Source of the DNA: Opitutaceae bacterium
GTDB lineage: Bacteria > Verrucomicrobiota > Verrucomicrobiia > Opitutales > Opitutaceae
Direction: 5' to 3'
NCBI GenBank assembly: GCA_023269585.1
Contig: JAHFTC010000003.1
Coordinates: 1 to 64,000, forward strand
Length of the DNA: 64,000 bases
The first letter of the stretch is position 1, and the number at the start of each line of letters is the position of its first letter. Below the pieces are notes generated by a model. It was given only the letters and a program-made list of their open reading frames with translations, did not search any database and had not been told where the DNA came from. This document shows, in pieces, positions 1-64,000 of this stretch. Made by a program: the position numbers and the translations under genes.

Positions 1-456
1 CAGGCTGGCGACCTTGGTGAAGCGCCAGCGGCCATCGGTGCCGAAATCGACGCGGCCGATGCCGCTCTGCACGCTGGCGTAGAATTCCCCGGTGGGAGCG
101 ACGGCCAACGCGAGGGTGCTGTTGCGCCGGTCGGTCGCGGCCTGGTGGTAAACCTCCCAGCGCACACCGTCGCCGACGGCAATCTCGTTGCGGGCCACGA
201 CGAGCACGCGGCCGTCGGGGAGCTGGCGGAGGTCCGTGGGCGGGGTGCTCAACCCCATCGCTTCCGGACCGAGCACGACGAACGCGGGGATGCCGGCTTC
301 GGTGAGGCCGGGCGGGGCGGGATCGGCCAGGCGCGTTTGCGCGCCCAGCACTCCGGCGGCGCAACAGGCGAGGGCCAGGGCCAGCCGCAGGTGGGCAAGG
401 GAAGCCCGCCCGTCGCGTGGGAGGCCGGGTTGCGCACTGGATCGGCAAGAACTCAC
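1..456 (-). CDS. N-terminal part of a reg_prop (two-component regulator propeller) sensor protein, truncated by window edge; GTG start
   Basis: Hand translation from GTG at 456 (AAGGAG upstream): ...GLTEAGIPAFVVLGPEAMGLSTPPTDLRQLPDGRVLVVARNEIAVGDGVRWEVYHQ..., clearly paralogous to the 24576-27956 kinase (GLVEAGLPNYVVLGPEALGLAAAPAGLIRLPDGRHVAYAQRQIAIGDGSRWEVFEP). Confidence 0.75.
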   Translation of the reverse strand, partial: MSSCRSSAQPGLPRDGRASLAHLRLALALACCAAGVLGAQTRLADPAPPGLTEAGIPAFVVLGPEAMGLSTPPTDLRQLPDGRVLVVARNEIAVGDGVRWEVYHQAATDRRNSTLALAVAPTGEFYASVQSGIGRVDFGTDGRWRFTKVASL

Positions 457-529
457 GTCGGCTCCTTATCGGTTGATCACCAGGAGGCTTGAGGCCCACG
501 GCGACCGGTCCGCCCGCCCGGAAAATGGA

Positions 530-559
530 ACGGCCGGCGCCCCGAAAGGTGCCGGCCGT
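530..559. promoter_or_regulatory. 12-bp-arm hairpin (ACGGCCGGCGCC-CCGAAA-GGTGCCGGCCGT) in the leader of the minus-strand sensor gene
   Basis: Inverted repeat seen directly; one G.U pair. Confidence 0.5.
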
Positions 560-998
560 CGATGTTGTTACCATCACTGGGAGCAGCTTTCCCGGGTGCC
601 CTACTCGCACGCCGGGGCCCACACTGCTTCCAGAATACGCGTCCGCCCGCTGGAAGGGCGGCACGGAAAAGAGGCGGGGGAAAGAACGGGTTTCGCTGCG
701 CGGCCGCGGTGGCATCCCGGGCGAACGGGGACGAAAGTGGCGCAACGGCGGGGCGGTGTCGCGCTCCCTTTGATCAACGGGCCGGTTCGGCGGTGGGCGG
801 TCGCGCCGGTCGCCCCAGCGGCGCGCGAAGGGCGGGCGGCGGGGTGCGCGGTTGTGTCCATTCGAAGGCGACGCCGCCGGCCGCGGACGGGGCCGGAGCG
901 CAGCCGGTGCATTCAGCGGCCGTGTCATCGGACGATGGGGCCTGTGGCGGCGGCTTCGCGGTTTGACCCCGGCGGGTCGTGGGCATCGGCTTCGCGGC

Positions 999-1799
999 AT
1001 GGCCACCCCTATCCTGCCCACCCCGACGCCCTCCTCCCGCCTGGTTGCGTTGTCCACCCTGTTCCTGCTCGCCGCGTTGCCGCTCGTGCGCGCCGCGGAT
1101 GTGCCGGTGCCGCCCGAGTGGGCGCTGCCCGGCACCGCCACCCACCAGCAGGTGCCGCCACCTGCCGGCTTCACCCGCGCCAGCACGATCATCACCGAGC
1201 CGATCGGCATCTTCGAAGGTCAGGCGGAGGTCGGCACTTCGCTCGTCCCGGGCAGCGCGAGCTTCGACCCCGCCACGGGCCGGTACACGATCGACTCCGC
1301 CGGCTACAACATCTGGTACTTCCGCGACGAGTTCCGCTTCCTCTGGAAGAAGCTGTCCGGCGATGTCTCGTTCGCGGCCGACATCACCTTTCCGAATCCA
1401 CAAGGCTACGACGACCGCAAGGTCGTGCTCATCGTGCGCCAGGACCTCGATGACGACGCGCAGGAGATCATGGCCGGCCTGCATGGCGCGGGGTTGATCC
1501 ACCTGGCGCAGCGCCCGACGAAGGGTGCCGATCTCGCGGAGGTGTGCCGCGACAAGGGCACGGGCCCGGTCGGCGCGACCAAGCCGGTCCGCCTCGGCCT
1601 CGAGAAACGCGGCGACACGTTCACGCTCTTCGTGGGCCAGCCCGATGGTTCGATGCAGGCGGTCGGCCAGCCGTTCACGCTGAAGTTCGACGCGCCGTTC
1701 TACGTGGGCCTCGGCTTCACCTCGCACCTGCCCGTGACCTCCGACACCGCCGTGGTGGGCAACGTCGTGCTCGAGAACGCCGCGGGCAAGGTGAAGTAG
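999..1799 (+). CDS. Secreted protein, DUF1349/concanavalin-like fold candidate
   Basis: ORF with signal peptide; YNIWYFRDEFRFLWKKLSGDVSFAADITF resembles DUF1349-type proteins. Confidence 0.7.
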   Translation: MATPILPTPTPSSRLVALSTLFLLAALPLVRAADVPVPPEWALPGTATHQQVPPPAGFTRASTIITEPIGIFEGQAEVGTSLVPGSASFDPATGRYTIDSAGYNIWYFRDEFRFLWKKLSGDVSFAADITFPNPQGYDDRKVVLIVRQDLDDDAQEIMAGLHGAGLIHLAQRPTKGADLAEVCRDKGTGPVGATKPVRLGLEKRGDTFTLFVGQPDGSMQAVGQPFTLKFDAPFYVGLGFTSHLPVTSDTAVVGNVVLENAAGKVK

Positions 1800-1994
1800 G
1801 CGCGCCGCGGAGGGCACACTACGCCGGTTCGAGGCACAGACATGAAGGCCAACGGGAGACCCTGACGCGTTTTCCCAGTTCCGCGGATACCTTCTCGAGC
1901 GAGACGGGAGAAGGGCGAGCAAACAACGGCCAGGCCTCTTTTCGCCCCCCGCGGCGCAGTTGCCAGACAATGAGAAAACCGCAAAGTCGCCGCC

Positions 1995-2204
1995 ATGAGC
2001 ACCGTCGCCGAAATCGAAGCCGCCTTGGAGAAGTTGCCCGTGGACGCGCAACGCGCGGTGGCCGCGTGGCTGGAAGCCAAGCTCTGGCCGGAGGCCTCTG
2101 CGATGACAGCGGCCATCGACGAGGCCGAGCGTTCCCTCGCCGATGAGGGAGGTGTGCCGGTGGCGGACGTGCGCCAGAACGTGCGCTCATGGATTACCGC
2201 GTAA
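1995..2204 (+). CDS. Antitoxin candidate of ParDE/RelBE-type TA pair
   Basis: 69 aa ORF overlapping the downstream toxin ORF by 16 bp. Confidence 0.65.
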   Translation: MSTVAEIEAALEKLPVDAQRAVAAWLEAKLWPEASAMTAAIDEAERSLADEGGVPVADVRQNVRSWITA

Positions 2205-2488
2205 TCCTCTCGCGTCCGGCCTTGCGCGATTTGGGCGAGATCGCTCGCTACATCGCCCAGGACAACTTGGACGCTGCCGAACGCATCGCACTGGAGTTGG
2301 TTGCATTGGCCGAGTCGTTGGCGGTTCTGCCGCGGCGCGGCGGCCTGTTTCGGGCGCGCCCTGGGGTGCGGCGCCTGGTGAGCGATCCCTATCTTGTCAC
2401 CTATCGCATCGATGAGACCCAGCGCGTGGTGTATGTGCTGCGTTTTTGGCACGCCAAGCGTGGCCCGAGAAGTTGGTTACCAAGCTGA
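2189..2488 (+). CDS. ParE/RelE-family toxin
   Basis: MDYRVILSRPALRDLGEIARYIAQDN...YLVTYRIDETQRVVYVLRFWHAKR. Confidence 0.85.
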   Translation: MDYRVILSRPALRDLGEIARYIAQDNLDAAERIALELVALAESLAVLPRRGGLFRARPGVRRLVSDPYLVTYRIDETQRVVYVLRFWHAKRGPRSWLPS

Positions 2489-2543
2489 ACCCTGCGCTTC
2501 CGTTGTGCAGAACAAGCCGGAAGGGCGAGCCCGGCTCGGCCCG

Positions 2544-2946
2544 TTGGGCGTGGTGCTCGCAACTGGGTCGAGAACGTTGCCTGACGGGTCGCCCTGAAGG
2601 GACGACCTACGGGGCGGTGGGCACGAAGAGGAGTGTGGGAGCACCCAATGGCGGTGCGTGCGCCTGCGCGTGGGGCGGTGCTTCAGCCCGCCCCGGCCGG
2701 TGTGGTGCGCGCAACTGGGTCGAGAACGTTGCCTGACGGGTCGCCCTGAAGGGACGACCTACGGGGCGGAGCGCGAAGGGGAGTGTGGGAGTTGCCCAAT
2801 GGCGGTGCTGTGCGCCTGCGCGTGGGGCGGTGCTTCAGCCCGCCCCGTTGGGCGTGGTGCTTCAGCCCGCCCCGTTGGGCGTGGTGCTCGCAACTGGGTC
2901 GAGAACGTTGCCTGACGGGTCGCCCTGAAGGGACGACCTACGGGGC
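2544..2946. repeat. Three imperfect direct repeats, each ending in a GTAG-headed REP hairpin, with TGCTTCAGC-loop hairpins between
   Basis: CGCAACTGGGTCGAGAACGTTGCCTGACGGGTCGCCCTGAAGGGACGACCTACGGGGCG three times; REP cores at 2587-2610, 2739-2762, 2918-2941. Confidence 0.9.
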
Positions 2947-5900
2947 GGTGGGCACGAAGAGCTGAACCGGGCCGTTGCAGCGGGCGACGATGACGGCGGG
3001 GGTCTTGGATCCGGGGAGGGTGAGTGCGGCGGCGGCGCGGGCCTCGCCGTCGACGACGAGGCCGGAATCGCCGGGCAGGAGGGCGGTGAAGTTGCCTTGG
3101 CCGTCGCCCTGGAGGAAGACGCCGAGGCCGCCGTCGAAACGGCCGGTGGTGGGCTCGGGGCCGAAGTCGTTGCCGACACAGACGAGGTCGAGCCGGCCGT
3201 CGGCGTCGAAGTCGCGGGCGACGATGGCGTTGATCGGGGCGAGCTGGGCGGCGGGGGGTAGCTCGGCGAACGAGAAGGTTCCGTCGCCACGATTCAGGTA
3301 CACGCCGCTGGCGAGTTCGGTGGCGGCGAGGCGGCGCGTTTGCGCGAGGCGGTCGGCGCCGAAGATGTCCTCGACGGAGGCGCGGGAGAAGGCGGCGTAG
3401 GTGGGAAACTTGCGCGGGAGCCACGGGAACGCGTAGGCGAGCTTGCTGCGGCCGCGCACGGGCGCGGGGCGGCCGTCGACGTAGTGGGCCTTGACGAGGT
3501 GTTCGCGGCCGGAGTTGTCGAAGACTCCGGAATACAGGAGCGCGGGCTCGGCGGCGGAGGCGTGGTACTTGGTGTTGAGGCCGGTGTTGCCGACGACGAG
3601 ATCGGGGCGGCCGTCGCCATTGACATCAGCGACGGTGAGCGCGCTCCACCAACCGGTGCGGGCGGCGAGTCCGGCCTGCGCGGTGAGGTCCTCGAACCCG
3701 TGGCCGGTGTTGCGCCAGTAGCTGATCGGACCCCAGTCGAGGGCGAGGAGGAGATCGGGGCGGCCGTCGCCGTCGATGTCGGCCCAGGCCGCGGCGGTGA
3801 CCATGCCGACTTCGCGCAGTCCGGGCGCGAGCTGGTCGGTCACGTCGACGAGGTTTCCGCCTTCGTTGCGGTAGAGGAAGCTGCGGGGCGTGGCCGGGTA
3901 TTTGCCGGGCACCACGCGGCCGCCGAGGAAGAGATCGGTGGCGCCGTCGCCGTCGAAATCGGCGGCGGTGAGGGCGCCGAGGCTGGTGCCCGCGCCGGGC
4001 AGCGCGGCGGTGGGGGCGGCGGCGAAACGGCCGGCGCCGAGGTTGCGGAAGACCCGGGCGCCGAGCGCGGGGTCGCCGGCGTTACGTCGTATCCCGCCGG
4101 AGGCGACAACAAGCTCGGGGAGCCGGTCGCCGTCGAGATCGGCGAAGAGCGCAGCGGTGTCGTCGGAGGCGAGATCGGCCTCCCACGGCTGGTCGGGCGC
4201 GGCGACGAAAGTGCCGTCGGCGCGGGCGAGGAACAGCCGGCCCGGCCGTCCGTGTTGGCCGGCGACGAAGACGTCCTCGTGGCGGTCGCCATCGACATCG
4301 GCGACAGCGAGGGCGGGCGCGGTGCCGTTGAGCCGGCGCGGGAGCAGGCGCTGGCGGGAGAGTTCGTCGAAGGGTCGCAGCGCGGTCTCGAGTTGCAGGC
4401 CGTGGGCGGCGGCGGTTTCGGTGAGCAGCGCGGCGGGGTTCGCCGGGGTCTGGCGCACGGCGGGCGGCAGCGGGGCCGCGGGATCGAGTGGCGGCTCGGC
4501 GAGGGTGAGGAGCTGGTCGGCGGGGAGATTTTCGAGGACCTGCACCTGGCCGCGCGGCCAGTGCACCGTGAGCCGGCGCACGCGGGTGTCGGTTCCGAGG
4601 CCGAAGTGCGCGACGGGCGGCTCGCTGGCGACGATGCCGCGCTCGGGAAAGAGCTGGCGCACCTGCACGCCGGAGGCGGTTTCGAGGCGGAGCTCGGCGC
4701 CGATACCGTCGAGGTTGGGCGCGCGGCCGGCGAGTTTCACGGCGAGGCGGTGGCCGGTGGCGGTGTCGTTGCGGATGAGGCTCGGGGGCTCCTCGCAGTT
4801 GGCGTAGACGAGGTCGAGGTCGCCGTCGCCGTCGAGATCGGCGAGGGCGCAGCCGAAGGCGACGCTCGGCTGGTCGAGTCCCCAGGAGGCGGAGACATCG
4901 GCGAAGCGCAGGTCGCCGAGATTGCGGTACGCGAGCGTGGGCTCGCGGCGCGGCGGGGCGTTCTTCCAGACGGCGGCGCGGGCGGCGAGGGTGGGGGCGA
5001 CGTTCTGTTTGTCGACGAGGTCGGCGTCGAGGAAGTTGCGGATCATCCCCGAGGTGAAGAACACGTCGGTGTGGCCGTCGTTGTCGAGGTCGGCGAGGCG
5101 CGGGGCCCACGTCCAGCCGGTGGCCTCCATCCCGGCGAAGTGGGCCAGCTCGAGGTAGCGGTCGGTGCCGGTGTGCAGGTAGAGGGCGTTCCACATGTAC
5201 TGCGGAATCAGGTCGGTGACGCGCTCGGTCTCCCAGAGGCCGCGACCGACCTCCTCCATGCCGGTCATGAAACCGGCGTGGGTGCGCTCGCGCATGTCGG
5301 TGACGAGAAAGTCGGTACGACCGTCGTTGTTGAGGTCGCCGAAGTCGGCGCCCATCGAGAAGTAGGTGACGTGCGGGAGGCGCTGGTCGACGACGTCGGC
5401 GAAGGTGCCGTCGCCGCGGTTGAGGTAGAAGCGGTCGGGGGTCTCGAAGTCGTTGGCGACGTAGAGGTCGGGCCAGCGGTCGCCGTTGGCGTCGAACCAG
5501 ATCGCGGTGTGGCCCTGGGTGAGGCCCCAGATGCCGGCCTCCTTGGAGACGTCGGCGAACTTGCCCGCGTCGTTGCGCAGGAGGTAGTCGCGGCGGCCCT
5601 GCGGGCTCTTGGCGAAATCGAGGATGTTGGTGACGAGGTAGGCGTCGAGGTCGCCGTCGCGGTCGTAGTCGGCGAAGACGGCGTGCACGGAGGCGTCCTT
5701 GAGCGCGAGGCCGTACTCGGCGGCGCGTTCGGTGAACGTGCCGTCGCGGTTGTTCACGAAGAGGAGATTGGGGGCGTCGTAACGGCAAACATACAGGTCG
5801 GGCCAGCCGTCCTGGTTGAGGTCGACGGCGGTGACGCCGACCTTCGGCGCGGGCTCGGCGGCCTCGACGCCGGCCGCGGCGGCGCGGTTCTCGAACCGCC

Positions 5901-6243
5901 AGGGCGCGATCTGGAGGTAGAGCGCGCAGGGGCCGTTTTTCGAGACGGCGAAAAGATCGGGCCGGCCGTCGCGATCGAAGTCGGCGACGGCGACGCCGGT
6001 CTGGAGGGCGCCGAGGGTGAATTCGCGGAAGCGGTCGCCCCACATGCGCGGGTCGTTGTAGACGTTGGGCACGTCGACGCCGGTCGCGGCGGCCGGGAGG
6101 ACGGTGAACGGCTTGCCGCCGGCGGGCGCGACGCTGCGGGCTGCGAACGGGGTCGCGGTGTAGTCGGAGGCTGGAGCCGCCGCGAGCAGCGCGGCCGGGG
6201 CGAGGGTGGCGGCGAGAAGAGGGAGCAGAGCGGTGGCGCGCAT
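2938..6243 (-). CDS. FG-GAP/VCBS repeat protein with ASPIC/UnbV-like segment (CRTAC1-like)
   Basis: Many D-x-D-x-DG-x-x-DL repeats (FDRDGRPDLF, LNQDGWPDLY, YDRDGDLDAY); signal peptide. Confidence 0.9.
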   Translation of the reverse strand: MRATALLPLLAATLAPAALLAAAPASDYTATPFAARSVAPAGGKPFTVLPAAATGVDVPNVYNDPRMWGDRFREFTLGALQTGVAVADFDRDGRPDLFAVSKNGPCALYLQIAPWRFENRAAAAGVEAAEPAPKVGVTAVDLNQDGWPDLYVCRYDAPNLLFVNNRDGTFTERAAEYGLALKDASVHAVFADYDRDGDLDAYLVTNILDFAKSPQGRRDYLLRNDAGKFADVSKEAGIWGLTQGHTAIWFDANGDRWPDLYVANDFETPDRFYLNRGDGTFADVVDQRLPHVTYFSMGADFGDLNNDGRTDFLVTDMRERTHAGFMTGMEEVGRGLWETERVTDLIPQYMWNALYLHTGTDRYLELAHFAGMEATGWTWAPRLADLDNDGHTDVFFTSGMIRNFLDADLVDKQNVAPTLAARAAVWKNAPPRREPTLAYRNLGDLRFADVSASWGLDQPSVAFGCALADLDGDGDLDLVYANCEEPPSLIRNDTATGHRLAVKLAGRAPNLDGIGAELRLETASGVQVRQLFPERGIVASEPPVAHFGLGTDTRVRRLTVHWPRGQVQVLENLPADQLLTLAEPPLDPAAPLPPAVRQTPANPAALLTETAAAHGLQLETALRPFDELSRQRLLPRRLNGTAPALAVADVDGDRHEDVFVAGQHGRPGRLFLARADGTFVAAPDQPWEADLASDDTAALFADLDGDRLPELVVASGGIRRNAGDPALGARVFRNLGAGRFAAAPTAALPGAGTSLGALTAADFDGDGATDLFLGGRVVPGKYPATPRSFLYRNEGGNLVDVTDQLAPGLREVGMVTAAAWADIDGDGRPDLLLALDWGPISYWRNTGHGFEDLTAQAGLAARTGWWSALTVADVNGDGRPDLVVGNTGLNTKYHASAAEPALLYSGVFDNSGREHLVKAHYVDGRPAPVRGRSKLAYAFPWLPRKFPTYAAFSRASVEDIFGADRLAQTRRLAATELASGVYLNRGDGTFSFAELPPAAQLAPINAIVARDFDADGRLDLVCVGNDFGPEPTTGRFDGGLGVFLQGDGQGNFTALLPGDSGLVVDGEARAAAALTLPGSKTPAVIVARCNGPVQLFVPTAP

Positions 6244-6364
6244 GGGAGTGGCGGAGTGGGCAGGGGGAGGACGGGGTTTGCTGGTAGGGCGATTGCGCTG
6301 AGACGGCTGTGGCGGGCATCAGCCGGTGTGAAGCTCGCACCGGGTCTGAGAGATTCACCCGCCA

Positions 6365-6388
6365 GGTCGCCCTGAAGGGACGACCTAC
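6365..6388 (-). repeat. GTAG-headed REP (GTAGGTCGTCCCTTCAGGGCGACC)
   Basis: Same 24-mer as the three copies at 2.6-2.9 kb. Confidence 0.8.
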
Positions 6389-6521
6389 GGGGAAGGGGCG
6401 CGTGCAAGCACGCGGACCTACAGTTTCAGGATCGGTGCGAGCGGTGTCGTTGGTGGGCTTTCGGCAATTGCGTGATCACGGCCGCGGAGGTGAAGGCCGT
6501 TTCGGAGGCCCCCCGGATGGG

Positions 6522-7796
6522 TTAGTGTGCCGGCCGCGTGGCGACGGGTTGGAGCGCGGTGGCGAAGACGTAGTCGGCGAGTTTCAGGCCGCATTCCTGG
6601 CCGACGAGGTTGTCGGACATGAAATGGATGCCGCCCCAGACGCGGCTCATGCCGATCTCCTTGCGGGCGTCGGAGAGCTTTTTGAAGGTACGCACGGCGC
6701 CGGGCAGACCGTCGGAGGAGGTGGTGAACTCGATGTCGTCGGTGCCGAAGAAGCGTTCGACGATGCGGGAGGCGGCGGCGGAGAAGGTGCTGTGTCCGGA
6801 GGTGTACGACGGGAAGGCCGGCGAGGCCATGAGCGGGATGAAGTCCGGGTGCGCCTCGGCGTGCGGGTTGATCTCCGGGGTAACCTCGCGAATCGCGGTC
6901 TCGGGCCGCCACGTGGAGTAGTGGAATTTGCTGTCCCAACACGAGATGCCGGCGTCGGCGCAGGCGAGATTGAGCAGGGCGAAGAGGCGTGCGCACTCCG
7001 GCGTGGAGAGGCGGTGGCGGCGGGCGAGGTCCTGCGCGATCACGTTCCAGTGGCCGGGCGGGGTGGCGGAGCCGAGGTCGTCGGCCCAGAACGGGGCGGC
7101 GAGGGTCTCGTATTCGGTGCGCTCTGCGCCGTCGCGGGCGCCGACTTTGACGACGTAGGCGATCTCCTCGGCGTGTTCCTGGGAGTCCAGGGCGGGCGGC
7201 GGCGGGGCCCGGAACTGGTCGGGCGAGGTCATCACGAAGGGCGTGACCTTGGCGACGTGGGGCAGCACGGCGGGGCGGAAGCCGGGCGGGGTCTCGCGCC
7301 ATTTGCCGGGCTCGGTGCTGGCGAAGGGGCCGGGCAGGGGCTTGTCGAGGCCGGCGGTGGCGCGGGCGGCGAGGATGCGCGCGGCGACGGTTTTGCCCCA
7401 GGCGATGCCGGCGGTCTTCGCGGCGCCGTCCGGGATGGCGGCGAGGGCGGTGGCGTAGGCGGCGTTGATGTTCTCCGGATTGGCCGCCTGTCCCCAAAGA
7501 GCGAGGATGGTGGTGTGCGCGGCGGCGGCGATGGCGGCGTCGAGGTCGAGGCCGGCGGGGGCGGCTTCGCGCACCAGCCAGCCGGTGTGGGTGCGGGTGA
7601 CGCCGTTGACGGTGTCGAAGATCGCGGCGTGCAGCGACGCGAGATGCTGCGCGGCGATCGGCGGCGGCGTGCGCGCGAGGCGGATGGCGTTGAGGGCCTG
7701 GTCGTTCCAGTCGAGCACGGGAGCGGCGGCGCGGAGGGGCGGGCAGGCGAGGAGGACCGCGGCGAGCGCGGACACAAGAAGACGAGTGGGCTTCAT
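6522..7796 (-). CDS. Vanadium-dependent haloperoxidase/PAP2-family secreted protein
   Basis: WRPETAIREV...FPSYTSGHSTFSAAAS...WGGIHFMSDN motifs. Confidence 0.85.
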   Translation of the reverse strand: MKPTRLLVSALAAVLLACPPLRAAAPVLDWNDQALNAIRLARTPPPIAAQHLASLHAAIFDTVNGVTRTHTGWLVREAAPAGLDLDAAIAAAAHTTILALWGQAANPENINAAYATALAAIPDGAAKTAGIAWGKTVAARILAARATAGLDKPLPGPFASTEPGKWRETPPGFRPAVLPHVAKVTPFVMTSPDQFRAPPPPALDSQEHAEEIAYVVKVGARDGAERTEYETLAAPFWADDLGSATPPGHWNVIAQDLARRHRLSTPECARLFALLNLACADAGISCWDSKFHYSTWRPETAIREVTPEINPHAEAHPDFIPLMASPAFPSYTSGHSTFSAAASRIVERFFGTDDIEFTTSSDGLPGAVRTFKKLSDARKEIGMSRVWGGIHFMSDNLVGQECGLKLADYVFATALQPVATRPAH

Positions 7797-8039
7797 GCGG
7801 GTACGTTAGGGTGTGAGCCGAGGCGGGGAGCGCGTCGGGGGTGCAGGGACGGCAGACCAGTTTACTAATAGGGACAATAAGAAATTGTTGCGGGGAAACG
7901 ACGGGGGGCGGAGGTGGCGGATCGTGGGCGGATGGGTGGCAAGGTGCGGCCGTGGTCCGGGAGAATTGGGTTGCCACTCCATTTTGCGGGGCGTTTCGTT
8001 CCGCTCTTTCGCAACTCCAACAACCTAATCTGCACTGCC

Positions 8040-9290
8040 ATGGCTGAACTCGTGGGCAATCTTCTCGTAGGGCAATCCGGTGGACCGACCGCGGTCATCA
8101 ACGCCAGCGTCGCCGGCGTCGTCAGCGAAGCCCTCAACCACTCCTGCATCGAGGAGATCTACGGCGGTCTCAACGGCGTGCTCGGCATCCTCAACGAGGA
8201 CTTCATCGACCTCGCCTCCGAGTCCCAGCAGACCATCCGCGGCCTGCGCTACACGCCCGGCGCCGCGCTGGGCACCTGCCGCTACAAGCTCAAGAAGCAG
8301 CAGGACTTCGAGCGCGTGATCGAGGTCTTCAAGGCGCACAACATCCGCTATTTCTTCTACGCGGGCGGCAACGACTCCCAGGACACGGCCGACAAGATCT
8401 CCAAGCTCGCCCAGCAGCAGGGCTGGGAGATGCGCGTGATCGGCGTGCCGAAGACGGTCGACAACGACCTCGTCTCCACGGACCACTGCCCGGGCTACGG
8501 CTCGGTCATCAAGTTCGTCTCCTCGATCATCCGCGAACTCGCCTGCGACCATGAGGCCATGGGCCAGGGCGACCTCGTCTCGATCGTCGAAGTCATGGGC
8601 CGCTCGGCCGGCTGGGTCGCCGCCGGCGCCTCGCTCGCCAAGCGCCGCGACCACCCGCACGATCCGCCGCACATCATCCTCCTGCCCGAGGTGCCGTTCG
8701 ACAACGACAAGTTCCTCGAGGACGTCCGCCGCGTGCTCAAGCGCGAGAAGTACTGCCTGGTCGTCGTGGGCGAAGGCCTCGTCGACAAGGACGGCAACTA
8801 CGTCTCGACCGCGACCGGCACCGACGCCTTTGGCCATGCCCAGCTCGGTGGCGCCGGCGACTTCCTCGCCAGTCTCGTCGACCAGGGCATCCCCGGCGTG
8901 AAGTCCCGCGTGGCCCGTTTCGGCCATGCCCAGCGCGCCGCCGCCCGTTCCGCCTCCAAGACGGACAGCGACGAGGCGTATTTGGCCGGCCAGGCCGCCG
9001 TGAAGGCCGCCGTCGCCGGCGAGACCGACAAGTGCGTGATCCTCGTCCGTGGCGACACCGACCAGTACTCCTGCGAGACGGCGCTCGTGCCGCTCTCCGA
9101 GATCGCCAACGGCGTGAAGCACCTCCCGAAGGAGTGGATCAACGAGGACGGCGTGAGCATGAACTTCCAGTTCGCCCGCTACGCGTTGCCGCTCATCCAG
9201 GGCGAGGTCGCGGTGCCGTTCGAGAACGGCCTGCCCGCCTTCGTCCGCCTTGAGAAGGTCGGCGTGGACAAGCTGCTCCCGGCCTACTAG
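8040..9290 (+). CDS. pfp: 6-phosphofructokinase, PPi-type by motif
   Basis: GGNDSQDT and PKTVDND; Lys in PKT and Asp after GGN are PPi-PFK features. Confidence 0.85.
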   Translation: MAELVGNLLVGQSGGPTAVINASVAGVVSEALNHSCIEEIYGGLNGVLGILNEDFIDLASESQQTIRGLRYTPGAALGTCRYKLKKQQDFERVIEVFKAHNIRYFFYAGGNDSQDTADKISKLAQQQGWEMRVIGVPKTVDNDLVSTDHCPGYGSVIKFVSSIIRELACDHEAMGQGDLVSIVEVMGRSAGWVAAGASLAKRRDHPHDPPHIILLPEVPFDNDKFLEDVRRVLKREKYCLVVVGEGLVDKDGNYVSTATGTDAFGHAQLGGAGDFLASLVDQGIPGVKSRVARFGHAQRAAARSASKTDSDEAYLAGQAAVKAAVAGETDKCVILVRGDTDQYSCETALVPLSEIANGVKHLPKEWINEDGVSMNFQFARYALPLIQGEVAVPFENGLPAFVRLEKVGVDKLLPAY

Positions 9291-9321
9291 ATCTGAGCGA
9301 AAGCCAACTCCGTTTTCTCCA

Positions 9322-9351
9322 GGCGCGGCCCGCAACGGCCGCGCCTTTTTC
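9322..9351 (+). terminator. Rho-independent terminator of the phosphofructokinase gene
   Basis: AGGCGCGGCC-CGCAAC-GGCCGCGCCT then TTTTC. Confidence 0.85.
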
Positions 9352-9609
9352 GTGGGTGCGGCCGTTGCGGGCCGCGCCGTGATGAGGCAGCCCCCACCGC
9401 AAAACGCGTTTTGCCCCGGACGGGAAGAAGCAGATGCTGTTTCTTGAGCGACGAGCGACGAGGGACGAGCGCCCAACCGATTGGGAACGGGCGATAGCCT
9501 GAGGGCCTTCGCGATCCGCCGCCGGAAGTCCGGCACTCGACGTGCGTCCCTTGTTGCTCGACGGAGTGGCCATAGCGGAAGCCGGCGCCGCTGACGCCTA
9601 CGAGTGAAA

Positions 9610-9651
9610 CCGTACATTTTCGTGATGCGATCGTATCACGAAAATGTACGG
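9610..9651. repeat. Perfect 17-bp-arm palindromic element, copy 1
   Basis: CCGTACATTTTCGTGAT-GCGATCGT-ATCACGAAAATGTACGG. Confidence 0.95.
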
Positions 9652-9890
9652 CGCCGGAGGGGAGGTAGGGGCGCTGCGGCTGGGTCGCCGGGCGGGTGTG
9701 GCGCCGGCCTCCGGGCCGGCGGTCGGAGCTGGGGTGGCGCCGTGAACCGTGCGTCGTTCTGCGGTCCGGCAAAGCGCGCCCCGCGCGGGGTGGGTGCGCT
9801 TCGTAACCGCATTGTCAAAAACCCGTGAAGTCCGGCCGGCGACGTGGTCCGGGATGGGCGTCGGGGTTGGTTCACTGCAATTTTACGCCC

Positions 9891-11909
9891 ATGTCAGCCG
9901 CTTTCCCCACGCCGGTTGCCGCCACCCCCGTCTCCCCCGCCGCCCACCGCGTCGCGGCCGAAGGTCCGGCCTGCCCCGAACTGCTGCGCGCCCTGCGCGA
10001 GGCGCCCCGGCTTTCCCTCTACGCCGCGAACCCGGGGCGCGCCCTCGGCCTTTTCCCCGGGTTCGAGCCCGCTGTGCTGGTCGATCGGATGCAGGCGCTG
10101 CTCGACGCACCGCCCCCGGCGCTGTGGGCGTTCGCGCCGGAGCTGCCGCCGACCGCGGAGCAACTGCAGCGCGCCGGGCAGGCGGTCGACGATCCGGCCG
10201 ACCGGGCGGTCGCGGACCTGTTCTGGTTCTGGTCCATTTCGTACCCACAAAGCAAATCCGACCCGGCCCTCGCCGCGCTCGCCGCCGGCGATCCGGAGGC
10301 GGCCTACGGGCACTGGCGCGCGGCGGAGGGTTCCGCCGTGGCCGAGCACAACATGGCGGTTCTGTTCCACCAGGCGGCCCTGGCGCGCGAGCTGGAGGGT
10401 GGTGCGCTCGACGAGGAGGCGCGCGCCTGGTGGGGCGCCGCGGTCGAGCATTGGCTTGCCGCGCTGGCGCACGACGACTTCTGGCGGCGGTGCACCGGAC
10501 GGTGGGTCGCGCTCGGCCTCGGCGACGGGACCGGCTGCCCGGCGTTCGCGGGGCGCGTGGAGCTCGCCCGGAGCCTGGCCGCGGTCGCGTTGCTGGCCGC
10601 GCTTGAACGCGCCCATCGCGGCGAGTTCACCGAGGCGCGGTGGCTGCGCCTGCAGGCGGGCCGCCTCTGCCCCGACGCGGCGGCGCTCGAACGCGCCGCG
10701 GTCCCGGTGCTTGAAGACGAGCGGCGCCGCGCGGATGAGCTGGTGCTCGCCGCCGAGGAGAGGCTGACCGGCGACGACACGCCCTGCCTGCCGCACCTGG
10801 CGGATTTCTTCCGGCAACTGGCGCTACGTTGGCGGGTCATCGAGGCGGTGGCCGGACCGGAGGCGGCGTTGCTGCGGCGCATCGGCGACCGGGCGATCGA
10901 GGGGGGGCTGGCCGGGATGGCGGAGCACGTGCGCCGTGGCGGCAACGAGAGCGATACGCTCCCCTGGTTGCTGCACCTCGCCTCGTGGCCGGCGGGCGCC
11001 CAGCAACGGCGCCGGATCGCCGAGGCCGACCGGGCGGCGACCGAGCGGCTGGCGGCGGCGCTGGTTGCGGCGGGTGATGGACCTTTGAGTACGCATGAGG
11101 CGGTCCTGCGGCTTTGCACGGAGGTGCTGGTGCCGGCGATCGAGCAGTTTGCGTGGGATGCGCCGGTGCAGGCCGCCTACCGGCAGCGCGTGGTCCAGCG
11201 GCTGCGGGATCTGGCGCGCACGGCGTGGCGCGCGCTCGGCGAGTTCGAGGTGTCGGCCCAGGCGTGCGTGCTGGCCGCGGAACTCCTCGACGAGGAGTCG
11301 AGCACGCTCGTCGTGCGGGAGCGGCGCCAGATGTGGCAGCAGTTCCAGCGCGCGCAGAACGGAGCCCTTTCCCTGGAGTACGGCGGCACGAAGCTCGAGA
11401 TCGACTCGCGCCGGATCTGCTGCGACGGGCGCGAGTGGCCCGTGGCGGCGCTCAACGGCCTGCGCTTCGGCGTGAACGAAGGCCTGGGCGGGCAGGGACC
11501 GCAGGTCGCCTGGTACGCCGGCCGCGATGGGGTGGTGCTGGATGCGCTCCTGTGGTTCGATCCGGCGAACGACGGCTTGGAACGCTACCGCCAGATCGTC
11601 GAGGCGCTCGATGCGTGCGTCGTGCCCGAATTGGTGAACCGGATCGTGGAACGGGTGCGCGAGGGGCAATCGGTGGTCTTCGGGCCGTCCGCCCTGCGGC
11701 CGGACGGGTTCGTCTTCCAGCGGCGCCCCGGCCTGCCCGCCTCGGATCTCTCGGTCCCCTACGCGCAGGTGACCCAGCAGGTCGACGGCGGGGTGCTGAC
11801 GATCGGCCGCGCGGATGACCCGGCGACCGAGATGCGCTGCACGCTCGCGGGCACGTGGAACGCGGTCGCGATGCCCGAGGTCCTCGCGCGCCTCGCGGAG
11901 CAGGAATAG
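9891..11909 (+). CDS. Large hypothetical protein, TPR-like N-terminal part
   Basis: Long ORF with in-frame ATG; no family recognised. Confidence 0.75.
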   Translation: MSAAFPTPVAATPVSPAAHRVAAEGPACPELLRALREAPRLSLYAANPGRALGLFPGFEPAVLVDRMQALLDAPPPALWAFAPELPPTAEQLQRAGQAVDDPADRAVADLFWFWSISYPQSKSDPALAALAAGDPEAAYGHWRAAEGSAVAEHNMAVLFHQAALARELEGGALDEEARAWWGAAVEHWLAALAHDDFWRRCTGRWVALGLGDGTGCPAFAGRVELARSLAAVALLAALERAHRGEFTEARWLRLQAGRLCPDAAALERAAVPVLEDERRRADELVLAAEERLTGDDTPCLPHLADFFRQLALRWRVIEAVAGPEAALLRRIGDRAIEGGLAGMAEHVRRGGNESDTLPWLLHLASWPAGAQQRRRIAEADRAATERLAAALVAAGDGPLSTHEAVLRLCTEVLVPAIEQFAWDAPVQAAYRQRVVQRLRDLARTAWRALGEFEVSAQACVLAAELLDEESSTLVVRERRQMWQQFQRAQNGALSLEYGGTKLEIDSRRICCDGREWPVAALNGLRFGVNEGLGGQGPQVAWYAGRDGVVLDALLWFDPANDGLERYRQIVEALDACVVPELVNRIVERVREGQSVVFGPSALRPDGFVFQRRPGLPASDLSVPYAQVTQQVDGGVLTIGRADDPATEMRCTLAGTWNAVAMPEVLARLAEQE

Positions 11910-11959
11910 GCCGGCGCGCACAGGTGCGCCTTGGGCTCCGGCGGCGCGGCGGGCGGAGC

Positions 11960-11980
11960 ATGTCAACCAATAGTTGACAT
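11960..11980. promoter_or_regulatory. Inverted repeat ATGTCAAC-CAATA-GTTGACAT, operator candidate
   Basis: Perfect 8-bp arms in AT-richer intergenic DNA. Confidence 0.4.
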
Positions 11981-12100
11981 GACTTCTCGGCATCGCGCGC
12001 GGGAAGAGGGCTCCTCCGGCGGTGTGCCGGCTGTGGCGTTCAGCGACGGGCAGCGCACTTCCGCGTTGCGGGGGCCGCGGCGGAGCGGTTCGCTGCCGGC

Positions 12101-12508
12101 ATGGTCAAGATCACCGCGGTTTATGAAGGCGATCTCCACACAGTGGCGACGCATGGCCCTTCGGGGCAGACGCTCGCGACCGACGCCCCGGTCGACAACC
12201 AGGGGCGCGGCGAGACGTTCTCGCCCACCGACCTCGTCGCCACGGCGCTCGGCTCCTGCATGCTCACGATCATGGGCATGGCGGCGCGCCGGCTCGGGCT
12301 TGAGCTGAAGGGCGCGCGCGTCGAAGTGACGAAGGACATGACGCCGCCGCCGCGGCGCATCGCCAAGCTCACCACCGAGATCTGGCTTCCGCTGCCGCGC
12401 AGCGCCGATCCGGAGGGCCAGCTCGAGCGCGCCGCGCTCACGTGCCCCGTGCACCGCAGCCTGCTCGCCGAGATCGAGAAGCCGGTGGTGTTCCACTGGC
12501 AGGAGTGA
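12101..12508 (+). CDS. OsmC family protein
   Basis: DNQGRGETFSPTDLVATALGSCMLTIMG... and LTCPVHRSL. Confidence 0.9.
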   Translation: MVKITAVYEGDLHTVATHGPSGQTLATDAPVDNQGRGETFSPTDLVATALGSCMLTIMGMAARRLGLELKGARVEVTKDMTPPPRRIAKLTTEIWLPLPRSADPEGQLERAALTCPVHRSLLAEIEKPVVFHWQE

Positions 12509-12608
12509 TCGCGCGCAGCGCGCGATGCTGACGCGGCCGAGGATTCGAGCGGGGCGGCGAGTTTTGGTTCATGCGAAACCTTGGCCGGGTTCGTGCGTTC
12601 AAGCGGGC

Positions 12609-13871
12609 ATGCGCTTGTTTCTGCTCGTTTGGCTCGGCTTGGTATCAGCGGTGGGCTCGCCCGCGCAGACTCCCGCCTACGACTTCTCGGCGGCGCGGGA
12701 CCAGCTCGCCGGCAACCTCGATCTCTACGGCCCCGGCGTCTGCGCGCTCGTCGAGCTGCGCGGCACACCGTTGTTCTCCTACCAGTCCGGGCTGATCGGG
12801 CCCGACACCAAGGTCGGCATCGCCTCATGCTCGAAATGGCTCTCGGGCGCGATCGTGCTCATCCTCGCCGAGCGCGGCACCTTCAACCTTGAGGACCCCA
12901 TCGGGCTTCATCTGCCGGAGTTCGAGGCGGCCGGGAAGGGGGCACCGACGATTCGTCAGTGCTTTGCGATGACGTCGGGCTTCTTTCTCGGCAATCCGGA
13001 CTACGAGATCGACCGCACGCTCACGTTGGCGGAGTCGGTCGACCGGATCGCCGCGAACACGCCGATCGTCTTCCCGCCCGGCACGCAGTTCGCTTACGAC
13101 GGCGACGGGATGCAGATCGTCGGGCGCATCTGCGAAGTGGTGACGGGCAAGTCGTGGGCCACCCTGGCGGACGAGCTGTTGTTCGGCCCGCTGGGCATGA
13201 CCTCGGCCAGCTATGATCTCTTCGATTCGAATCCCGCGATCGCGGGCGGCGTGCGTTGCACGGCGAATGATTACCTGAAGTTTCTCCGGATGCTGCTGCG
13301 CAACGGCATCGCGCCCGACGGCACCATCGTCATGAGCAGCCGCTCGGTGGAGGTCTTTTTCGCGAACCAGACCTGGGGCCTGCCCGAGTACGCGAGTCCG
13401 TGGCCGCCGAGCGCGTCCAACGTCTACGGTCATCGCGGCGACTACGGCCTGGGCGCGTGGATTCTCGCGCAGCCGAGTGCCGAGGCGCCCGTCGAGGAGG
13501 TGTGCAGCCCGGGCGCGTTCGGCAGTTTTCCGTGGGTGGACCGGAAGCGCGGCGTCTGCGGGATCGTGTTCACGTTGAAGCTCAACACCGCGCCCGGGTT
13601 CTCCGCCACGCAGGACAACAACCTCCACGTGCTGGCACTGCTGCGGGCGGAGCTCGATGCGAAGGGCCTGCCCGCGCCCGGTCCCGAGGGCGCGCTCACG
13701 CTCACGCCCGCGGCGAACGGTTATCTGCGGCTCGACTGGAGTGGTGGCGAGTTGTTGGAGACGTCGACCGACTTGGTGAACTGGCGCGCGTGGCCTTTCG
13801 TGAGTTCGCCCTTCGCCGAGAATCCCGCGCAGGGCGGCGCGGCGAGCGGTTTCTACCGGTTGCGGCGGTAG
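12609..13871 (+). CDS. Beta-lactamase-family serine hydrolase with C-terminal FYRLR-type domain
   Basis: SCSKW (SxxK), RQCFAMTSGF, PPGTQFAYDGDGMQIVGRI; C-term LETSTDLVNWRAWPF...SGFYRLRR. Confidence 0.85.
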   Translation: MRLFLLVWLGLVSAVGSPAQTPAYDFSAARDQLAGNLDLYGPGVCALVELRGTPLFSYQSGLIGPDTKVGIASCSKWLSGAIVLILAERGTFNLEDPIGLHLPEFEAAGKGAPTIRQCFAMTSGFFLGNPDYEIDRTLTLAESVDRIAANTPIVFPPGTQFAYDGDGMQIVGRICEVVTGKSWATLADELLFGPLGMTSASYDLFDSNPAIAGGVRCTANDYLKFLRMLLRNGIAPDGTIVMSSRSVEVFFANQTWGLPEYASPWPPSASNVYGHRGDYGLGAWILAQPSAEAPVEEVCSPGAFGSFPWVDRKRGVCGIVFTLKLNTAPGFSATQDNNLHVLALLRAELDAKGLPAPGPEGALTLTPAANGYLRLDWSGGELLETSTDLVNWRAWPFVSSPFAENPAQGGAASGFYRLRR

Positions 13872-14111
13872 GCGGGGGGACGGGCATCGTGCCTCGACCG
13901 GTATCGCGAAACCGGGACGGGCGGCCGGAACCCCTGGGCGCGTTGACGCGTGCATCGAGAGCCCGCCGGGCGCCCGCGACGGCACCGCCCCCGCGTTCGG
14001 TCCGCGGGCGAAGGGGGCGTGGCATCGAGGTTCCCGCCGGCGCGCCGCCGCCCGAAAGGCTCGCGCCCCACGGCACAACCTGCTCGGCTCGCGGTCTCCC
14101 TTCCGCTCGCG

Positions 14112-14975
14112 ATGAAACGTCTCCTTCCTCTTCTGCTCGCTCTCGTCGCCCTCCTCGCACCCGTCACCGGTTCCGCCGCCGGCGGCACCAGCGAGACGAT
14201 GTCGGAGCGCGAACTCAAACGCATCGTCCAGCGCGAGCGCACCATCCTCGCGGCTGCGCAGGCCGCCGGCGACCAGCTCGACCGCAGCAGCACCGAGATG
14301 CAGCTCAGCGAGATCGTGCGCGAGTACGAGGCGCTGCTCCGCCGGGATCCCCAGCTCGTCACCGCCTACATCGCGTACGGCCTCTTCCTCAACACCACCG
14401 GCCACCCGCGGCGCTCCTACGCGATCTTCAAGAAGGCCGCGGCCCTCGCCCCCGACCATCCCGTCATCCAGAACCAGATCGGCAACCACCACGCCGAGGA
14501 GGGTGAATACAAGGAGGCCGCGGCCTGCTACGAGGCGGCCGTCCGCCTCGCGCCCAAGGAACCACTTTACCACTACCAGCTCGGTTCGCTCCTCTACGAG
14601 TACCGCGACTTCTTCGTCGACAGCAAGGTCCACACCCGCGACGCCCTCCTGCGCCGCAGCGCCGACGCCTTCGCCCGGGCCGCCGAGCTCGCCCCCGACA
14701 ACATCGCCTACGCCTACCGCCACGCCGAGAGCTTCTACGATCTCCCCGAGCCCGACTGGGCCGCCGCCCTCGCGGTCTGGAAGTCCATCGCGCAGCGCGC
14801 CAAGGCCGGTGTCGAACTCCAGACCACCCAGCTCCACCAGGCCAACATCCTCATCCAGCTCGGCCGCGCCGACGAGGCCCGCGCCCTCCTCGAGCAGATC
14901 AGCGAGGCCCCGCTTCAGGCCAACAAGCAAAAGTTGGTTGATCAGCTCCCCGGAACTCCCGAGAAAGCGCCCTGA
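14112..14975 (+). CDS. Secreted TPR protein
   Basis: Signal peptide and TPR-like repeats. Confidence 0.8.
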   Translation: MKRLLPLLLALVALLAPVTGSAAGGTSETMSERELKRIVQRERTILAAAQAAGDQLDRSSTEMQLSEIVREYEALLRRDPQLVTAYIAYGLFLNTTGHPRRSYAIFKKAAALAPDHPVIQNQIGNHHAEEGEYKEAAACYEAAVRLAPKEPLYHYQLGSLLYEYRDFFVDSKVHTRDALLRRSADAFARAAELAPDNIAYAYRHAESFYDLPEPDWAAALAVWKSIAQRAKAGVELQTTQLHQANILIQLGRADEARALLEQISEAPLQANKQKLVDQLPGTPEKAP

Positions 14976-15613
14976 TGGATCTCCGCGACGGCCTTCTCTT
15001 CTTCCTCGTCCTCGTCAGCAGCCTCTGCGTGCACGAGTGGGCGCACGCCTGGATGGCCGATAAGCTCGGCGACCCCACGCCGCACAACGAAGGCCGCCTG
15101 ACGCTCAATCCGGTCCCGCACATCGACCTCCTCGGCACGATCATCTTCCCGCTCCTGTGCATCTTCGCCTTCGGCGGCGGCTTCTTCCTCGGCTGGGCCA
15201 AACCGGTCTCCGTCAACCCCGGCTATTTCAAGCATCCGGTCCGTGACGACACGCTCGTGACCGCCGCCGGCCCGTTGGCCAATCTCGCGCTCACGCTGCT
15301 GTCCGCCCTCATCGGGGCGGTCACCGTCCGCTTCCTGCCGCAGACGGCCGAGCTCGTGCACCACGTGATCCTGATCAACGCCTGGCTCTTCGTCTTCAAC
15401 ATGCTGCCGGTGCCACCGCTCGACGGCGGGCGTATCCTCCGTCACATCGTGGGCATGTCCTGGGAGACGTTCGCCCGCATCTCGCAATGGAGCATGCTCG
15501 TGCTCATCGCCGCCTTCTACCTGGTGCCGCAGATCAATTACATCTTCGCGGTCGCGATCGGCATCACCGCGGCGCCGGCGGAGCTGTTGTTCCGGTTGCT
15601 CGGGGCGCGCTGA
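14975..15613 (+). CDS. Site-2 protease family (M50) membrane metalloprotease
   Basis: HEWAH (HExxH) and NMLPVPPLDGGRIL; start overlaps upstream stop. Confidence 0.9.
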   Translation: MDLRDGLLFFLVLVSSLCVHEWAHAWMADKLGDPTPHNEGRLTLNPVPHIDLLGTIIFPLLCIFAFGGGFFLGWAKPVSVNPGYFKHPVRDDTLVTAAGPLANLALTLLSALIGAVTVRFLPQTAELVHHVILINAWLFVFNMLPVPPLDGGRILRHIVGMSWETFARISQWSMLVLIAAFYLVPQINYIFAVAIGITAAPAELLFRLLGAR

Positions 15614-15630
15614 GCGATTTGCCTTCCGCT

Positions 15631-15685
15631 GTAGCCGGGGGCGACGACCCCGGACAAGGGAGCCGGCCTCACCGCGGCCGGCTAC
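15631..15685. repeat. GTAG-headed REP pair (BIME-like)
   Basis: GTAGCCGGGGGCGACGACCCCGG then inverted GCCGGCCTCACCGCGGCCGGCTAC. Confidence 0.75.
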
Positions 15686-15777
15686 ACCTTCTCCGAGTCC
15701 ACTCGAGGCCGTACGCGGCGGTCGGGGTCTGCCGCTTGCGCCCGCGCCGTTCGCGGGCACGTTGCCGGCCCTCTGCG

Positions 15778-16428
15778 ATGAATACCATTACTACCGACCA
15801 GCTCCTCGCCTCGCTCAACTGGCGCTACGCCACCAAGGTCTTCGATCCCGCGCGCAAGATCTCCGCGGCCACCTGGGTCGCCCTCGAGGACGCCCTCGTG
15901 CTCGCCCCCTCGTCCTTCGGCCTCCAGCCCTACCGCTTCCTCGTCGTGCGCGACACCGCGCTGCGGGCCAAGCTCCGCCCGCACTCCTGGGACCAGTCGC
16001 AGGTGACCGACGCCTCGCACTTCGTCGTCTTCCTTGCGCGCACCGAGATCGTCGCCGGCGACATCGCGCACCTCATCGACCGCATCGCCGAGGTGCGCGG
16101 CCAGCCCGCCACCGCCCTCGCCGGCTACCGCCAGGTGATGGAAGGCAGCCTGCTCAACGAGGCGCGCAAGCCGCACCTCCACGACTGGGCCTCGCGCCAA
16201 GCCTACATCGCCATGGGCCAGCTCATGACCGCCGCGGCGGTGCTCGGGATCGACACCTGCCCGATGGAAGGCTTCGACCCGTCCAAGTACGACGAGCTCC
16301 TCGGCGTCCGGAAAGAAGGTTACGCCACGATCGCGGCCGTCGCGCTCGGCTACCGCGCGGAGAGCGACAAATACGCCTCGCTTCCGAAGGTCCGCTTCCC
16401 GAAGGCCGAGCTGATCAAGACGGTCTAG
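15778..16428 (+). CDS. NAD(P)H-dependent oxidoreductase, nitroreductase family
   Basis: SLNWRYATKVFDPARKIS...LAPSSFGLQPYRFLVV...GIDTCPMEGFDPSKYDELLG. Confidence 0.9.
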   Translation: MNTITTDQLLASLNWRYATKVFDPARKISAATWVALEDALVLAPSSFGLQPYRFLVVRDTALRAKLRPHSWDQSQVTDASHFVVFLARTEIVAGDIAHLIDRIAEVRGQPATALAGYRQVMEGSLLNEARKPHLHDWASRQAYIAMGQLMTAAAVLGIDTCPMEGFDPSKYDELLGVRKEGYATIAAVALGYRAESDKYASLPKVRFPKAELIKTV

Positions 16429-16655
16429 CCCGAACAATTCACACCTCCTCTGCCGGCAGGGCGCACGCGAGGCCCTGTTGAGCGCCGCGAATGGCACCCC
16501 GGGTGTTCGGGCTAGAAAGCAAAACTGCGGCGGTTTTGCCCGAATTTGACCAAAGCAAACGGAGGAGCCCTCGACCGCTTGGGCCAATCGGGCCCACCCG
16601 CAAGCGTCAGGCGCTCATGCGAGGCTCGATCGTCGCACTCCGCAGTCCGCAGTTC

Positions 16656-17285
16656 TCACCCTTCCTCGAGCTCGACGTTCCAATACGCGACGTCGATGAA
16701 GTGTTTCCACGCCGGGTGATGCGGCTGCTTGTCGAGCATCGTCGAGATGATCGGCCGCCACTTCGGGCGCGCGGGTTTGCGGATGAGCCGCAGGTGCGCC
16801 TCGTGCGGGAGGCGGTTGGCCTTGTGGGAATTGCAGACGATGCACGAGCACACGATGTTCTCCCACGTCGTCTTGCCGCCGTAGTGACGCGGGATCACGT
16901 GGTCGAGGTTGAGCTCCTCGCGGAGAAAGGTCTTCCCGCAGTACTGGCAGCGGTTCTTGTCGCGCTCGAAGACGTTGTTGCGGGTGAGCTTGAGCTCCTT
17001 GCACGGCATCTTGTCGAAGGCCGTGAGCAGGATCACGCGCGGGAGGCGGATGTGCTGCCGCACCGTGTGCACGCCCTCGCACTCCTCCAGCGGCGGGTTG
17101 TGGCGCGAGAAATCCACCCAATCCAGCAGCGAGAACACCCGGAAATCGTCGATCGCCGCGTCGTGGTGGACCACCTGCGCATGCTCGCGGGCCAGCAGGA
17201 TGAAGGCGTGGCGCGCCGCGACGACGTTGACCGCCTGCCAGAGGCGGTTGAGCACGAGGACCGGTTGTGTGAGCACGGCGTCCAT
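16656..17285 (-). CDS. HNH endonuclease family protein
   Basis: CQYCGKTF...[34 protein letters not shown]. Confidence 0.9.
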
Positions 17286-17562
17286 CGGGGGCACGGAAGT
17301 AGCCGCCCCCCGCCGCCCTGTCAAGGGACCGGGCCGTGACGGGATGGTGACGGCGGGTGCGGGGCGCCGCTCAACGACGGCCGCCAACTCGGCTCGATCC
17401 GGGCCCATCCATCGGCAGTTCCGACCGCCCACCCCAGAGGAACTGACACCGCCGGGCCCGCCTCCATTTTAGAGCGACAACCAACCCGCCGGCACCGGCT
17501 CCGTAGCGGACCACTCTCGTCCTCCCACGGGGCCACGCCGTCGGTCAGTTGAAAATCTCCCT

Positions 17563-17997
17563 ATGAAGATACCATTCAAACAACTCACGTTCGTTGCCGC
17601 CGCCTTCATTGTCGCGGGGTGCAACTCCGCCTCGCATGTCGTCGTCGGAACCGCACGCCCGCCGCGCTCGCCGGACCAGGTGAAGATCTACCTGACGGCG
17701 CCAAAACGTTTTGAGGAAATCGCGCTGCTGGACGCCTCGAGCAAGTCGTCCTGGGCGGTCAGCGATCAGGGCAAGATGGACACCGCCATGCGGCGCCTGA
17801 GGGAAGAAGCCGCCAAGCTCGGCGCCAACGGCGTGTTGCTGCGCGGCACCGGGGAACAGCAGGCCGCAACCGTATCCACCGGCTCCGTCACCGGCACGAG
17901 CCGCCGCTCGAGCGCGACCGCCTTCGGGACCGGAGTTGCCGTGCCGATCAATGACAAGACCGCGACTGGCGTCGCGATCTTCGTCGTCGAAGAGTAG
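17563..17997 (+). CDS. Lipoprotein of unknown function
   Basis: MKIPFKQLTFVAAAFIVAGC lipobox. Confidence 0.75.
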   Translation: MKIPFKQLTFVAAAFIVAGCNSASHVVVGTARPPRSPDQVKIYLTAPKRFEEIALLDASSKSSWAVSDQGKMDTAMRRLREEAAKLGANGVLLRGTGEQQAATVSTGSVTGTSRRSSATAFGTGVAVPINDKTATGVAIFVVEE

Positions 17998-18048
17998 GTC
18001 TCGCACCCGGGGTTGCGCCTCGGCGTGCACTGCGGACGGAGCGGAATT

Positions 18049-18108
18049 ACGGGGGCTGAAGCACCCCGCCACTCAGGACGAAGCGTGGCCCGGTGCTTCA
18101 GCCCGGGC
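18049..18108. repeat. BIME-like pair, GTGG heads facing inwards
   Basis: CGGGGGCTGAAGCACCCCGCCAC ... GTGGCCCGGTGCTTCAGCCCGGGCT. Confidence 0.85.
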
Positions 18109-18195
18109 TGCTCGCCACCGCGGCGACTGCTCGTTCGAAATGCTGGGAGAGACCCGGGCTGGCAGCGCGGACGTTGCGGCGAAACGCCCGCACCT

Positions 18196-18897
18196 TCACC
18201 GCACGAACCGGTAGCCAATGCCGTGCACGGTCACCAGCACGCGCGGCGCCTCGGGGTCGACCTCCACCTTTTTGCGCAGTTGGGCGACGTGCTGGTCGAG
18301 CGTGCGGGTCGTGCCCAAATAATCGATGCCCCAGGCGGCGTTGAGCAGCTGGTCGCGCGTGAGCGCCTCGCCGGGTTTCGCGGCGAAGGCCTCCAGCAGC
18401 TTCATCTCGCGGGGCGTGAGCGGCGACTCCACGCCGCGCAGCTTCACCGTGAACGTTTTTCGGTTCACCACCGCTTCGCCGAACTTGAGCGTGTCGCCAA
18501 ACGTCGAGGGCTCCGGCTCCGTGGCCCCACGTTTCGCCCGCCGCAGCAGCGCACCGATCCGCGCCAGCAGCTCGCGCACGCTGAAGGGCTTGGTCACATA
18601 GTCGTCGGCGCCGAGCTCAAGCCCCACGACCTTGTCGATCTCCTCGCCCTTGGCGGTGAGGAAGAGCACCGGCGTGCGCAGGTCGCGGCGGCGCAGGTCG
18701 CGGCACACGTCGTACCCGTTCTTCCCCGGCATCATCACATCGAGCACGTAGAGATCGACCTTCTCCTGCGCGGCGAGCTTGAGCGCCTGGAGGCCGTCGG
18801 CCGCGGGGACCACGGCATAGCCCTCGCCCTCGAGCAGATCGCAAAGGCCCTGGCGGATGTCGTTGTCGTCTTCGGCGATGAGGATGCGGGCTTTCAT
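18196..18897 (-). CDS. OmpR-family response regulator
   Basis: ILIAEDDNDIRQ, LDVMMPGKNG, KPFSVRELLARI, C-terminal winged helix ending GIGYRFVR. Confidence 0.95.
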   Translation of the reverse strand: MKARILIAEDDNDIRQGLCDLLEGEGYAVVPAADGLQALKLAAQEKVDLYVLDVMMPGKNGYDVCRDLRRRDLRTPVLFLTAKGEEIDKVVGLELGADDYVTKPFSVRELLARIGALLRRAKRGATEPEPSTFGDTLKFGEAVVNRKTFTVKLRGVESPLTPREMKLLEAFAAKPGEALTRDQLLNAAWGIDYLGTTRTLDQHVAQLRKKVEVDPEAPRVLVTVHGIGYRFVR

Positions 18898-18936
18898 GGT
18901 GGCAGTAGCGAGCAGCGAGGAGCGGGTATCGAGTCG

Positions 18937-21222
18937 TTAAGTCTCGGCCGCCGCGGGCAACGTGAGCACGAAGGCGGCGCCACCGCCCTCGCGCGCGCGG
19001 CAGACGAGGTCGCCGCCCTGGTCGCGGGCGAGGCGGCGGGCAATCGTGAGGCCGAGGCCCGCGCCTTGGGTCTTCGCCGTGAGCGACTCGTCCACGCGAT
19101 GGAAACGCTCGAAGATCCGCTCGCGGTGCGCGGCCGGCACGCCGGGGCCGCGGTCGGCCACGGCCAGCGACCAACCGCTGCCCTGACGCTCGACCGCGAG
19201 CTCGAGCACGCCGCCAGCCGCGGCGTACTTCAGGGCGTTGTCGACGAGGTTCAGCGCCATCTGGTCGAGCGAGTCGGGATCGCAGCGGACCGTCGCCCCG
19301 GCGGGCAGGTCCGTCACCGAGATTCGGATGCCGGCCTCGGCCGCCCGCGGCGCGTGGGCCTCGACCAGCCGCGTCAGCCACGGGCCGAGCGGAATCGGCT
19401 CCGGCCGGTACTCCTTGCGGCCCGCCTCGAGCCGGCCGAAGTCGAGGGCGTTGTTGACGAGCCGGGTGAGCCGCGCCGTCTCGCGCCCGATCGTGGCGAA
19501 ATAGCGGGTACGTTTCGCGGGGTCGTCGACGCGCTCGTCGGCGAGCATCTCGGCGTACATGCGGATCGTCGTCAGCGGCGTCTTCATCTCGTGGGAGACG
19601 TTCGACACGAACGACGTCTTCAACGCCGCCTCGCGCGAGGCCGCGGCCGCCTGCCGGAAGAACATCGCGCCGCCGGCGAGGATCGCCGCCACGAACGCCA
19701 CCACCAGCAAGGCGGCGACGGCGAAGAAGCCGCCGTTGCTCTCGAGCGAGGCGAACTTCCGCATGGGCCCGCTCCACGCGACCAGCGTCCAGCCGGGCAG
19801 CGTCGTGTCGAGCGGGAGGCGGATGGCCGCGTCATCGAGCGGCTCGTCGGGACCGCGCAGGGCGAAGCGTCCGCCCTCGGGCGCGCCGGCCGGCACGAGC
19901 GCCTGCACGCGTTCGAGCACCGCCGGAAGGTTCAGCTCCACGCCCCGGACCGCGCCGCCGCCGGCCGGTTGCCACCACCCGAGAAACCAGATCGCGCCGC
20001 CGGCCGAGCGCCGCAGCCAGCCGCTCAGCGGCTCGCCCCACGGCACCCGCGGCACCTCCACCACGAGTTGCGGCGGGCTGCTCGCGGCGGGCGCCGAGCG
20101 TCCCAAGGTGTTGGCTACGGCAGCGGGGGCGGGTGGCGCGCCGGGCTGGTTCTCCGTCGGAGCCGCCGCCAGCGCGAGGCGTTCGGACTCGCGGCGGAGG
20201 CGTTCGCTCTCGGCCTCCATCGCGGCGGCGCGGCGCGTGGATTGGTCGGCGGCGAGCCGCGTCTCCCGCGCCCGCTCGGCGTAGGCCTGCTCGGCCTCGG
20301 CTTTTCGCTGCGCCTGCTCGAGCGCCTGCGCCTCCTCTGCGGCGCGGCGCTGCTCCGCCTCCTTTGCGGCCGCGGACGACTTGAAACTGAACTTCTTCTC
20401 CGCCCCCTCCTCCGCCTCGTCGCTCTTCGCCTTCGGGTAGGAACTGCTGCGCGCCCGCTCCGCCGACGCCTTCGTCTGCTGCTGCACGTCGCGGCGCAGT
20501 AACCGGTTTTGGGAGACCTCGGCGTTGTCCGCACTACCCCACAACCGCTGGTCGGTCTGGACCACAAAAGGCTCGGGAGCGCCCTGTTGGGCCGACGGCG
20601 CGGCCGGCGCCGGTTGCTTGGCGGGTTCGTCGTTGAAGAAATCCACGGCGTCCGCGCTTGTCTGCACCGCCAACTCGTTTGACGGCTCAGGCCTCACCGA
20701 CAGGGCTCCGGCCACGGCCGGCAACGGCGGTGGGGCCTCCTTCTTGTCGGCGAGAACGAGCGCGGCGTCCTGCCGCTCCTCCGGTTGCGACTGGGCGGCG
20801 AGCCCGGCCACGCCGCCGCGAAACAGCTCGGCGTGGCGCGCACGGAAGGCGACGTGTTCGGCGGAGTCCGCCGGCGGCCACGTGAGCCCGCCCGCCTCGG
20901 GGCGCCAGAGAAACGTCTGCGCCACGAACGGGTTGGTCCGCGGCCAGTTCGCCAACAACGCCTCGAGGTTCTCCGGCGGCGTCTCCGCCAGTTCGCGCAG
21001 GAGGCCGTCGCGGATCTCGGCCACCAGCAGCTCGATGTTGTCGGCTGCGACCTGCGTGCGGTCGCGCAGGGCCGCTACCGCGCGGGCGCTGGCTTCCGTC
21101 TCGGCTTCGTCGATGCGCCGCTGCTCCAGCCACAACAACCGCAGAGCCACCGCGCCGATCAGCAGCGCCGGCACGAGGAGGAGCAGCCAGGGCAGCCAGA
21201 TGTGGCGGCGGGCGGACTTCAT
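18937..21222 (-). CDS. Membrane sensor histidine kinase with coiled-coil-rich sensory region
   Basis: SHEMKTPLTTIRMYAEML, DNALKYA, GPGVP..RERIFERF, GAGLGLTIARRLA. Confidence 0.9.
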   Translation of the reverse strand: MKSARRHIWLPWLLLLVPALLIGAVALRLLWLEQRRIDEAETEASARAVAALRDRTQVAADNIELLVAEIRDGLLRELAETPPENLEALLANWPRTNPFVAQTFLWRPEAGGLTWPPADSAEHVAFRARHAELFRGGVAGLAAQSQPEERQDAALVLADKKEAPPPLPAVAGALSVRPEPSNELAVQTSADAVDFFNDEPAKQPAPAAPSAQQGAPEPFVVQTDQRLWGSADNAEVSQNRLLRRDVQQQTKASAERARSSSYPKAKSDEAEEGAEKKFSFKSSAAAKEAEQRRAAEEAQALEQAQRKAEAEQAYAERARETRLAADQSTRRAAAMEAESERLRRESERLALAAAPTENQPGAPPAPAAVANTLGRSAPAASSPPQLVVEVPRVPWGEPLSGWLRRSAGGAIWFLGWWQPAGGGAVRGVELNLPAVLERVQALVPAGAPEGGRFALRGPDEPLDDAAIRLPLDTTLPGWTLVAWSGPMRKFASLESNGGFFAVAALLVVAFVAAILAGGAMFFRQAAAASREAALKTSFVSNVSHEMKTPLTTIRMYAEMLADERVDDPAKRTRYFATIGRETARLTRLVNNALDFGRLEAGRKEYRPEPIPLGPWLTRLVEAHAPRAAEAGIRISVTDLPAGATVRCDPDSLDQMALNLVDNALKYAAAGGVLELAVERQGSGWSLAVADRGPGVPAAHRERIFERFHRVDESLTAKTQGAGLGLTIARRLARDQGGDLVCRAREGGGAAFVLTLPAAAET

Positions 21223-21279
21223 CGGCGGAGGAGGATTACGGGCGGCGGACGGGAGGTCGAGGGCCGAGCGGCCGAGCAT

Positions 21280-22644
21280 TCACTTCTTCTGCTGGTTGGT
21301 GGTCTGGTAACTCCCGGCGCGCAGCTCCTTGCGTTTGCGGTTGTCGATGCCCTCGCGCTGCACCTCCTCGGCCTCCGCCTTCGCCGCCGTGGCGGACTGG
21401 CGCATCGTCGAGTTGTCGTAGTAGTCGGCGCTGGCGGAGAGAGCGGCGCTGTTGCGTGCGAGCACGGCCACGGCCTCGTCGTTGCGGCCGGCGTCGGCGA
21501 GCGCGATGGCCTGGCTGCGGGCCTCGGCGATCTCGTTGTCGGCGAATTCCGTCTGCACCTTCTGGTTGGCTTCGCGCTTCACAACTGCGACATCGCTGGT
21601 GTAGCGGACGTGCCCCTCGGCCCGAAGCTCGAGCGCGGAACCGCCGCTCGTAGTCGTGTAGCTGGCCCGGGCGCGGGCGAGCAAGCGCACCTCGTCGCTC
21701 CGCGCGGCCGGCACTTCGACCTCGACGAGGAGGTATTTTTCCTGCCCGCCATAGAGCTGGTTGAGCCCGAAGGAGACATTGCGCCCGTGGCATTCGGCCT
21801 CGCGCCCGATCGAGCGCAGTACCCGCACGCCCTCGGGAAATTCGATCGTCACCTCCACGCGCTGGGCCACGACATCGAGCACGTCGCCGAGCTCCTTGGC
21901 GAAGACCTGCGGCAGGTCGCCGCTCTCGGCCACGTAGTAGTGATTGCCGTCGCTGCGCTGGGCGAGCGCCGTCATGAGATCCTCGTTGAACCCGTCGCCG
22001 AGCCCGACCGTCGTCACCGCAATCCCCTCACGGCGGAGCGCCCCGCCGAGCCGGCCGAGGTCGTCGGGCGCACTGGGGCCAACATTGGCCAGCCCGTCCG
22101 AGAGCAGGAGCACGCGGTGCACGAAGCCGGCGCGCTCGAGGTTCTTGCGCAATTCGGCCGCGCCCTGCGACACGCCGGCGAACAGAGCGGTGTTGCCGCG
22201 CGCGGTGATGCCGCGGATCTGGCGCTCGAGCGAGCGCACATCCGTCGGCGCCTGGGGCGGGATCAGCGTCGCCACCTCGTGGTCGTAGATCACGACCGAG
22301 AGCAGGTCGCGCGCGTCGAGGCGGCGCAGCGCCTCCACGGCGGCTTCGCGGGCCTGGGCGAGCTTGTCGCCGCTCATCGAGCCCGAGCGGTCGAGCACGA
22401 TCACGAGGTTGACCGGGGCGCGCTCGAGCGGACGCGGCGGCCGGCAGCCGGTGAGCCCGATCTTCACGATGGCGCGCTGCACCTCGTCGGCCGGCAGCAC
22501 CGGCCGGTCGAATTCGATGCGCAGGTCGACCGGGGCGGCGGGAGCCGGGGGCTTGGCTCCGAAGGAAGGAAGGGCGAGCCCGGCCACGGCGAGCACCGCG
22601 GCGGCGAAAGCACGAAAGAAGGAAGGCGTTTTCATCGGCCCCAT
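21280..22644 (-). CDS. Secreted VWA-domain protein
   Basis: VNLVIVLDRSGSMSGDKLAQAREA (MIDAS DxSxS). Confidence 0.9.
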   Translation of the reverse strand: MGPMKTPSFFRAFAAAVLAVAGLALPSFGAKPPAPAAPVDLRIEFDRPVLPADEVQRAIVKIGLTGCRPPRPLERAPVNLVIVLDRSGSMSGDKLAQAREAAVEALRRLDARDLLSVVIYDHEVATLIPPQAPTDVRSLERQIRGITARGNTALFAGVSQGAAELRKNLERAGFVHRVLLLSDGLANVGPSAPDDLGRLGGALRREGIAVTTVGLGDGFNEDLMTALAQRSDGNHYYVAESGDLPQVFAKELGDVLDVVAQRVEVTIEFPEGVRVLRSIGREAECHGRNVSFGLNQLYGGQEKYLLVEVEVPAARSDEVRLLARARASYTTTSGGSALELRAEGHVRYTSDVAVVKREANQKVQTEFADNEIAEARSQAIALADAGRNDEAVAVLARNSAALSASADYYDNSTMRQSATAAKAEAEEVQREGIDNRKRKELRAGSYQTTNQQKK

Positions 22645-22813
22645 GATCGCACGCCGGAGGCGGGAAGTCGTCAGGGCCGGGTCAGGGGTTTGTCAGGCGT
22701 TTGTCAGGGCGGGGCGGGTGCGTAGCGTGGCCCGCTGTTTCCCACCTCCCAGGGAACAAAGCCCGCGCCCCGTTGTGTCATAGGCAGCGAATTTCTACCA
22801 CAAGTCCCAAGTC

Positions 22814-24373
22814 ATGAAGACCACCCCTCGCTCACTCCTCCTCACCACTCTCGGCCTCGCCGCCGTCGCCGGCACGCTCGCGCTCGCTCCGCTCCGCGCC
22901 GACGACAAGGCCGCCAAGGACCGCGCCATGCCCGAGCTCAAGCTCGACCACACGCCCGCCAAACGCGACGGCGCCGCCCCCCGCAGCTACGCCCCGGTCG
23001 TGAAGAAGGCCGCGCCCAGCGTCGTCTACGTCTTCTCCACCAAGACCGTGAAGCATCCGCCGCTGCAGATGATGCCGTTCTTCAACGATCCCATGTTCCG
23101 CCGCTTCTTCGGCGACCAGCTGCCCGAGGAGGACGACAACAACCGTTCCGCCCCGCAGCAGCGCCGCTTCGGCCGCCAACGCCAGCCCGAGATGAAACAG
23201 CAGGGCCTCGGCTCCGGCGTCATCGTTTCCGCCGATGGCTACATCCTCACCAACAACCACGTCGTCGACGGCGCCGACGAGGTGAAGGTCGCCCTCGAGG
23301 CCGGCAAACGGGAGTTCGTCGCCGAGATCGTCGGCCGCGACCCGAAGACCGATCTCGCCGTGCTCAAGATCGACGCCAAGGACCTCACCGCCGTCGCCCT
23401 CGGCGACAGCGACGCCCTCGAGGTCGGCGACACCGTGCTGGCCATCGGCAATCCCTTCGGTATCGGCCAGACGGTCACGTCCGGCATCGTCAGCGCCACC
23501 GGCCGCGGCGGCCTCGGCATCGAGGAATACGAGGACTTCATCCAGACCGACGCCGCGATCAATCCCGGCAACTCCGGCGGCGCCCTCGTCGATTGCGAGG
23601 GCCGCCTCGTCGGCATCAACACCGCGATCTACAGCCGCACCGGCGGTTTCATGGGCCTCGGCTTCGCCATCCCCTCCAACCTCGCCCGCGCCGTGATGGA
23701 GCAGCTCATCACCAAGGGGAAGATCGAGCGCGGCTTCATCGGCGTCGGTATCCAGGACCTCACCCCCGAGCTGAAGAAGGAGTTCGGCGTCGAGGACGGC
23801 GTGATCGTCACCGGCCTCACCGACGGCAGCGCCGGCGAGAAGGCCGGGCTCAAGTCCGGCGACGTGATCGTGAAGCTCGACGGCCAGCCCGTCGCCGACG
23901 GCCGCCGCCTGCGCCTGATGGTCGGCCGCCACATCCCCGGCACCGAGGTGAAGCTCGACGTCATCCGCGACGGCAAGGAGAAGACCTTCACCCTCAAGCT
24001 CGGCGAGCAGCCGGCCGGCAACCGGAAGCTCGGCAGCGACGACGGCGAAACTGAGCGCTCCGACAACGACGAGGACACCCTCAACGGTGTCGCCGTCATG
24101 GACCTCACCCCGCAGCTCCGCGAACAGGGCAACCTGCCGCGCGACCTCAAGGGTGCGTTCATCACCGACGTCGATCCCGACAGCGCCGCCGCCAAGGCCG
24201 GCCTGCGCGAGGGCGATGTGATCCTCGAGATCAACAAGCAGGCCGTCGAGACCGCCAAGCAGGCCGTGGAGCTCACCACCAAGCCGAAGAGCAAGCGCAC
24301 GCTCCTGCTCCTCTGGCGCGACGGTGTCCGCCGCTACGTGATGGTCGACGAGACCAAGGTCGAGAAGAAGTAA
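22814..24373 (+). CDS. degP: DegP/HtrA (Do) serine protease with two PDZ domains
   Basis: LTNNHVVDGAD, DLAVLKID, INPGNSGGALVDCEG. Confidence 0.95.
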   Translation: MKTTPRSLLLTTLGLAAVAGTLALAPLRADDKAAKDRAMPELKLDHTPAKRDGAAPRSYAPVVKKAAPSVVYVFSTKTVKHPPLQMMPFFNDPMFRRFFGDQLPEEDDNNRSAPQQRRFGRQRQPEMKQQGLGSGVIVSADGYILTNNHVVDGADEVKVALEAGKREFVAEIVGRDPKTDLAVLKIDAKDLTAVALGDSDALEVGDTVLAIGNPFGIGQTVTSGIVSATGRGGLGIEEYEDFIQTDAAINPGNSGGALVDCEGRLVGINTAIYSRTGGFMGLGFAIPSNLARAVMEQLITKGKIERGFIGVGIQDLTPELKKEFGVEDGVIVTGLTDGSAGEKAGLKSGDVIVKLDGQPVADGRRLRLMVGRHIPGTEVKLDVIRDGKEKTFTLKLGEQPAGNRKLGSDDGETERSDNDEDTLNGVAVMDLTPQLREQGNLPRDLKGAFITDVDPDSAAAKAGLREGDVILEINKQAVETAKQAVELTTKPKSKRTLLLLWRDGVRRYVMVDETKVEKK

Positions 24374-24405
24374 CGACGTCGCCCCCTTTTGCTGGTTGTC
24401 TCGCT

Positions 24406-24440
24406 GCCGCCGGAGGCCCCGCCTCCGGCGGCTTTCGTTT
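24406..24440 (+). terminator. Rho-independent terminator of htrA/degP
   Basis: GCCGCCGGAGGC-CCC-GCCTCCGGCGGC-TTTCGTTT. Confidence 0.75.
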
Positions 24441-24531
24441 GCGGGCGCCGCGAGCGAATCAGTGGTTGAAGCGCGCCTACGGGCGGGCGCTCTGCCGCCG
24501 CCCGCTGCTCGCGCCTCCGGGGGGCAAGGCA

Positions 24532-24555
24532 GGCCGGGGGCACCGCCCCCAGCTA
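24532..24555 (-). repeat. GTAG-headed REP hairpin
   Basis: Minus strand GTAGCTGGGGGCGGTGCCCCCGGCC. Confidence 0.65.
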
Positions 24556-24575
24556 CAACCTCGCTGCCCAGGCGC

Positions 24576-27500
24576 TTATTGGCCGCGGGGCACCACGGTG
24601 AGCGTGAAGTAGAACGTGGCGCCTTCGCCCGGCCGGCCCTCGGCCCAGACGCGGCCGCCGTGGCGGTCGATCACGCGCTTCACGTTGGCCAGGCCGATGC
24701 CCGTGCCCGCGAAATCCCGCGCGGAATGCAGCCGCTGGAACACCCCGAAGAGCTTCGCCGTGTACTTCGGGTCGAACCCCGCGCCGTTGTCGCGGACGAA
24801 GAACGTGGCCCGGCCCTCGGGTTGGCCATCGTCGGCACAGCCGATCTCGATGCGGGCCTGGGGCTGGCGGCTGGTGAACTTCACGGCGTTGCCCACGAGG
24901 TTGACGAGCGTCTGCCGGAGCAGGCCGCGGTCGCCCTGCACCAGGGGCAACGAGCCCACCACCCACTCGATCGGGCGGCTGCCGATTTCGGCGGCGAGTT
25001 CGGCCCGGCATTCGTCGACCAGCGTGGCGAGGTCGACCGTCTGGCGCTGCAACTCGACGCGGCTGATCCGGGCGAATTGGAGCAGGTCGTCGATGAGCAG
25101 GCTCATGCGGCGCGCCTCGACCACGACGATGCCGAGCTGGCGGTCGCACTCCGCGTCGACCTTGCCCTGGAGGCGGCGCAGCAGCAGTTCGATGAAGCCG
25201 CTGATGTTGCGCAACGGGGCGCGCAAGTCGTGGGAGACGGAATACGAGAACGACTCGAGCTCGTGGTTGGCGATGAGCAGGCGCGCGTTGGTCTCCTGCA
25301 GGCGCGCGGCGAAGCGTCCCAGCTCCCCCTGGCTCTGCTGGAGCGCCCGGTTGAGCCGCTCGGAGTCCACCACCTGCCGCTCCAATTCCTCGGTCCGCGC
25401 CAGCACCCGCGCCTCGAGCTCGGTGCTGAGGTGGCGGAACTGCTCCTCGCTGGCCTGCAAGGCGGCCGCCTTGCGGGTGGCCTCGTCTTTCTGTTCGGCC
25501 AGGTGGCGGTTGGCCGTCTGGAGGGCGGCCGTGCGTTCTTCAACGAGGCGGGCCAGGCGGCGTTTCTCCCGGTTCTGCAGATAGGCCCCCGCCGACGTGA
25601 GGAGACCGGCCAGCAACACCACGGCGACCCCGTAACTCACATAGGCGGCGGTGGTGCGCTGCCAGGGCGGCAGGACGGTGAAGGCCAGCCGATCTTCCTC
25701 GCCGAGGCGTTCGCCGTGGCGGGGGCGCACATGGAGCACGTAGTCGCCTTCCTTGAGACGCGGGAAGAAGGCGGTGCCGCCGCTGCCGGCCGGCACCCAC
25801 GCCTGGTTGCCGCCCTCCAACCGGGTCTCGAACTCGACGGGCGCGCCGAGCGGAGCGCCGGGGGCGACGAACTGGAACGCGAGTGAGTTCGAGGCGTAGC
25901 GGACCGGGTCGATGCGCCGGCCGACCGGGGTGAGGAAGAGGTGATCGGCCGTGAGCTGCACGCGGGTGATGAGCGCGCGCAACGGCGGCGGAGGTGGCGC
26001 GGGCATCGCCGGATCGTGGCGGACGAGGTAGTTGTTGCGGTGCATCCACATCACGCCGTCGGCCTGGGGGAAGTAGTAGTAGGGGCCGGGCCCGGACAGG
26101 TTGAGCGCCGGAAGCCGGCGCGGCGGTTCGACCGCGGGATCGAACCGGAAGATCGTATCCTTGGCGGTGATCCACAGCTGGCCGCCCGCATCGAGGTTGG
26201 GCCGCCCGCTGACTTCCGGCACCAGCCCCGGGAAACGGCGCTCGAAGTCGGTGTCGTAGACGAACCGCCCGGTGGCGGCGTCGTGGCGCATGAGCCGGCC
26301 CGCCACGACCACGCGGACCTCGTCGCCGAAGCGGGCGAGCTGGACCCAGCTGTTGTCGAGCCCCTGCTCCGTGCCCAGAAGTTGGAACTGCGGCACGGGG
26401 CCGGAGAGGTCCACCCGGCCGCATTTCCCGACGCCCATCTCGATCCACACCGTGCCGTCGGGCCCGCAGACCCCGCCGTAGGTCGTGCCGCATTCCGGCG
26501 CGGGATGGCGTTCCGCCACGAAGCGCCCGCCTTCGACGCGCAACCAGCCGATCTCGCCGTTGGCCGTGTAGAACCACCGTTGCTGCCCGGGGAAGGGGTT
26601 GAAGAGCCGCATGTATGCCGGATCGGGCAGGACCAGCTCCCACGCATCCGTCCGGTGCACGAACAGCCCGCCGCGCGTACCGGCGAACAGCAGGTCCTCG
26701 TGCGGATCGGCCAGCATGGAATGCACATTGAAGCCCGCCGGCGTGTCCGGCACGAAGCGGAGCAGCCGCCCGGTCGCGTCGTAGACCCCGCGCTGCGCCG
26801 TGCGATCCGTGCGCAGCCAGAGGCGGCCCCGATGCCGGAAGGGTTGGGCGAAGGAGAAACCCTTCGCGACCAGCGGCTCCAGCCGCGACACCGGCGAGGG
26901 AAATTCGATGCGCGCCACGCCGGCGCTGAGCACGGCCCAGACCTCGCCCTCGCTCGCCGGATACAGGCGGCGCACCCGGGCCAGCCGATGGTCGAGGTCG
27001 GCGCCGAGCGTCTGCACGATCCGGCCGGTGCGCTCGAAGAACACGACGCCGAAATCCTCGACCGCCACCGCGTAGTGGCCGCCGGGGAGCGCACAAAGGT
27101 CGGTGAGGTGCCAGCCCCCGTCCAGCGGGGCGGGCAGGGGGAGCGGCGTGAACGTCTCCCCGTCGAACGCCCTGAGGCCGCGGCCGTAGGTGGCGACCAG
27201 CAGCCGGTCTCCCTCGTACGGGGCCGTGCCGGTGATCGCATCGTCCGTATTGGTGTGGCCGGTGCCCACGCGGACCAGTTGGTCGCCCGTGATCGCAAAC
27301 AGGCGGCCGCTGGAGGCCTCGCTCACGAAGGCGCGCTCGCCGAGCGCGAAGATGGAGCTGATGGCGTTGACCGTGCCCACGGGGATGAGCCCGGCATCGC
27401 CGCGCCAGGCGGCGACCGTGCCGCTGTTGCCGTACCAATACCAGGTGCCCGCCGCGAAGACGGCCTGCGCGAAGCCGGGATGCTGGTTGGCCGGGGTGCT

Positions 27501-27956
27501 CACGAATGCGGCCACCTGCTGGCGCACCCAGCGGTTGTTGCCCTGCAAAACGAGTTCGCCCACGGCGTCGCCCATGCTCGCGAAAAGGCGACCTTCGCGG
27601 TCGACCATGAGGCTCTCAATGACGCCGGAGACGTCGCTCGCGTCCGGCTCGAACACTTCCCACCGCGAGCCGTCGCCGATGGCGATTTGACGCTGGGCGT
27701 AGGCGACATGCCGCCCGTCGGGCAGGCGGATCAGGCCGGCGGGCGCCGCGGCCAAGCCCAGCGCCTCCGGCCCGAGCACGACATAATTGGGCAAGCCGGC
27801 TTCGACCAACCCTGCCGCCGGCGCCGGCATGGCCTCGGACTGCGCCCGAGCGGCCAGGCCGAGCCAGAGCACGCTGAGCACGGCACCGCCGCCCCTGAGC
27901 AGCAACTGCCGCCAGGAGCCCGCGCGCCGGCACTCGTTGGTGCGGGACAAAGGCAT
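24576..27956 (-). CDS. reg_prop/Y_Y_Y ligand-sensing histidine kinase
   Basis: Propeller repeats, Y_Y_Y-like region, one TM, HisKA (SYSVSHDLRAPLRNISGFIELLLRR) and HATPase. Confidence 0.9.
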   Translation of the reverse strand: MPLSRTNECRRAGSWRQLLLRGGGAVLSVLWLGLAARAQSEAMPAPAAGLVEAGLPNYVVLGPEALGLAAAPAGLIRLPDGRHVAYAQRQIAIGDGSRWEVFEPDASDVSGVIESLMVDREGRLFASMGDAVGELVLQGNNRWVRQQVAAFVSTPANQHPGFAQAVFAAGTWYWYGNSGTVAAWRGDAGLIPVGTVNAISSIFALGERAFVSEASSGRLFAITGDQLVRVGTGHTNTDDAITGTAPYEGDRLLVATYGRGLRAFDGETFTPLPLPAPLDGGWHLTDLCALPGGHYAVAVEDFGVVFFERTGRIVQTLGADLDHRLARVRRLYPASEGEVWAVLSAGVARIEFPSPVSRLEPLVAKGFSFAQPFRHRGRLWLRTDRTAQRGVYDATGRLLRFVPDTPAGFNVHSMLADPHEDLLFAGTRGGLFVHRTDAWELVLPDPAYMRLFNPFPGQQRWFYTANGEIGWLRVEGGRFVAERHPAPECGTTYGGVCGPDGTVWIEMGVGKCGRVDLSGPVPQFQLLGTEQGLDNSWVQLARFGDEVRVVVAGRLMRHDAATGRFVYDTDFERRFPGLVPEVSGRPNLDAGGQLWITAKDTIFRFDPAVEPPRRLPALNLSGPGPYYYFPQADGVMWMHRNNYLVRHDPAMPAPPPPPLRALITRVQLTADHLFLTPVGRRIDPVRYASNSLAFQFVAPGAPLGAPVEFETRLEGGNQAWVPAGSGGTAFFPRLKEGDYVLHVRPRHGERLGEEDRLAFTVLPPWQRTTAAYVSYGVAVVLLAGLLTSAGAYLQNREKRRLARLVEERTAALQTANRHLAEQKDEATRKAAALQASEEQFRHLSTELEARVLARTEELERQVVDSERLNRALQQSQGELGRFAARLQETNARLLIANHELESFSYSVSHDLRAPLRNISGFIELLLRRLQGKVDAECDRQLGIVVVEARRMSLLIDDLLQFARISRVELQRQTVDLATLVDECRAELAAEIGSRPIEWVVGSLPLVQGDRGLLRQTLVNLVGNAVKFTSRQPQARIEIGCADDGQPEGRATFFVRDNGAGFDPKYTAKLFGVFQRLHSARDFAGTGIGLANVKRVIDRHGGRVWAEGRPGEGATFYFTLTVVPRGQ

Positions 27957-28128
27957 CGGTGTCTCCTGCCTATCGGCTGCCCGTCCGTGCACTTGACCGC
28001 GGACCGCGCCGGCTGCGGCGCTCCCGCCGAGTGCGCGCGGTTGGAGACCGACCCTGCGTTGCCAGCGTGCCGGAACCGTCGATCCCGTCGCCGACTGGAC
28101 GTGGCCGACTTGGCTAGGCTCACCCGTA

Positions 28129-28172
28129 CACGAAAAAGAAAAAGCCGGCGGACCTCGCGGTGCCGCCGGCTT
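28129..28172 (-). terminator. Rho-independent terminator of the acetate-transporter gene
   Basis: Minus strand AAGCCGGCGG...CCGCCGGCTTTTTCTTTTTCG. Confidence 0.85.
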
Positions 28173-28215
28173 GGGAAACGAAACGAGGGACGCTCGTCGC
28201 TCGACGGAAGGTCGC

Positions 28216-28806
28216 TCAGCCCTTGATCCAGGGCTTACCGGCGGGCAGCAGCTCGCGACCGGCGAGGTCGTTGAGGATGATGCGGGCCATCATGTACCAG
28301 GCGGCGAGCGCGCAAACCATCAGCTCGTAGCCGGCGATCTTCGTGATGGTCGGGGCCAGCTCGGGCGGGCAGAAGTGCGCGATATCGAGCAGGATGAAGC
28401 CGATCAGCAGCAGGGTGAAGGTCGTGGCCATCGCGCCGTGGATGCGCAGCGAGCCCAGCCAGAGGATCACCGTGAAGAGGGTCCAGCCCACGAGGAACCA
28501 GCCCACATCGTGGTGTGAGGCCTTGAAGATGCCGAAGTGGTTGCCCAGCAGCATCAGCGCGAGGCTGATCCAGAACGCGCCGTAGGAAGTGAAGGCGCAG
28601 TAGCCGAAGTTGTTGCCGGCGGATTTTTCCTGGAGGCCCGCGATCAGCTGCGCGGCGCCGCCGAAGACGAGACCGAGCCAGATCACCGGCCCGAGGCCGG
28701 CCCAGCCCACGTTGTGGAACTGAAGCATCAGCGTTGTGAGGCCGAAGCCGGCGAGGCCGACGACAGCGGGATTACCTTGTTTCATGGAGGAGGTGGCGTT
28801 GCTCAT
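28216..28806 (-). CDS. satP: Acetate uptake transporter (GPR1/FUN34/YaaH family)
   Basis: NPAVVGLAGFGLTTLMLQFHN...FGGAAQLIAGLQE...FGYCAFTSYGAFWISLA. Confidence 0.9.
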   Translation of the reverse strand: MSNATSSMKQGNPAVVGLAGFGLTTLMLQFHNVGWAGLGPVIWLGLVFGGAAQLIAGLQEKSAGNNFGYCAFTSYGAFWISLALMLLGNHFGIFKASHHDVGWFLVGWTLFTVILWLGSLRIHGAMATTFTLLLIGFILLDIAHFCPPELAPTITKIAGYELMVCALAAWYMMARIILNDLAGRELLPAGKPWIKG

Positions 28807-29164
28807 GGGAAGTCGGTTGGCGGACACAAAAAGCCCACGTTGGCGAAACCGATCCCGCCTTGTCCAGCAACTTGCTGGCCGATTGCGCTCAACCGCGACG
28901 GGACGCGACGGCACGCGAACGGGAGCGGATCCGAGCGGCTAGCCTGTCCCGCGCGCAGCTGACCGGTGCCATGCAGAACGAACCAGGCGCCTAGAACGCC
29001 AGCAGGTAACGAAGAGAAAAAGCGCGAAGGGGTTGGTTTCCCGATGGCTGGGCAACGGCCACACCCCGCCGGCGAAGCAAGATCGCCCTTCCGCCGCCAC
29101 CCCGAGCGCAATCCGCGGGCCTGCACGTTGTCCTGGGCCCGCGCCGTTCCGCTGCCCCGGGAGC

Positions 29165-29185
29165 TTGTAATCTATTGTATTACAA
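29165..29185. promoter_or_regulatory. AT-rich inverted repeat TTGTAAT-CTATTGT-ATTACAA, operator candidate
   Basis: Perfect 7-bp arms in an otherwise GC-rich intergenic region. Confidence 0.4.
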
Positions 29186-29292
29186 CGTCGGGGTGCGCCG
29201 GGAGGATCATCCGCCGATGCGAAGGGGTTGGGTGTCCTCTCGCCGTGCCACGGTTTGCTGCGCGGCGCGGCGCGCGGCGGGCCCCGGCCCTC

Positions 29293-30339
29293 TCACTGCG
29301 CCCACCATGGCCAGAAGAGCGAGGCGGTGCCGGCGACGGCGAGCAACGCGCCGGCGAAATAGCGGGCGCGCGGCAGATCCTCGCCGAGCTTCCATGCCAG
29401 CGGCGCCGTGAGCAGCGGTGCGGCGGCGACGATGGATTGCGTCACGCCCGCCGGCAGCTGCGGCTGGCTCAGCGCCCACTGCAGGCACGTCACGCCGAGC
29501 ACCGGACCGGTGAGCGTGTTGAGCAGAAGCCAGGGCGCGGCATTGCGGAATGGGGATTGCGGAATGCGGATTATTGGAGCGGAGGAAACGGCATTTGGGA
29601 TTCTAGATTGCCGATTTTCGATTGGGTCTCCGTTCCCGCGGCCATCTGCAGCCCGATCCGAATCCCCGCCAGCCAGTCCGCAATCCGCAATCCGCAATCC
29701 GCATTTGGCGCGACTCTTCCGCCGCGCCAGTCGCACCACGGCCAGCGCCACGGTGGCCACGAGCAGGCCGGCGAGCACGCGCTCGAAGGTGACGGTGCCG
29801 GGATCGGCCTTCACGCCTTCGGCGCGCAGCACGGCGAACGCCTTCCGGCTCAGCACCTGGCCCACGCCCTGCCCCACCGCCGAGAGCGCCGCGAGTCCGG
29901 CGCCCAAGAGCAACACCCGCGGCGCGAACTGCGGAAAACTCCGCGGTGCCAGCCCGAGGATCACGCCGCCGAGGATCACCGCGCAGCACACCAGCCGGGC
30001 CCCGGTGACCGGCACCCCGAGCCACACCCACTCGACCGCGAGCGCCACCACCGCCGCACCGCACTGCACGGTGAGGGTGGCGAGATTCGCCCCCGCACGC
30101 GGCAGCGCCTGAAACATTAGCAGCCCACCCAGCCCGAAGCCCACGAGCCCGCTCACGAAGAACCAACCGAAAGCCGCTCCGAACCCGTGTCCGAAGAGCA
30201 ACGACCACACGCCGAGCAGCACCGCCGCCAGCGCCAGCCGCCAGAAGTTCGCCGCGGTCGCGCCCAGCGCCAGCGCCGCCCGCCGCGCGAACACCGCCGT
30301 CGCGGCGAAGAATCCGGTGGTGAGCAGCGCGGCGAGCAT
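29293..30339 (-). CDS. EamA/DMT family transporter containing an in-frame repeat insertion
   Basis: Two EamA-like hydrophobic halves separated by RAKCGLRIADCGLAGG...RIPQSPFRNAA. Confidence 0.85.
   Translation of the reverse strand: MLAALLTTGFFAATAVFARRAALALGATAANFWRLALAAVLLGVWSLLFGHGFGAAFGWFFVSGLVGFGLGGLLMFQALPRAGANLATLTVQCGAAVVALAVEWVWLGVPVTGARLVCCAVILGGVILGLAPRSFPQFAPRVLLLGAGLAALSAVGQGVGQVLSRKAFAVLRAEGVKADPGTVTFERVLAGLLVATVALAVVRLARRKSRAKCGLRIADCGLAGGDSDRAADGRGNGDPIENRQSRIPNAVSSAPIIRIPQSPFRNAAPWLLLNTLTGPVLGVTCLQWALSQPQLPAGVTQSIVAAAPLLTAPLAWKLGEDLPRARYFAGALLAVAGTASLFWPWWAQ
29541..29706. repeat. IADCGLRIADCG-type repeat element inside the DMT gene
   Basis: ATTGCGGAATGGGGATTGCGGAATGCGGATT ... 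TCCGCAATCCGCAATCCGCAATCCGCATT arms. Confidence 0.8.
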
Positions 30340-30738
30340 GACGCCGCCGATACTGCACCAGTCCGTCGCGCAAAGAAAGTGCCGATGATGCGCCCAAGGC
30401 CTTGACAAACCGAATTTGCGTGGCCTCTTTACCCTCGATCCAATCATGAACCACCGCACCACAGTCCCGCGCCGCCAAGACGACCTGTTGCCCGTCGTCT
30501 TCCCGGGCGTGCCCGGTGCCGCGACCTGAGTCCCTTCGTCTGGATACACGACGGAGCGACCCCGGTCAACGGACCGGGCCGACCCTCGCTCCTCGCCACC
30601 GGCGGCCGCTGAAGCGGCGCCGTGTCCCGCCCCGGCGGATGCCCGCGATCCGCCTTCCCGCCCATCCAGCGCCCCGGCGCACCACCCCTCCGTTCCATCG
30701 GCACCGCCCCCGGGCGTTGCCGCCACGACCTCGCCGCC

Positions 30739-31746
30739 ATGGATCACCGTCCCTTCGGTCGCACCGACCTCACCATCTCCCCGCTCGCGCTCGGCACCGC
30801 CCGTTTCGGTTGGCGCACCAGCGCGGCCGAAGCCGCCGCCATCCTCGACCTCTACCGTACGCAGGGCGGCAACCTCGTCGAAACCAGCGCCGTGTGGTGC
30901 CGCGATCCCGAGAACGCCGCGCTCTTCGCCGCGCCGGGCGAGCACCTCGTCGGCCGGTGGCTGGCGCAGGACCCCGAGCGACGGCGCGGGCTCGTCCTCG
31001 CCGGGCGGGTCTTCCTCGGCGCGCGCCTGTGCGCCGCCGCCGACTTCGCCGTGCGCGTCCGCGCGAACTGCGAGGCCTCGCTGCAGCGTCTGAATACCGA
31101 ATACTTCGACCTGCTCCAGATCGAGTGGCGCGAGGACTCCGGGCCGATCGAGCGTCTGCTCGAGGCGCTCCGGCCGCTAGTGCGCCAGAGCCGCGTCCTG
31201 CGTCTCGGCGCCGCCGGCTTCCCCGCCTGGCGGGTCGCCACCGCGAACTCCGTCGCCCAACAGGCCACACTCCCCGCCCTGCAGACGGTCCAGGCCGCCT
31301 TCTCCCTGCTCGACCCGCGTCCGTTCGAGCGCGAGTACGCGGAGCTGTGCACCGAGCACCGCCTCGCGTTCCTCGCCCGCGCGCCGCTCGCGGCCAGCAC
31401 GCTCGCGCACAGTGTCGATTCCCCGCATCGCGATCTGCGCTGGGCGGCGCTGCTGCCCTCCACCCATCAGCTCAGCGTCCGCGAGCGCCTCGCCTGGGTC
31501 GCCCAACGCCGCGGGGCCACGCTTGCCCAGACCGAGCTCGCCTGGGTCCTGAGCCACCCGGCCGTCGCCACCGCGGTGGTCCACGCCACCTCGCCGGGAC
31601 AACTCACGGAGTGGATGCAGGGTGCCGCCGGCCGCCTGTCCCACGAGGAGCAGGTGCTCCTGCGCCATCCCTGGACTCCGGCCCCGACCGGCGCCCCGCC
31701 CGTCGAGCCCGTCTCGGAGTTCGTGCTCGCCACCGCCCCCGGCTGA
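30739..31746 (+). CDS. Aldo/keto reductase-family protein, catalytic tetrad apparently lost
   Basis: FGRTDLTISPLALGTARFGW; NLVETSAVW, LVLAGRV, YFDLLQIEW at the usual D/Y/K/H positions. Confidence 0.85.
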   Translation: MDHRPFGRTDLTISPLALGTARFGWRTSAAEAAAILDLYRTQGGNLVETSAVWCRDPENAALFAAPGEHLVGRWLAQDPERRRGLVLAGRVFLGARLCAAADFAVRVRANCEASLQRLNTEYFDLLQIEWREDSGPIERLLEALRPLVRQSRVLRLGAAGFPAWRVATANSVAQQATLPALQTVQAAFSLLDPRPFEREYAELCTEHRLAFLARAPLAASTLAHSVDSPHRDLRWAALLPSTHQLSVRERLAWVAQRRGATLAQTELAWVLSHPAVATAVVHATSPGQLTEWMQGAAGRLSHEEQVLLRHPWTPAPTGAPPVEPVSEFVLATAPG

Positions 31747-31896
31747 ACGGCTCCGCCGCCACGCCGGGCCGCGGAGCCGGCGACCACCGCTCCGCCCGCC
31801 CTCCGGGAGGCCATCGCGCCATCCCTTGCCCCGCCTGCCCGCCCACTTCGCGGCCGGCCCTCCCCGCGTCAGTAGAACACCCCGACACTGCCCGCC

Positions 31897-32613
31897 ATGA
31901 CCATTCTTCACGTCACCGATCTCCACTTCACCGAGCGCTGGTTCGCCTGGCTGCACGAGTCCGCGCCGCACCACGACCTGCTCTGCATCTCCGGCGACCT
32001 CCTCGACCAGAGCCGCGCGATCCCGTTCCACCGCCAGGCCGCGCTCATCGCCGAGTGGCTGACGCTGCATCCGCGCCCGGTGTGCGTGTGCAGCGGCAAC
32101 AGCGACCTCGAGTTCCTCCCTCCTGGTCAGCCCCGGCGGCCGGCCACCTGGCTGCGTGCACTCTCCCGTCCGCGCCTGCGCGTCGACGGCGACACCGCGT
32201 TCCTCCACGGCCGGTCGATCGAGGTCGCCGGCTACCACGAGGCGCCGCGCGGGACCGCCGACATCTGGCTCGTCCACCTGCCGCCGACCGACACCCCGGT
32301 CGCACGCAGCGAATACGGCATCGACCTCGGCGACAAGGGCCTCCCGGCCCTCGTCCGGGAGCACCGGCCACGGCTCGTGCTCTCCGGCCACGTCCATCAT
32401 CCCGAGGCGTGGTTCCACGAGGAGGACGGCACGATCTACCTCAACCCGGGTTGCTCCCGCGGCAGCCGCATCCCGCAGCACATCCTCATCGACCCGGACC
32501 GCTTCGCGGCCACCCGCGTGACCGAGGGACCGATCGGATCGTACTCCGAGACGGTCCTGTGGCCCGCCGCCCCGTCCATCACCGAGCACGAGCACCAGCA
32601 ACTCTCCGCCTGA
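31897..32613 (+). CDS. Metallophosphoesterase
   Basis: HVTDLHF, SGDLLD, CSGNSDLE, VLSGHVHHPE, YLNPGCSRGSR. Confidence 0.9.
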   Translation: MTILHVTDLHFTERWFAWLHESAPHHDLLCISGDLLDQSRAIPFHRQAALIAEWLTLHPRPVCVCSGNSDLEFLPPGQPRRPATWLRALSRPRLRVDGDTAFLHGRSIEVAGYHEAPRGTADIWLVHLPPTDTPVARSEYGIDLGDKGLPALVREHRPRLVLSGHVHHPEAWFHEEDGTIYLNPGCSRGSRIPQHILIDPDRFAATRVTEGPIGSYSETVLWPAAPSITEHEHQQLSA

Positions 32614-32627
32614 ACCCAACCACCGCC

Positions 32628-33620
32628 ATGAAACAACGCAAACTTGGCCGGACCGACCTTCTCGTCTCCGAGTACTGTCTCGACGCCGCGGCGCTGGGTT
32701 GGCACCCCGCCGCAGCCGGCGCCGACACCGTGCTCGACGCCTTCCGCGAGGTAGGCGGCACCTTCATCCAGCTCCAGGCCGACAGCGGCGACGACGCGGG
32801 CGAGTCCGGAGTCGGCGCGCTCTCCGAGACGCTCGTCGGCCGATGGCTTCACAGCCGCCGGATTGCCCGCCCCGATGTGGTGCTCGCATACTGCGTCCAC
32901 CTTCCCTCCCTCTCGAGCTACTTCCGCCTCGCCGCGGAGATCCGCTTGAGGTGCGAGCGCGCCCTGCGCCGCCTCGGCACCACGTACCTCGACCTGCTGC
33001 TCATCCGCTGGACCGACGGGCTCCCGGTCGACGACACCCTCGTCGCCGTCGAGTACCTCCAGCGCAGTGGTATGTTCCGCCACCTCGGCGGCGGCGGGTT
33101 CCCCGCTTGGCGCGCGATGGAGTGGATCGGGCATGCCGACCGGCGACGCCTCTCGCGACTGGACACGCTCCAGACCGAGCTCGCGCCTCCCGCGGACACC
33201 GGTTCGTGGCAGGAGCTCCGCGATCTCGCCCGCCACCAGCGCCTCGGGCTCGTCGTGCGACCACCCTACACCGGCCCGACCGACGACGAACGCCCGCGCA
33301 GCGTCCTGCGTCCGTATCCGGTCCGCGATTCGGCCGGCTGTGCGATCGCGCAGATCGCGCGCGAGCGCGGCCTGCCGCCGCGCCATGTCGCCCTCGCGTG
33401 GACGCTCGCCGATCCGACGGTGAGCGCGGTCCTCGTCCCGGCCTCCACCCCGCCCGAGGTCGAGGACCTGCGCCGCGCCGCCCGGATCGAACTCGCGTTC
33501 CGCGAACTGCTCCAGGTCGGCCGCGCCGCCCCGCCGGTCGTCACACCCGGCTTCCACGAGCCGAACGGACACGAACTCCTCACCTCCCTCCAATCCACTC
33601 CAACCCACTCCGCATCATGA
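32628..33620 (+). CDS. Second aldo/keto reductase-family protein, catalytic tetrad apparently lost
   Basis: KLGRTDLLVSEYCLDAAALGW; TFIQLQADSGD, VVLAYCVHL, YLDLLLIRW at tetrad positions. Confidence 0.85.
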   Translation: MKQRKLGRTDLLVSEYCLDAAALGWHPAAAGADTVLDAFREVGGTFIQLQADSGDDAGESGVGALSETLVGRWLHSRRIARPDVVLAYCVHLPSLSSYFRLAAEIRLRCERALRRLGTTYLDLLLIRWTDGLPVDDTLVAVEYLQRSGMFRHLGGGGFPAWRAMEWIGHADRRRLSRLDTLQTELAPPADTGSWQELRDLARHQRLGLVVRPPYTGPTDDERPRSVLRPYPVRDSAGCAIAQIARERGLPPRHVALAWTLADPTVSAVLVPASTPPEVEDLRRAARIELAFRELLQVGRAAPPVVTPGFHEPNGHELLTSLQSTPTHSAS

Positions 33621-34063
33621 TCCACATCCGCAAAGACGATTACCTCCAACTCAGCCTCCTGCTCTCCCGCCACCCCGAGCCGGCGGGCCGCGCCTCGCTG
33701 CGCGACGAGCTGGCTGCCGCCACCGTGCTGCCGCGCGAGAACTTCCCCGCCGACATCGTCGCGATGAACTCGCGCGTCGGCTTCGTCGACCTCGATTCGG
33801 GCGAACACGAGGAGTACACGCTCACGCTCCCGCAGCACGCCGACGCCGAGGCGCGCCGCCTCTCCGTGCTCTCGCCCATCGGCACCGCCCTGCTCGGTTA
33901 CCGCGTGGGCGACGAGGTCTCGTGGCCGACTCCCGGCGGGGCCCGCCGGTTGCGCATCGTCGCCGTCACCCATGGCGAGGCCCCCACCGCCGGCGAGGCC
34001 GCCGATGCGTTCCTCGTCCGCCTGCTCGGAGGCAGCCCGACCGCGGCGGGGGCACGAGCCTAG
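33617..34063 (+). CDS. Rnk/GreA-B C-terminal domain protein
   Basis: MNSRVGFVDLDSGEHEEYTLTLPQHAD...LSVLSPIGTALLGYRVGDEVSWPTPGG; ATGA overlap with upstream gene. Confidence 0.85.
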   Translation: MIHIRKDDYLQLSLLLSRHPEPAGRASLRDELAAATVLPRENFPADIVAMNSRVGFVDLDSGEHEEYTLTLPQHADAEARRLSVLSPIGTALLGYRVGDEVSWPTPGGARRLRIVAVTHGEAPTAGEAADAFLVRLLGGSPTAAGARA

Positions 34064-34080
34064 TCACCAACTCCGGCCCC

Positions 34081-34208
34081 GTGGCGGGGTGCTTCAGCCC
34101 CCGCAGGACACCGTCGCCCACCGCAAGCGCCCCTGCGCAACCCAAGGCTCCGTCAACACCGGCCCCGGCCGCACGTATCCGCCCGCCCGGGCTGAATCCC
34201 CGGGCCAC
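34081..34208. repeat. BIME-like REP pair (type B forward, type A inverted)
   Basis: GTGGCGGGGTGCTTCAGCCCCCGC ... GCCCGGGCTGAATCCCCGGGCCAC. Confidence 0.85.
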
Positions 34209-34214
34209 GTGGCG

Positions 34215-36332
34215 TCACCACCGCCACTCAAGCGTGGCGGTGACGGAGCGGGGGTTGCCGGGGAGGAAGAGCGCGGTGGTGGCGGGGGTGCGGGCGAGGT
34301 CGAGCACGCCGGCGGTCGAGGCGATGTACCGGCGGTTCAAAAGGTTGTTCACCTCGAGGCTGAGGGTCCAGTGATCATCGAGCCACGACAGGCCCGCGTG
34401 GGCGAGCGTGTGGCCGGAGTAGCCGAGCTTGTTCGCGTGATCGACGTAGGTGGTGCCCCAGCTCCATCTGGCGCCCAACCGCACCGCGAGCCCGCCTTTC
34501 TGCCCCCAGCTGAGCTGCGCGATGCCGACGTGCGGAGGCAACCCGGCAAGCCGACTGGTTCCGTACACGGGGTCGCGTGCGAAACGCGCCTCGCTCCAGG
34601 TATGCCCCAAAAGCAGATCCACCGGTGGCGTCCCGCCGACGAACGGCGATCCGCGGTAGATCCGCCACCGCAGCTGGCTCTCGATCCCGCGGTGCCGCGT
34701 GGGACCGGCGTTGACGGTGCCGCGCGGCGAACTGTCGGCGTCGGCCAGCCGGAGGAGCTCCTCGCGCCAGTCGGCGATGTAGGCTTTGACGTCGAACCAC
34801 AGCCGTTCCGGCTGGCAGAGCCGGTCGCCGAAGCTGCCGCGCACACCGACGGACAGCGTGTCCGCCGTCTGGGCACGCAGGGGAGTCCAGCCGAGCGCGA
34901 GGTTCGGCGCGGTGCCGCGCACGGCGAGCAGGTCGTCGAAGGTCGGCGCCTCCACGCCGCGCTCCGCGCGCACGAAGCCCTCGACCAAGCGTCGCCCGTA
35001 CTCCGACGGAGGCGACACCACGATCTCGCAGTGCGGCGCAAGCTGGTCGGCGCGCATGGTGCCCGTCGCCGTCGCTGTGCCGGAGGCTTCACGCCGCGCT
35101 GCCACCACCGAACAACCAGCCTTGAGCGAGACGTTGCGGGCTGGCTTCCAGCGCGCGTCGAGCCAGCCGGTCAGCGTGCTCGCCTGAAGGTCGAGGTCGG
35201 CGAATTGGGCGCCGCGCGCGCCGCCCCCGTTGGCAAAACGCTCCTGCGTGCGCGAACCGGCGACGCCGGTGAGACCGGCTGCGACCTGCACTGGTCCCAC
35301 CGTCCACGCATCGGCCAAGAGGGCGGAGAAATCGGCGCCGCGCGTGACCACAATCCCGTTGGCACGCAACTGGCGGAAATCGTCCTCGGCCGCCTGCACA
35401 CCGAACGCGACGGTGGGTCCGTCGTCCCAGGTGGCCCGATAGACCAACCGCGCGTAGTCGGTCGTGCGGCGCGGGAGACTGGCCGCGGCGCCGGCGGAGA
35501 TTGTGTCGGGTTCGCTCTCCGCCGCCGCGAGCGTGAGCGGGCCCGGAATGCGCAGAGCTGCGCGCACGGCGTAGACGGTCAGCGATTGCGTGGGCCCGCC
35601 GCGGCCCGGCCACTTGGCCTGCACCGCGGCAGCGAGCCGTTCCTGCTCGCTGTTCGGCCGCCAGCCCTCGCTGCGCGTGACGGCCAAGGCGGTTTGCCAC
35701 GGCGATGGCGTGTCCGCGCCGGCGCCATCACGGACCAGCGCACGCACGAGACCGTCGTTCCCAACCGAGACCGAGGCCGCGCCCGATACGTCGCCAGTTT
35801 TTCGCCACCAGAAGAGATCGAGCGCGCCACCCAACGCCTGTACTGCGGCGACGGAGTCGAGCGCCCCGGGCTGGAAGGAGAACGTGCCAAAGAACCCTGG
35901 CTCCAGCAGCGCGAGGTTGAAGGAACCGTCGGCCGCGTTGAGCGGCAGCGAGTCCAGGCGGAGCAGAAGCCCGCGACTGGTGGGCGCGCTCTGCAGGCCG
36001 GACCCGCGCACGGTGATGCGCGGCGGGTAGAAACCGTCGCCGCTCTCCTGCAGGATGAGACCGGGACTGGCCGGCAGCGCGGCGGTGAGCGATGCTGCGG
36101 CCGCCGGACTATCTTCATCATCGGTGATCGGGACGCGCTCCCACGGCTCCCGCACGCCCTCGACCGTCATGGACGGCAGGTGGATCAGTTCGGCGCCGAT
36201 CGCAGACGCCTCGTCGCGGGCCGCGAGCAAGCCCGCACCACCCCACAGCAGTGCAAGCAGGAGAGACCGGCGAAAGGGCGCGCGGAGGGATTGCACGGGC
36301 AAGGTTATCTCGGGGTTGGCACCACGGCGCAA
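34215..36332 (-). CDS. TonB-dependent outer-membrane receptor
   Basis: Plug-like ITVRGSGLQ..., C-terminal beta-barrel strands, LEVNNLLNRRYIAS, terminal LEWRW. Confidence 0.88.
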   Translation of the reverse strand: MRRGANPEITLPVQSLRAPFRRSLLLALLWGGAGLLAARDEASAIGAELIHLPSMTVEGVREPWERVPITDDEDSPAAAASLTAALPASPGLILQESGDGFYPPRITVRGSGLQSAPTSRGLLLRLDSLPLNAADGSFNLALLEPGFFGTFSFQPGALDSVAAVQALGGALDLFWWRKTGDVSGAASVSVGNDGLVRALVRDGAGADTPSPWQTALAVTRSEGWRPNSEQERLAAAVQAKWPGRGGPTQSLTVYAVRAALRIPGPLTLAAAESEPDTISAGAAASLPRRTTDYARLVYRATWDDGPTVAFGVQAAEDDFRQLRANGIVVTRGADFSALLADAWTVGPVQVAAGLTGVAGSRTQERFANGGGARGAQFADLDLQASTLTGWLDARWKPARNVSLKAGCSVVAARREASGTATATGTMRADQLAPHCEIVVSPPSEYGRRLVEGFVRAERGVEAPTFDDLLAVRGTAPNLALGWTPLRAQTADTLSVGVRGSFGDRLCQPERLWFDVKAYIADWREELLRLADADSSPRGTVNAGPTRHRGIESQLRWRIYRGSPFVGGTPPVDLLLGHTWSEARFARDPVYGTSRLAGLPPHVGIAQLSWGQKGGLAVRLGARWSWGTTYVDHANKLGYSGHTLAHAGLSWLDDHWTLSLEVNNLLNRRYIASTAGVLDLARTPATTALFLPGNPRSVTATLEWRW

Positions 36333-36349
36333 GACGGAGCGGTGCTCAC

Positions 36350-36476
36350 GTGGCGGGGTGCTTCAGCCCCCGCAGTCCGGCTCCGCGCGCCGTGCGTGCG
36401 CCGCTTCGTAGCCCCTGGCTCCGCACAGCGTCGTGCGCCGGCGCCATCCGCCGACCCGGGCTGAAGCACCGGGCCA
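36350..36476. repeat. BIME-like REP pair (type B forward, type A inverted)
   Basis: GTGGCGGGGTGCTTCAGCCCCCGC ... CCCGGGCTGAAGCACCGGGCCA. Confidence 0.85.
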
Positions 36477-36488
36477 GGTGGAGCGGGA

Positions 36489-36513
36489 GACCGGCCTCGG
36501 CGCGGCCGGCTAC
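36489..36513 (-). repeat. GTAG-headed REP hairpin
   Basis: Minus strand GTAGCCGGCCGCGCCGAGGCCGGT. Confidence 0.65.
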
Positions 36514-36517
36514 AGCC

Positions 36518-38287
36518 TCACCGCTTGTAGAGCGGGCGGGCGGTGTAGCGGGTGTGGAGGAGTTCGTGGGCCTTGGCGCCGTTGGGCTTGCCGAGGAAAT
36601 CCGCGTAGAGGCGGAGGACCTCGGGGTTCTCGTGCGAGCAGCGCACCGCCTTGTCGCGATCGTCCTGGTACAGACCGGCGGCGCGCAGGCGGCGGCGTTC
36701 GTTGTCGATCCCGTAGGGTTGGCCGCCGCCGCCGATGCAACCGCCGGGACACGCCATGACCTCGATGAAGTGGTACGGCGTCTCCTTGCCGGCGTTGCGG
36801 GCCTGGCGCACCTGCTCCAAGACGGCGGATACATGGCCGAGCCCGTGGGCGACGGCGACGCGCACCTTCGTGCCGGCGACGTCGACCTCGGCGGTCTTCA
36901 CGCCGTCGAGCCCGCGCACGGACTCGAAGTCGACCTTCCCCAGCTTCTGGCCGGTGGCGTAGTGGTAGGCGGTGCGGAGCGCGGCTTCCATGACGCCGCC
37001 GGTGGCGCCGAAGATCGTGCCGGCGCCGGTGTATTCGCCGAGGATCGAGTCGGGCGTGCCGTCGTCGAGGTTGAGGAAGTCGATGCCCGACTGCTTGAGC
37101 ATGCGGGCGAGCTCGCGGGTGGTGAGGCAGATATCGACGTCCTTGTGGCCGGAGGCGTACATCTCCTCGGTGCGCGACAGCTCATACTTCTTCGCCGTGC
37201 AGGGCATGATGGAGACGACGCACAGCTTGGCCGGATCCAGGCCGGCCTTCTCCGGGTAGTAGGTCTTGGCCAGCACGCCGAGCATCTGCTGCGGCGACTT
37301 GGCGGTGGAGAAGTTGTCGATGAAGTCCCAGTGGTTCTTCTCCATGAAGTCGGTCCACGCGGGGCAGCACGAGGTGATGAGCGGCAGCGGCCCGCGCTTG
37401 TGCACGAAGCGCTGGATGAACTCGGTGGCCTCCTCGACGATGGTGAGGTCGGCCGAGAAGTTGGTGTCGAACACGGCGTGGAAGCCGAGGCGGCGCAGCG
37501 CGGTGTAGAGCTTCTTGGTGAGGTTGGTGCCCGGCGGCAGGCCGAACGCCTCGCCGATGGTCACGCGCACCGAGGGCGCGATCTGCACGACGCAGACCTT
37601 CTCCTTGTCGTGGAGCGCCTCCCAGACGGCGGCGGTCTCGTCGTTCTCCACGATGGCGCCGGTGGGGCAGTGCGCGGAGCACTGCCCGCATTTCACACAG
37701 GGCGAGTCGGCGAGGGCGATGTCGCCGGCGGGAGCCATGCGGGTGTTGATGCCGCGCTCGAGGAAGGAGAGCGCCCACACGTCCTGCATTTCCTGGCACA
37801 CCTGGATGCAGCGGCCGCATTTGATGCACTTCTCGAACTCGAGGATGATCGAGCCGGTGGATTTGTCGGGCGGCACGTCCTTGACGTAGCGCTTGATGCC
37901 GTCCTGCCGGAGGTTGAAGTCGGCCGCGATGGCCTGGAGCTCGCACTCGCCGTTGCGGCCGCAGTTGAGGCAGTCGGCCGGGTGGTTGGAGAGGATGAGC
38001 TCGAGGGTGGAGCGGCGCACGTCGACGATCTCGTGGTCGTGGGTGACGATCTCCATGCCGGCCTCGAGCGGGGTGCAGCAGGCGCGCAGGAGGCGCGGGC
38101 CGCCCTTGTTGCGCACGACGCACAGGCCGCACGCGGCGGTGGCGAGCAGGTCCTTGTGCTTGCACAAGGTCGGGATCTTCACGGCGGCGCGGCGGGCGGC
38201 GTCGAGGATGCTCGTGCCGGCGGGGACCTCGACGGCGAGACCGTTGATGGTGGCTTTGACGGTGGGAAGAGTGGCGACGGCGCTCAT
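36518..38287 (-). CDS. hydA: [FeFe]-hydrogenase catalytic subunit
   Basis: H-cluster motifs TSCCPAW, MPCTAKKYE, EVMACPGGCIGGGGQP; N-terminal 2Fe-2S and 4Fe-4S domains. Confidence 0.95.
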   Translation of the reverse strand: MSAVATLPTVKATINGLAVEVPAGTSILDAARRAAVKIPTLCKHKDLLATAACGLCVVRNKGGPRLLRACCTPLEAGMEIVTHDHEIVDVRRSTLELILSNHPADCLNCGRNGECELQAIAADFNLRQDGIKRYVKDVPPDKSTGSIILEFEKCIKCGRCIQVCQEMQDVWALSFLERGINTRMAPAGDIALADSPCVKCGQCSAHCPTGAIVENDETAAVWEALHDKEKVCVVQIAPSVRVTIGEAFGLPPGTNLTKKLYTALRRLGFHAVFDTNFSADLTIVEEATEFIQRFVHKRGPLPLITSCCPAWTDFMEKNHWDFIDNFSTAKSPQQMLGVLAKTYYPEKAGLDPAKLCVVSIMPCTAKKYELSRTEEMYASGHKDVDICLTTRELARMLKQSGIDFLNLDDGTPDSILGEYTGAGTIFGATGGVMEAALRTAYHYATGQKLGKVDFESVRGLDGVKTAEVDVAGTKVRVAVAHGLGHVSAVLEQVRQARNAGKETPYHFIEVMACPGGCIGGGGQPYGIDNERRRLRAAGLYQDDRDKAVRCSHENPEVLRLYADFLGKPNGAKAHELLHTRYTARPLYKR

Positions 38288-38295
38288 GGTCGGGG

Positions 38296-40281
38296 TCAGT
38301 CGGCGGTGGCGGTTGCGGGGGCGGCGGCACGGGCGGGTTCGGCGCCGCCGGCGGCGGCGCGGGCCATCTTGCGGGCGTAGCTGGGGCCGCCCTCGAGGTA
38401 GGCTTTGTACTCGTCGTCGAAGTAGCGGAGGGTCGAGAGCACGGGGTTGGGCGCGGTCTGGCCGAGGCCGCAGAGCGAGGCCTTCTGCATGGCCTGGCAG
38501 ATGCGGCGCAGGGCGGCGATGTCCTCGGCGTTGCCGCGGCCGCGGGAGATGCGGTCGAGCACCTGGAGCATCTGGTAACCACCGATTCGACACGGGGCGC
38601 ACTTGCCGCACGACTCGTCGACGCAGAACTTCAGGAAGAACTTCGCCACGTCGACCATCGAGTCGGTCGTATCCATGACGATCATGCCGCCCGAGCCCAT
38701 GATCGAGCCGAGCTGCTGGAGCGTCTCGTAGGCGATGGGGGTGTCGAGGTGCTTGTCGGGGATCACGCCGCCGCTCGGCCCGCCGGTCTGCACGGCCTTG
38801 ATGTCCTTGTCCTCCAGCACGCCGCCGCAGACGTCGAACACGATGGTGCGCAGGGTGGTGCCCATCGGCACCTCGACCAGCTGCGCGTATTTCACCTTGC
38901 CGGTGACGGCGAAGACCTTGGTGCCCTTGGAGGTTTCGGTGCCGTAGCCCGCGTACCAGGCGCCGCCGCGCTGCAGGATGGCGGGGATGTTGGCGAGGGT
39001 CTCGACGTTGTTGATCGCCGTCGGCTGGCCCCACAGGCCACGGACGGACGGATACGGCGGGCGGGGGCTGGGGCTGCCGCGTTTGCCCTCGATGGAGGCG
39101 ATGAGCGCCGTCTCCTCGCCGCACACGAAGGCGCCGGCGCCGAGGCGGATCTTGGCGTCGAAGGAGAAGCCGGTGCCGAGGATGTTCGTGCCGAGCAGGC
39201 CCGCCTCGCGCGCCTGGACGATGGCGCGCTCGACGCGTTCGACCGCCTTCGGGTACTCGGCGCGGATGTAGAAGTAGCCGACCGCGGCGCCGATGGCGTA
39301 GCCGCCGATCATGAGCCCCTCGAGCACGCTGTGCGGGTCGCTCTCGAGCACGCTGCGGTCCATGAACGCGCCGGGGTCGCCCTCGTCGCCGTTGCAGATG
39401 ATGTAGCGCGGCTCCGCTTTTTGGATGCGGGTGTTGTTCCATTTCAGCCAGGTCGGGAAACCGGCGCCGCCGCGGCCGCGCAGGCCGCTCGCCTTCATCT
39501 CCTCGATCACCTGCTCGGGCGTCTTCGCCAACGCCGCGCGCAGGCCCTGGTAGCCCTGGGCGCGGTGGAGGTAGTCCTGGAGTTCCTCGGGGTCGACCGT
39601 GCCGCAGTTGCGCAGGACGATCCGCACCTGCGGGTCGGCCTTCTTCCAGAGGAGATCGTCGAGCACCTGGCGGGCGCCGACCGACTGCTCGACGATGCGG
39701 GCCACGTCGGGCGCGAGCACGTTGGTGTAGGTGACGCCGCTGGGCAGCAGCGTGACCGCCACACCCTCGTCGTACACCCCGAGATCGAGCGCGCGCACGG
39801 TCTGCACCTGCTCGGCGAAGCCGCGGCGCTTGAGCTCCTCGGCGAACGAGAACTGGAAGAACTCCGTCTTCCCCTCGCCGGCGCCGGTGTCGCGCACCAG
39901 CAGATGCGTGACGGGCGCGTTGATCGCGGCGGCACCGCGGGCATCGGCGATCACGTGGTCGTCGATGAGCCGGCGCGACTGCAGATGGGCGGCGACGATC
40001 TGCGGCACCACCTCGGTCTTCACACTGCCGTAGAGGATCGGCGGCAGGCCGGCGGCGGAGATTTCGACCACCGGATCCGCCCAGGAACGGCCGTGGGAGC
40101 CCACGCGCTGCACCGGGATGGCGAGGTTGGCGGCGGCGAGGGCGTCGCGGAAGGCGGCCAGCGTCTCCTCGGCGCCCGCGGCGATGCCCCCGGTGTCGAG
40201 TTGGACGCGGATGAAGGCCGCCGCGGCCGGCGAGGGCTGCGCGGCGAGCACGGCGAGGTCCTGCAACGTGAGGGGCTTCAT
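38296..40281 (-). CDS. hydB: NuoF-like flavoprotein subunit (HydB-like), NADH-binding
   Basis: GLRGRGGAGFPTWLKW, CNGDEGDPGAFMDRS, AGAFVCGEETALIASIEG, ESCGKCAPCRIG. Confidence 0.92.
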   Translation of the reverse strand: MKPLTLQDLAVLAAQPSPAAAAFIRVQLDTGGIAAGAEETLAAFRDALAAANLAIPVQRVGSHGRSWADPVVEISAAGLPPILYGSVKTEVVPQIVAAHLQSRRLIDDHVIADARGAAAINAPVTHLLVRDTGAGEGKTEFFQFSFAEELKRRGFAEQVQTVRALDLGVYDEGVAVTLLPSGVTYTNVLAPDVARIVEQSVGARQVLDDLLWKKADPQVRIVLRNCGTVDPEELQDYLHRAQGYQGLRAALAKTPEQVIEEMKASGLRGRGGAGFPTWLKWNNTRIQKAEPRYIICNGDEGDPGAFMDRSVLESDPHSVLEGLMIGGYAIGAAVGYFYIRAEYPKAVERVERAIVQAREAGLLGTNILGTGFSFDAKIRLGAGAFVCGEETALIASIEGKRGSPSPRPPYPSVRGLWGQPTAINNVETLANIPAILQRGGAWYAGYGTETSKGTKVFAVTGKVKYAQLVEVPMGTTLRTIVFDVCGGVLEDKDIKAVQTGGPSGGVIPDKHLDTPIAYETLQQLGSIMGSGGMIVMDTTDSMVDVAKFFLKFCVDESCGKCAPCRIGGYQMLQVLDRISRGRGNAEDIAALRRICQAMQKASLCGLGQTAPNPVLSTLRYFDDEYKAYLEGGPSYARKMARAAAGGAEPARAAAPATATAD

Positions 40282-40964
40282 GATTTCACCTCCGTGGCCT
40301 TCGCCTGGGCGCGGATGCCCGCGAGGATCGGGGCGATGTCGGTGGGTTTCACGCGGCCGTGGGTCTTGCCGTCGCAGACGATCGCCGGCGACATGCCGCA
40401 ACAACCGATGCAGCGCACGACGTCGACGTGGAACTCGCGGTCGGGGGTGGTCTGGCCCTCGCCCACGCCAAGCTGGGCGCGGAGCTCGCCGAGCAGGCCG
40501 GCGGCGCCCTTGAGGTAGCAGGCGGTGCCGTTGCAGACGGTGACGTTGTGTTTCCCGGGCGGCTGCAGCTTGAAGTAGTGGTAGAAGGTGATGACCTCGT
40601 AGATACGGGCCAGCTTCACGCCGAGTTCGCGGGCCAGCTCCATCGCCACCTCGCGCGGCACGTGGCCGTACTGGTTCTGGATGGCGTGGAGGATCATGAT
40701 GAGGTTGCCCTCCTCGCCGCGCCACCGCGCCACGTGTTGCTGCACATCGCGCCGGATGCCGGTCTCGAGCTTGGCCTGGGCGCGCTTGAGGCGGTCCAGC
40801 TTCACCTCGAGCAGGCGCGAGATCTCGTCGCCGATCTGGTGTGGGATGTAGCCGTGCTTGCGCTCGATGTCCTCGAGCATGGACAGCAGGGCCGCTTCGT
40901 CGTTCTTCCAACTCTCGGGGGCCGGATCGGTTCCGGCGCCGGGGTGATGCGCGGACGGGTTCAT
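40278..40964 (-). CDS. hydC: NuoE-like [2Fe-2S] subunit (HydC-like)
   Basis: YGHVPREVAMELARELGV...TFYHYF...CNGTACYLKGA...CIGCCGMSPAIVCDG. Confidence 0.92.
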   Translation of the reverse strand: MNPSAHHPGAGTDPAPESWKNDEAALLSMLEDIERKHGYIPHQIGDEISRLLEVKLDRLKRAQAKLETGIRRDVQQHVARWRGEEGNLIMILHAIQNQYGHVPREVAMELARELGVKLARIYEVITFYHYFKLQPPGKHNVTVCNGTACYLKGAAGLLGELRAQLGVGEGQTTPDREFHVDVVRCIGCCGMSPAIVCDGKTHGRVKPTDIAPILAGIRAQAKATEVKS

Positions 40965-41133
40965 GGCAATTCTCGGGGTTCGGGCGCGCTGAGCCGCGCG
41001 GGGTTTTGAGGAAACGCGAGTCGAGGTGACCGTAGCGGGGGGGCCGTTGGCAGCAACGGCAGCGGAGGCCGGCGCGCGAATCAGTAGGCGAACGCAAACG
41101 CGGGTGTAGGGAAACTGTAGGCGGAGTTGCGCC

Positions 41134-41301
41134 GTGGCCCGGTGCTTCAGCCCGGGCTGGCCGGCGCGAGCCGGCTCACGATGCGAGGCGGAGCCGGGGG
41201 CTGTGTTCTGCCGTGTTCGACAAGCAATGCTGCGTAGGGGGCTGCGACGCGGCGCGCGCGGCGGGCGGAGCCGAACTGCGGGGGCTGAAGCACCCCGCCA
41301 C
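41134..41301. repeat. BIME-like REP pair upstream of RAYT
   Basis: GTGGCCCGGTGCTTCAGCCCGGGC ... GCGGGGGCTGAAGCACCCCGCCAC. Confidence 0.95.
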
Positions 41302-41366
41302 GGGCTGCGGCCGGAGGCAGAAACGGATACTTGCTGGGTCTGCGGATACACGTCAGCCTGTGGGCG

Positions 41367-41960
41367 ATGGCGGAAACCCGAGAGCGTTGGCGCGCACAAT
41401 TGCCCCATTGGGAGGTTCGCGGCCGCCCGCATTTCATCACGATCCGTTGCGCCGGGGCTCTGCCGGAGGAGGTGCGATTGCGGCTCGCCGAAATCCAACG
41501 CGCCTTGCAGGCCGTCGAGCCGCGGTCGCCAGAGTTCGCCCAGTGGCAACGCCGCTACTTCCTCACCTGCGAGAAGTACCTCGATACCAGCAAAGGCTTC
41601 GCTCCCTTTACTACGCCCGCTCTGGGCGGCTTGTGGCGTCAGACATTACAGACTTGTGCGCCCATCTGCGGCTGGTCGTTCCCTCATTGGGTGGCCATGC
41701 CCAACCATGTCCATCTCCTGATGGAGGCGACCTGCGCGGAACCCCTGCCCTTGCGAAAAGCCGTTGCTCAACTCAAGGGGCGATTCGCGAGAGAGGCCAA
41801 CCGCCACCTCCAAAGGACCGGCGAGTTTTGGCAGAGCGAATGGTTCGACCACTGGTGCCGCGACGACGACGAGACTACGCGGATCATCGCGTACATTCGC
41901 CAAAATCCCGTGAAGGCCGGACTTGCGACCACGTGGGAGGCGTACCCGTGGGCGCAGTGA
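41367..41960 (+). mobile_element. REP-associated tyrosine transposase (RAYT; Y1/HUH superfamily)
   Basis: RPHFITIRCAG, WVAMPNHVHLLM (HUH), FWQSEWFDHWCRDDDETTRIIAYIRQNPVKAGL (Tyr helix). Confidence 0.93.
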
Positions 41961-41980
41961 TGAAACGTCGTCATGTAGAC

Positions 41981-42555
41981 GTGGCCCGGTGCTTTAGCCC
42001 GGGCTGGCCGGCGCGAGCCGGCTCACGATGCGAGGCGGAGCCGGGGGCTGCGTGCTGCCGTGTTCGACAAGCAATGCTGCGCTGCGGGCTGCGATGCGGC
42101 GTGCGCGGCGGGCGGAGCCGAACCGCGGGGGTTGAAACACCCCGCCACGGGGAAGGCCCGGCGCAATGGGGCCGGGGTTGCGACGTGGCCCGGTGCTTCA
42201 GCCCGGGCTGGCCGGCGCGAGCCGGCTCACGATGCGAAGCGGAGCCGGGGGCTGCGTGCTGCCGTGTTCGATAAGCAATGCTGCGCTGCGGGCTGCGATG
42301 CGGCGTGCACGACGGGCGGAGCCGAACCGCGGGGGTTGAAACACCCCGCCACAAGGAAGGCCCGGCGCAATGGGGCCGGGGTTGCGACGTGGCCCGGTGC
42401 TTCAGCCCGGGCTGGCCGGCGCGAGCCGGCTCACGATGCGAGGCGGAGCCGGGGGCTGTGTGCTGCCGTGTTCGACAAGCAATGCTGCGCTGCGGGCTGC
42501 GACGCGGCGTGCACGGCGGGCGGAGCCGAACCGCGGGGGCTGAAGCACCCGCCAC
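41981..42555. repeat. Three tandem BIME units, exact 204-bp period
   Basis: Forward cores at 41988, 42192, 42396; inverted cores at 42130, 42334, 42538. Confidence 0.97.
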
Positions 42556-42585
42556 GAAAAACGCCGCCCGGGGTCGGGCGGCGTT
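42556..42585 (-). terminator. Rho-independent terminator of glgP
   Basis: Minus strand AACGCCGCCCG-ACCC-CGGGCGGCGTT-TTTCG. Confidence 0.85.
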
Positions 42586-42632
42586 CGGGGAAGCTCAAGT
42601 CCGCTGCGACCGGGCGGAGGCCGGTCCTGTGT

Positions 42633-45158
<2,526 letters not shown>

Positions 45159-45251
45159 ACGGTTGGTCGTTGAGATCGCGCCAGTCCTATCGGCGCATTT
45201 CTTGCGCCATAAAGCAGAGAGCGGGCCGGAAGCGTGCGCCGAAGTGCTTTC

Positions 45252-47138
45252 CTAGCAACGGTCTTTTTGAAACCGCCGTGTCAATTCCCCGCGACTGAGC
45301 TCGATCAGCGTCGGTCGTCCGCCGGGCGTCAGCAACGGCTGGTCGCAGCCGAGCAACCGCGCCGCCAATTCCGGACCGGTGTCCGCCCGCGCACCACCGC
45401 GCACCGCCCGCGCCGCCGCGAGCCGCGCCAGCTCCTCGCGCGCCGGGTTCGGCCGCCGCGGGTCGAGCTGCCCCTCCCGCAACCGCGCGAGGATGTCGCG
45501 CAGAAACGGCTCCGCCTCCGCGGGATCAAGCCACGCCGGAGCCGACTCGATGCGGAAAAAGTTCCGCCCGAACGCACTCACCTCCAGCCCGTGCTGGGCC
45601 AGAAACGTCAGTTGGTCCGCGAGCAGCGCCGTCGCAATCGGATCGAGTTCCACCGGCACCGCGAAGAGCAGGCGCTGGCTGAGCGTCGTGCCCGCGCGGA
45701 ACTCGCGCTGCAGTTGCTCGAACAACACGCGCTCCAACGCCGCGCGCCGGTCGAGCAGCACCACGCCGGCCGGCGTCTCGAAAATCTCGCACTCGCCGCC
45801 GAGCGCCGCGCCGAGGTGCCGCCACCCCGCCAGCGCGCCGGACCGGCCCTCCCCGGGAATGGCATCCGGGATGGAAGTGACCTCCGACGCGCCCGGCGTC
45901 GCCGCGGCAGCGGCCGGGGTCGTCACCAGCACGGGCGCGATCGCCGGCGTGGGCCGGGCCAACGGTTGCGTCGCCAGTGGCGGCGACGCAATCGACGACG
46001 ACTGGGGCAGTACGATCGAAGGCAACGGCGCCTTGACCGGTACACCGTCGCCACTCGGCGAAGGAGTCGGCGGCCGCACCGCGCTGGGCAGCGGCTCCAG
46101 CGGCGTCACGCGTTGCGCCCCGGGCGGGAGCGCGGCGGCGAGATCGCCCGCGGCGTTGCGCAGCGCGTCGAGCAACGAGCGCACGACAAACGTCCGCACG
46201 CCGGGCTCATGCCGGAACCGCACCTCGCGCTTCGCGGGATGCACGTTCACGTCGACCGCCGCCGGCTCGATCTCCAGGAAGAGGAACGCCAGCGGGTACC
46301 GCCCCTTCGGCAGGTGCTGCTGGTAGCTCTCGATCAGCGCGTACGCTAACGTCTTCGTATCCACCGGACGCCGGTTCACGAACGTGATCATCTCGTGGCG
46401 CGTCGCGCGGCTCGCGCCGGGTTTGCCGATCAGGCCGGTGAGCCGCATCCCCTCGCCGCGCGCCTCCACCGGCAGCAGCGCCTCGGCGGTCTGGCGTCCG
46501 AAGATCGCGGCGACACGCTCGAGCAGCGAGCGGCACGGCGGCGACTGGAAGATCGTGCGCCCGTCCTCGATCAGCGTGAACGCCACCTCCGGGTGCGCCA
46601 GCGCGTAGAACCGCACGCACTGGATGATGTGCGCCGCCTCGGTCGAGTCGCTCTTGAGGAACTTCCGCCGCGCCGGCACCGGATGGAAGAGATTCGCCAC
46701 CGTGATGCGCGTGCCGGCCGGCATGCCGCAGTCGCGCACGTGCACGAACTTGCCGCCGTTGACGAGGATTTCCGTGCCCGTCTCCGCCGCGGCCGGACGC
46801 GTCTTCATCTCAAACCGGGAAACGCTGGCGATCGACGGCACCGCCTCGCCGCGGAAGCCGAAGGTGTGCAGCGAATCGAGATCGGTCGCCTCGGCGATCT
46901 TGCTCGTGGCGTGGCGTTCGAGGGCGAGCAGTGCGTCGTCGCGGTCCATGCCCTTGCCGTTGTCCTCGATGCCCATCAGCGACCGCCCGCCGTGCGCGAA
47001 CTCCACCGTCACGCGCGTGGCGCCGGCATCGAGGCTGTTCTCGACCAGCTCGCGCACGACCGCAGCCGGGCGCTCCACCACCTCGCCAGCGGCGATCTGG
47101 TTGGCCACGCGGTCGGGCAGGATGCGGATGGTCGGCAT
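45252..47138 (-). CDS. mutL: DNA mismatch repair protein MutL
   Basis: IRILPDRVANQIAAGEVVERPAAVVRELVENSLDAGAT, GFRGEAVPSIASVSR, NVHPAKREVRF. Confidence 0.96.
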   Translation of the reverse strand: MPTIRILPDRVANQIAAGEVVERPAAVVRELVENSLDAGATRVTVEFAHGGRSLMGIEDNGKGMDRDDALLALERHATSKIAEATDLDSLHTFGFRGEAVPSIASVSRFEMKTRPAAAETGTEILVNGGKFVHVRDCGMPAGTRITVANLFHPVPARRKFLKSDSTEAAHIIQCVRFYALAHPEVAFTLIEDGRTIFQSPPCRSLLERVAAIFGRQTAEALLPVEARGEGMRLTGLIGKPGASRATRHEMITFVNRRPVDTKTLAYALIESYQQHLPKGRYPLAFLFLEIEPAAVDVNVHPAKREVRFRHEPGVRTFVVRSLLDALRNAAGDLAAALPPGAQRVTPLEPLPSAVRPPTPSPSGDGVPVKAPLPSIVLPQSSSIASPPLATQPLARPTPAIAPVLVTTPAAAAATPGASEVTSIPDAIPGEGRSGALAGWRHLGAALGGECEIFETPAGVVLLDRRAALERVLFEQLQREFRAGTTLSQRLLFAVPVELDPIATALLADQLTFLAQHGLEVSAFGRNFFRIESAPAWLDPAEAEPFLRDILARLREGQLDPRRPNPAREELARLAAARAVRGGARADTGPELAARLLGCDQPLLTPGGRPTLIELSRGELTRRFQKDRC

Positions 47139-47220
47139 GCGGGGACGGCGGAAGGATGACGGAGGACGGATGACGGACGACAGAAGGAAACGAAGAGAAC
47201 GAAGGACCGAGACAGAGAGT

Positions 47221-47355
47221 CAGGAACTCAGGAAATCAGGAACCGGAAAGCGGGAGCAGAATTTCACCACAGAGGGCACAGAGGACACCGAGGTCGAGCC
47301 TCTTCCGGACTCTGTGCTCTCCGTGCTCTCTGTGGTGCAAATTCCGAGGCTCGAA
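47221..47355. repeat. TTEGTEDTE-type interspersed hairpin repeat, copy 1
   Basis: TTCACCACAGAGGGCACAGAGGACAC ... CTCTGTGCTCTCCGTGCTCTCTGTGGTG. Confidence 0.85.
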
Positions 47356-47397
47356 TGGCTGCCCACGGCCGCTCCGAACGCTACGCTCAACGCGCCG

Positions 47398-48795
47398 TTA
47401 CCGCCGCTTGCCTTCCTCGCGGGCGAGGGAGGTGTCGACCAGATTGATGAAGAAGCCGAAGGCGCGTTGCGGTTGCAGGAGCACGTTGCCGAGCTGGATC
47501 GTTTCCCGCGGCCCCGCCGGATACTCGAAACGGCGCAGCCGCAGCACCATGCCGCCCATGCTCACGAGCACGAAGCCGAAGAACACGAGGAACCAGCTCC
47601 GGTCCATGCCGGGCGTGGCGCCGCCGGTCTTGAGCACCAGCCCCCACAACACCGGCCCGAGTCCGCTGAAGAACGATGTCGACGCGCTGTAGACCGAGAG
47701 CACCAGCGGGCGGTTCTCGTCGGGCACGATTGAGGGCAGGTAGTTCGGATACGTCGCCGCCCACAGCGTGTAGCCCAGCCCGATCGCGAGGAACACGAAC
47801 GGCATGTATGCGTGGGCGTCGAACCGGAACGCCAGCAGCGCCAGCCAGAACAACGCCACCGCGCTGTACACGAGCGGCGCCGCGAAAAAGAACGGCCGCG
47901 GGCCGTGCCGGTCGAGTTCGCCGCGCACCAGCCACGCCATGAGCATCACGCCCGTGTACTGCATGGTCGTGAACAGCACCACGTCGCCCGGCGAGATGTG
48001 GGCCTCGACGCGCAGGAAGTAGATGCAGAACGGCGCGATCGCCGTCGTTGCGAATCCGTACCAGCACGACGCCCACAGGAACGCGCGGTACCGGCTCGGG
48101 CGGAAGAAGACCCCCGGCGCCGCGCGCACGATCTCCCGCAGGCTGATCGCCGCCGGTTTCTCGGTGTCGGGCATGCGCCGCAGCGCGAGGTAGCTCAACG
48201 CCGCGCCGACGAACGCCACCACATAGGCGACCATGAACGCCTCGAAACGGGGCAACGTCTTGAAGAGGATCGCGCACAGCACCAGCACCCCCACGCCCGC
48301 GATGCTCGACGTGAGCTGCTCCGACGCGAAGTAGTGCCCGCGGATCTTCTCCGGCAGCAGTTTGTAGAGCCACGGCAACCACGCGCAGCTCCCGAGCGAG
48401 CGGCAGAAGGTGAAGCCGAACACGCTGGCGATCATCACCCACACCATCCACGGCGCCGCGCGCCCGTCGCGCCCGAGGTACGCCAGCGCGATGCACGGCA
48501 GCAGGAACAGCGCGCGCAGCCCCCAGCCCGAGAGCATCATCCGCCGGAACCCGAACCGCGGCAGGAGCGAGGTCGAGAGCACCTGGATCGGCGTCATCAG
48601 GTACACGAACGCGAAGCACAGCCCGACCTGGAAGGCGTCGCCGCCGAGTCCCTCGACCAGCAGCACCATCGGCGTGCCCAGCGCGATCTGCCAATTCAGC
48701 GCGTTGAAGAACGAGAAGACCAGCGCCGGCCGATACGCCCGCTGGACCTCGGGCGGGATCGCGGGAACCGGGGACTGTGAGTTGGCGGACGGCAT
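47398..48795 (-). CDS. MFS transporter
   Basis: 12-TM-like hydrophobic profile, MFS-type composition. Confidence 0.88.
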   Translation of the reverse strand: MPSANSQSPVPAIPPEVQRAYRPALVFSFFNALNWQIALGTPMVLLVEGLGGDAFQVGLCFAFVYLMTPIQVLSTSLLPRFGFRRMMLSGWGLRALFLLPCIALAYLGRDGRAAPWMVWVMIASVFGFTFCRSLGSCAWLPWLYKLLPEKIRGHYFASEQLTSSIAGVGVLVLCAILFKTLPRFEAFMVAYVVAFVGAALSYLALRRMPDTEKPAAISLREIVRAAPGVFFRPSRYRAFLWASCWYGFATTAIAPFCIYFLRVEAHISPGDVVLFTTMQYTGVMLMAWLVRGELDRHGPRPFFFAAPLVYSAVALFWLALLAFRFDAHAYMPFVFLAIGLGYTLWAATYPNYLPSIVPDENRPLVLSVYSASTSFFSGLGPVLWGLVLKTGGATPGMDRSWFLVFFGFVLVSMGGMVLRLRRFEYPAGPRETIQLGNVLLQPQRAFGFFINLVDTSLAREEGKRR

Positions 48796-48846
48796 GGAAA
48801 CGCAGCGCGAACAAGAACGGGCGGAGGAAGACGGAGAAGGAAAATC

Positions 48847-48975
<129 letters not shown>

Positions 48976-49317
48976 TGCGCACGCCCCTCCTCGGTTACGC
49001 CGGGCCGGAAAGGCGGGCCTCGGATGGAGAACTCCGGAATCCGTGCATTCTGTGCATTCGGTGGTCCAACCTTCCGGAATCTCGACCACAGATTGCACGG
49101 AGTGCACGGAATCAAACCGTGAAAGGTCAGTTACTACGGCTCTGCCGCGCCGGGTTCGGAGTTCCGATCGCGGAGTGCGCGAACCCAATTGAGCACGGAA
49201 GCGACCGACAGAAGGAAACGAAGGTCACGAGGAGAACAAACACCCCTGCGCTCACGCTTGCGACGGAGGGGACGGTTTTACGCCCGCCAGTCAGATCGTT
49301 TGGCGCGGGAGGCCAGC

Positions 49318-49430
49318 ACCAGGAATGGAAAGGCAGGAACAGAACTTCACCACAGAGGGCACGGAGGTCGAACCTCCTCCGGTCTCTGTGCACTCCGTGT
49401 TCTCTGTGGTTAAAAATCCGGGTTTGGAAA
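49318..49430. repeat. TTEGTEDTE-type repeat, copy 3
   Basis: CTTCACCACAGAGGGCACGGAGGTCGAACCTCCTCCGGTCTCTGTGCACTCCGTGTTCTCTGTGGTT. Confidence 0.85.
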
Positions 49431-49540
49431 TCTGACCCAAGGAATGACGCCCGCCGAATCCCGCTCCGCCCTTGCCCTCACGACGCATCGCGTCTCAGCT
49501 TCCCGCACTCGCCCCCCGCGCAACCCTCGTTTGCCCGGCC

Positions 49541-50683
49541 ATGAAATCCGCGAAAACCGCTCGCACATTGCGGCTGCCTACCGGCTACGCCGTCTGGATC
49601 ACTGCGTTGAAGGCGCGCGTCCGTTCCGCCCAGTTCGTCGCCGCCGCCCGCGTCAATCACGAGCTGCTGCGGCTCTACTGGGATATCGGCACAGCGCTGA
49701 TGGAGGCGCAGGCGCACGAAGGCTGGGGCGCCGCCATCATCCCGCGGCTTGCCCGCGATCGTCATGCGGAGTTTCCGGAGATGCAGGGATTCTCCGTGCG
49801 CAACTTGAAGTATATGTTGCGCTTTGCCCGCGAGAACGGAGCGCCGCCAAAAGTGCAGCAGGCTGCTGCACTTTTGGCCGGTAATAAGAATTCGGTGGCA
49901 ATTGTGCCACCGCCTGCGGCACAATTGCACGCCGTCGCCCCGTCGATTGTGCAGCAGCCTGCTGCACTTTTGCCATGGGGCCATCATCTCCTCCTCATGG
50001 ACAAGGTGAAGGACCGCGCCGCGCGGGCGTGGTACATGCGGGCCGCCGTCGACAACGGTTGGAGCCGCTCCGTGCTCGCCGTGCAGATCGAGCAGCGCGC
50101 CCACCGCCGGGCCGGCAAGGCGGTGACAAACTTCGCCGCCACACTCCCACCGCCGCAGTCCGACCTCGCGCAGCAGACGCTGCGCGATCCCTACATCTTC
50201 GACTTCCTCACACTCTCCACCGCGGCGCGCGAGCGCGAGCTGGAGCAGGGGTTGATCGACCACGTGCAGCAGTTCCTCGTCTCCCTCGGCGCGGGCTTCG
50301 CGTTCGTCGGCCGGCAGGTGCATCTGGAAGTCGGCGGCGAGGACTACTACCTCGATCTGCTCTTCTATCACCTGAAGCTGCGGTGCTTCGTCGTGATCGA
50401 CCTGAAGGCCCGCGAGTTCACGCCCGAGGCGGCGGGGAAAATGAACTTCTATCTCTCGGCCGTCGACGACCGGCTCCGCCACCGCGACGACCAGCCCAGC
50501 ATCGGCCTGCTGCTCTGCCGCGGGAAGAGCCGCCTCACCGTCGAGTACGCCCTGCGCGACGTGAAGAAACCCATCGGCGTCGCCGAGTGGCGCACCCGCC
50601 TCGTCGCCTCGCTGCCCAAGAACCTCCGCTCGAGCCTCCCCACCGTGGCGGAGATCGAGGCCGAACTGGCGAAGCAGCGATAA
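49541..50683 (+). CDS. DUF1016/YhcG-family PDDEXK nuclease domain protein with palindromic in-frame duplication
   Basis: VNHELLRLYWDIG, GFSVRNLKYMLRFA, LPWGHHLLLMDKVKD, DPYIFDFL, GGEDYYLDLLFYHLKLRCFVVIDLKA. Confidence 0.93.
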   Translation: MKSAKTARTLRLPTGYAVWITALKARVRSAQFVAAARVNHELLRLYWDIGTALMEAQAHEGWGAAIIPRLARDRHAEFPEMQGFSVRNLKYMLRFARENGAPPKVQQAAALLAGNKNSVAIVPPPAAQLHAVAPSIVQQPAALLPWGHHLLLMDKVKDRAARAWYMRAAVDNGWSRSVLAVQIEQRAHRRAGKAVTNFAATLPPPQSDLAQQTLRDPYIFDFLTLSTAARERELEQGLIDHVQQFLVSLGAGFAFVGRQVHLEVGGEDYYLDLLFYHLKLRCFVVIDLKAREFTPEAAGKMNFYLSAVDDRLRHRDDQPSIGLLLCRGKSRLTVEYALRDVKKPIGVAEWRTRLVASLPKNLRSSLPTVAEIEAELAKQR

Positions 50684-50921
50684 TCATTCCCGATGGTGCC
50701 CTGAAGAACGAGAGCTCCAACGCCGGCTGGGACAGGAGACCGGCAGGCGATCCGTTCTCCGCGCGCTCTGCGTCTCCGCGTGAGACAATGTTTCGGAGCG
50801 GTGGCACGCGGAGGCGCGGAGACCGCGGAGATGGGACCCGCCCATGCGCTTTACGCCCGCCCACAAATTGCCTCACGGCCTGCCGGACAACTCGTGCCCG
50901 CCAACTCCTCACCGCATTCCG

Positions 50922-50963
50922 CGGAATCGGAAGGCGACAGAAGGGAACGAAGGTCACGAAGGA
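50922..50963 (+). repeat. Left inverted repeat bracketing a lipoprotein gene
   Basis: CGGAATCGGAAGGCGACAGAAGGGAACGAAGGTCACGAAGGA. Confidence 0.8.
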
Positions 50964-50983
50964 CGGAGGAGGTCCGTCGCGAT

Positions 50984-51415
50984 TCACTTCTCCATCTTTG
51001 CCAACACCAACGGGCCTCCGGGAATCGAAATCAGCGGAACCGTTTCACTCTGCAAAACGAGCCGTCCGCGAAGCCTGAGCACCCTCAATTTCGCGCAATA
51101 ATACGGAAGAAAGTTCGGTCCATCAGCGGCGCCATGGACAGTAGTCGCAAGCTCCACCAGTCCATTCTGGAAGGTCCAGGTTCCCTCATCTTTTCCGAAG
51201 ATGTCATGGTTCATCACCTGATGCGTGAGCGTGTAGGTGAAATCCGGGCGGAGATCGATCCCTACCAACTCATCATACCCTGTCGGTACGGGCACTGAGC
51301 CGTAGAAGCCCGGAATCTCGGAATGGAGTACGGGCTTCGTTGCACAGCTAGCGAACAACAGCACGGAGACCAAAAACGCGACGACTCGGCAAAACCACAT
51401 CGGACGGATCTTCAT
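50984..51415 (-). CDS. Small lipoprotein, unknown function
   Basis: VSVLLFASC lipobox; 143 aa. Confidence 0.75.
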   Translation of the reverse strand: MKIRPMWFCRVVAFLVSVLLFASCATKPVLHSEIPGFYGSVPVPTGYDELVGIDLRPDFTYTLTHQVMNHDIFGKDEGTWTFQNGLVELATTVHGAADGPNFLPYYCAKLRVLRLRGRLVLQSETVPLISIPGGPLVLAKMEK

Positions 51416-51420
51416 GCTCT

Positions 51421-51461
51421 TCCTTCGTTCACTTTGTTACCTTCTGTCGCTTCCGATTCCG
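51421..51461 (-). repeat. Right inverted repeat bracketing the lipoprotein gene
   Basis: Minus strand CGGAATCGGAAGCGACAGAAGGTAACAAAGTGAACGAAGGA. Confidence 0.8.
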
Positions 51462-51476
51462 ACCTTCACGCGCCCC

Positions 51477-52880
51477 TCACTCCGCCAGCGCTTTGCGCCA
51501 GCGGGAGAGTTGCTGCTTCACCTGCTTGGGCGAGGGCATGCCGGTGCCGCGGCGGGCGAGCATCGCGCGGCCGAGGTTGAACACCGTCGGCCAGTCCTTC
51601 GCGAATTCCTGGTGGATCTTCTGCGCCTCCTCCTGCGGCACCTCGGGCAGCGGCACGCCGAGGCCCTCGGCGCATTTCACGAGCGCGCCCACGGCGTGGT
51701 GCGCATCGCGGAACGGCACGCCGCGGTCGACGAGGTAGTCGGCGAGGTCGGTCGCGAGCAGGAGCGGATCAGCCACCGCGTCGGCGCAGGCGTCGGCGCG
51801 CACCTTCGCGCCGGCCAGCGTGCCGGCGAGCACCTCGGCGCAGATCACGAGCGTGTCGTGGCTGTCGAAGAGCGGCGGCTTGTCCTCCTGCAGGTCGCGG
51901 TTGTAGGTGAGCGGCAGGCCCTTCACGAGGACGAGCAACGTCTGGAGGTTGCCCACGAGGCGGCCGCTCTTGCCGCGGAGCAGCTCGGCGGCGTCGGGGT
52001 TCTTCTTCTGCGGCATCAGGCTGGAGCCCGTGCAGAAGGCGTCGGGCAGGTCGATGAAGCGGAATTCGGCCGAGCTCCAGAGGATGAGATCCTCGGCGAT
52101 GCGCGAGAAGTGCACACCGGCGATGGCGGCGGCGGACGCAAACTCGAGGAAGAGATCGCGGTCGGCGACTGTATCCATGCTGTTGGGCGTGACCTGCGGG
52201 CGGCCCTTGGCGTCGACGAAGCCGAGCTGTTTCGCCACGAACTCGCGGTCGATGGGCAGCGTGGTGCCGGCGATCGCGCCCGCGCCGAGCGGGCAGACGT
52301 TGGCGTGCTCCGCCACTTCCTCGAAGCGGCGCACATCGCGCCCGACCATCTCGACCCAGGCGAGCAGGTGGTGCGCGATCGAGACCGGCTGCGCGCGCTG
52401 GAGGTGCGTGTAACCGGGGATGTAGATGTCCTGGTGCAGGTGGCCGAGGTCGACGAGCACGCGTTGGAGCGCGCGCAGGCGCACGGCGATCTCGCGGCAG
52501 GCGTGCTTGAAATAGAGCCGCATGTCCGTCGCCACTTGGTCGTTACGGCTGCGGGCGGTGTGGAGCTTGGCGGCGGCGGGCACGCGCTGCTTGAGGGCGT
52601 GCTCGATGTTCATGTGCACGTCCTCGAGCTTCGTGTCCCACACGAACTTGCCCGTCTCGATTTCGGCGAGGACGGCGTCGAGGCCCTTGTGGATGGCGTC
52701 GCGCTCAGCCGGCGAGAGGATGCCGACGTGCGCCAGCATGGCCGAGTGGGCCTTGCTGCCCGCGATGTCGAACGGCGCGAGGCGCTGGTCGAACGACACG
52801 GACTCGCTGAAGCGGAGCATCAAGTCGGCGGGACCGCTGGAGAAGCGACCGCCCCAGGTGGCTTGGGAGGCTTTGGCCAT
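51477..52880 (-). CDS. argH: Argininosuccinate lyase
   Basis: [49 protein letters not shown]. Confidence 0.96.
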
Positions 52881-52936
52881 GCGCGAGAAGCAACGCGCCG
52901 CCCTCCGGCGAGGCAACGGGAAAGGTGGCGGGGCGA

Positions 52937-53965
52937 CTACTGGGAGCCGGCGGGCTGGCGGCGCAGGAGGGCGATGTAATCCTCGAGCCCGGCGGCCATC
53001 GTGACGCGTGGCTCGTAGCCGAGGTCGCGGCGGGCGGCCTCGATCGAGAACCAGTGGTCGGTGGCGAGCTCCTTGGCGGCGAACCGTGTCATCGGCGGTT
53101 CGCCCTCGAGCGGGAACAGGGTCCAGAGCGCCTCGCACACCGCCCCGGCGGCGACGGCCGCACGGCGGGAGACGCGGCGATGGATCGGCATCGCGCCGAG
53201 GCGCAGGAGCAGGTCGTTGATCCACGGCCACAGGGCGACCGGTTCGCCGTTGGTGATGAAATACGCGCGACCGGCGGCGGGTGCCACGGGCGCGACCAGG
53301 GCGCGTTCGGCGAGCAGGTGGGCGTCGACGACGTTGTCGATGTGCGTGAGATCGACCCGGTTTTCGCCGGTGCCGACGATGCGCAGGCGCCCGGCGCGGG
53401 CGAGGGCGACGACGCGGGGCACGAGGTGATGGTCGCCCGGCCCCCAGACCAGGTGCGGGCGCAGCGCGACGGTGCGGAACCCGGGCGCGTTGGCGGCGGC
53501 GACGCGGCGCTCGGCCTCGGCCTTGGAGGTAGGATACGCGCAGGGCGCGACGGTGCAGAGCGGCGCGGCTTCGTCGGCTCCGCGCAGGTCGCCGCCGGAG
53601 TAGACGACGCTGGGCGAGCTCGTGTACACGAAGCGCGGGACGCCGGCGGCGCGGGCGGCGGCGAGGAGGTTGGCCGTGCCCACGACATTGACGGCGTGGA
53701 ACTCGCGCGCCGGCCCCCACACGCCGACGCGGGCGGCGACGTGGAAAACCGAATTCACTCCCGCGCAGGCGCGGGCGAGCGCGGCGCGGTCGGCGAGTTC
53801 GCCCAGGACGATCTCGACTCCGCGGGCCTCGAGAGCCGGCAACGGCCGCCGGCTGAAGGCGCGCACGCGGCGGCCGTCGGCGAGGAGGCGTTCGACGAGT
53901 TTGCCGCCGACAAAGCCGCTGGCGCCGGTGACGAGAACGGGGGAGGAGTCGCTGGAGGTCTGCAC
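52937..53965 (-). CDS. NAD-dependent epimerase / 3-beta-HSD-like SDR
   Basis: [52 protein letters not shown]; start uncertain (GTG assumed). Confidence 0.87.
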
Positions 53966-54046
53966 GCGGGGCGGAGGCTTGCGGGAGCCGGCGCGGGTTT
54001 CAAACCCGGAGCACGGCGCCCCATTTCGCGCGAACGGCGGGGCAAA

Positions 54047-54240
54047 GACGCAGAATCGTGTCCGACCGCGACAGAGATTTGCGTCCTCTGGCTCGCAGTC
54101 ACTCGACACCTGCCCGAGCGCAGGACGCAGAATTGTGTCCGACCGTGACAGGGATTTGCGTCTTTTGGGGCCGGGGTGGGCCTCGGTGCCGTGGGGCACA
54201 GCACGCATTTCTGTTCCGATCGGAACACGATTTTGTGCTG
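54047..54240. repeat. Three copies of a ~40-bp quasi-palindrome (third inverted)
   Basis: 54047-54085 and 54124-54162 GACGCAGAATYGTGTCCGACCGYGACAGRGATTTGCGTC; 54199-54240 in reverse orientation. Confidence 0.85.
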
Positions 54241-54334
54241 TGGCTGGGAGCCGAACTGGGGGCCGGAGCTCGGCCCTGTGGGGCGACCGGGCTGCTGGGG
54301 GGCGCACTGCCGGATGCGAGCGCGGTGCAGGACG

Positions 54335-54358
54335 GGGCGGTCTGAAGACGCGCCCTAC
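54335..54358 (-). repeat. GTAG-headed REP with TTCA loop
   Basis: Minus strand GTAGGGCGCGTCTTCAGACCGCCC. Confidence 0.65.
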
Positions 54359-54518
54359 GGGGTGCGGGCGCGCCGGCCTGCCGCGCTTCCGGCGGTTTTC
54401 CCGCAGCGAGTCGCAGGCTCGGCGGACGGGGTCTCGGCGCGACGCGGGGCGGAAGCGAGACGCTTCTGTCCGGGCGTTGCGCGGAGGGCCGCGGCTCCTG
54501 CCCGCCGCGCAACGCAGC

Positions 54519-54544
54519 AGGGCCGGTCGCGAACGACCGGCCCT
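54519..54544 (-). terminator. Perfect 11-bp-stem hairpin downstream of nrfA (no clear U tract)
   Basis: AGGGCCGGTCG-CGAA-CGACCGGCCCT. Confidence 0.55.
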
Positions 54545-54592
54545 GGGTGTAGCGCAGAACAGCAGGCGCGCTGGCCTGTCTTGGTGGGAGGG

Positions 54593-56023
54593 TTACGGTT
54601 GCGCCGGCACCGGCGCCGCCGCGGTGGGCTGAGCGGCCGGGGGCGGGAGCAGCGCGCGCACGGCCTTCTGGCCCTTGCGGCTGAAATCGATGGATTCGCC
54701 GAGGATGCGGGCGGCCTCGTCGGGCGCGTGGAAGCCGGTGGAGTTCTCGGCCTCGACGAAGTCGAAGTAGAACTGCGCCTTGCGCTGGAACTCGCGGCCA
54801 TCCTTGAGCTGCTCGTCGGAGGCGCCGGCGGCCTTCGCGGACTTGAGGTCGTCGATGAGGTCCATGAGGGCGTCCATGGCGACGTTGCGCAGGTTGTGGA
54901 AGCGGGTCTGGATCGTCTCGACGCGGTCCTTGAGCTCGGCCTCGGACCATTTGTGGCAGGTCTGGCAGGCGCGGTTGATGTCGAGCAGCGGGGAGCGCAC
55001 GTGGTGGCTGCTGATCTTGTGGGCGCCCTCGCGCTTATAGGGCATGTGGCAGTCGGCGCAGGCGACGCCGCTGCGGGCGTGGATGCCCTGGCTCCACAGT
55101 TCGAATTCGGGGTGCTGGGCCTTGAGGGCGGGGGCGCCGGTGTCCTTGTGTGTCCAGTCCTTGAATCCGACTTGGTCGTAGTAGGCGAGCATCTGCTCGA
55201 CCTTGGTGCCGTTGTGCCAAGGGTACGTCAGTTTCTTCTCGGCGCCCTTGAAATAGTATTCCACGTGGCACTGGCCGCAGACGAAGCTGCGCATCTCCTG
55301 GCGGGTGGCGTCGCGGTTGACGTCGTAGTCCTTCACGCCCTGGGCGGCCTTGAGGTTGCGCATGCCCTCCATGAAGGCCGGGCGGGTGATGCGCAGGGCC
55401 ATCGTCTGCGAGTCGTGGCAGTCGATGCAGGCGACGGGGTGTTCGACGTGCGTGGCGGCCTCGGCGTAGGGCATGGCGCTGATCTTCTCGAAGCCCTTCT
55501 GGAGGTCGCCGTCGCCGATTTTTTTGTACGCGGTGTACGTCGAGGCGTGGCAGTTGAGGCACGCGCCGGGCTGTTTCACGACCTTCTGGCGGTCGGTGAT
55601 GGTCTGGTCGCTGAGCATGTAGGCGTGGCCGCGTTCCTCGCGGAAATCGGCGGCGAAGGCGTAGCCGGCCCACATCTTCTTCAGGCGCGGGTCCTCCTCG
55701 ATCTTCGACTGGGCGACGGTGGCGCGGGGGTCATCGGCCGTCGGGGTGCGCGGGAGCGCCTCGCTGCCGCCGTAACGCGTGCGCTCCTGGTCGACGGTGC
55801 GCTTGTAGTCGTCGTACTGCAGCGGGAAGTTCTTACCCCAGACGGCGGGGTCGGTGGTGTCGTCGGTGAGTTCGACGACCTTGAAGAAGGGATTCTTCGC
55901 TTCCTGTTTGCGCTCGAAGATGTTGAGCAGCAGGGCGAGGGCGCCGACGGCGACGAGCGCGGCGGCGGTGGCGGCGAGGAGGAAGCGGGCGACGGAGCCG
56001 CGGCGGGGCGAGGAGGGGTTCAT
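54593..56023 (-). CDS. nrfA: Ammonia-forming cytochrome c nitrite reductase
   Basis: CLNCH, CIDCH, CGQCHVEYYF, CADCHMPY, CQTCHKWSE; HPEFELWSQGIHARSGVACADC. Confidence 0.95.
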   Translation of the reverse strand: MNPSSPRRGSVARFLLAATAAALVAVGALALLLNIFERKQEAKNPFFKVVELTDDTTDPAVWGKNFPLQYDDYKRTVDQERTRYGGSEALPRTPTADDPRATVAQSKIEEDPRLKKMWAGYAFAADFREERGHAYMLSDQTITDRQKVVKQPGACLNCHASTYTAYKKIGDGDLQKGFEKISAMPYAEAATHVEHPVACIDCHDSQTMALRITRPAFMEGMRNLKAAQGVKDYDVNRDATRQEMRSFVCGQCHVEYYFKGAEKKLTYPWHNGTKVEQMLAYYDQVGFKDWTHKDTGAPALKAQHPEFELWSQGIHARSGVACADCHMPYKREGAHKISSHHVRSPLLDINRACQTCHKWSEAELKDRVETIQTRFHNLRNVAMDALMDLIDDLKSAKAAGASDEQLKDGREFQRKAQFYFDFVEAENSTGFHAPDEAARILGESIDFSRKGQKAVRALLPPPAAQPTAAAPVPAQP

Positions 56024-56145
56024 GGCAGTGGACGGTGAGCGGTGGACAGTGGTCGGTGGCCGAAGGCCGCGGAAGGCGAGTGGCGAGGAGCGAGGGCGGA
56101 GTCCGGGTAACCTGCTACTTGGTACGTGTTACTTGTTTCGTTGCT

Positions 56146-56598
56146 TCACTTCATGTGGCCGACGTGGCCATGGCAGTGGAGGCAGGAGAGTCCGGCGGCA
56201 TTGGCGTGCGGGGAGGCGAGGTCGGCGGCGAGGTCGGAGTGGCAGCGGCGGCAGGCGTTCTCGGTGATGCGGCGGCTGACTGCACGGGCCTGGATATTCT
56301 CCGGGTAGGTGCCGGTGGTGAAGTAGAAGGAGTGCCAGAAGCCGTTTTCGGCCTTGGTGGCGTACTTGCCGAGGAGGTTGTGCGGGGTGTGGCAGTCGTT
56401 GCAGGTCGCCACGGAATGGTGACTCGACTTGAGCCAACCGGAGTACTGGTTCTCCATCACGTGGCAGTTGGCGCACGCGCGCGGGTCGTTGGAGAGGTAG
56501 GAATAGCCCTTGGCGTAGACGAACGTGTACGCGCCGACCCCGAGGGCCAGACCGATGAGGCCCCCGAGCAACGTGCCGGAAATCACGTTCGCTTTCAT
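56146..56598 (-). CDS. nrfH: Cytochrome c nitrite reductase small subunit (tetraheme quinol dehydrogenase)
   Basis: CANCHVMENQYSGWLKSSHHSVATCNDCHTPHN, CRRCH, CLHCH. Confidence 0.95.
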   Translation of the reverse strand: MKANVISGTLLGGLIGLALGVGAYTFVYAKGYSYLSNDPRACANCHVMENQYSGWLKSSHHSVATCNDCHTPHNLLGKYATKAENGFWHSFYFTTGTYPENIQARAVSRRITENACRRCHSDLAADLASPHANAAGLSCLHCHGHVGHMK

Positions 56599-56653
56599 GG
56601 GAAGGAATCGTCGGCCGGGTGCGCTGGGGGGCAAGGGCGCGGGCCGCGGGAGA

Positions 56654-56667
56654 TTGATGTGGGTCAA
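56654..56667. promoter_or_regulatory. Candidate FNR/CRP-family box upstream of nrfHA
   Basis: TTGAT-GTGG-GTCAA, one mismatch to TTGAT-N4-ATCAA. Confidence 0.55.
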
Positions 56668-56731
56668 ACCAATGGTGGCTTTTCGCCGTTTAGCGAAGGC
56701 GAAAGCGCGCCGCGCCCAACGCCGGCGCCCG

Positions 56732-56785
56732 GGCGAAACGTACATTTCCGTGATACGGTCGCATCACGGAAATGTACGTTTCGCC
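56732..56785. repeat. Perfect 23-bp-arm palindromic element, copy 2
   Basis: GGCGAAACGTACATTTCCGTGAT-ACGGTCGC-ATCACGGAAATGTACGTTTCGCC. Confidence 0.95.
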
Positions 56786-56869
56786 TCGGCGGACCCGGGG
56801 GTGGCGGGTGGATGCGGGGTGCCGTTGGCGGGGCGGGATCGCGTCCGGCGGGGCGTGTGGACGGTGGCC

Positions 56870-57586
56870 CTACTCGCCGAGCAGGCTGGCGAAACGCGCC
56901 CGCAAGGCCGCGCAGTCGCGGACGTGCACGGCGCTGCGTTCGACGCGGATCAGGTTGGCGGTGCGCAGGCGGGCGAAGGTGCGCGAGAGTGTCTCGCTCG
57001 TCGTGCCGAGCTCGGCGGCCAGGGTGCGCTTGGTGCCGCGCAATTCAACCGCGACCTCGCCGCCGGCGGCGGGCGGACAGCGCTTGGCCAGCCAGTTGAG
57101 CAGGCGCGTCTCCACATCCTTGAGCGTGAGGTCGTCGAGCAGGCCGACGAGCACGCGCAGGTGCTGGCTCATCGCGCCGAGCATGCGCAGCGCGAGATCG
57201 GGTCGGCGGCCGAGCAGGGCGACCATCGGCGCACGCGGCACGAGCACGACGGCGCTCGCCTCGACGGCGCGGGCGTCGGCCGGATACCCGGTGCCGGTGG
57301 CGAGCGTGGCCTCGGCGAACGATTCGCCCGGACGAAAGACGTGGATGACCTGCTCCTTGCCCGCCGGGCTCACGCGATGGACGTTCACGGCCCCGCGCTG
57401 CACGACATAAAAACCCTCGCTCACCTCGCCCTCGCGGAACAGCAGCGCGCCTTTCGCAAGCGGCTTGAGCACGGCGAAGGCCGCGATCGCCTCGAGGTCG
57501 GCGGCGGGCAGGCCCGCGAACAGCTCGCACGCCTGCAGGGTGTGGGCGAGGGCGACGGTGCGCAGCTCGGCGGGCCGGTCGGACAT
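56870..57586 (-). CDS. Crp/Fnr-family transcriptional regulator
   Basis: cNMP-like fold LFREGEVSEGFYVVQRGAVNVHR; HTH RTLAAELGTTSETLSRTFARLR. Confidence 0.92.
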   Translation of the reverse strand: MSDRPAELRTVALAHTLQACELFAGLPAADLEAIAAFAVLKPLAKGALLFREGEVSEGFYVVQRGAVNVHRVSPAGKEQVIHVFRPGESFAEATLATGTGYPADARAVEASAVVLVPRAPMVALLGRRPDLALRMLGAMSQHLRVLVGLLDDLTLKDVETRLLNWLAKRCPPAAGGEVAVELRGTKRTLAAELGTTSETLSRTFARLRTANLIRVERSAVHVRDCAALRARFASLLGE

Positions 57587-57612
57587 GCGGGCACGTTGGC
57601 GCACTTCGGCGT

Positions 57613-57846
57613 TCAGTCGCGTCGAAAATCAACCTGCCAGCCGCCGTCGCTGCTGCGTTCGACCCGGGCGGAGTAGCCCGCGGCCTTGCAGCGCTCGATC
57701 AGCGGCGAGGGCAGGAACGGCGCGACCACGGTGAGCCCCTGGCCGGGCTTGAGCGTGGCGAGGGCGGCGTCGACCGCGTCGCAGGGCTGTTCCCCACGCG
57801 CGAGCAGGGGGCGGACATCGAGGCGTTGGTTCTTCGGTGCGGCCAT
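57613..57846 (-). CDS. DUF2249-like small protein
   Basis: LDVRPLLARGEQPCDAVDAALATLKPGQGLTVVAPFLPSPLIERCKAAGY. Confidence 0.75.
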   Translation of the reverse strand: MAAPKNQRLDVRPLLARGEQPCDAVDAALATLKPGQGLTVVAPFLPSPLIERCKAAGYSARVERSSDGGWQVDFRRD

Positions 57847-57847
57847 G

Positions 57848-57905
57848 ACGGTGGACGGTGGGCAGTGGACGGTGGGCAGTAGACTGTGGGCGGTGAATAG
57901 TGAAC
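57848..57905. repeat. Short tandem GTGGACGGTGGGCA-type repeat
   Basis: GTGGACGGTGGGCAGTGGACGGTGGGCAGTAGACTGTGGGCGGTGA. Confidence 0.7.
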
Positions 57906-57994
57906 TTTTGAACACGAAACGCGGAACGCTGAAACCTGAAACTCGAGTTCGGCGCCCGAAAGGCGTCACTCGAAACCACGTCGAACGGTGCTGC

Positions 57995-58375
57995 TCATTC
58001 CATGCCGTCGCCGTTGGGGATGGGACCGGAGGAATCGGTTTCCCGCACGAGCGTGAGCAGCATCGAGAACGGCTCGGCGGCGCGCACAGCGTGGGGCAGG
58101 CCGGGCGGCATGTGGAGCAGTTCGCCGGCGGCGAGGGTGCGTTTCTCGCCGGCGAGCGTCCACTCGGCGCGGCCCGAGAGCATCTGCACGAGGGCGCGGG
58201 CGGGCGTCGCATGCTCGGTGAGCTCCTGTCCGGCGGCGAAACCGAAGAGCACCACGCGGGTGCGGCCGGCGGAGAGGATCGTGCGGCTCACGATGCCGCT
58301 GTCGGAGAATTGTGTCGACGCGGCCAACGGCAAAGTGCCGGCGCCGTCGGAGGGGAGGAGGGTGCGTGAACTCAT
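57995..58375 (-). CDS. Cupin domain protein
   Basis: GFAAGQELTEHATPARALVQMLSGRAEWTLAGEKRTLAAGELLHMPPGLPHAVRA. Confidence 0.9.
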   Translation of the reverse strand: MSSRTLLPSDGAGTLPLAASTQFSDSGIVSRTILSAGRTRVVLFGFAAGQELTEHATPARALVQMLSGRAEWTLAGEKRTLAAGELLHMPPGLPHAVRAAEPFSMLLTLVRETDSSGPIPNGDGME

Positions 58376-58405
58376 GGGAAGAGGATAGGGGAGAGCGGCG
58401 CGGCG

Positions 58406-58525
58406 TCAGCTCAACCCGGCGGCGACGACGAGGCCGAGCGCGACCGGCTCGAGCGCCCGACTCCACGCCCCGTGCCCACGGGGGAGCAGGAGGTGGCGGA
58501 GGTTGGACGATCGAGCCGTGGCCAT
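58406..58525 (-). pseudogene. 39-codon N-terminal fragment resembling YwiC-like proteins
   Basis: MATARSSNLRHLLLPRGHGAWSRALEPVALGLVVAAGLS; coding ends just before the cupin gene. Confidence 0.45.
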
Positions 58526-58559
58526 AGCGACACCATACCCCGGCCGGGCGCCCGCGGCT

Positions 58560-58573
58560 TTGATCCGGCTCAA
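58560..58573. promoter_or_regulatory. Second candidate FNR/CRP-like box
   Basis: TTGAT-CCGG-CTCAA. Confidence 0.35.
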
Positions 58574-58753
58574 GGTGGCGTGCGCGTGCCGGCAAATTCC
58601 TGCCGGAGGCGGGCTGGCGGTGCACGCGGACGGATTTCCTTGCGCGGTCGCCCGCGGAAAACGCTGGCGCGATGGACGGGCGTCACCGACAGTGCGCGAC
58701 GCCGGCGCCGTCCGGCTTTCCGACTTCCTTCCACCCGACCCCAGACTTCACCA

Positions 58754-59266
58754 ATGACTTTGCTCCGCCTCTCCGCGTTTCTCCTTGTGATCTCCGCCTG
58801 GTGGGCGGCTCCCGCTGCGCTCGCGCAGGCCGAGGACGAGCCCGAGCTGCCGGCCGGCGTGAGCGAGGAGGCGGAGGACGACGGTCCGCCGTCGACGCTG
58901 TCGCTGGCGCAGTTCAGGGAGGCCGTGGCGAAGGTCCAGATGGAGGGTTTCCATCGCATGCCGGAGATGTCGCAGGACGGCGACCACGGGTTGATCCTGG
59001 TGAGTCCGCCGGAGCGCGCCTTCTATGTCATGGCCCAGCGGGCGAGCATCGGGGAGAAGTTCGAGAAGGGTGCGGCGGGGAAGCTGTCGCGCTTCACGCA
59101 CAACGGGCACGAGGCGTTCTTCGCGCAGTTGAAGGATGAGGAGGGCGAGGAGATGGCCTTCATCATCGTGAAATATCCCGAGCACCGCATGGGATTGTTC
59201 CTCTCGGCCAAGCCGGTGGTCCGCCGCGCCGAACTCATGAAGCTGCTCGCGCAGGTGGCGCTCTGA
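58754..59266 (+). CDS. Secreted hypothetical protein
   Basis: Signal peptide ORF, 170 aa. Confidence 0.7.
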   Translation: MTLLRLSAFLLVISAWWAAPAALAQAEDEPELPAGVSEEAEDDGPPSTLSLAQFREAVAKVQMEGFHRMPEMSQDGDHGLILVSPPERAFYVMAQRASIGEKFEKGAAGKLSRFTHNGHEAFFAQLKDEEGEEMAFIIVKYPEHRMGLFLSAKPVVRRAELMKLLAQVAL

Positions 59267-59279
59267 GGCAGGGCGCACT

Positions 59280-60440
59280 TCAGAAGAGATCCACGTCCGG
59301 ATCTGCCATTGGATCCGGCTCGATCGTACGGCCGCGGCGGCGACGAGCGCGGCGGGGCTGCATCGCGCGTTCCCAGTCGGCGATGATCCCTTCAATATCC
59401 TCCAGGCCGAAGCGCAGGCGCTCGATCTCGCCGAGGAGCTCCTGCTCGAGGCGGCGGAGCAGCGCGGCACCGGGAGCGGGCAACAACGTGAAACGCCAGG
59501 CCGGCGTGCCGCGATAGGCGCGGACCCGGCGGTCGGAATCGCGGCGGGCGGCCTCAATCTCCTGCAACGCCTGGAGCAGGCGGCCCACCGGGCTGGCCGG
59601 GCCGAGCAGTTCGGTGGCGGCCTCCCATTCGACTTCGAGGCGGGAGAGCCAATCGAGATCGCGGGCAGTCCAGGCCTGCTGGACCTCGTGCCAGAGGCGG
59701 GCGCGGGCGGGCGTCCACTCGCCGCCGCGGTCGGGATGGAGGTGTTGCACGAGCCGACGGTAGATCTCGCGGGCGGGATCGTCGGGGGCCGACTGGGGTT
59801 TGGGCGCAGGAAAGCCGAGGAAGCCGCCGATGCTCTCGCGGAAGCCGGCCGCGGCCGGGTCGTCGGGCGAGATGCCGTTTTCGGCGAAGAACTCCTCCAT
59901 GAGTCTTTCGTATTCAGCCGAACCAAACGGATCCTGCGCGCCCGCGTCCGAAGCTGCGGCGGGGCCGAAGGGGTCGTCCCACGGATCACCGGCGGCGGTG
60001 CGCTCGGGTGGCGGCGTGACGCCGGGGGACGGAGGCTTCTGGCGGGCGCGCCAAACCCGTTCGGGGCGGCGGCCAGTGGCGAAGGCTTCGTTCTCGACGG
60101 AGCTGACGAGCCGAGCTTTCTCCGCGTATTGGGCGGCGAGTTCGCGCAGCTCGGTGAGGAGTTCGGGGTGCGCGCGGGCGGACCAGGAGAGGAAGGCCGG
60201 CTCGTCCACGTTTTCGTGACGGTGGAGATCGGCGGTGGCCTTCGTGAGGCGCTTGCGAGCGGCGAGCAGTTGGGTCCACGCGGCGCGTTGAAGCGGCCGG
60301 TTGTCGACCACGAGCAGGGCGCGACTGCCGGCACTGGGGCGGCGGTCGGTGGCCTTGGCCGCCTGGGCGGCGGCGAAGGCGGAGCGTGGCGAACGGCGGG
60401 ACACGGAAGCGGACGCTGGAAGCCGCCGGCCGCGGAGCAA
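59280..60440 (-). CDS. J-domain-like protein
   Basis: REIYRRLVQHLHPDRGGEWTPARARLWHEVQQAWTARD (HPD); start uncertain. Confidence 0.7.
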   Translation of the reverse strand: MLRGRRLPASASVSRRSPRSAFAAAQAAKATDRRPSAGSRALLVVDNRPLQRAAWTQLLAARKRLTKATADLHRHENVDEPAFLSWSARAHPELLTELRELAAQYAEKARLVSSVENEAFATGRRPERVWRARQKPPSPGVTPPPERTAAGDPWDDPFGPAAASDAGAQDPFGSAEYERLMEEFFAENGISPDDPAAAGFRESIGGFLGFPAPKPQSAPDDPAREIYRRLVQHLHPDRGGEWTPARARLWHEVQQAWTARDLDWLSRLEVEWEAATELLGPASPVGRLLQALQEIEAARRDSDRRVRAYRGTPAWRFTLLPAPGAALLRRLEQELLGEIERLRFGLEDIEGIIADWERAMQPRRARRRRGRTIEPDPMADPDVDLF

Positions 60441-60690
60441 GGCGGGAGTGCGCGCGGCGTTGCCCAGTCGAACGGCAGAATGCTGGCGCCCCGGGAGGTT
60501 GCGGAGTCAGGAGACGCAGGCAGTGACACCTGTTTCGAGGCGGTAGGCTGCGGCTGGAGGTTTGGGTGCCGGCGGAGCGCGCGACCCGCGTGGGGCAAGC
60601 GGCTCCACCGACGGAGCTTTGGCGCGGCCGGAGGCCCGCGCCTCCCGGCTTGCGGTGGGCCGCCGCGGCGCGGCAATATCGGCGCTTCCC

Positions 60691-62085
60691 ATGGATGTCC
60701 TTCTGCTCTCGCGCCTCCAGTTCGCGCTCACCATCTCGTTCCACTATCTCTTCCCGCCGCTGAGTATCGGGCTGGGGCTGCTGCTGGTGATCAACGAGTC
60801 GATGTGGCTGTGGACGAAGAAGCCGCTCTACCACCAGATGGCGCGCTTCTGGACGAAGGTCTTCGCGCTGACCTTCGCACTCGGCGTGGCCACGGGCATC
60901 GTGATGGAGTTCGAGTTCGGCACCAACTGGGCCACGTATTCACGCTATGTGGGCGACGTCTTCGGCAGCGCGCTGGCGGCGGAGGGCATCTTCGCGTTCT
61001 TCCTCGAATCGGGCTTTCTCGCGATCCTGCTCTTCGGCTGGGACAAGGTCGGGCCCAGGCTGCACTTCTTCGCCACCTGCATGGTGGCCTTCGGCGCGCA
61101 TTTTTCCGCGGTCTGGATCATTGTGGCCAACTCCTGGATGCAAACGCCCGCCGGCTACCACATCGTGGGCGAGGGGCTGAAGGCGCGCGCGGAGATCACC
61201 GATTTCTGGGCGATGGTCTTCAACCCCTCGTCGATGGACCGCCTCTCGCATACCCTCATGGGCTGCTGGCAGGCGGGCGCCTGGCTGATGGTCAGCGTGG
61301 GCGCGTGGTACCTGCTCAAGAAACGCCACCGCGACTTCGGCCTGGCCTCCGTGAAGCTCGGGCTCGCTGTGGCCGCCGGCTCGGCCCTGCTCTCGCTCGC
61401 CACCGGTCACAAGAGCGCCGCCGGGGTGGCGCAGCACCAGCCGGCCAAACTCGCGGCCTTCGAAGGCCAGTTTGAGACGACCGCGCAGGCCCCGCTCTAC
61501 CTCTTCGGCTGGGTCGATGAGAAGAACGAGAAGACCCACGGCCTCGCCATCCCCGGCATGCTCAGTTGGCTGATCGGCGGCGATACGCAGACGGTCGTGA
61601 AGGGCCTCAACGACCCCGCCGTGCTCCCCGACGGCCGCCCACCGGTGAACTTCACCTTCCAGCTCTATCACTTCATGGTCGCCGTGGGCTTTGCGTTGAT
61701 CGGGCTCGCCGCGTGGGCGGGCTGGGCGCTGTGGCGGGGAAAACTGGAGACATCGCCTCTGTTGCTCGGCGCGCTCACGCTCTCGGTGCTCGGGCCCCAG
61801 ATCGCCAATCAGGCCGGCTGGTGGGCCGCCGAGGTCGGGCGCCAACCGTGGATCGTCTACCGCCTGCTCAAGACCTCCGAGGGGCTCTCGAAAGTCGTCT
61901 CCGCCAACCACGTCGTCGCGTCGATGGTGATGTTCGGTGTCGTCTACCTGCTGCTCTTCGCGGTGTTCGTTTTCCTGCTCAACGAGAAGATCAAACACGG
62001 CCCCGACGAGGCCGATCTGCAACCCACCGGCAAGCTCGCGCTGGGCTTCGGCGGCGGCAAAACCAAGGCGAACTCCGAACAGTGA
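60691..62085 (+). CDS. cydA: Cytochrome bd-type ubiquinol oxidase subunit I
   Basis: [24 protein letters not shown]...[12 protein letters not shown]...[18 protein letters not shown]. Confidence 0.95.
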
Positions 62086-62338
62086 ACACCGAACTTCCAA
62101 CGCGGATGAATCCGACAGAAGCTGGGAACCCGCAGACCGGGGGGCACCAGGCAAGAAACCCTTCGTGTTTCTTGAGAGGCAACGAAGGGAACGATGGGCG
62201 GACGCGGGCTGGAGCGGCACGCACGCGCCGGGTCCGCACGACCTCCTGGGTGCGCAGCTCCCGTTCGGACTCCGGACCGTTGTTTTCTTCGTTCTCTTCT
62301 GGCGTCCGTTGCGTTGTTCCGACGAAAGGGCTTTCCGC

Positions 62339-63373
62339 ATGAACTTCGGTACTCTCGATCTCAACACGACGTGGTTCCTCCTCGTGGGCGTGCTGTTCAC
62401 GGGGTATGTGATCCTCGACGGCTTCGACCTCGGCGTGGGCGTGATCCATCTTTTCGCCGTCAAGAAGGACGAGGACCGCCGCGTCTTCCTCAACGCCATC
62501 GGGCCGGTCTGGGACGGCAACGAGGTGTGGCTGGTCACCGGCGGCGGCGCGCTCTTTGCGGCGTTTCCGATGGTGTACGCCACGGTGTTCTCCGGCTTCT
62601 ACCTCGCGTTCATGGCGCTGCTGTGTGCGTTGATCTTCCGCGCGGTGGCGATCGAGTTCCGCAGCAAGCACCCCTCGCCGCGCTGGCGGGCGTGCTGGGA
62701 TGTTGGGTTCGCGGCCGGCAGCACCGGCTCGGCGCTGCTCATCGGCGTGGCGATGGGCAACATCGCCTGGGGCGTGCCCCTCGACGCCGAGGGCGAGTTC
62801 GCCGGCACCTTCCTGGGCATGTTGCACCCGTACGCGCTGGCAATGGGCGTGACGACCGTCGCGCTCTTCGCGATGCACGGGACGATCTACCTTGTGCTCA
62901 AGACCGAGGGCGAACTGCAGGAGCGCGTGCGCCGCTGGGTCAACCCGCTGATCATCGCCTTCATCCTCTGCTACACGATCGTGACGCTCGCCACGCTGCT
63001 CTACATCCCGCACATCACCGAGGCGTTTCGCCGCGAGCCGTGGTTCTTCGGCATCGTGGTGCTGGTGGTGCTGGCGATCGCGAACATCCCGCGCGAGGTC
63101 AGCCGCGGGAAGGAGTTCTTCGCCTTCCTCTCCTCCTGCGCGGCGATGGCCGGCCTGATGGCGATCTTCGGCGTGGGCTCGTATCCGAACCTTGTTTTCA
63201 GCAATCCGTTCCCCGAGCACAGCCTCACCGCCTTCAACGCCGCCTCCTCGCAGAAGACCCTCGGCATCATGCTCACCATGGCGATCCTCGGCGTACCCGT
63301 GGTGCTGGCCTACACGGCGAGCATCTACTGGATCTTCCGCGGCAAGGTGAAGCTGGACAAGACGAGCTACTGA
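62339..63373 (+). CDS. cydB: Cytochrome bd-type oxidase subunit II
   Basis: WFLLVGVLFTGYVILDGFDLGVG...AIGPVWDGNEVWLVTGGGALFAAFP. Confidence 0.95.
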   Translation: MNFGTLDLNTTWFLLVGVLFTGYVILDGFDLGVGVIHLFAVKKDEDRRVFLNAIGPVWDGNEVWLVTGGGALFAAFPMVYATVFSGFYLAFMALLCALIFRAVAIEFRSKHPSPRWRACWDVGFAAGSTGSALLIGVAMGNIAWGVPLDAEGEFAGTFLGMLHPYALAMGVTTVALFAMHGTIYLVLKTEGELQERVRRWVNPLIIAFILCYTIVTLATLLYIPHITEAFRREPWFFGIVVLVVLAIANIPREVSRGKEFFAFLSSCAAMAGLMAIFGVGSYPNLVFSNPFPEHSLTAFNAASSQKTLGIMLTMAILGVPVVLAYTASIYWIFRGKVKLDKTSY

Positions 63374-63380
63374 AATGCGG

Positions 63381-63475
63381 GTAGGGACGCCGCTCCGTCG
63401 GCGTCTGTCATTGCAGGCCACCGCCGCCGGTCGAGCGTCGCGCGCACTGGACGCCGACGGAGCGGCGTCCCTGCC
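63381..63475. repeat. GTAG-headed REP pair (BIME-like) downstream of cydB
   Basis: GTAGGGACGCCGCTCCGTCGGCGTC ... GACGCCGACGGAGCGGCGTCCC, 22-bp perfect inverted repeat with internal palindromes. Confidence 0.9.
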
Positions 63476-63665
63476 ACCGAAAGCCCGACGCCATTCCCGC
63501 CAGCGGTGCCCGGCCCAGAAAAGGTTTGCCCGCCCGCCCTCGCCGGCGCGAAGGTCGGAGAGCGAAGAATACCGCCCGCCGGAGCCGGATTCTCGCCGTT
63601 GCGGCAGGCTGCCGGAACGACGTGGACTCGGGACCGGACGGGCTCAGCACCCCCTGCCCATCGTC

Positions 63666-64000
63666 ATGAACCTGCGTTTCTCCCTGTTCTCCCTCCTCCT
63701 CGGCGCGCTCGTCACGGTCCTGCCGGCGAACGCCCAGAAAAAGGAATACCTCTTCGAACTGAACTCGGCGATCGTCGAGTACCAGACGACCACCACCGGC
63801 AAAGGGGTCAACGCCACCGGCACCGAGACGTTCTGGGTCGGCGACTCCGGCCGCAAATCCGCGCGGCTCCAGAAGACGTCCAACACGACGAAATTCCTCG
63901 GGCGCGCGAAGACCGAGCAGACTGAGACCATGAGCTGGCTGCTCAAGGGGTGGATCTACACGGCCGACCTCCAGAAGAAGACCGGCATGAAGATGAGCCT
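63666..64000 (+). CDS. Secreted hypothetical protein, truncated by window edge
   Basis: MNLRFSLFSLLLGALVTVLPANAQKKEYLFELNSAIVEYQTTT... Confidence 0.7.
   Translation, partial: MNLRFSLFSLLLGALVTVLPANAQKKEYLFELNSAIVEYQTTTTGKGVNATGTETFWVGDSGRKSARLQKTSNTTKFLGRAKTEQTETMSWLLKGWIYTADLQKKTGMKMS

Follow-up and report, generated by a model that had tools for sequence, protein, structure and literature searches.

Organization of the RAYT locus

The region 41134–42555 of the analysed stretch (the window, 64,000 nucleotides) places a tyrosine transposase gene among ordered hairpin repeats, which raises the question of whether the gene and the repeats belong to one system, how the regular array arose, and whether its layout is new. 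The locus is very probably a REPtron belonging to an Opitutales-type member of the Verrucomicrobiota, in which a RAYT (REP-associated tyrosine transposase) is accompanied by REPINs that it would mobilise, and in which the array would derive from local duplication. The evidence for this reading consists of a Y1/HUH RAYT, head-outward REPINs built from two REPs with different stems, dispersed REPs, the covariation of their stems, and the link between the RAYT tree and the CTTCAG loop.

The RAYT gene (41367–41960, forward strand, 197 aa) lies between one repeat unit upstream and three downstream, in agreement with the preliminary description. Unit 1 (41134–41301, with REP B forward and REP A inverted), unit 2 (41981–42148) and unit 3 (42185–42352), all on the forward strand, measure 168 bp, the length earlier given for the repeat; unit 4 (42389–42555, forward strand) departs from it at 167 bp, one C being missing near its end. 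Pairwise identity among the four units is 91.7–97.0%. The forward and inverted cores start at 41141/41283, 41988/42130, 42192/42334 and 42396/42538 in units 1–4, and the previously reported distance of 142 bp holds in all four. Units 2–4 are spaced 204 bp start-to-start, the period also reported before, and TRF agrees (41978–42557, period 204, 2.8 copies, 95% matches, score 1076). The 36-bp linkers between units 2 and 3 (42149–42184) and between units 3 and 4 (42353–42388) are almost identical, which suggests that the linker was duplicated in tandem along with the unit. No Rfam family matched within the RAYT/REPIN locus.

Two inverted, head-outward REPs are present in each unit, the arrangement of a REPIN or BIME, and REPs flank the RAYT on both sides, as in a REPtron. 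The earlier reading, a RAYT within an array of its own REPINs (BIMEs), is borne out by the RAYT models and by these flanking head-outward REPs, and the cognate relation is supported by the locus scan and tree described below.

Features of the RAYT protein

Translation probably starts at ATG 41367 rather than at TTG 41331, from which the frame is already open, because the start of the aligned homologues corresponds to M(A)ETRERW. The protein scores 33.7 bits against Pfam Y1_Tnp (cut-off 23) and 82.8 bits against NCBIfam NF047646 (REP-associated tyrosine transposase), above the cut-off of 80, and 19.9 bits against the IS200 model, under its own cut-off of 55. The HUH motif is MPNHVH, and the presumed catalytic Tyr lies within AYIRQNPVKAGL. 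All seven aligned proteins (the RAYT and six homologues) retain both His residues of MPNHxH as well as the Tyr in the YIRQNPVKAGL segment. The best PDB fold match of the AlphaFold model (pLDDT 85.6) is 4er8, the TnpAREP–REP hairpin complex, with an E-value of 9.3e-9, ranking above the IS200/IS605 transposases. A PDB search by sequence alone returned 4er8 at E 0.53, which is too weak, and the fold comparison decided. The NF047646 match, the HVH motif with the Tyr, and the 4er8 fold identify a Y1 HUH transposase with the RAYT signature. Its named relatives come mostly from Opitutia/Opitutaceae MAGs.

REP hairpins and stem covariation

The ends of the unit, both facing outward, are formed by REP B (GTGGCCCGGTGCTTCAGCCCGGGC) at one side and REP A (GTGGCGGGGTGCTTCAGCCCCCGC) at the other. 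Both can be folded into a hairpin with a TTCA loop, a 6-bp stem, a bulged T and two inner base pairs (GC/GC); a GT(A/G)G head is followed by an imperfect palindrome, as in known REPs. Units 2 and 3 have a common compensated inner pair, from GCTTCAGC to GTTTCAAC.

The REP stems co-vary across the clade. Among 61 distinct 24-mers, selected by head and loop only and with pairing not required, 60 contain at least four of the six stem pairs. Covariation was counted in a manual selection of 55 of them; of the six dropped, five have a divergent inner stem and one has an internal change of length. In these 55, 93.6% of the cells are paired, against 25–49% when the partners are slid, and the covariation score is 0.346 against 0.03–0.07 for slid partners, a control that retains the relatedness of the sequences. 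Changes on both sides of the stem occur in 38 cells against a shuffled mean of 6.2, a comparison that is inflated by relatedness.

Dispersed copies and other tandem arrays in the genome

The REPs are dispersed in many copies through the genome, beyond what chance would give. In the 4.47-Mb assembly, a 19-mer covering REP A and REP B finds 103 sites at up to three mismatches versus 16 for the reversed pattern, and 45 versus 0 at up to one mismatch; 24 matches are exact, and the REP cores are well matched. Dispersed A/B REPINs of 128 bp are located in the window at 36350–36477 and 34081–34208, both on the forward strand, together with a tail-to-tail pair at 18049–18108 (REP A on the reverse strand, head at 18072; REP B on the forward strand, head at 18085). 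The dispersed A/B pairs of this genome and of the congener G010 mostly span 126–130 bp, with long forms of 168–215 bp. The interior of the 168-bp form is partly conserved (TGTTCGACAAGCAATG) and is shared with a few long copies (C9, C139 and C83). Two dispersed copies match the RAYT-locus unit over its full length, at 73% (C139) and 69% (C9) identity, and the remaining matches are partial and variable. Since the tandem copies are 92–97% alike and the full-length dispersed copies just 69–73%, the array appears to have been made or homogenised locally. The recent activity proposed in the preliminary description is not supported, the full-length dispersed copies being diverged even though the tandem copies are alike. 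The contig ends G000:C149:19312–19469 and G000:C139:1–225 carry nearly the same REPIN array; these contigs are therefore probably adjacent, the assembly having broken in the repeat.

A second RAYT of the genome (G000:C52, L138), 60% identical to that of the window, is adjoined by a tandem REPIN array with an exact period of 113 bp and 2.9 copies (L138:758–1081). Both REPtrons thus have an exact-period array next to the gene, but the REPs at L138 are GTAGGTCGTCCCTTCAGGGCGACC and GTAGGTCGCTGCTTCAGCACGACC. A BIME-like tandem array with a 152-bp period and 2.1 copies exists at 2540–2990 of the window, containing GTGGGGCGGTGCTTCAGCCCGCCC and an inverted GTAGGTCGTCCCTTCAGGGCGACC-like repeat, which is of the REP class flanking the second RAYT. 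The same mixed REP class is found at L136:468–927 (G000:C67), in a tandem array with a 120-bp period and 3.8 copies.

Matching of RAYTs and REPs across related loci

A scan for CTTCAG-loop REPs covered the sequences flanking 34 related RAYT loci. Such REPs flank six of them (L138, L070, L071, L072, L075 and L076), all among the closer homologues of the window RAYT. None was found at the other 28 loci scanned, including L077 (44%), L078 and L079 (39%); several loci end at contig ends, which makes the absence weaker evidence there, and since the CTTCAG loop was the search term, other REP types are missed by the scan. The inverted repeats at L077 and L078 have GTAG heads and loops of other kinds. 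When mapped on a tree of 35 RAYTs, the CTTCAG-REP label requires 2 changes, whereas shuffled labels need 6.5 on average. Because the six loci with CTTCAG-loop REPs all belong to the closer homologues, the window RAYT and its REPs are probably cognate, and the pattern of labels fits a coevolution of the kind described in PMC2817692.

Across the family, the association between RAYT presence and REP sites is only loose. A RAYT match at E <= 1e-10 is present in 43 of 100 genomes, and the REP A/B 19-mer at up to one mismatch in 21 of 100; of the genomes with sites, 14 belong to the 43 that match a RAYT and 7 to the 57 that do not. In the congener G010 there are 18 REP sites, and no RAYT exceeds 34% identity; G056, another congener, has neither RAYT nor REP sites at these cut-offs. 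The preliminary description had named units absent elsewhere in the genome and equally common in relatives lacking the RAYT as evidence against itself, and this is found in part, G010 carrying REPINs without an orthologous RAYT. Loss of the RAYT with persistence of REPs is known in E. coli strains, as cited in PMC3733652.

The two genes that border the REPtron (window 40977–42633) are found in separate neighbourhoods in both G010 and G056, so the REPtron occupies a point of gene-order difference between species, and no clean empty site for it was found in these two genomes. Empty sites for other REPINs were likewise not clean, the G010 sites compared being rearranged or diverged. In G010 (L147:3630–3680, G010:C4), GTGGCGCCACGCCACGAAA is situated beside the terminator-like hairpin of glycogen phosphorylase and is perhaps the trace of a lost REP end.

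Alternative explanations

The 168-bp unit could instead be a MITE with terminal inverted repeats of about 25 bp, moved by a DDE transposase and placed beside the RAYT by chance. Its inverted ends and the partly conserved interior shared by several long copies suit such an element. However, each end is a hairpin with a co-varying stem, a property not required of the terminal repeats of DDE elements; some REPs are paired tail to tail; and homologous RAYTs have similar REPs in their flanks. No target-site duplication is apparent around the dispersed copies, judged from an unsystematic reading with no clean empty site. The hairpin covariation, the tail-to-tail pairs and the REPs at homologous RAYTs lead us to reject the MITE, which is extremely improbable. 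Hardly better placed is the proposal that the 204-bp period reflects a spacing needed by the RAYT or by host DNA-binding proteins. Three successive units do keep exactly this period, but elsewhere in the genome arrays repeat at 113, 120 and 152 bp. Given linkers that are nearly the same in sequence, duplication accounts for the exact period, and a functional spacing is rejected as well.

A reading with appreciable weight, though still the less probable one, is that the locus is a REPtron by descent whose RAYT no longer moves REPs, the repeats persisting through roles at transcript ends, in protein binding or in mRNA stability. It differs from the preferred explanation in present activity alone. 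The divergence of the full-length dispersed copies (69–73%), the REPINs without a RAYT in the sister species G010, and the position of unit 4, which abuts a terminator-like hairpin of the convergently oriented glycogen phosphorylase gene, are consistent with such a remnant. Against it stand the intact RAYT frame with all catalytic residues present, and the well-matched REP cores with their exact 19-mer matches. For the RAYT-mobilised REPtron itself, the A/B REPINs that G010 keeps without an orthologous RAYT and the lack of a clean empty site in G010 are counted on the opposite side.

In the REPtron model, each REP would fold whenever the strand that bears it is exposed as single-stranded DNA, as may happen on the template of the lagging strand, and the RAYT would read the GTGG guide and the hairpin. 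The enzyme is then predicted to cut and rejoin the single-stranded REP DNA, by which the REPINs would be moved as non-autonomous elements. In PMC8266576 a GTGG guide directed cutting to CC, and by analogy the window RAYT is predicted to cut at CC or CA. The 204-bp array would have originated from local duplication of unit and linker rather than from three separate insertions, by way of unequal recombination, replication slippage or RAYT rejoining.

Comparison with known REPtrons

The preliminary description took the GTGG head as a sign that the architecture may be uncommon. By definition a REP head reads GT(A/G)G (PMC2817692, PMC3686654), many of the REPs of Pseudomonas open with GTGG, and in Opitutus terrae, which has many REPs, most GTAG-20 elements are GTGG-headed (PMC3733652); a "new head" is accordingly rejected, GTGG lying within the published definition. 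Nor can the tandem layout or the long unit be called uncommon. In P. fluorescens SBW25, REPINs together with flanking DNA are clustered in tandem next to RAYTs, in groups of up to four REPINs and more than 700 bp (PMC3116915), and the second RAYT of the present genome has its own array of 113-bp period; head–head heterodimers and tandem reiteration including flanking DNA also appear in PMC3733652. "REPtron" is an established name (PMC6006769). Since GTGG heads, heterodimers and RAYT-adjacent tandem arrays are already published, the window locus is a well-formed new example of a known REPtron type, with a layout as in Pseudomonas and Opitutus, and no new type of system.

In the case of SBW25, the RAYT likewise stands beside an ordered array of near-identical GTGG-headed REPINs with flanking DNA, but the phylum and the REP sequence differ (the CTTCAG loop is found here), and the REP spacings are 71 and 110 bp against the 168-bp unit. 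The GTAG-17/19/20 families of O. terrae (PMC3733652) come from a related host group and share GTGG in most GTAG-20 elements and head–head dimers or heterodimers. Their spacers are mostly 20–100 bp against about 120 bp here. The E. coli TnpAREP REPtron (4er8; PMC8266576) shares the Y1/HUH fold and a REP whose stem is interrupted and whose guide is 4 nt long, but the two proteins are 13% identical in the structural alignment, and the guide is GTAG in E. coli and GTGG here.

Tentatively, and with some doubt, the Opitutales RAYT clade may depend on the guide and the TTCA-loop end for recognition and accept nearly any stem, whereby stem-variant REP classes, several per genome, would diversify as heterodimer REPINs under related RAYTs. 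The locus adds a well-resolved REPtron clade outside the Proteobacteria, where most RAYT work has been done. Its RAYTs with matched REPs, which have one loop but differing stems, constitute a natural series for working out which hairpin segment is read by the enzyme.
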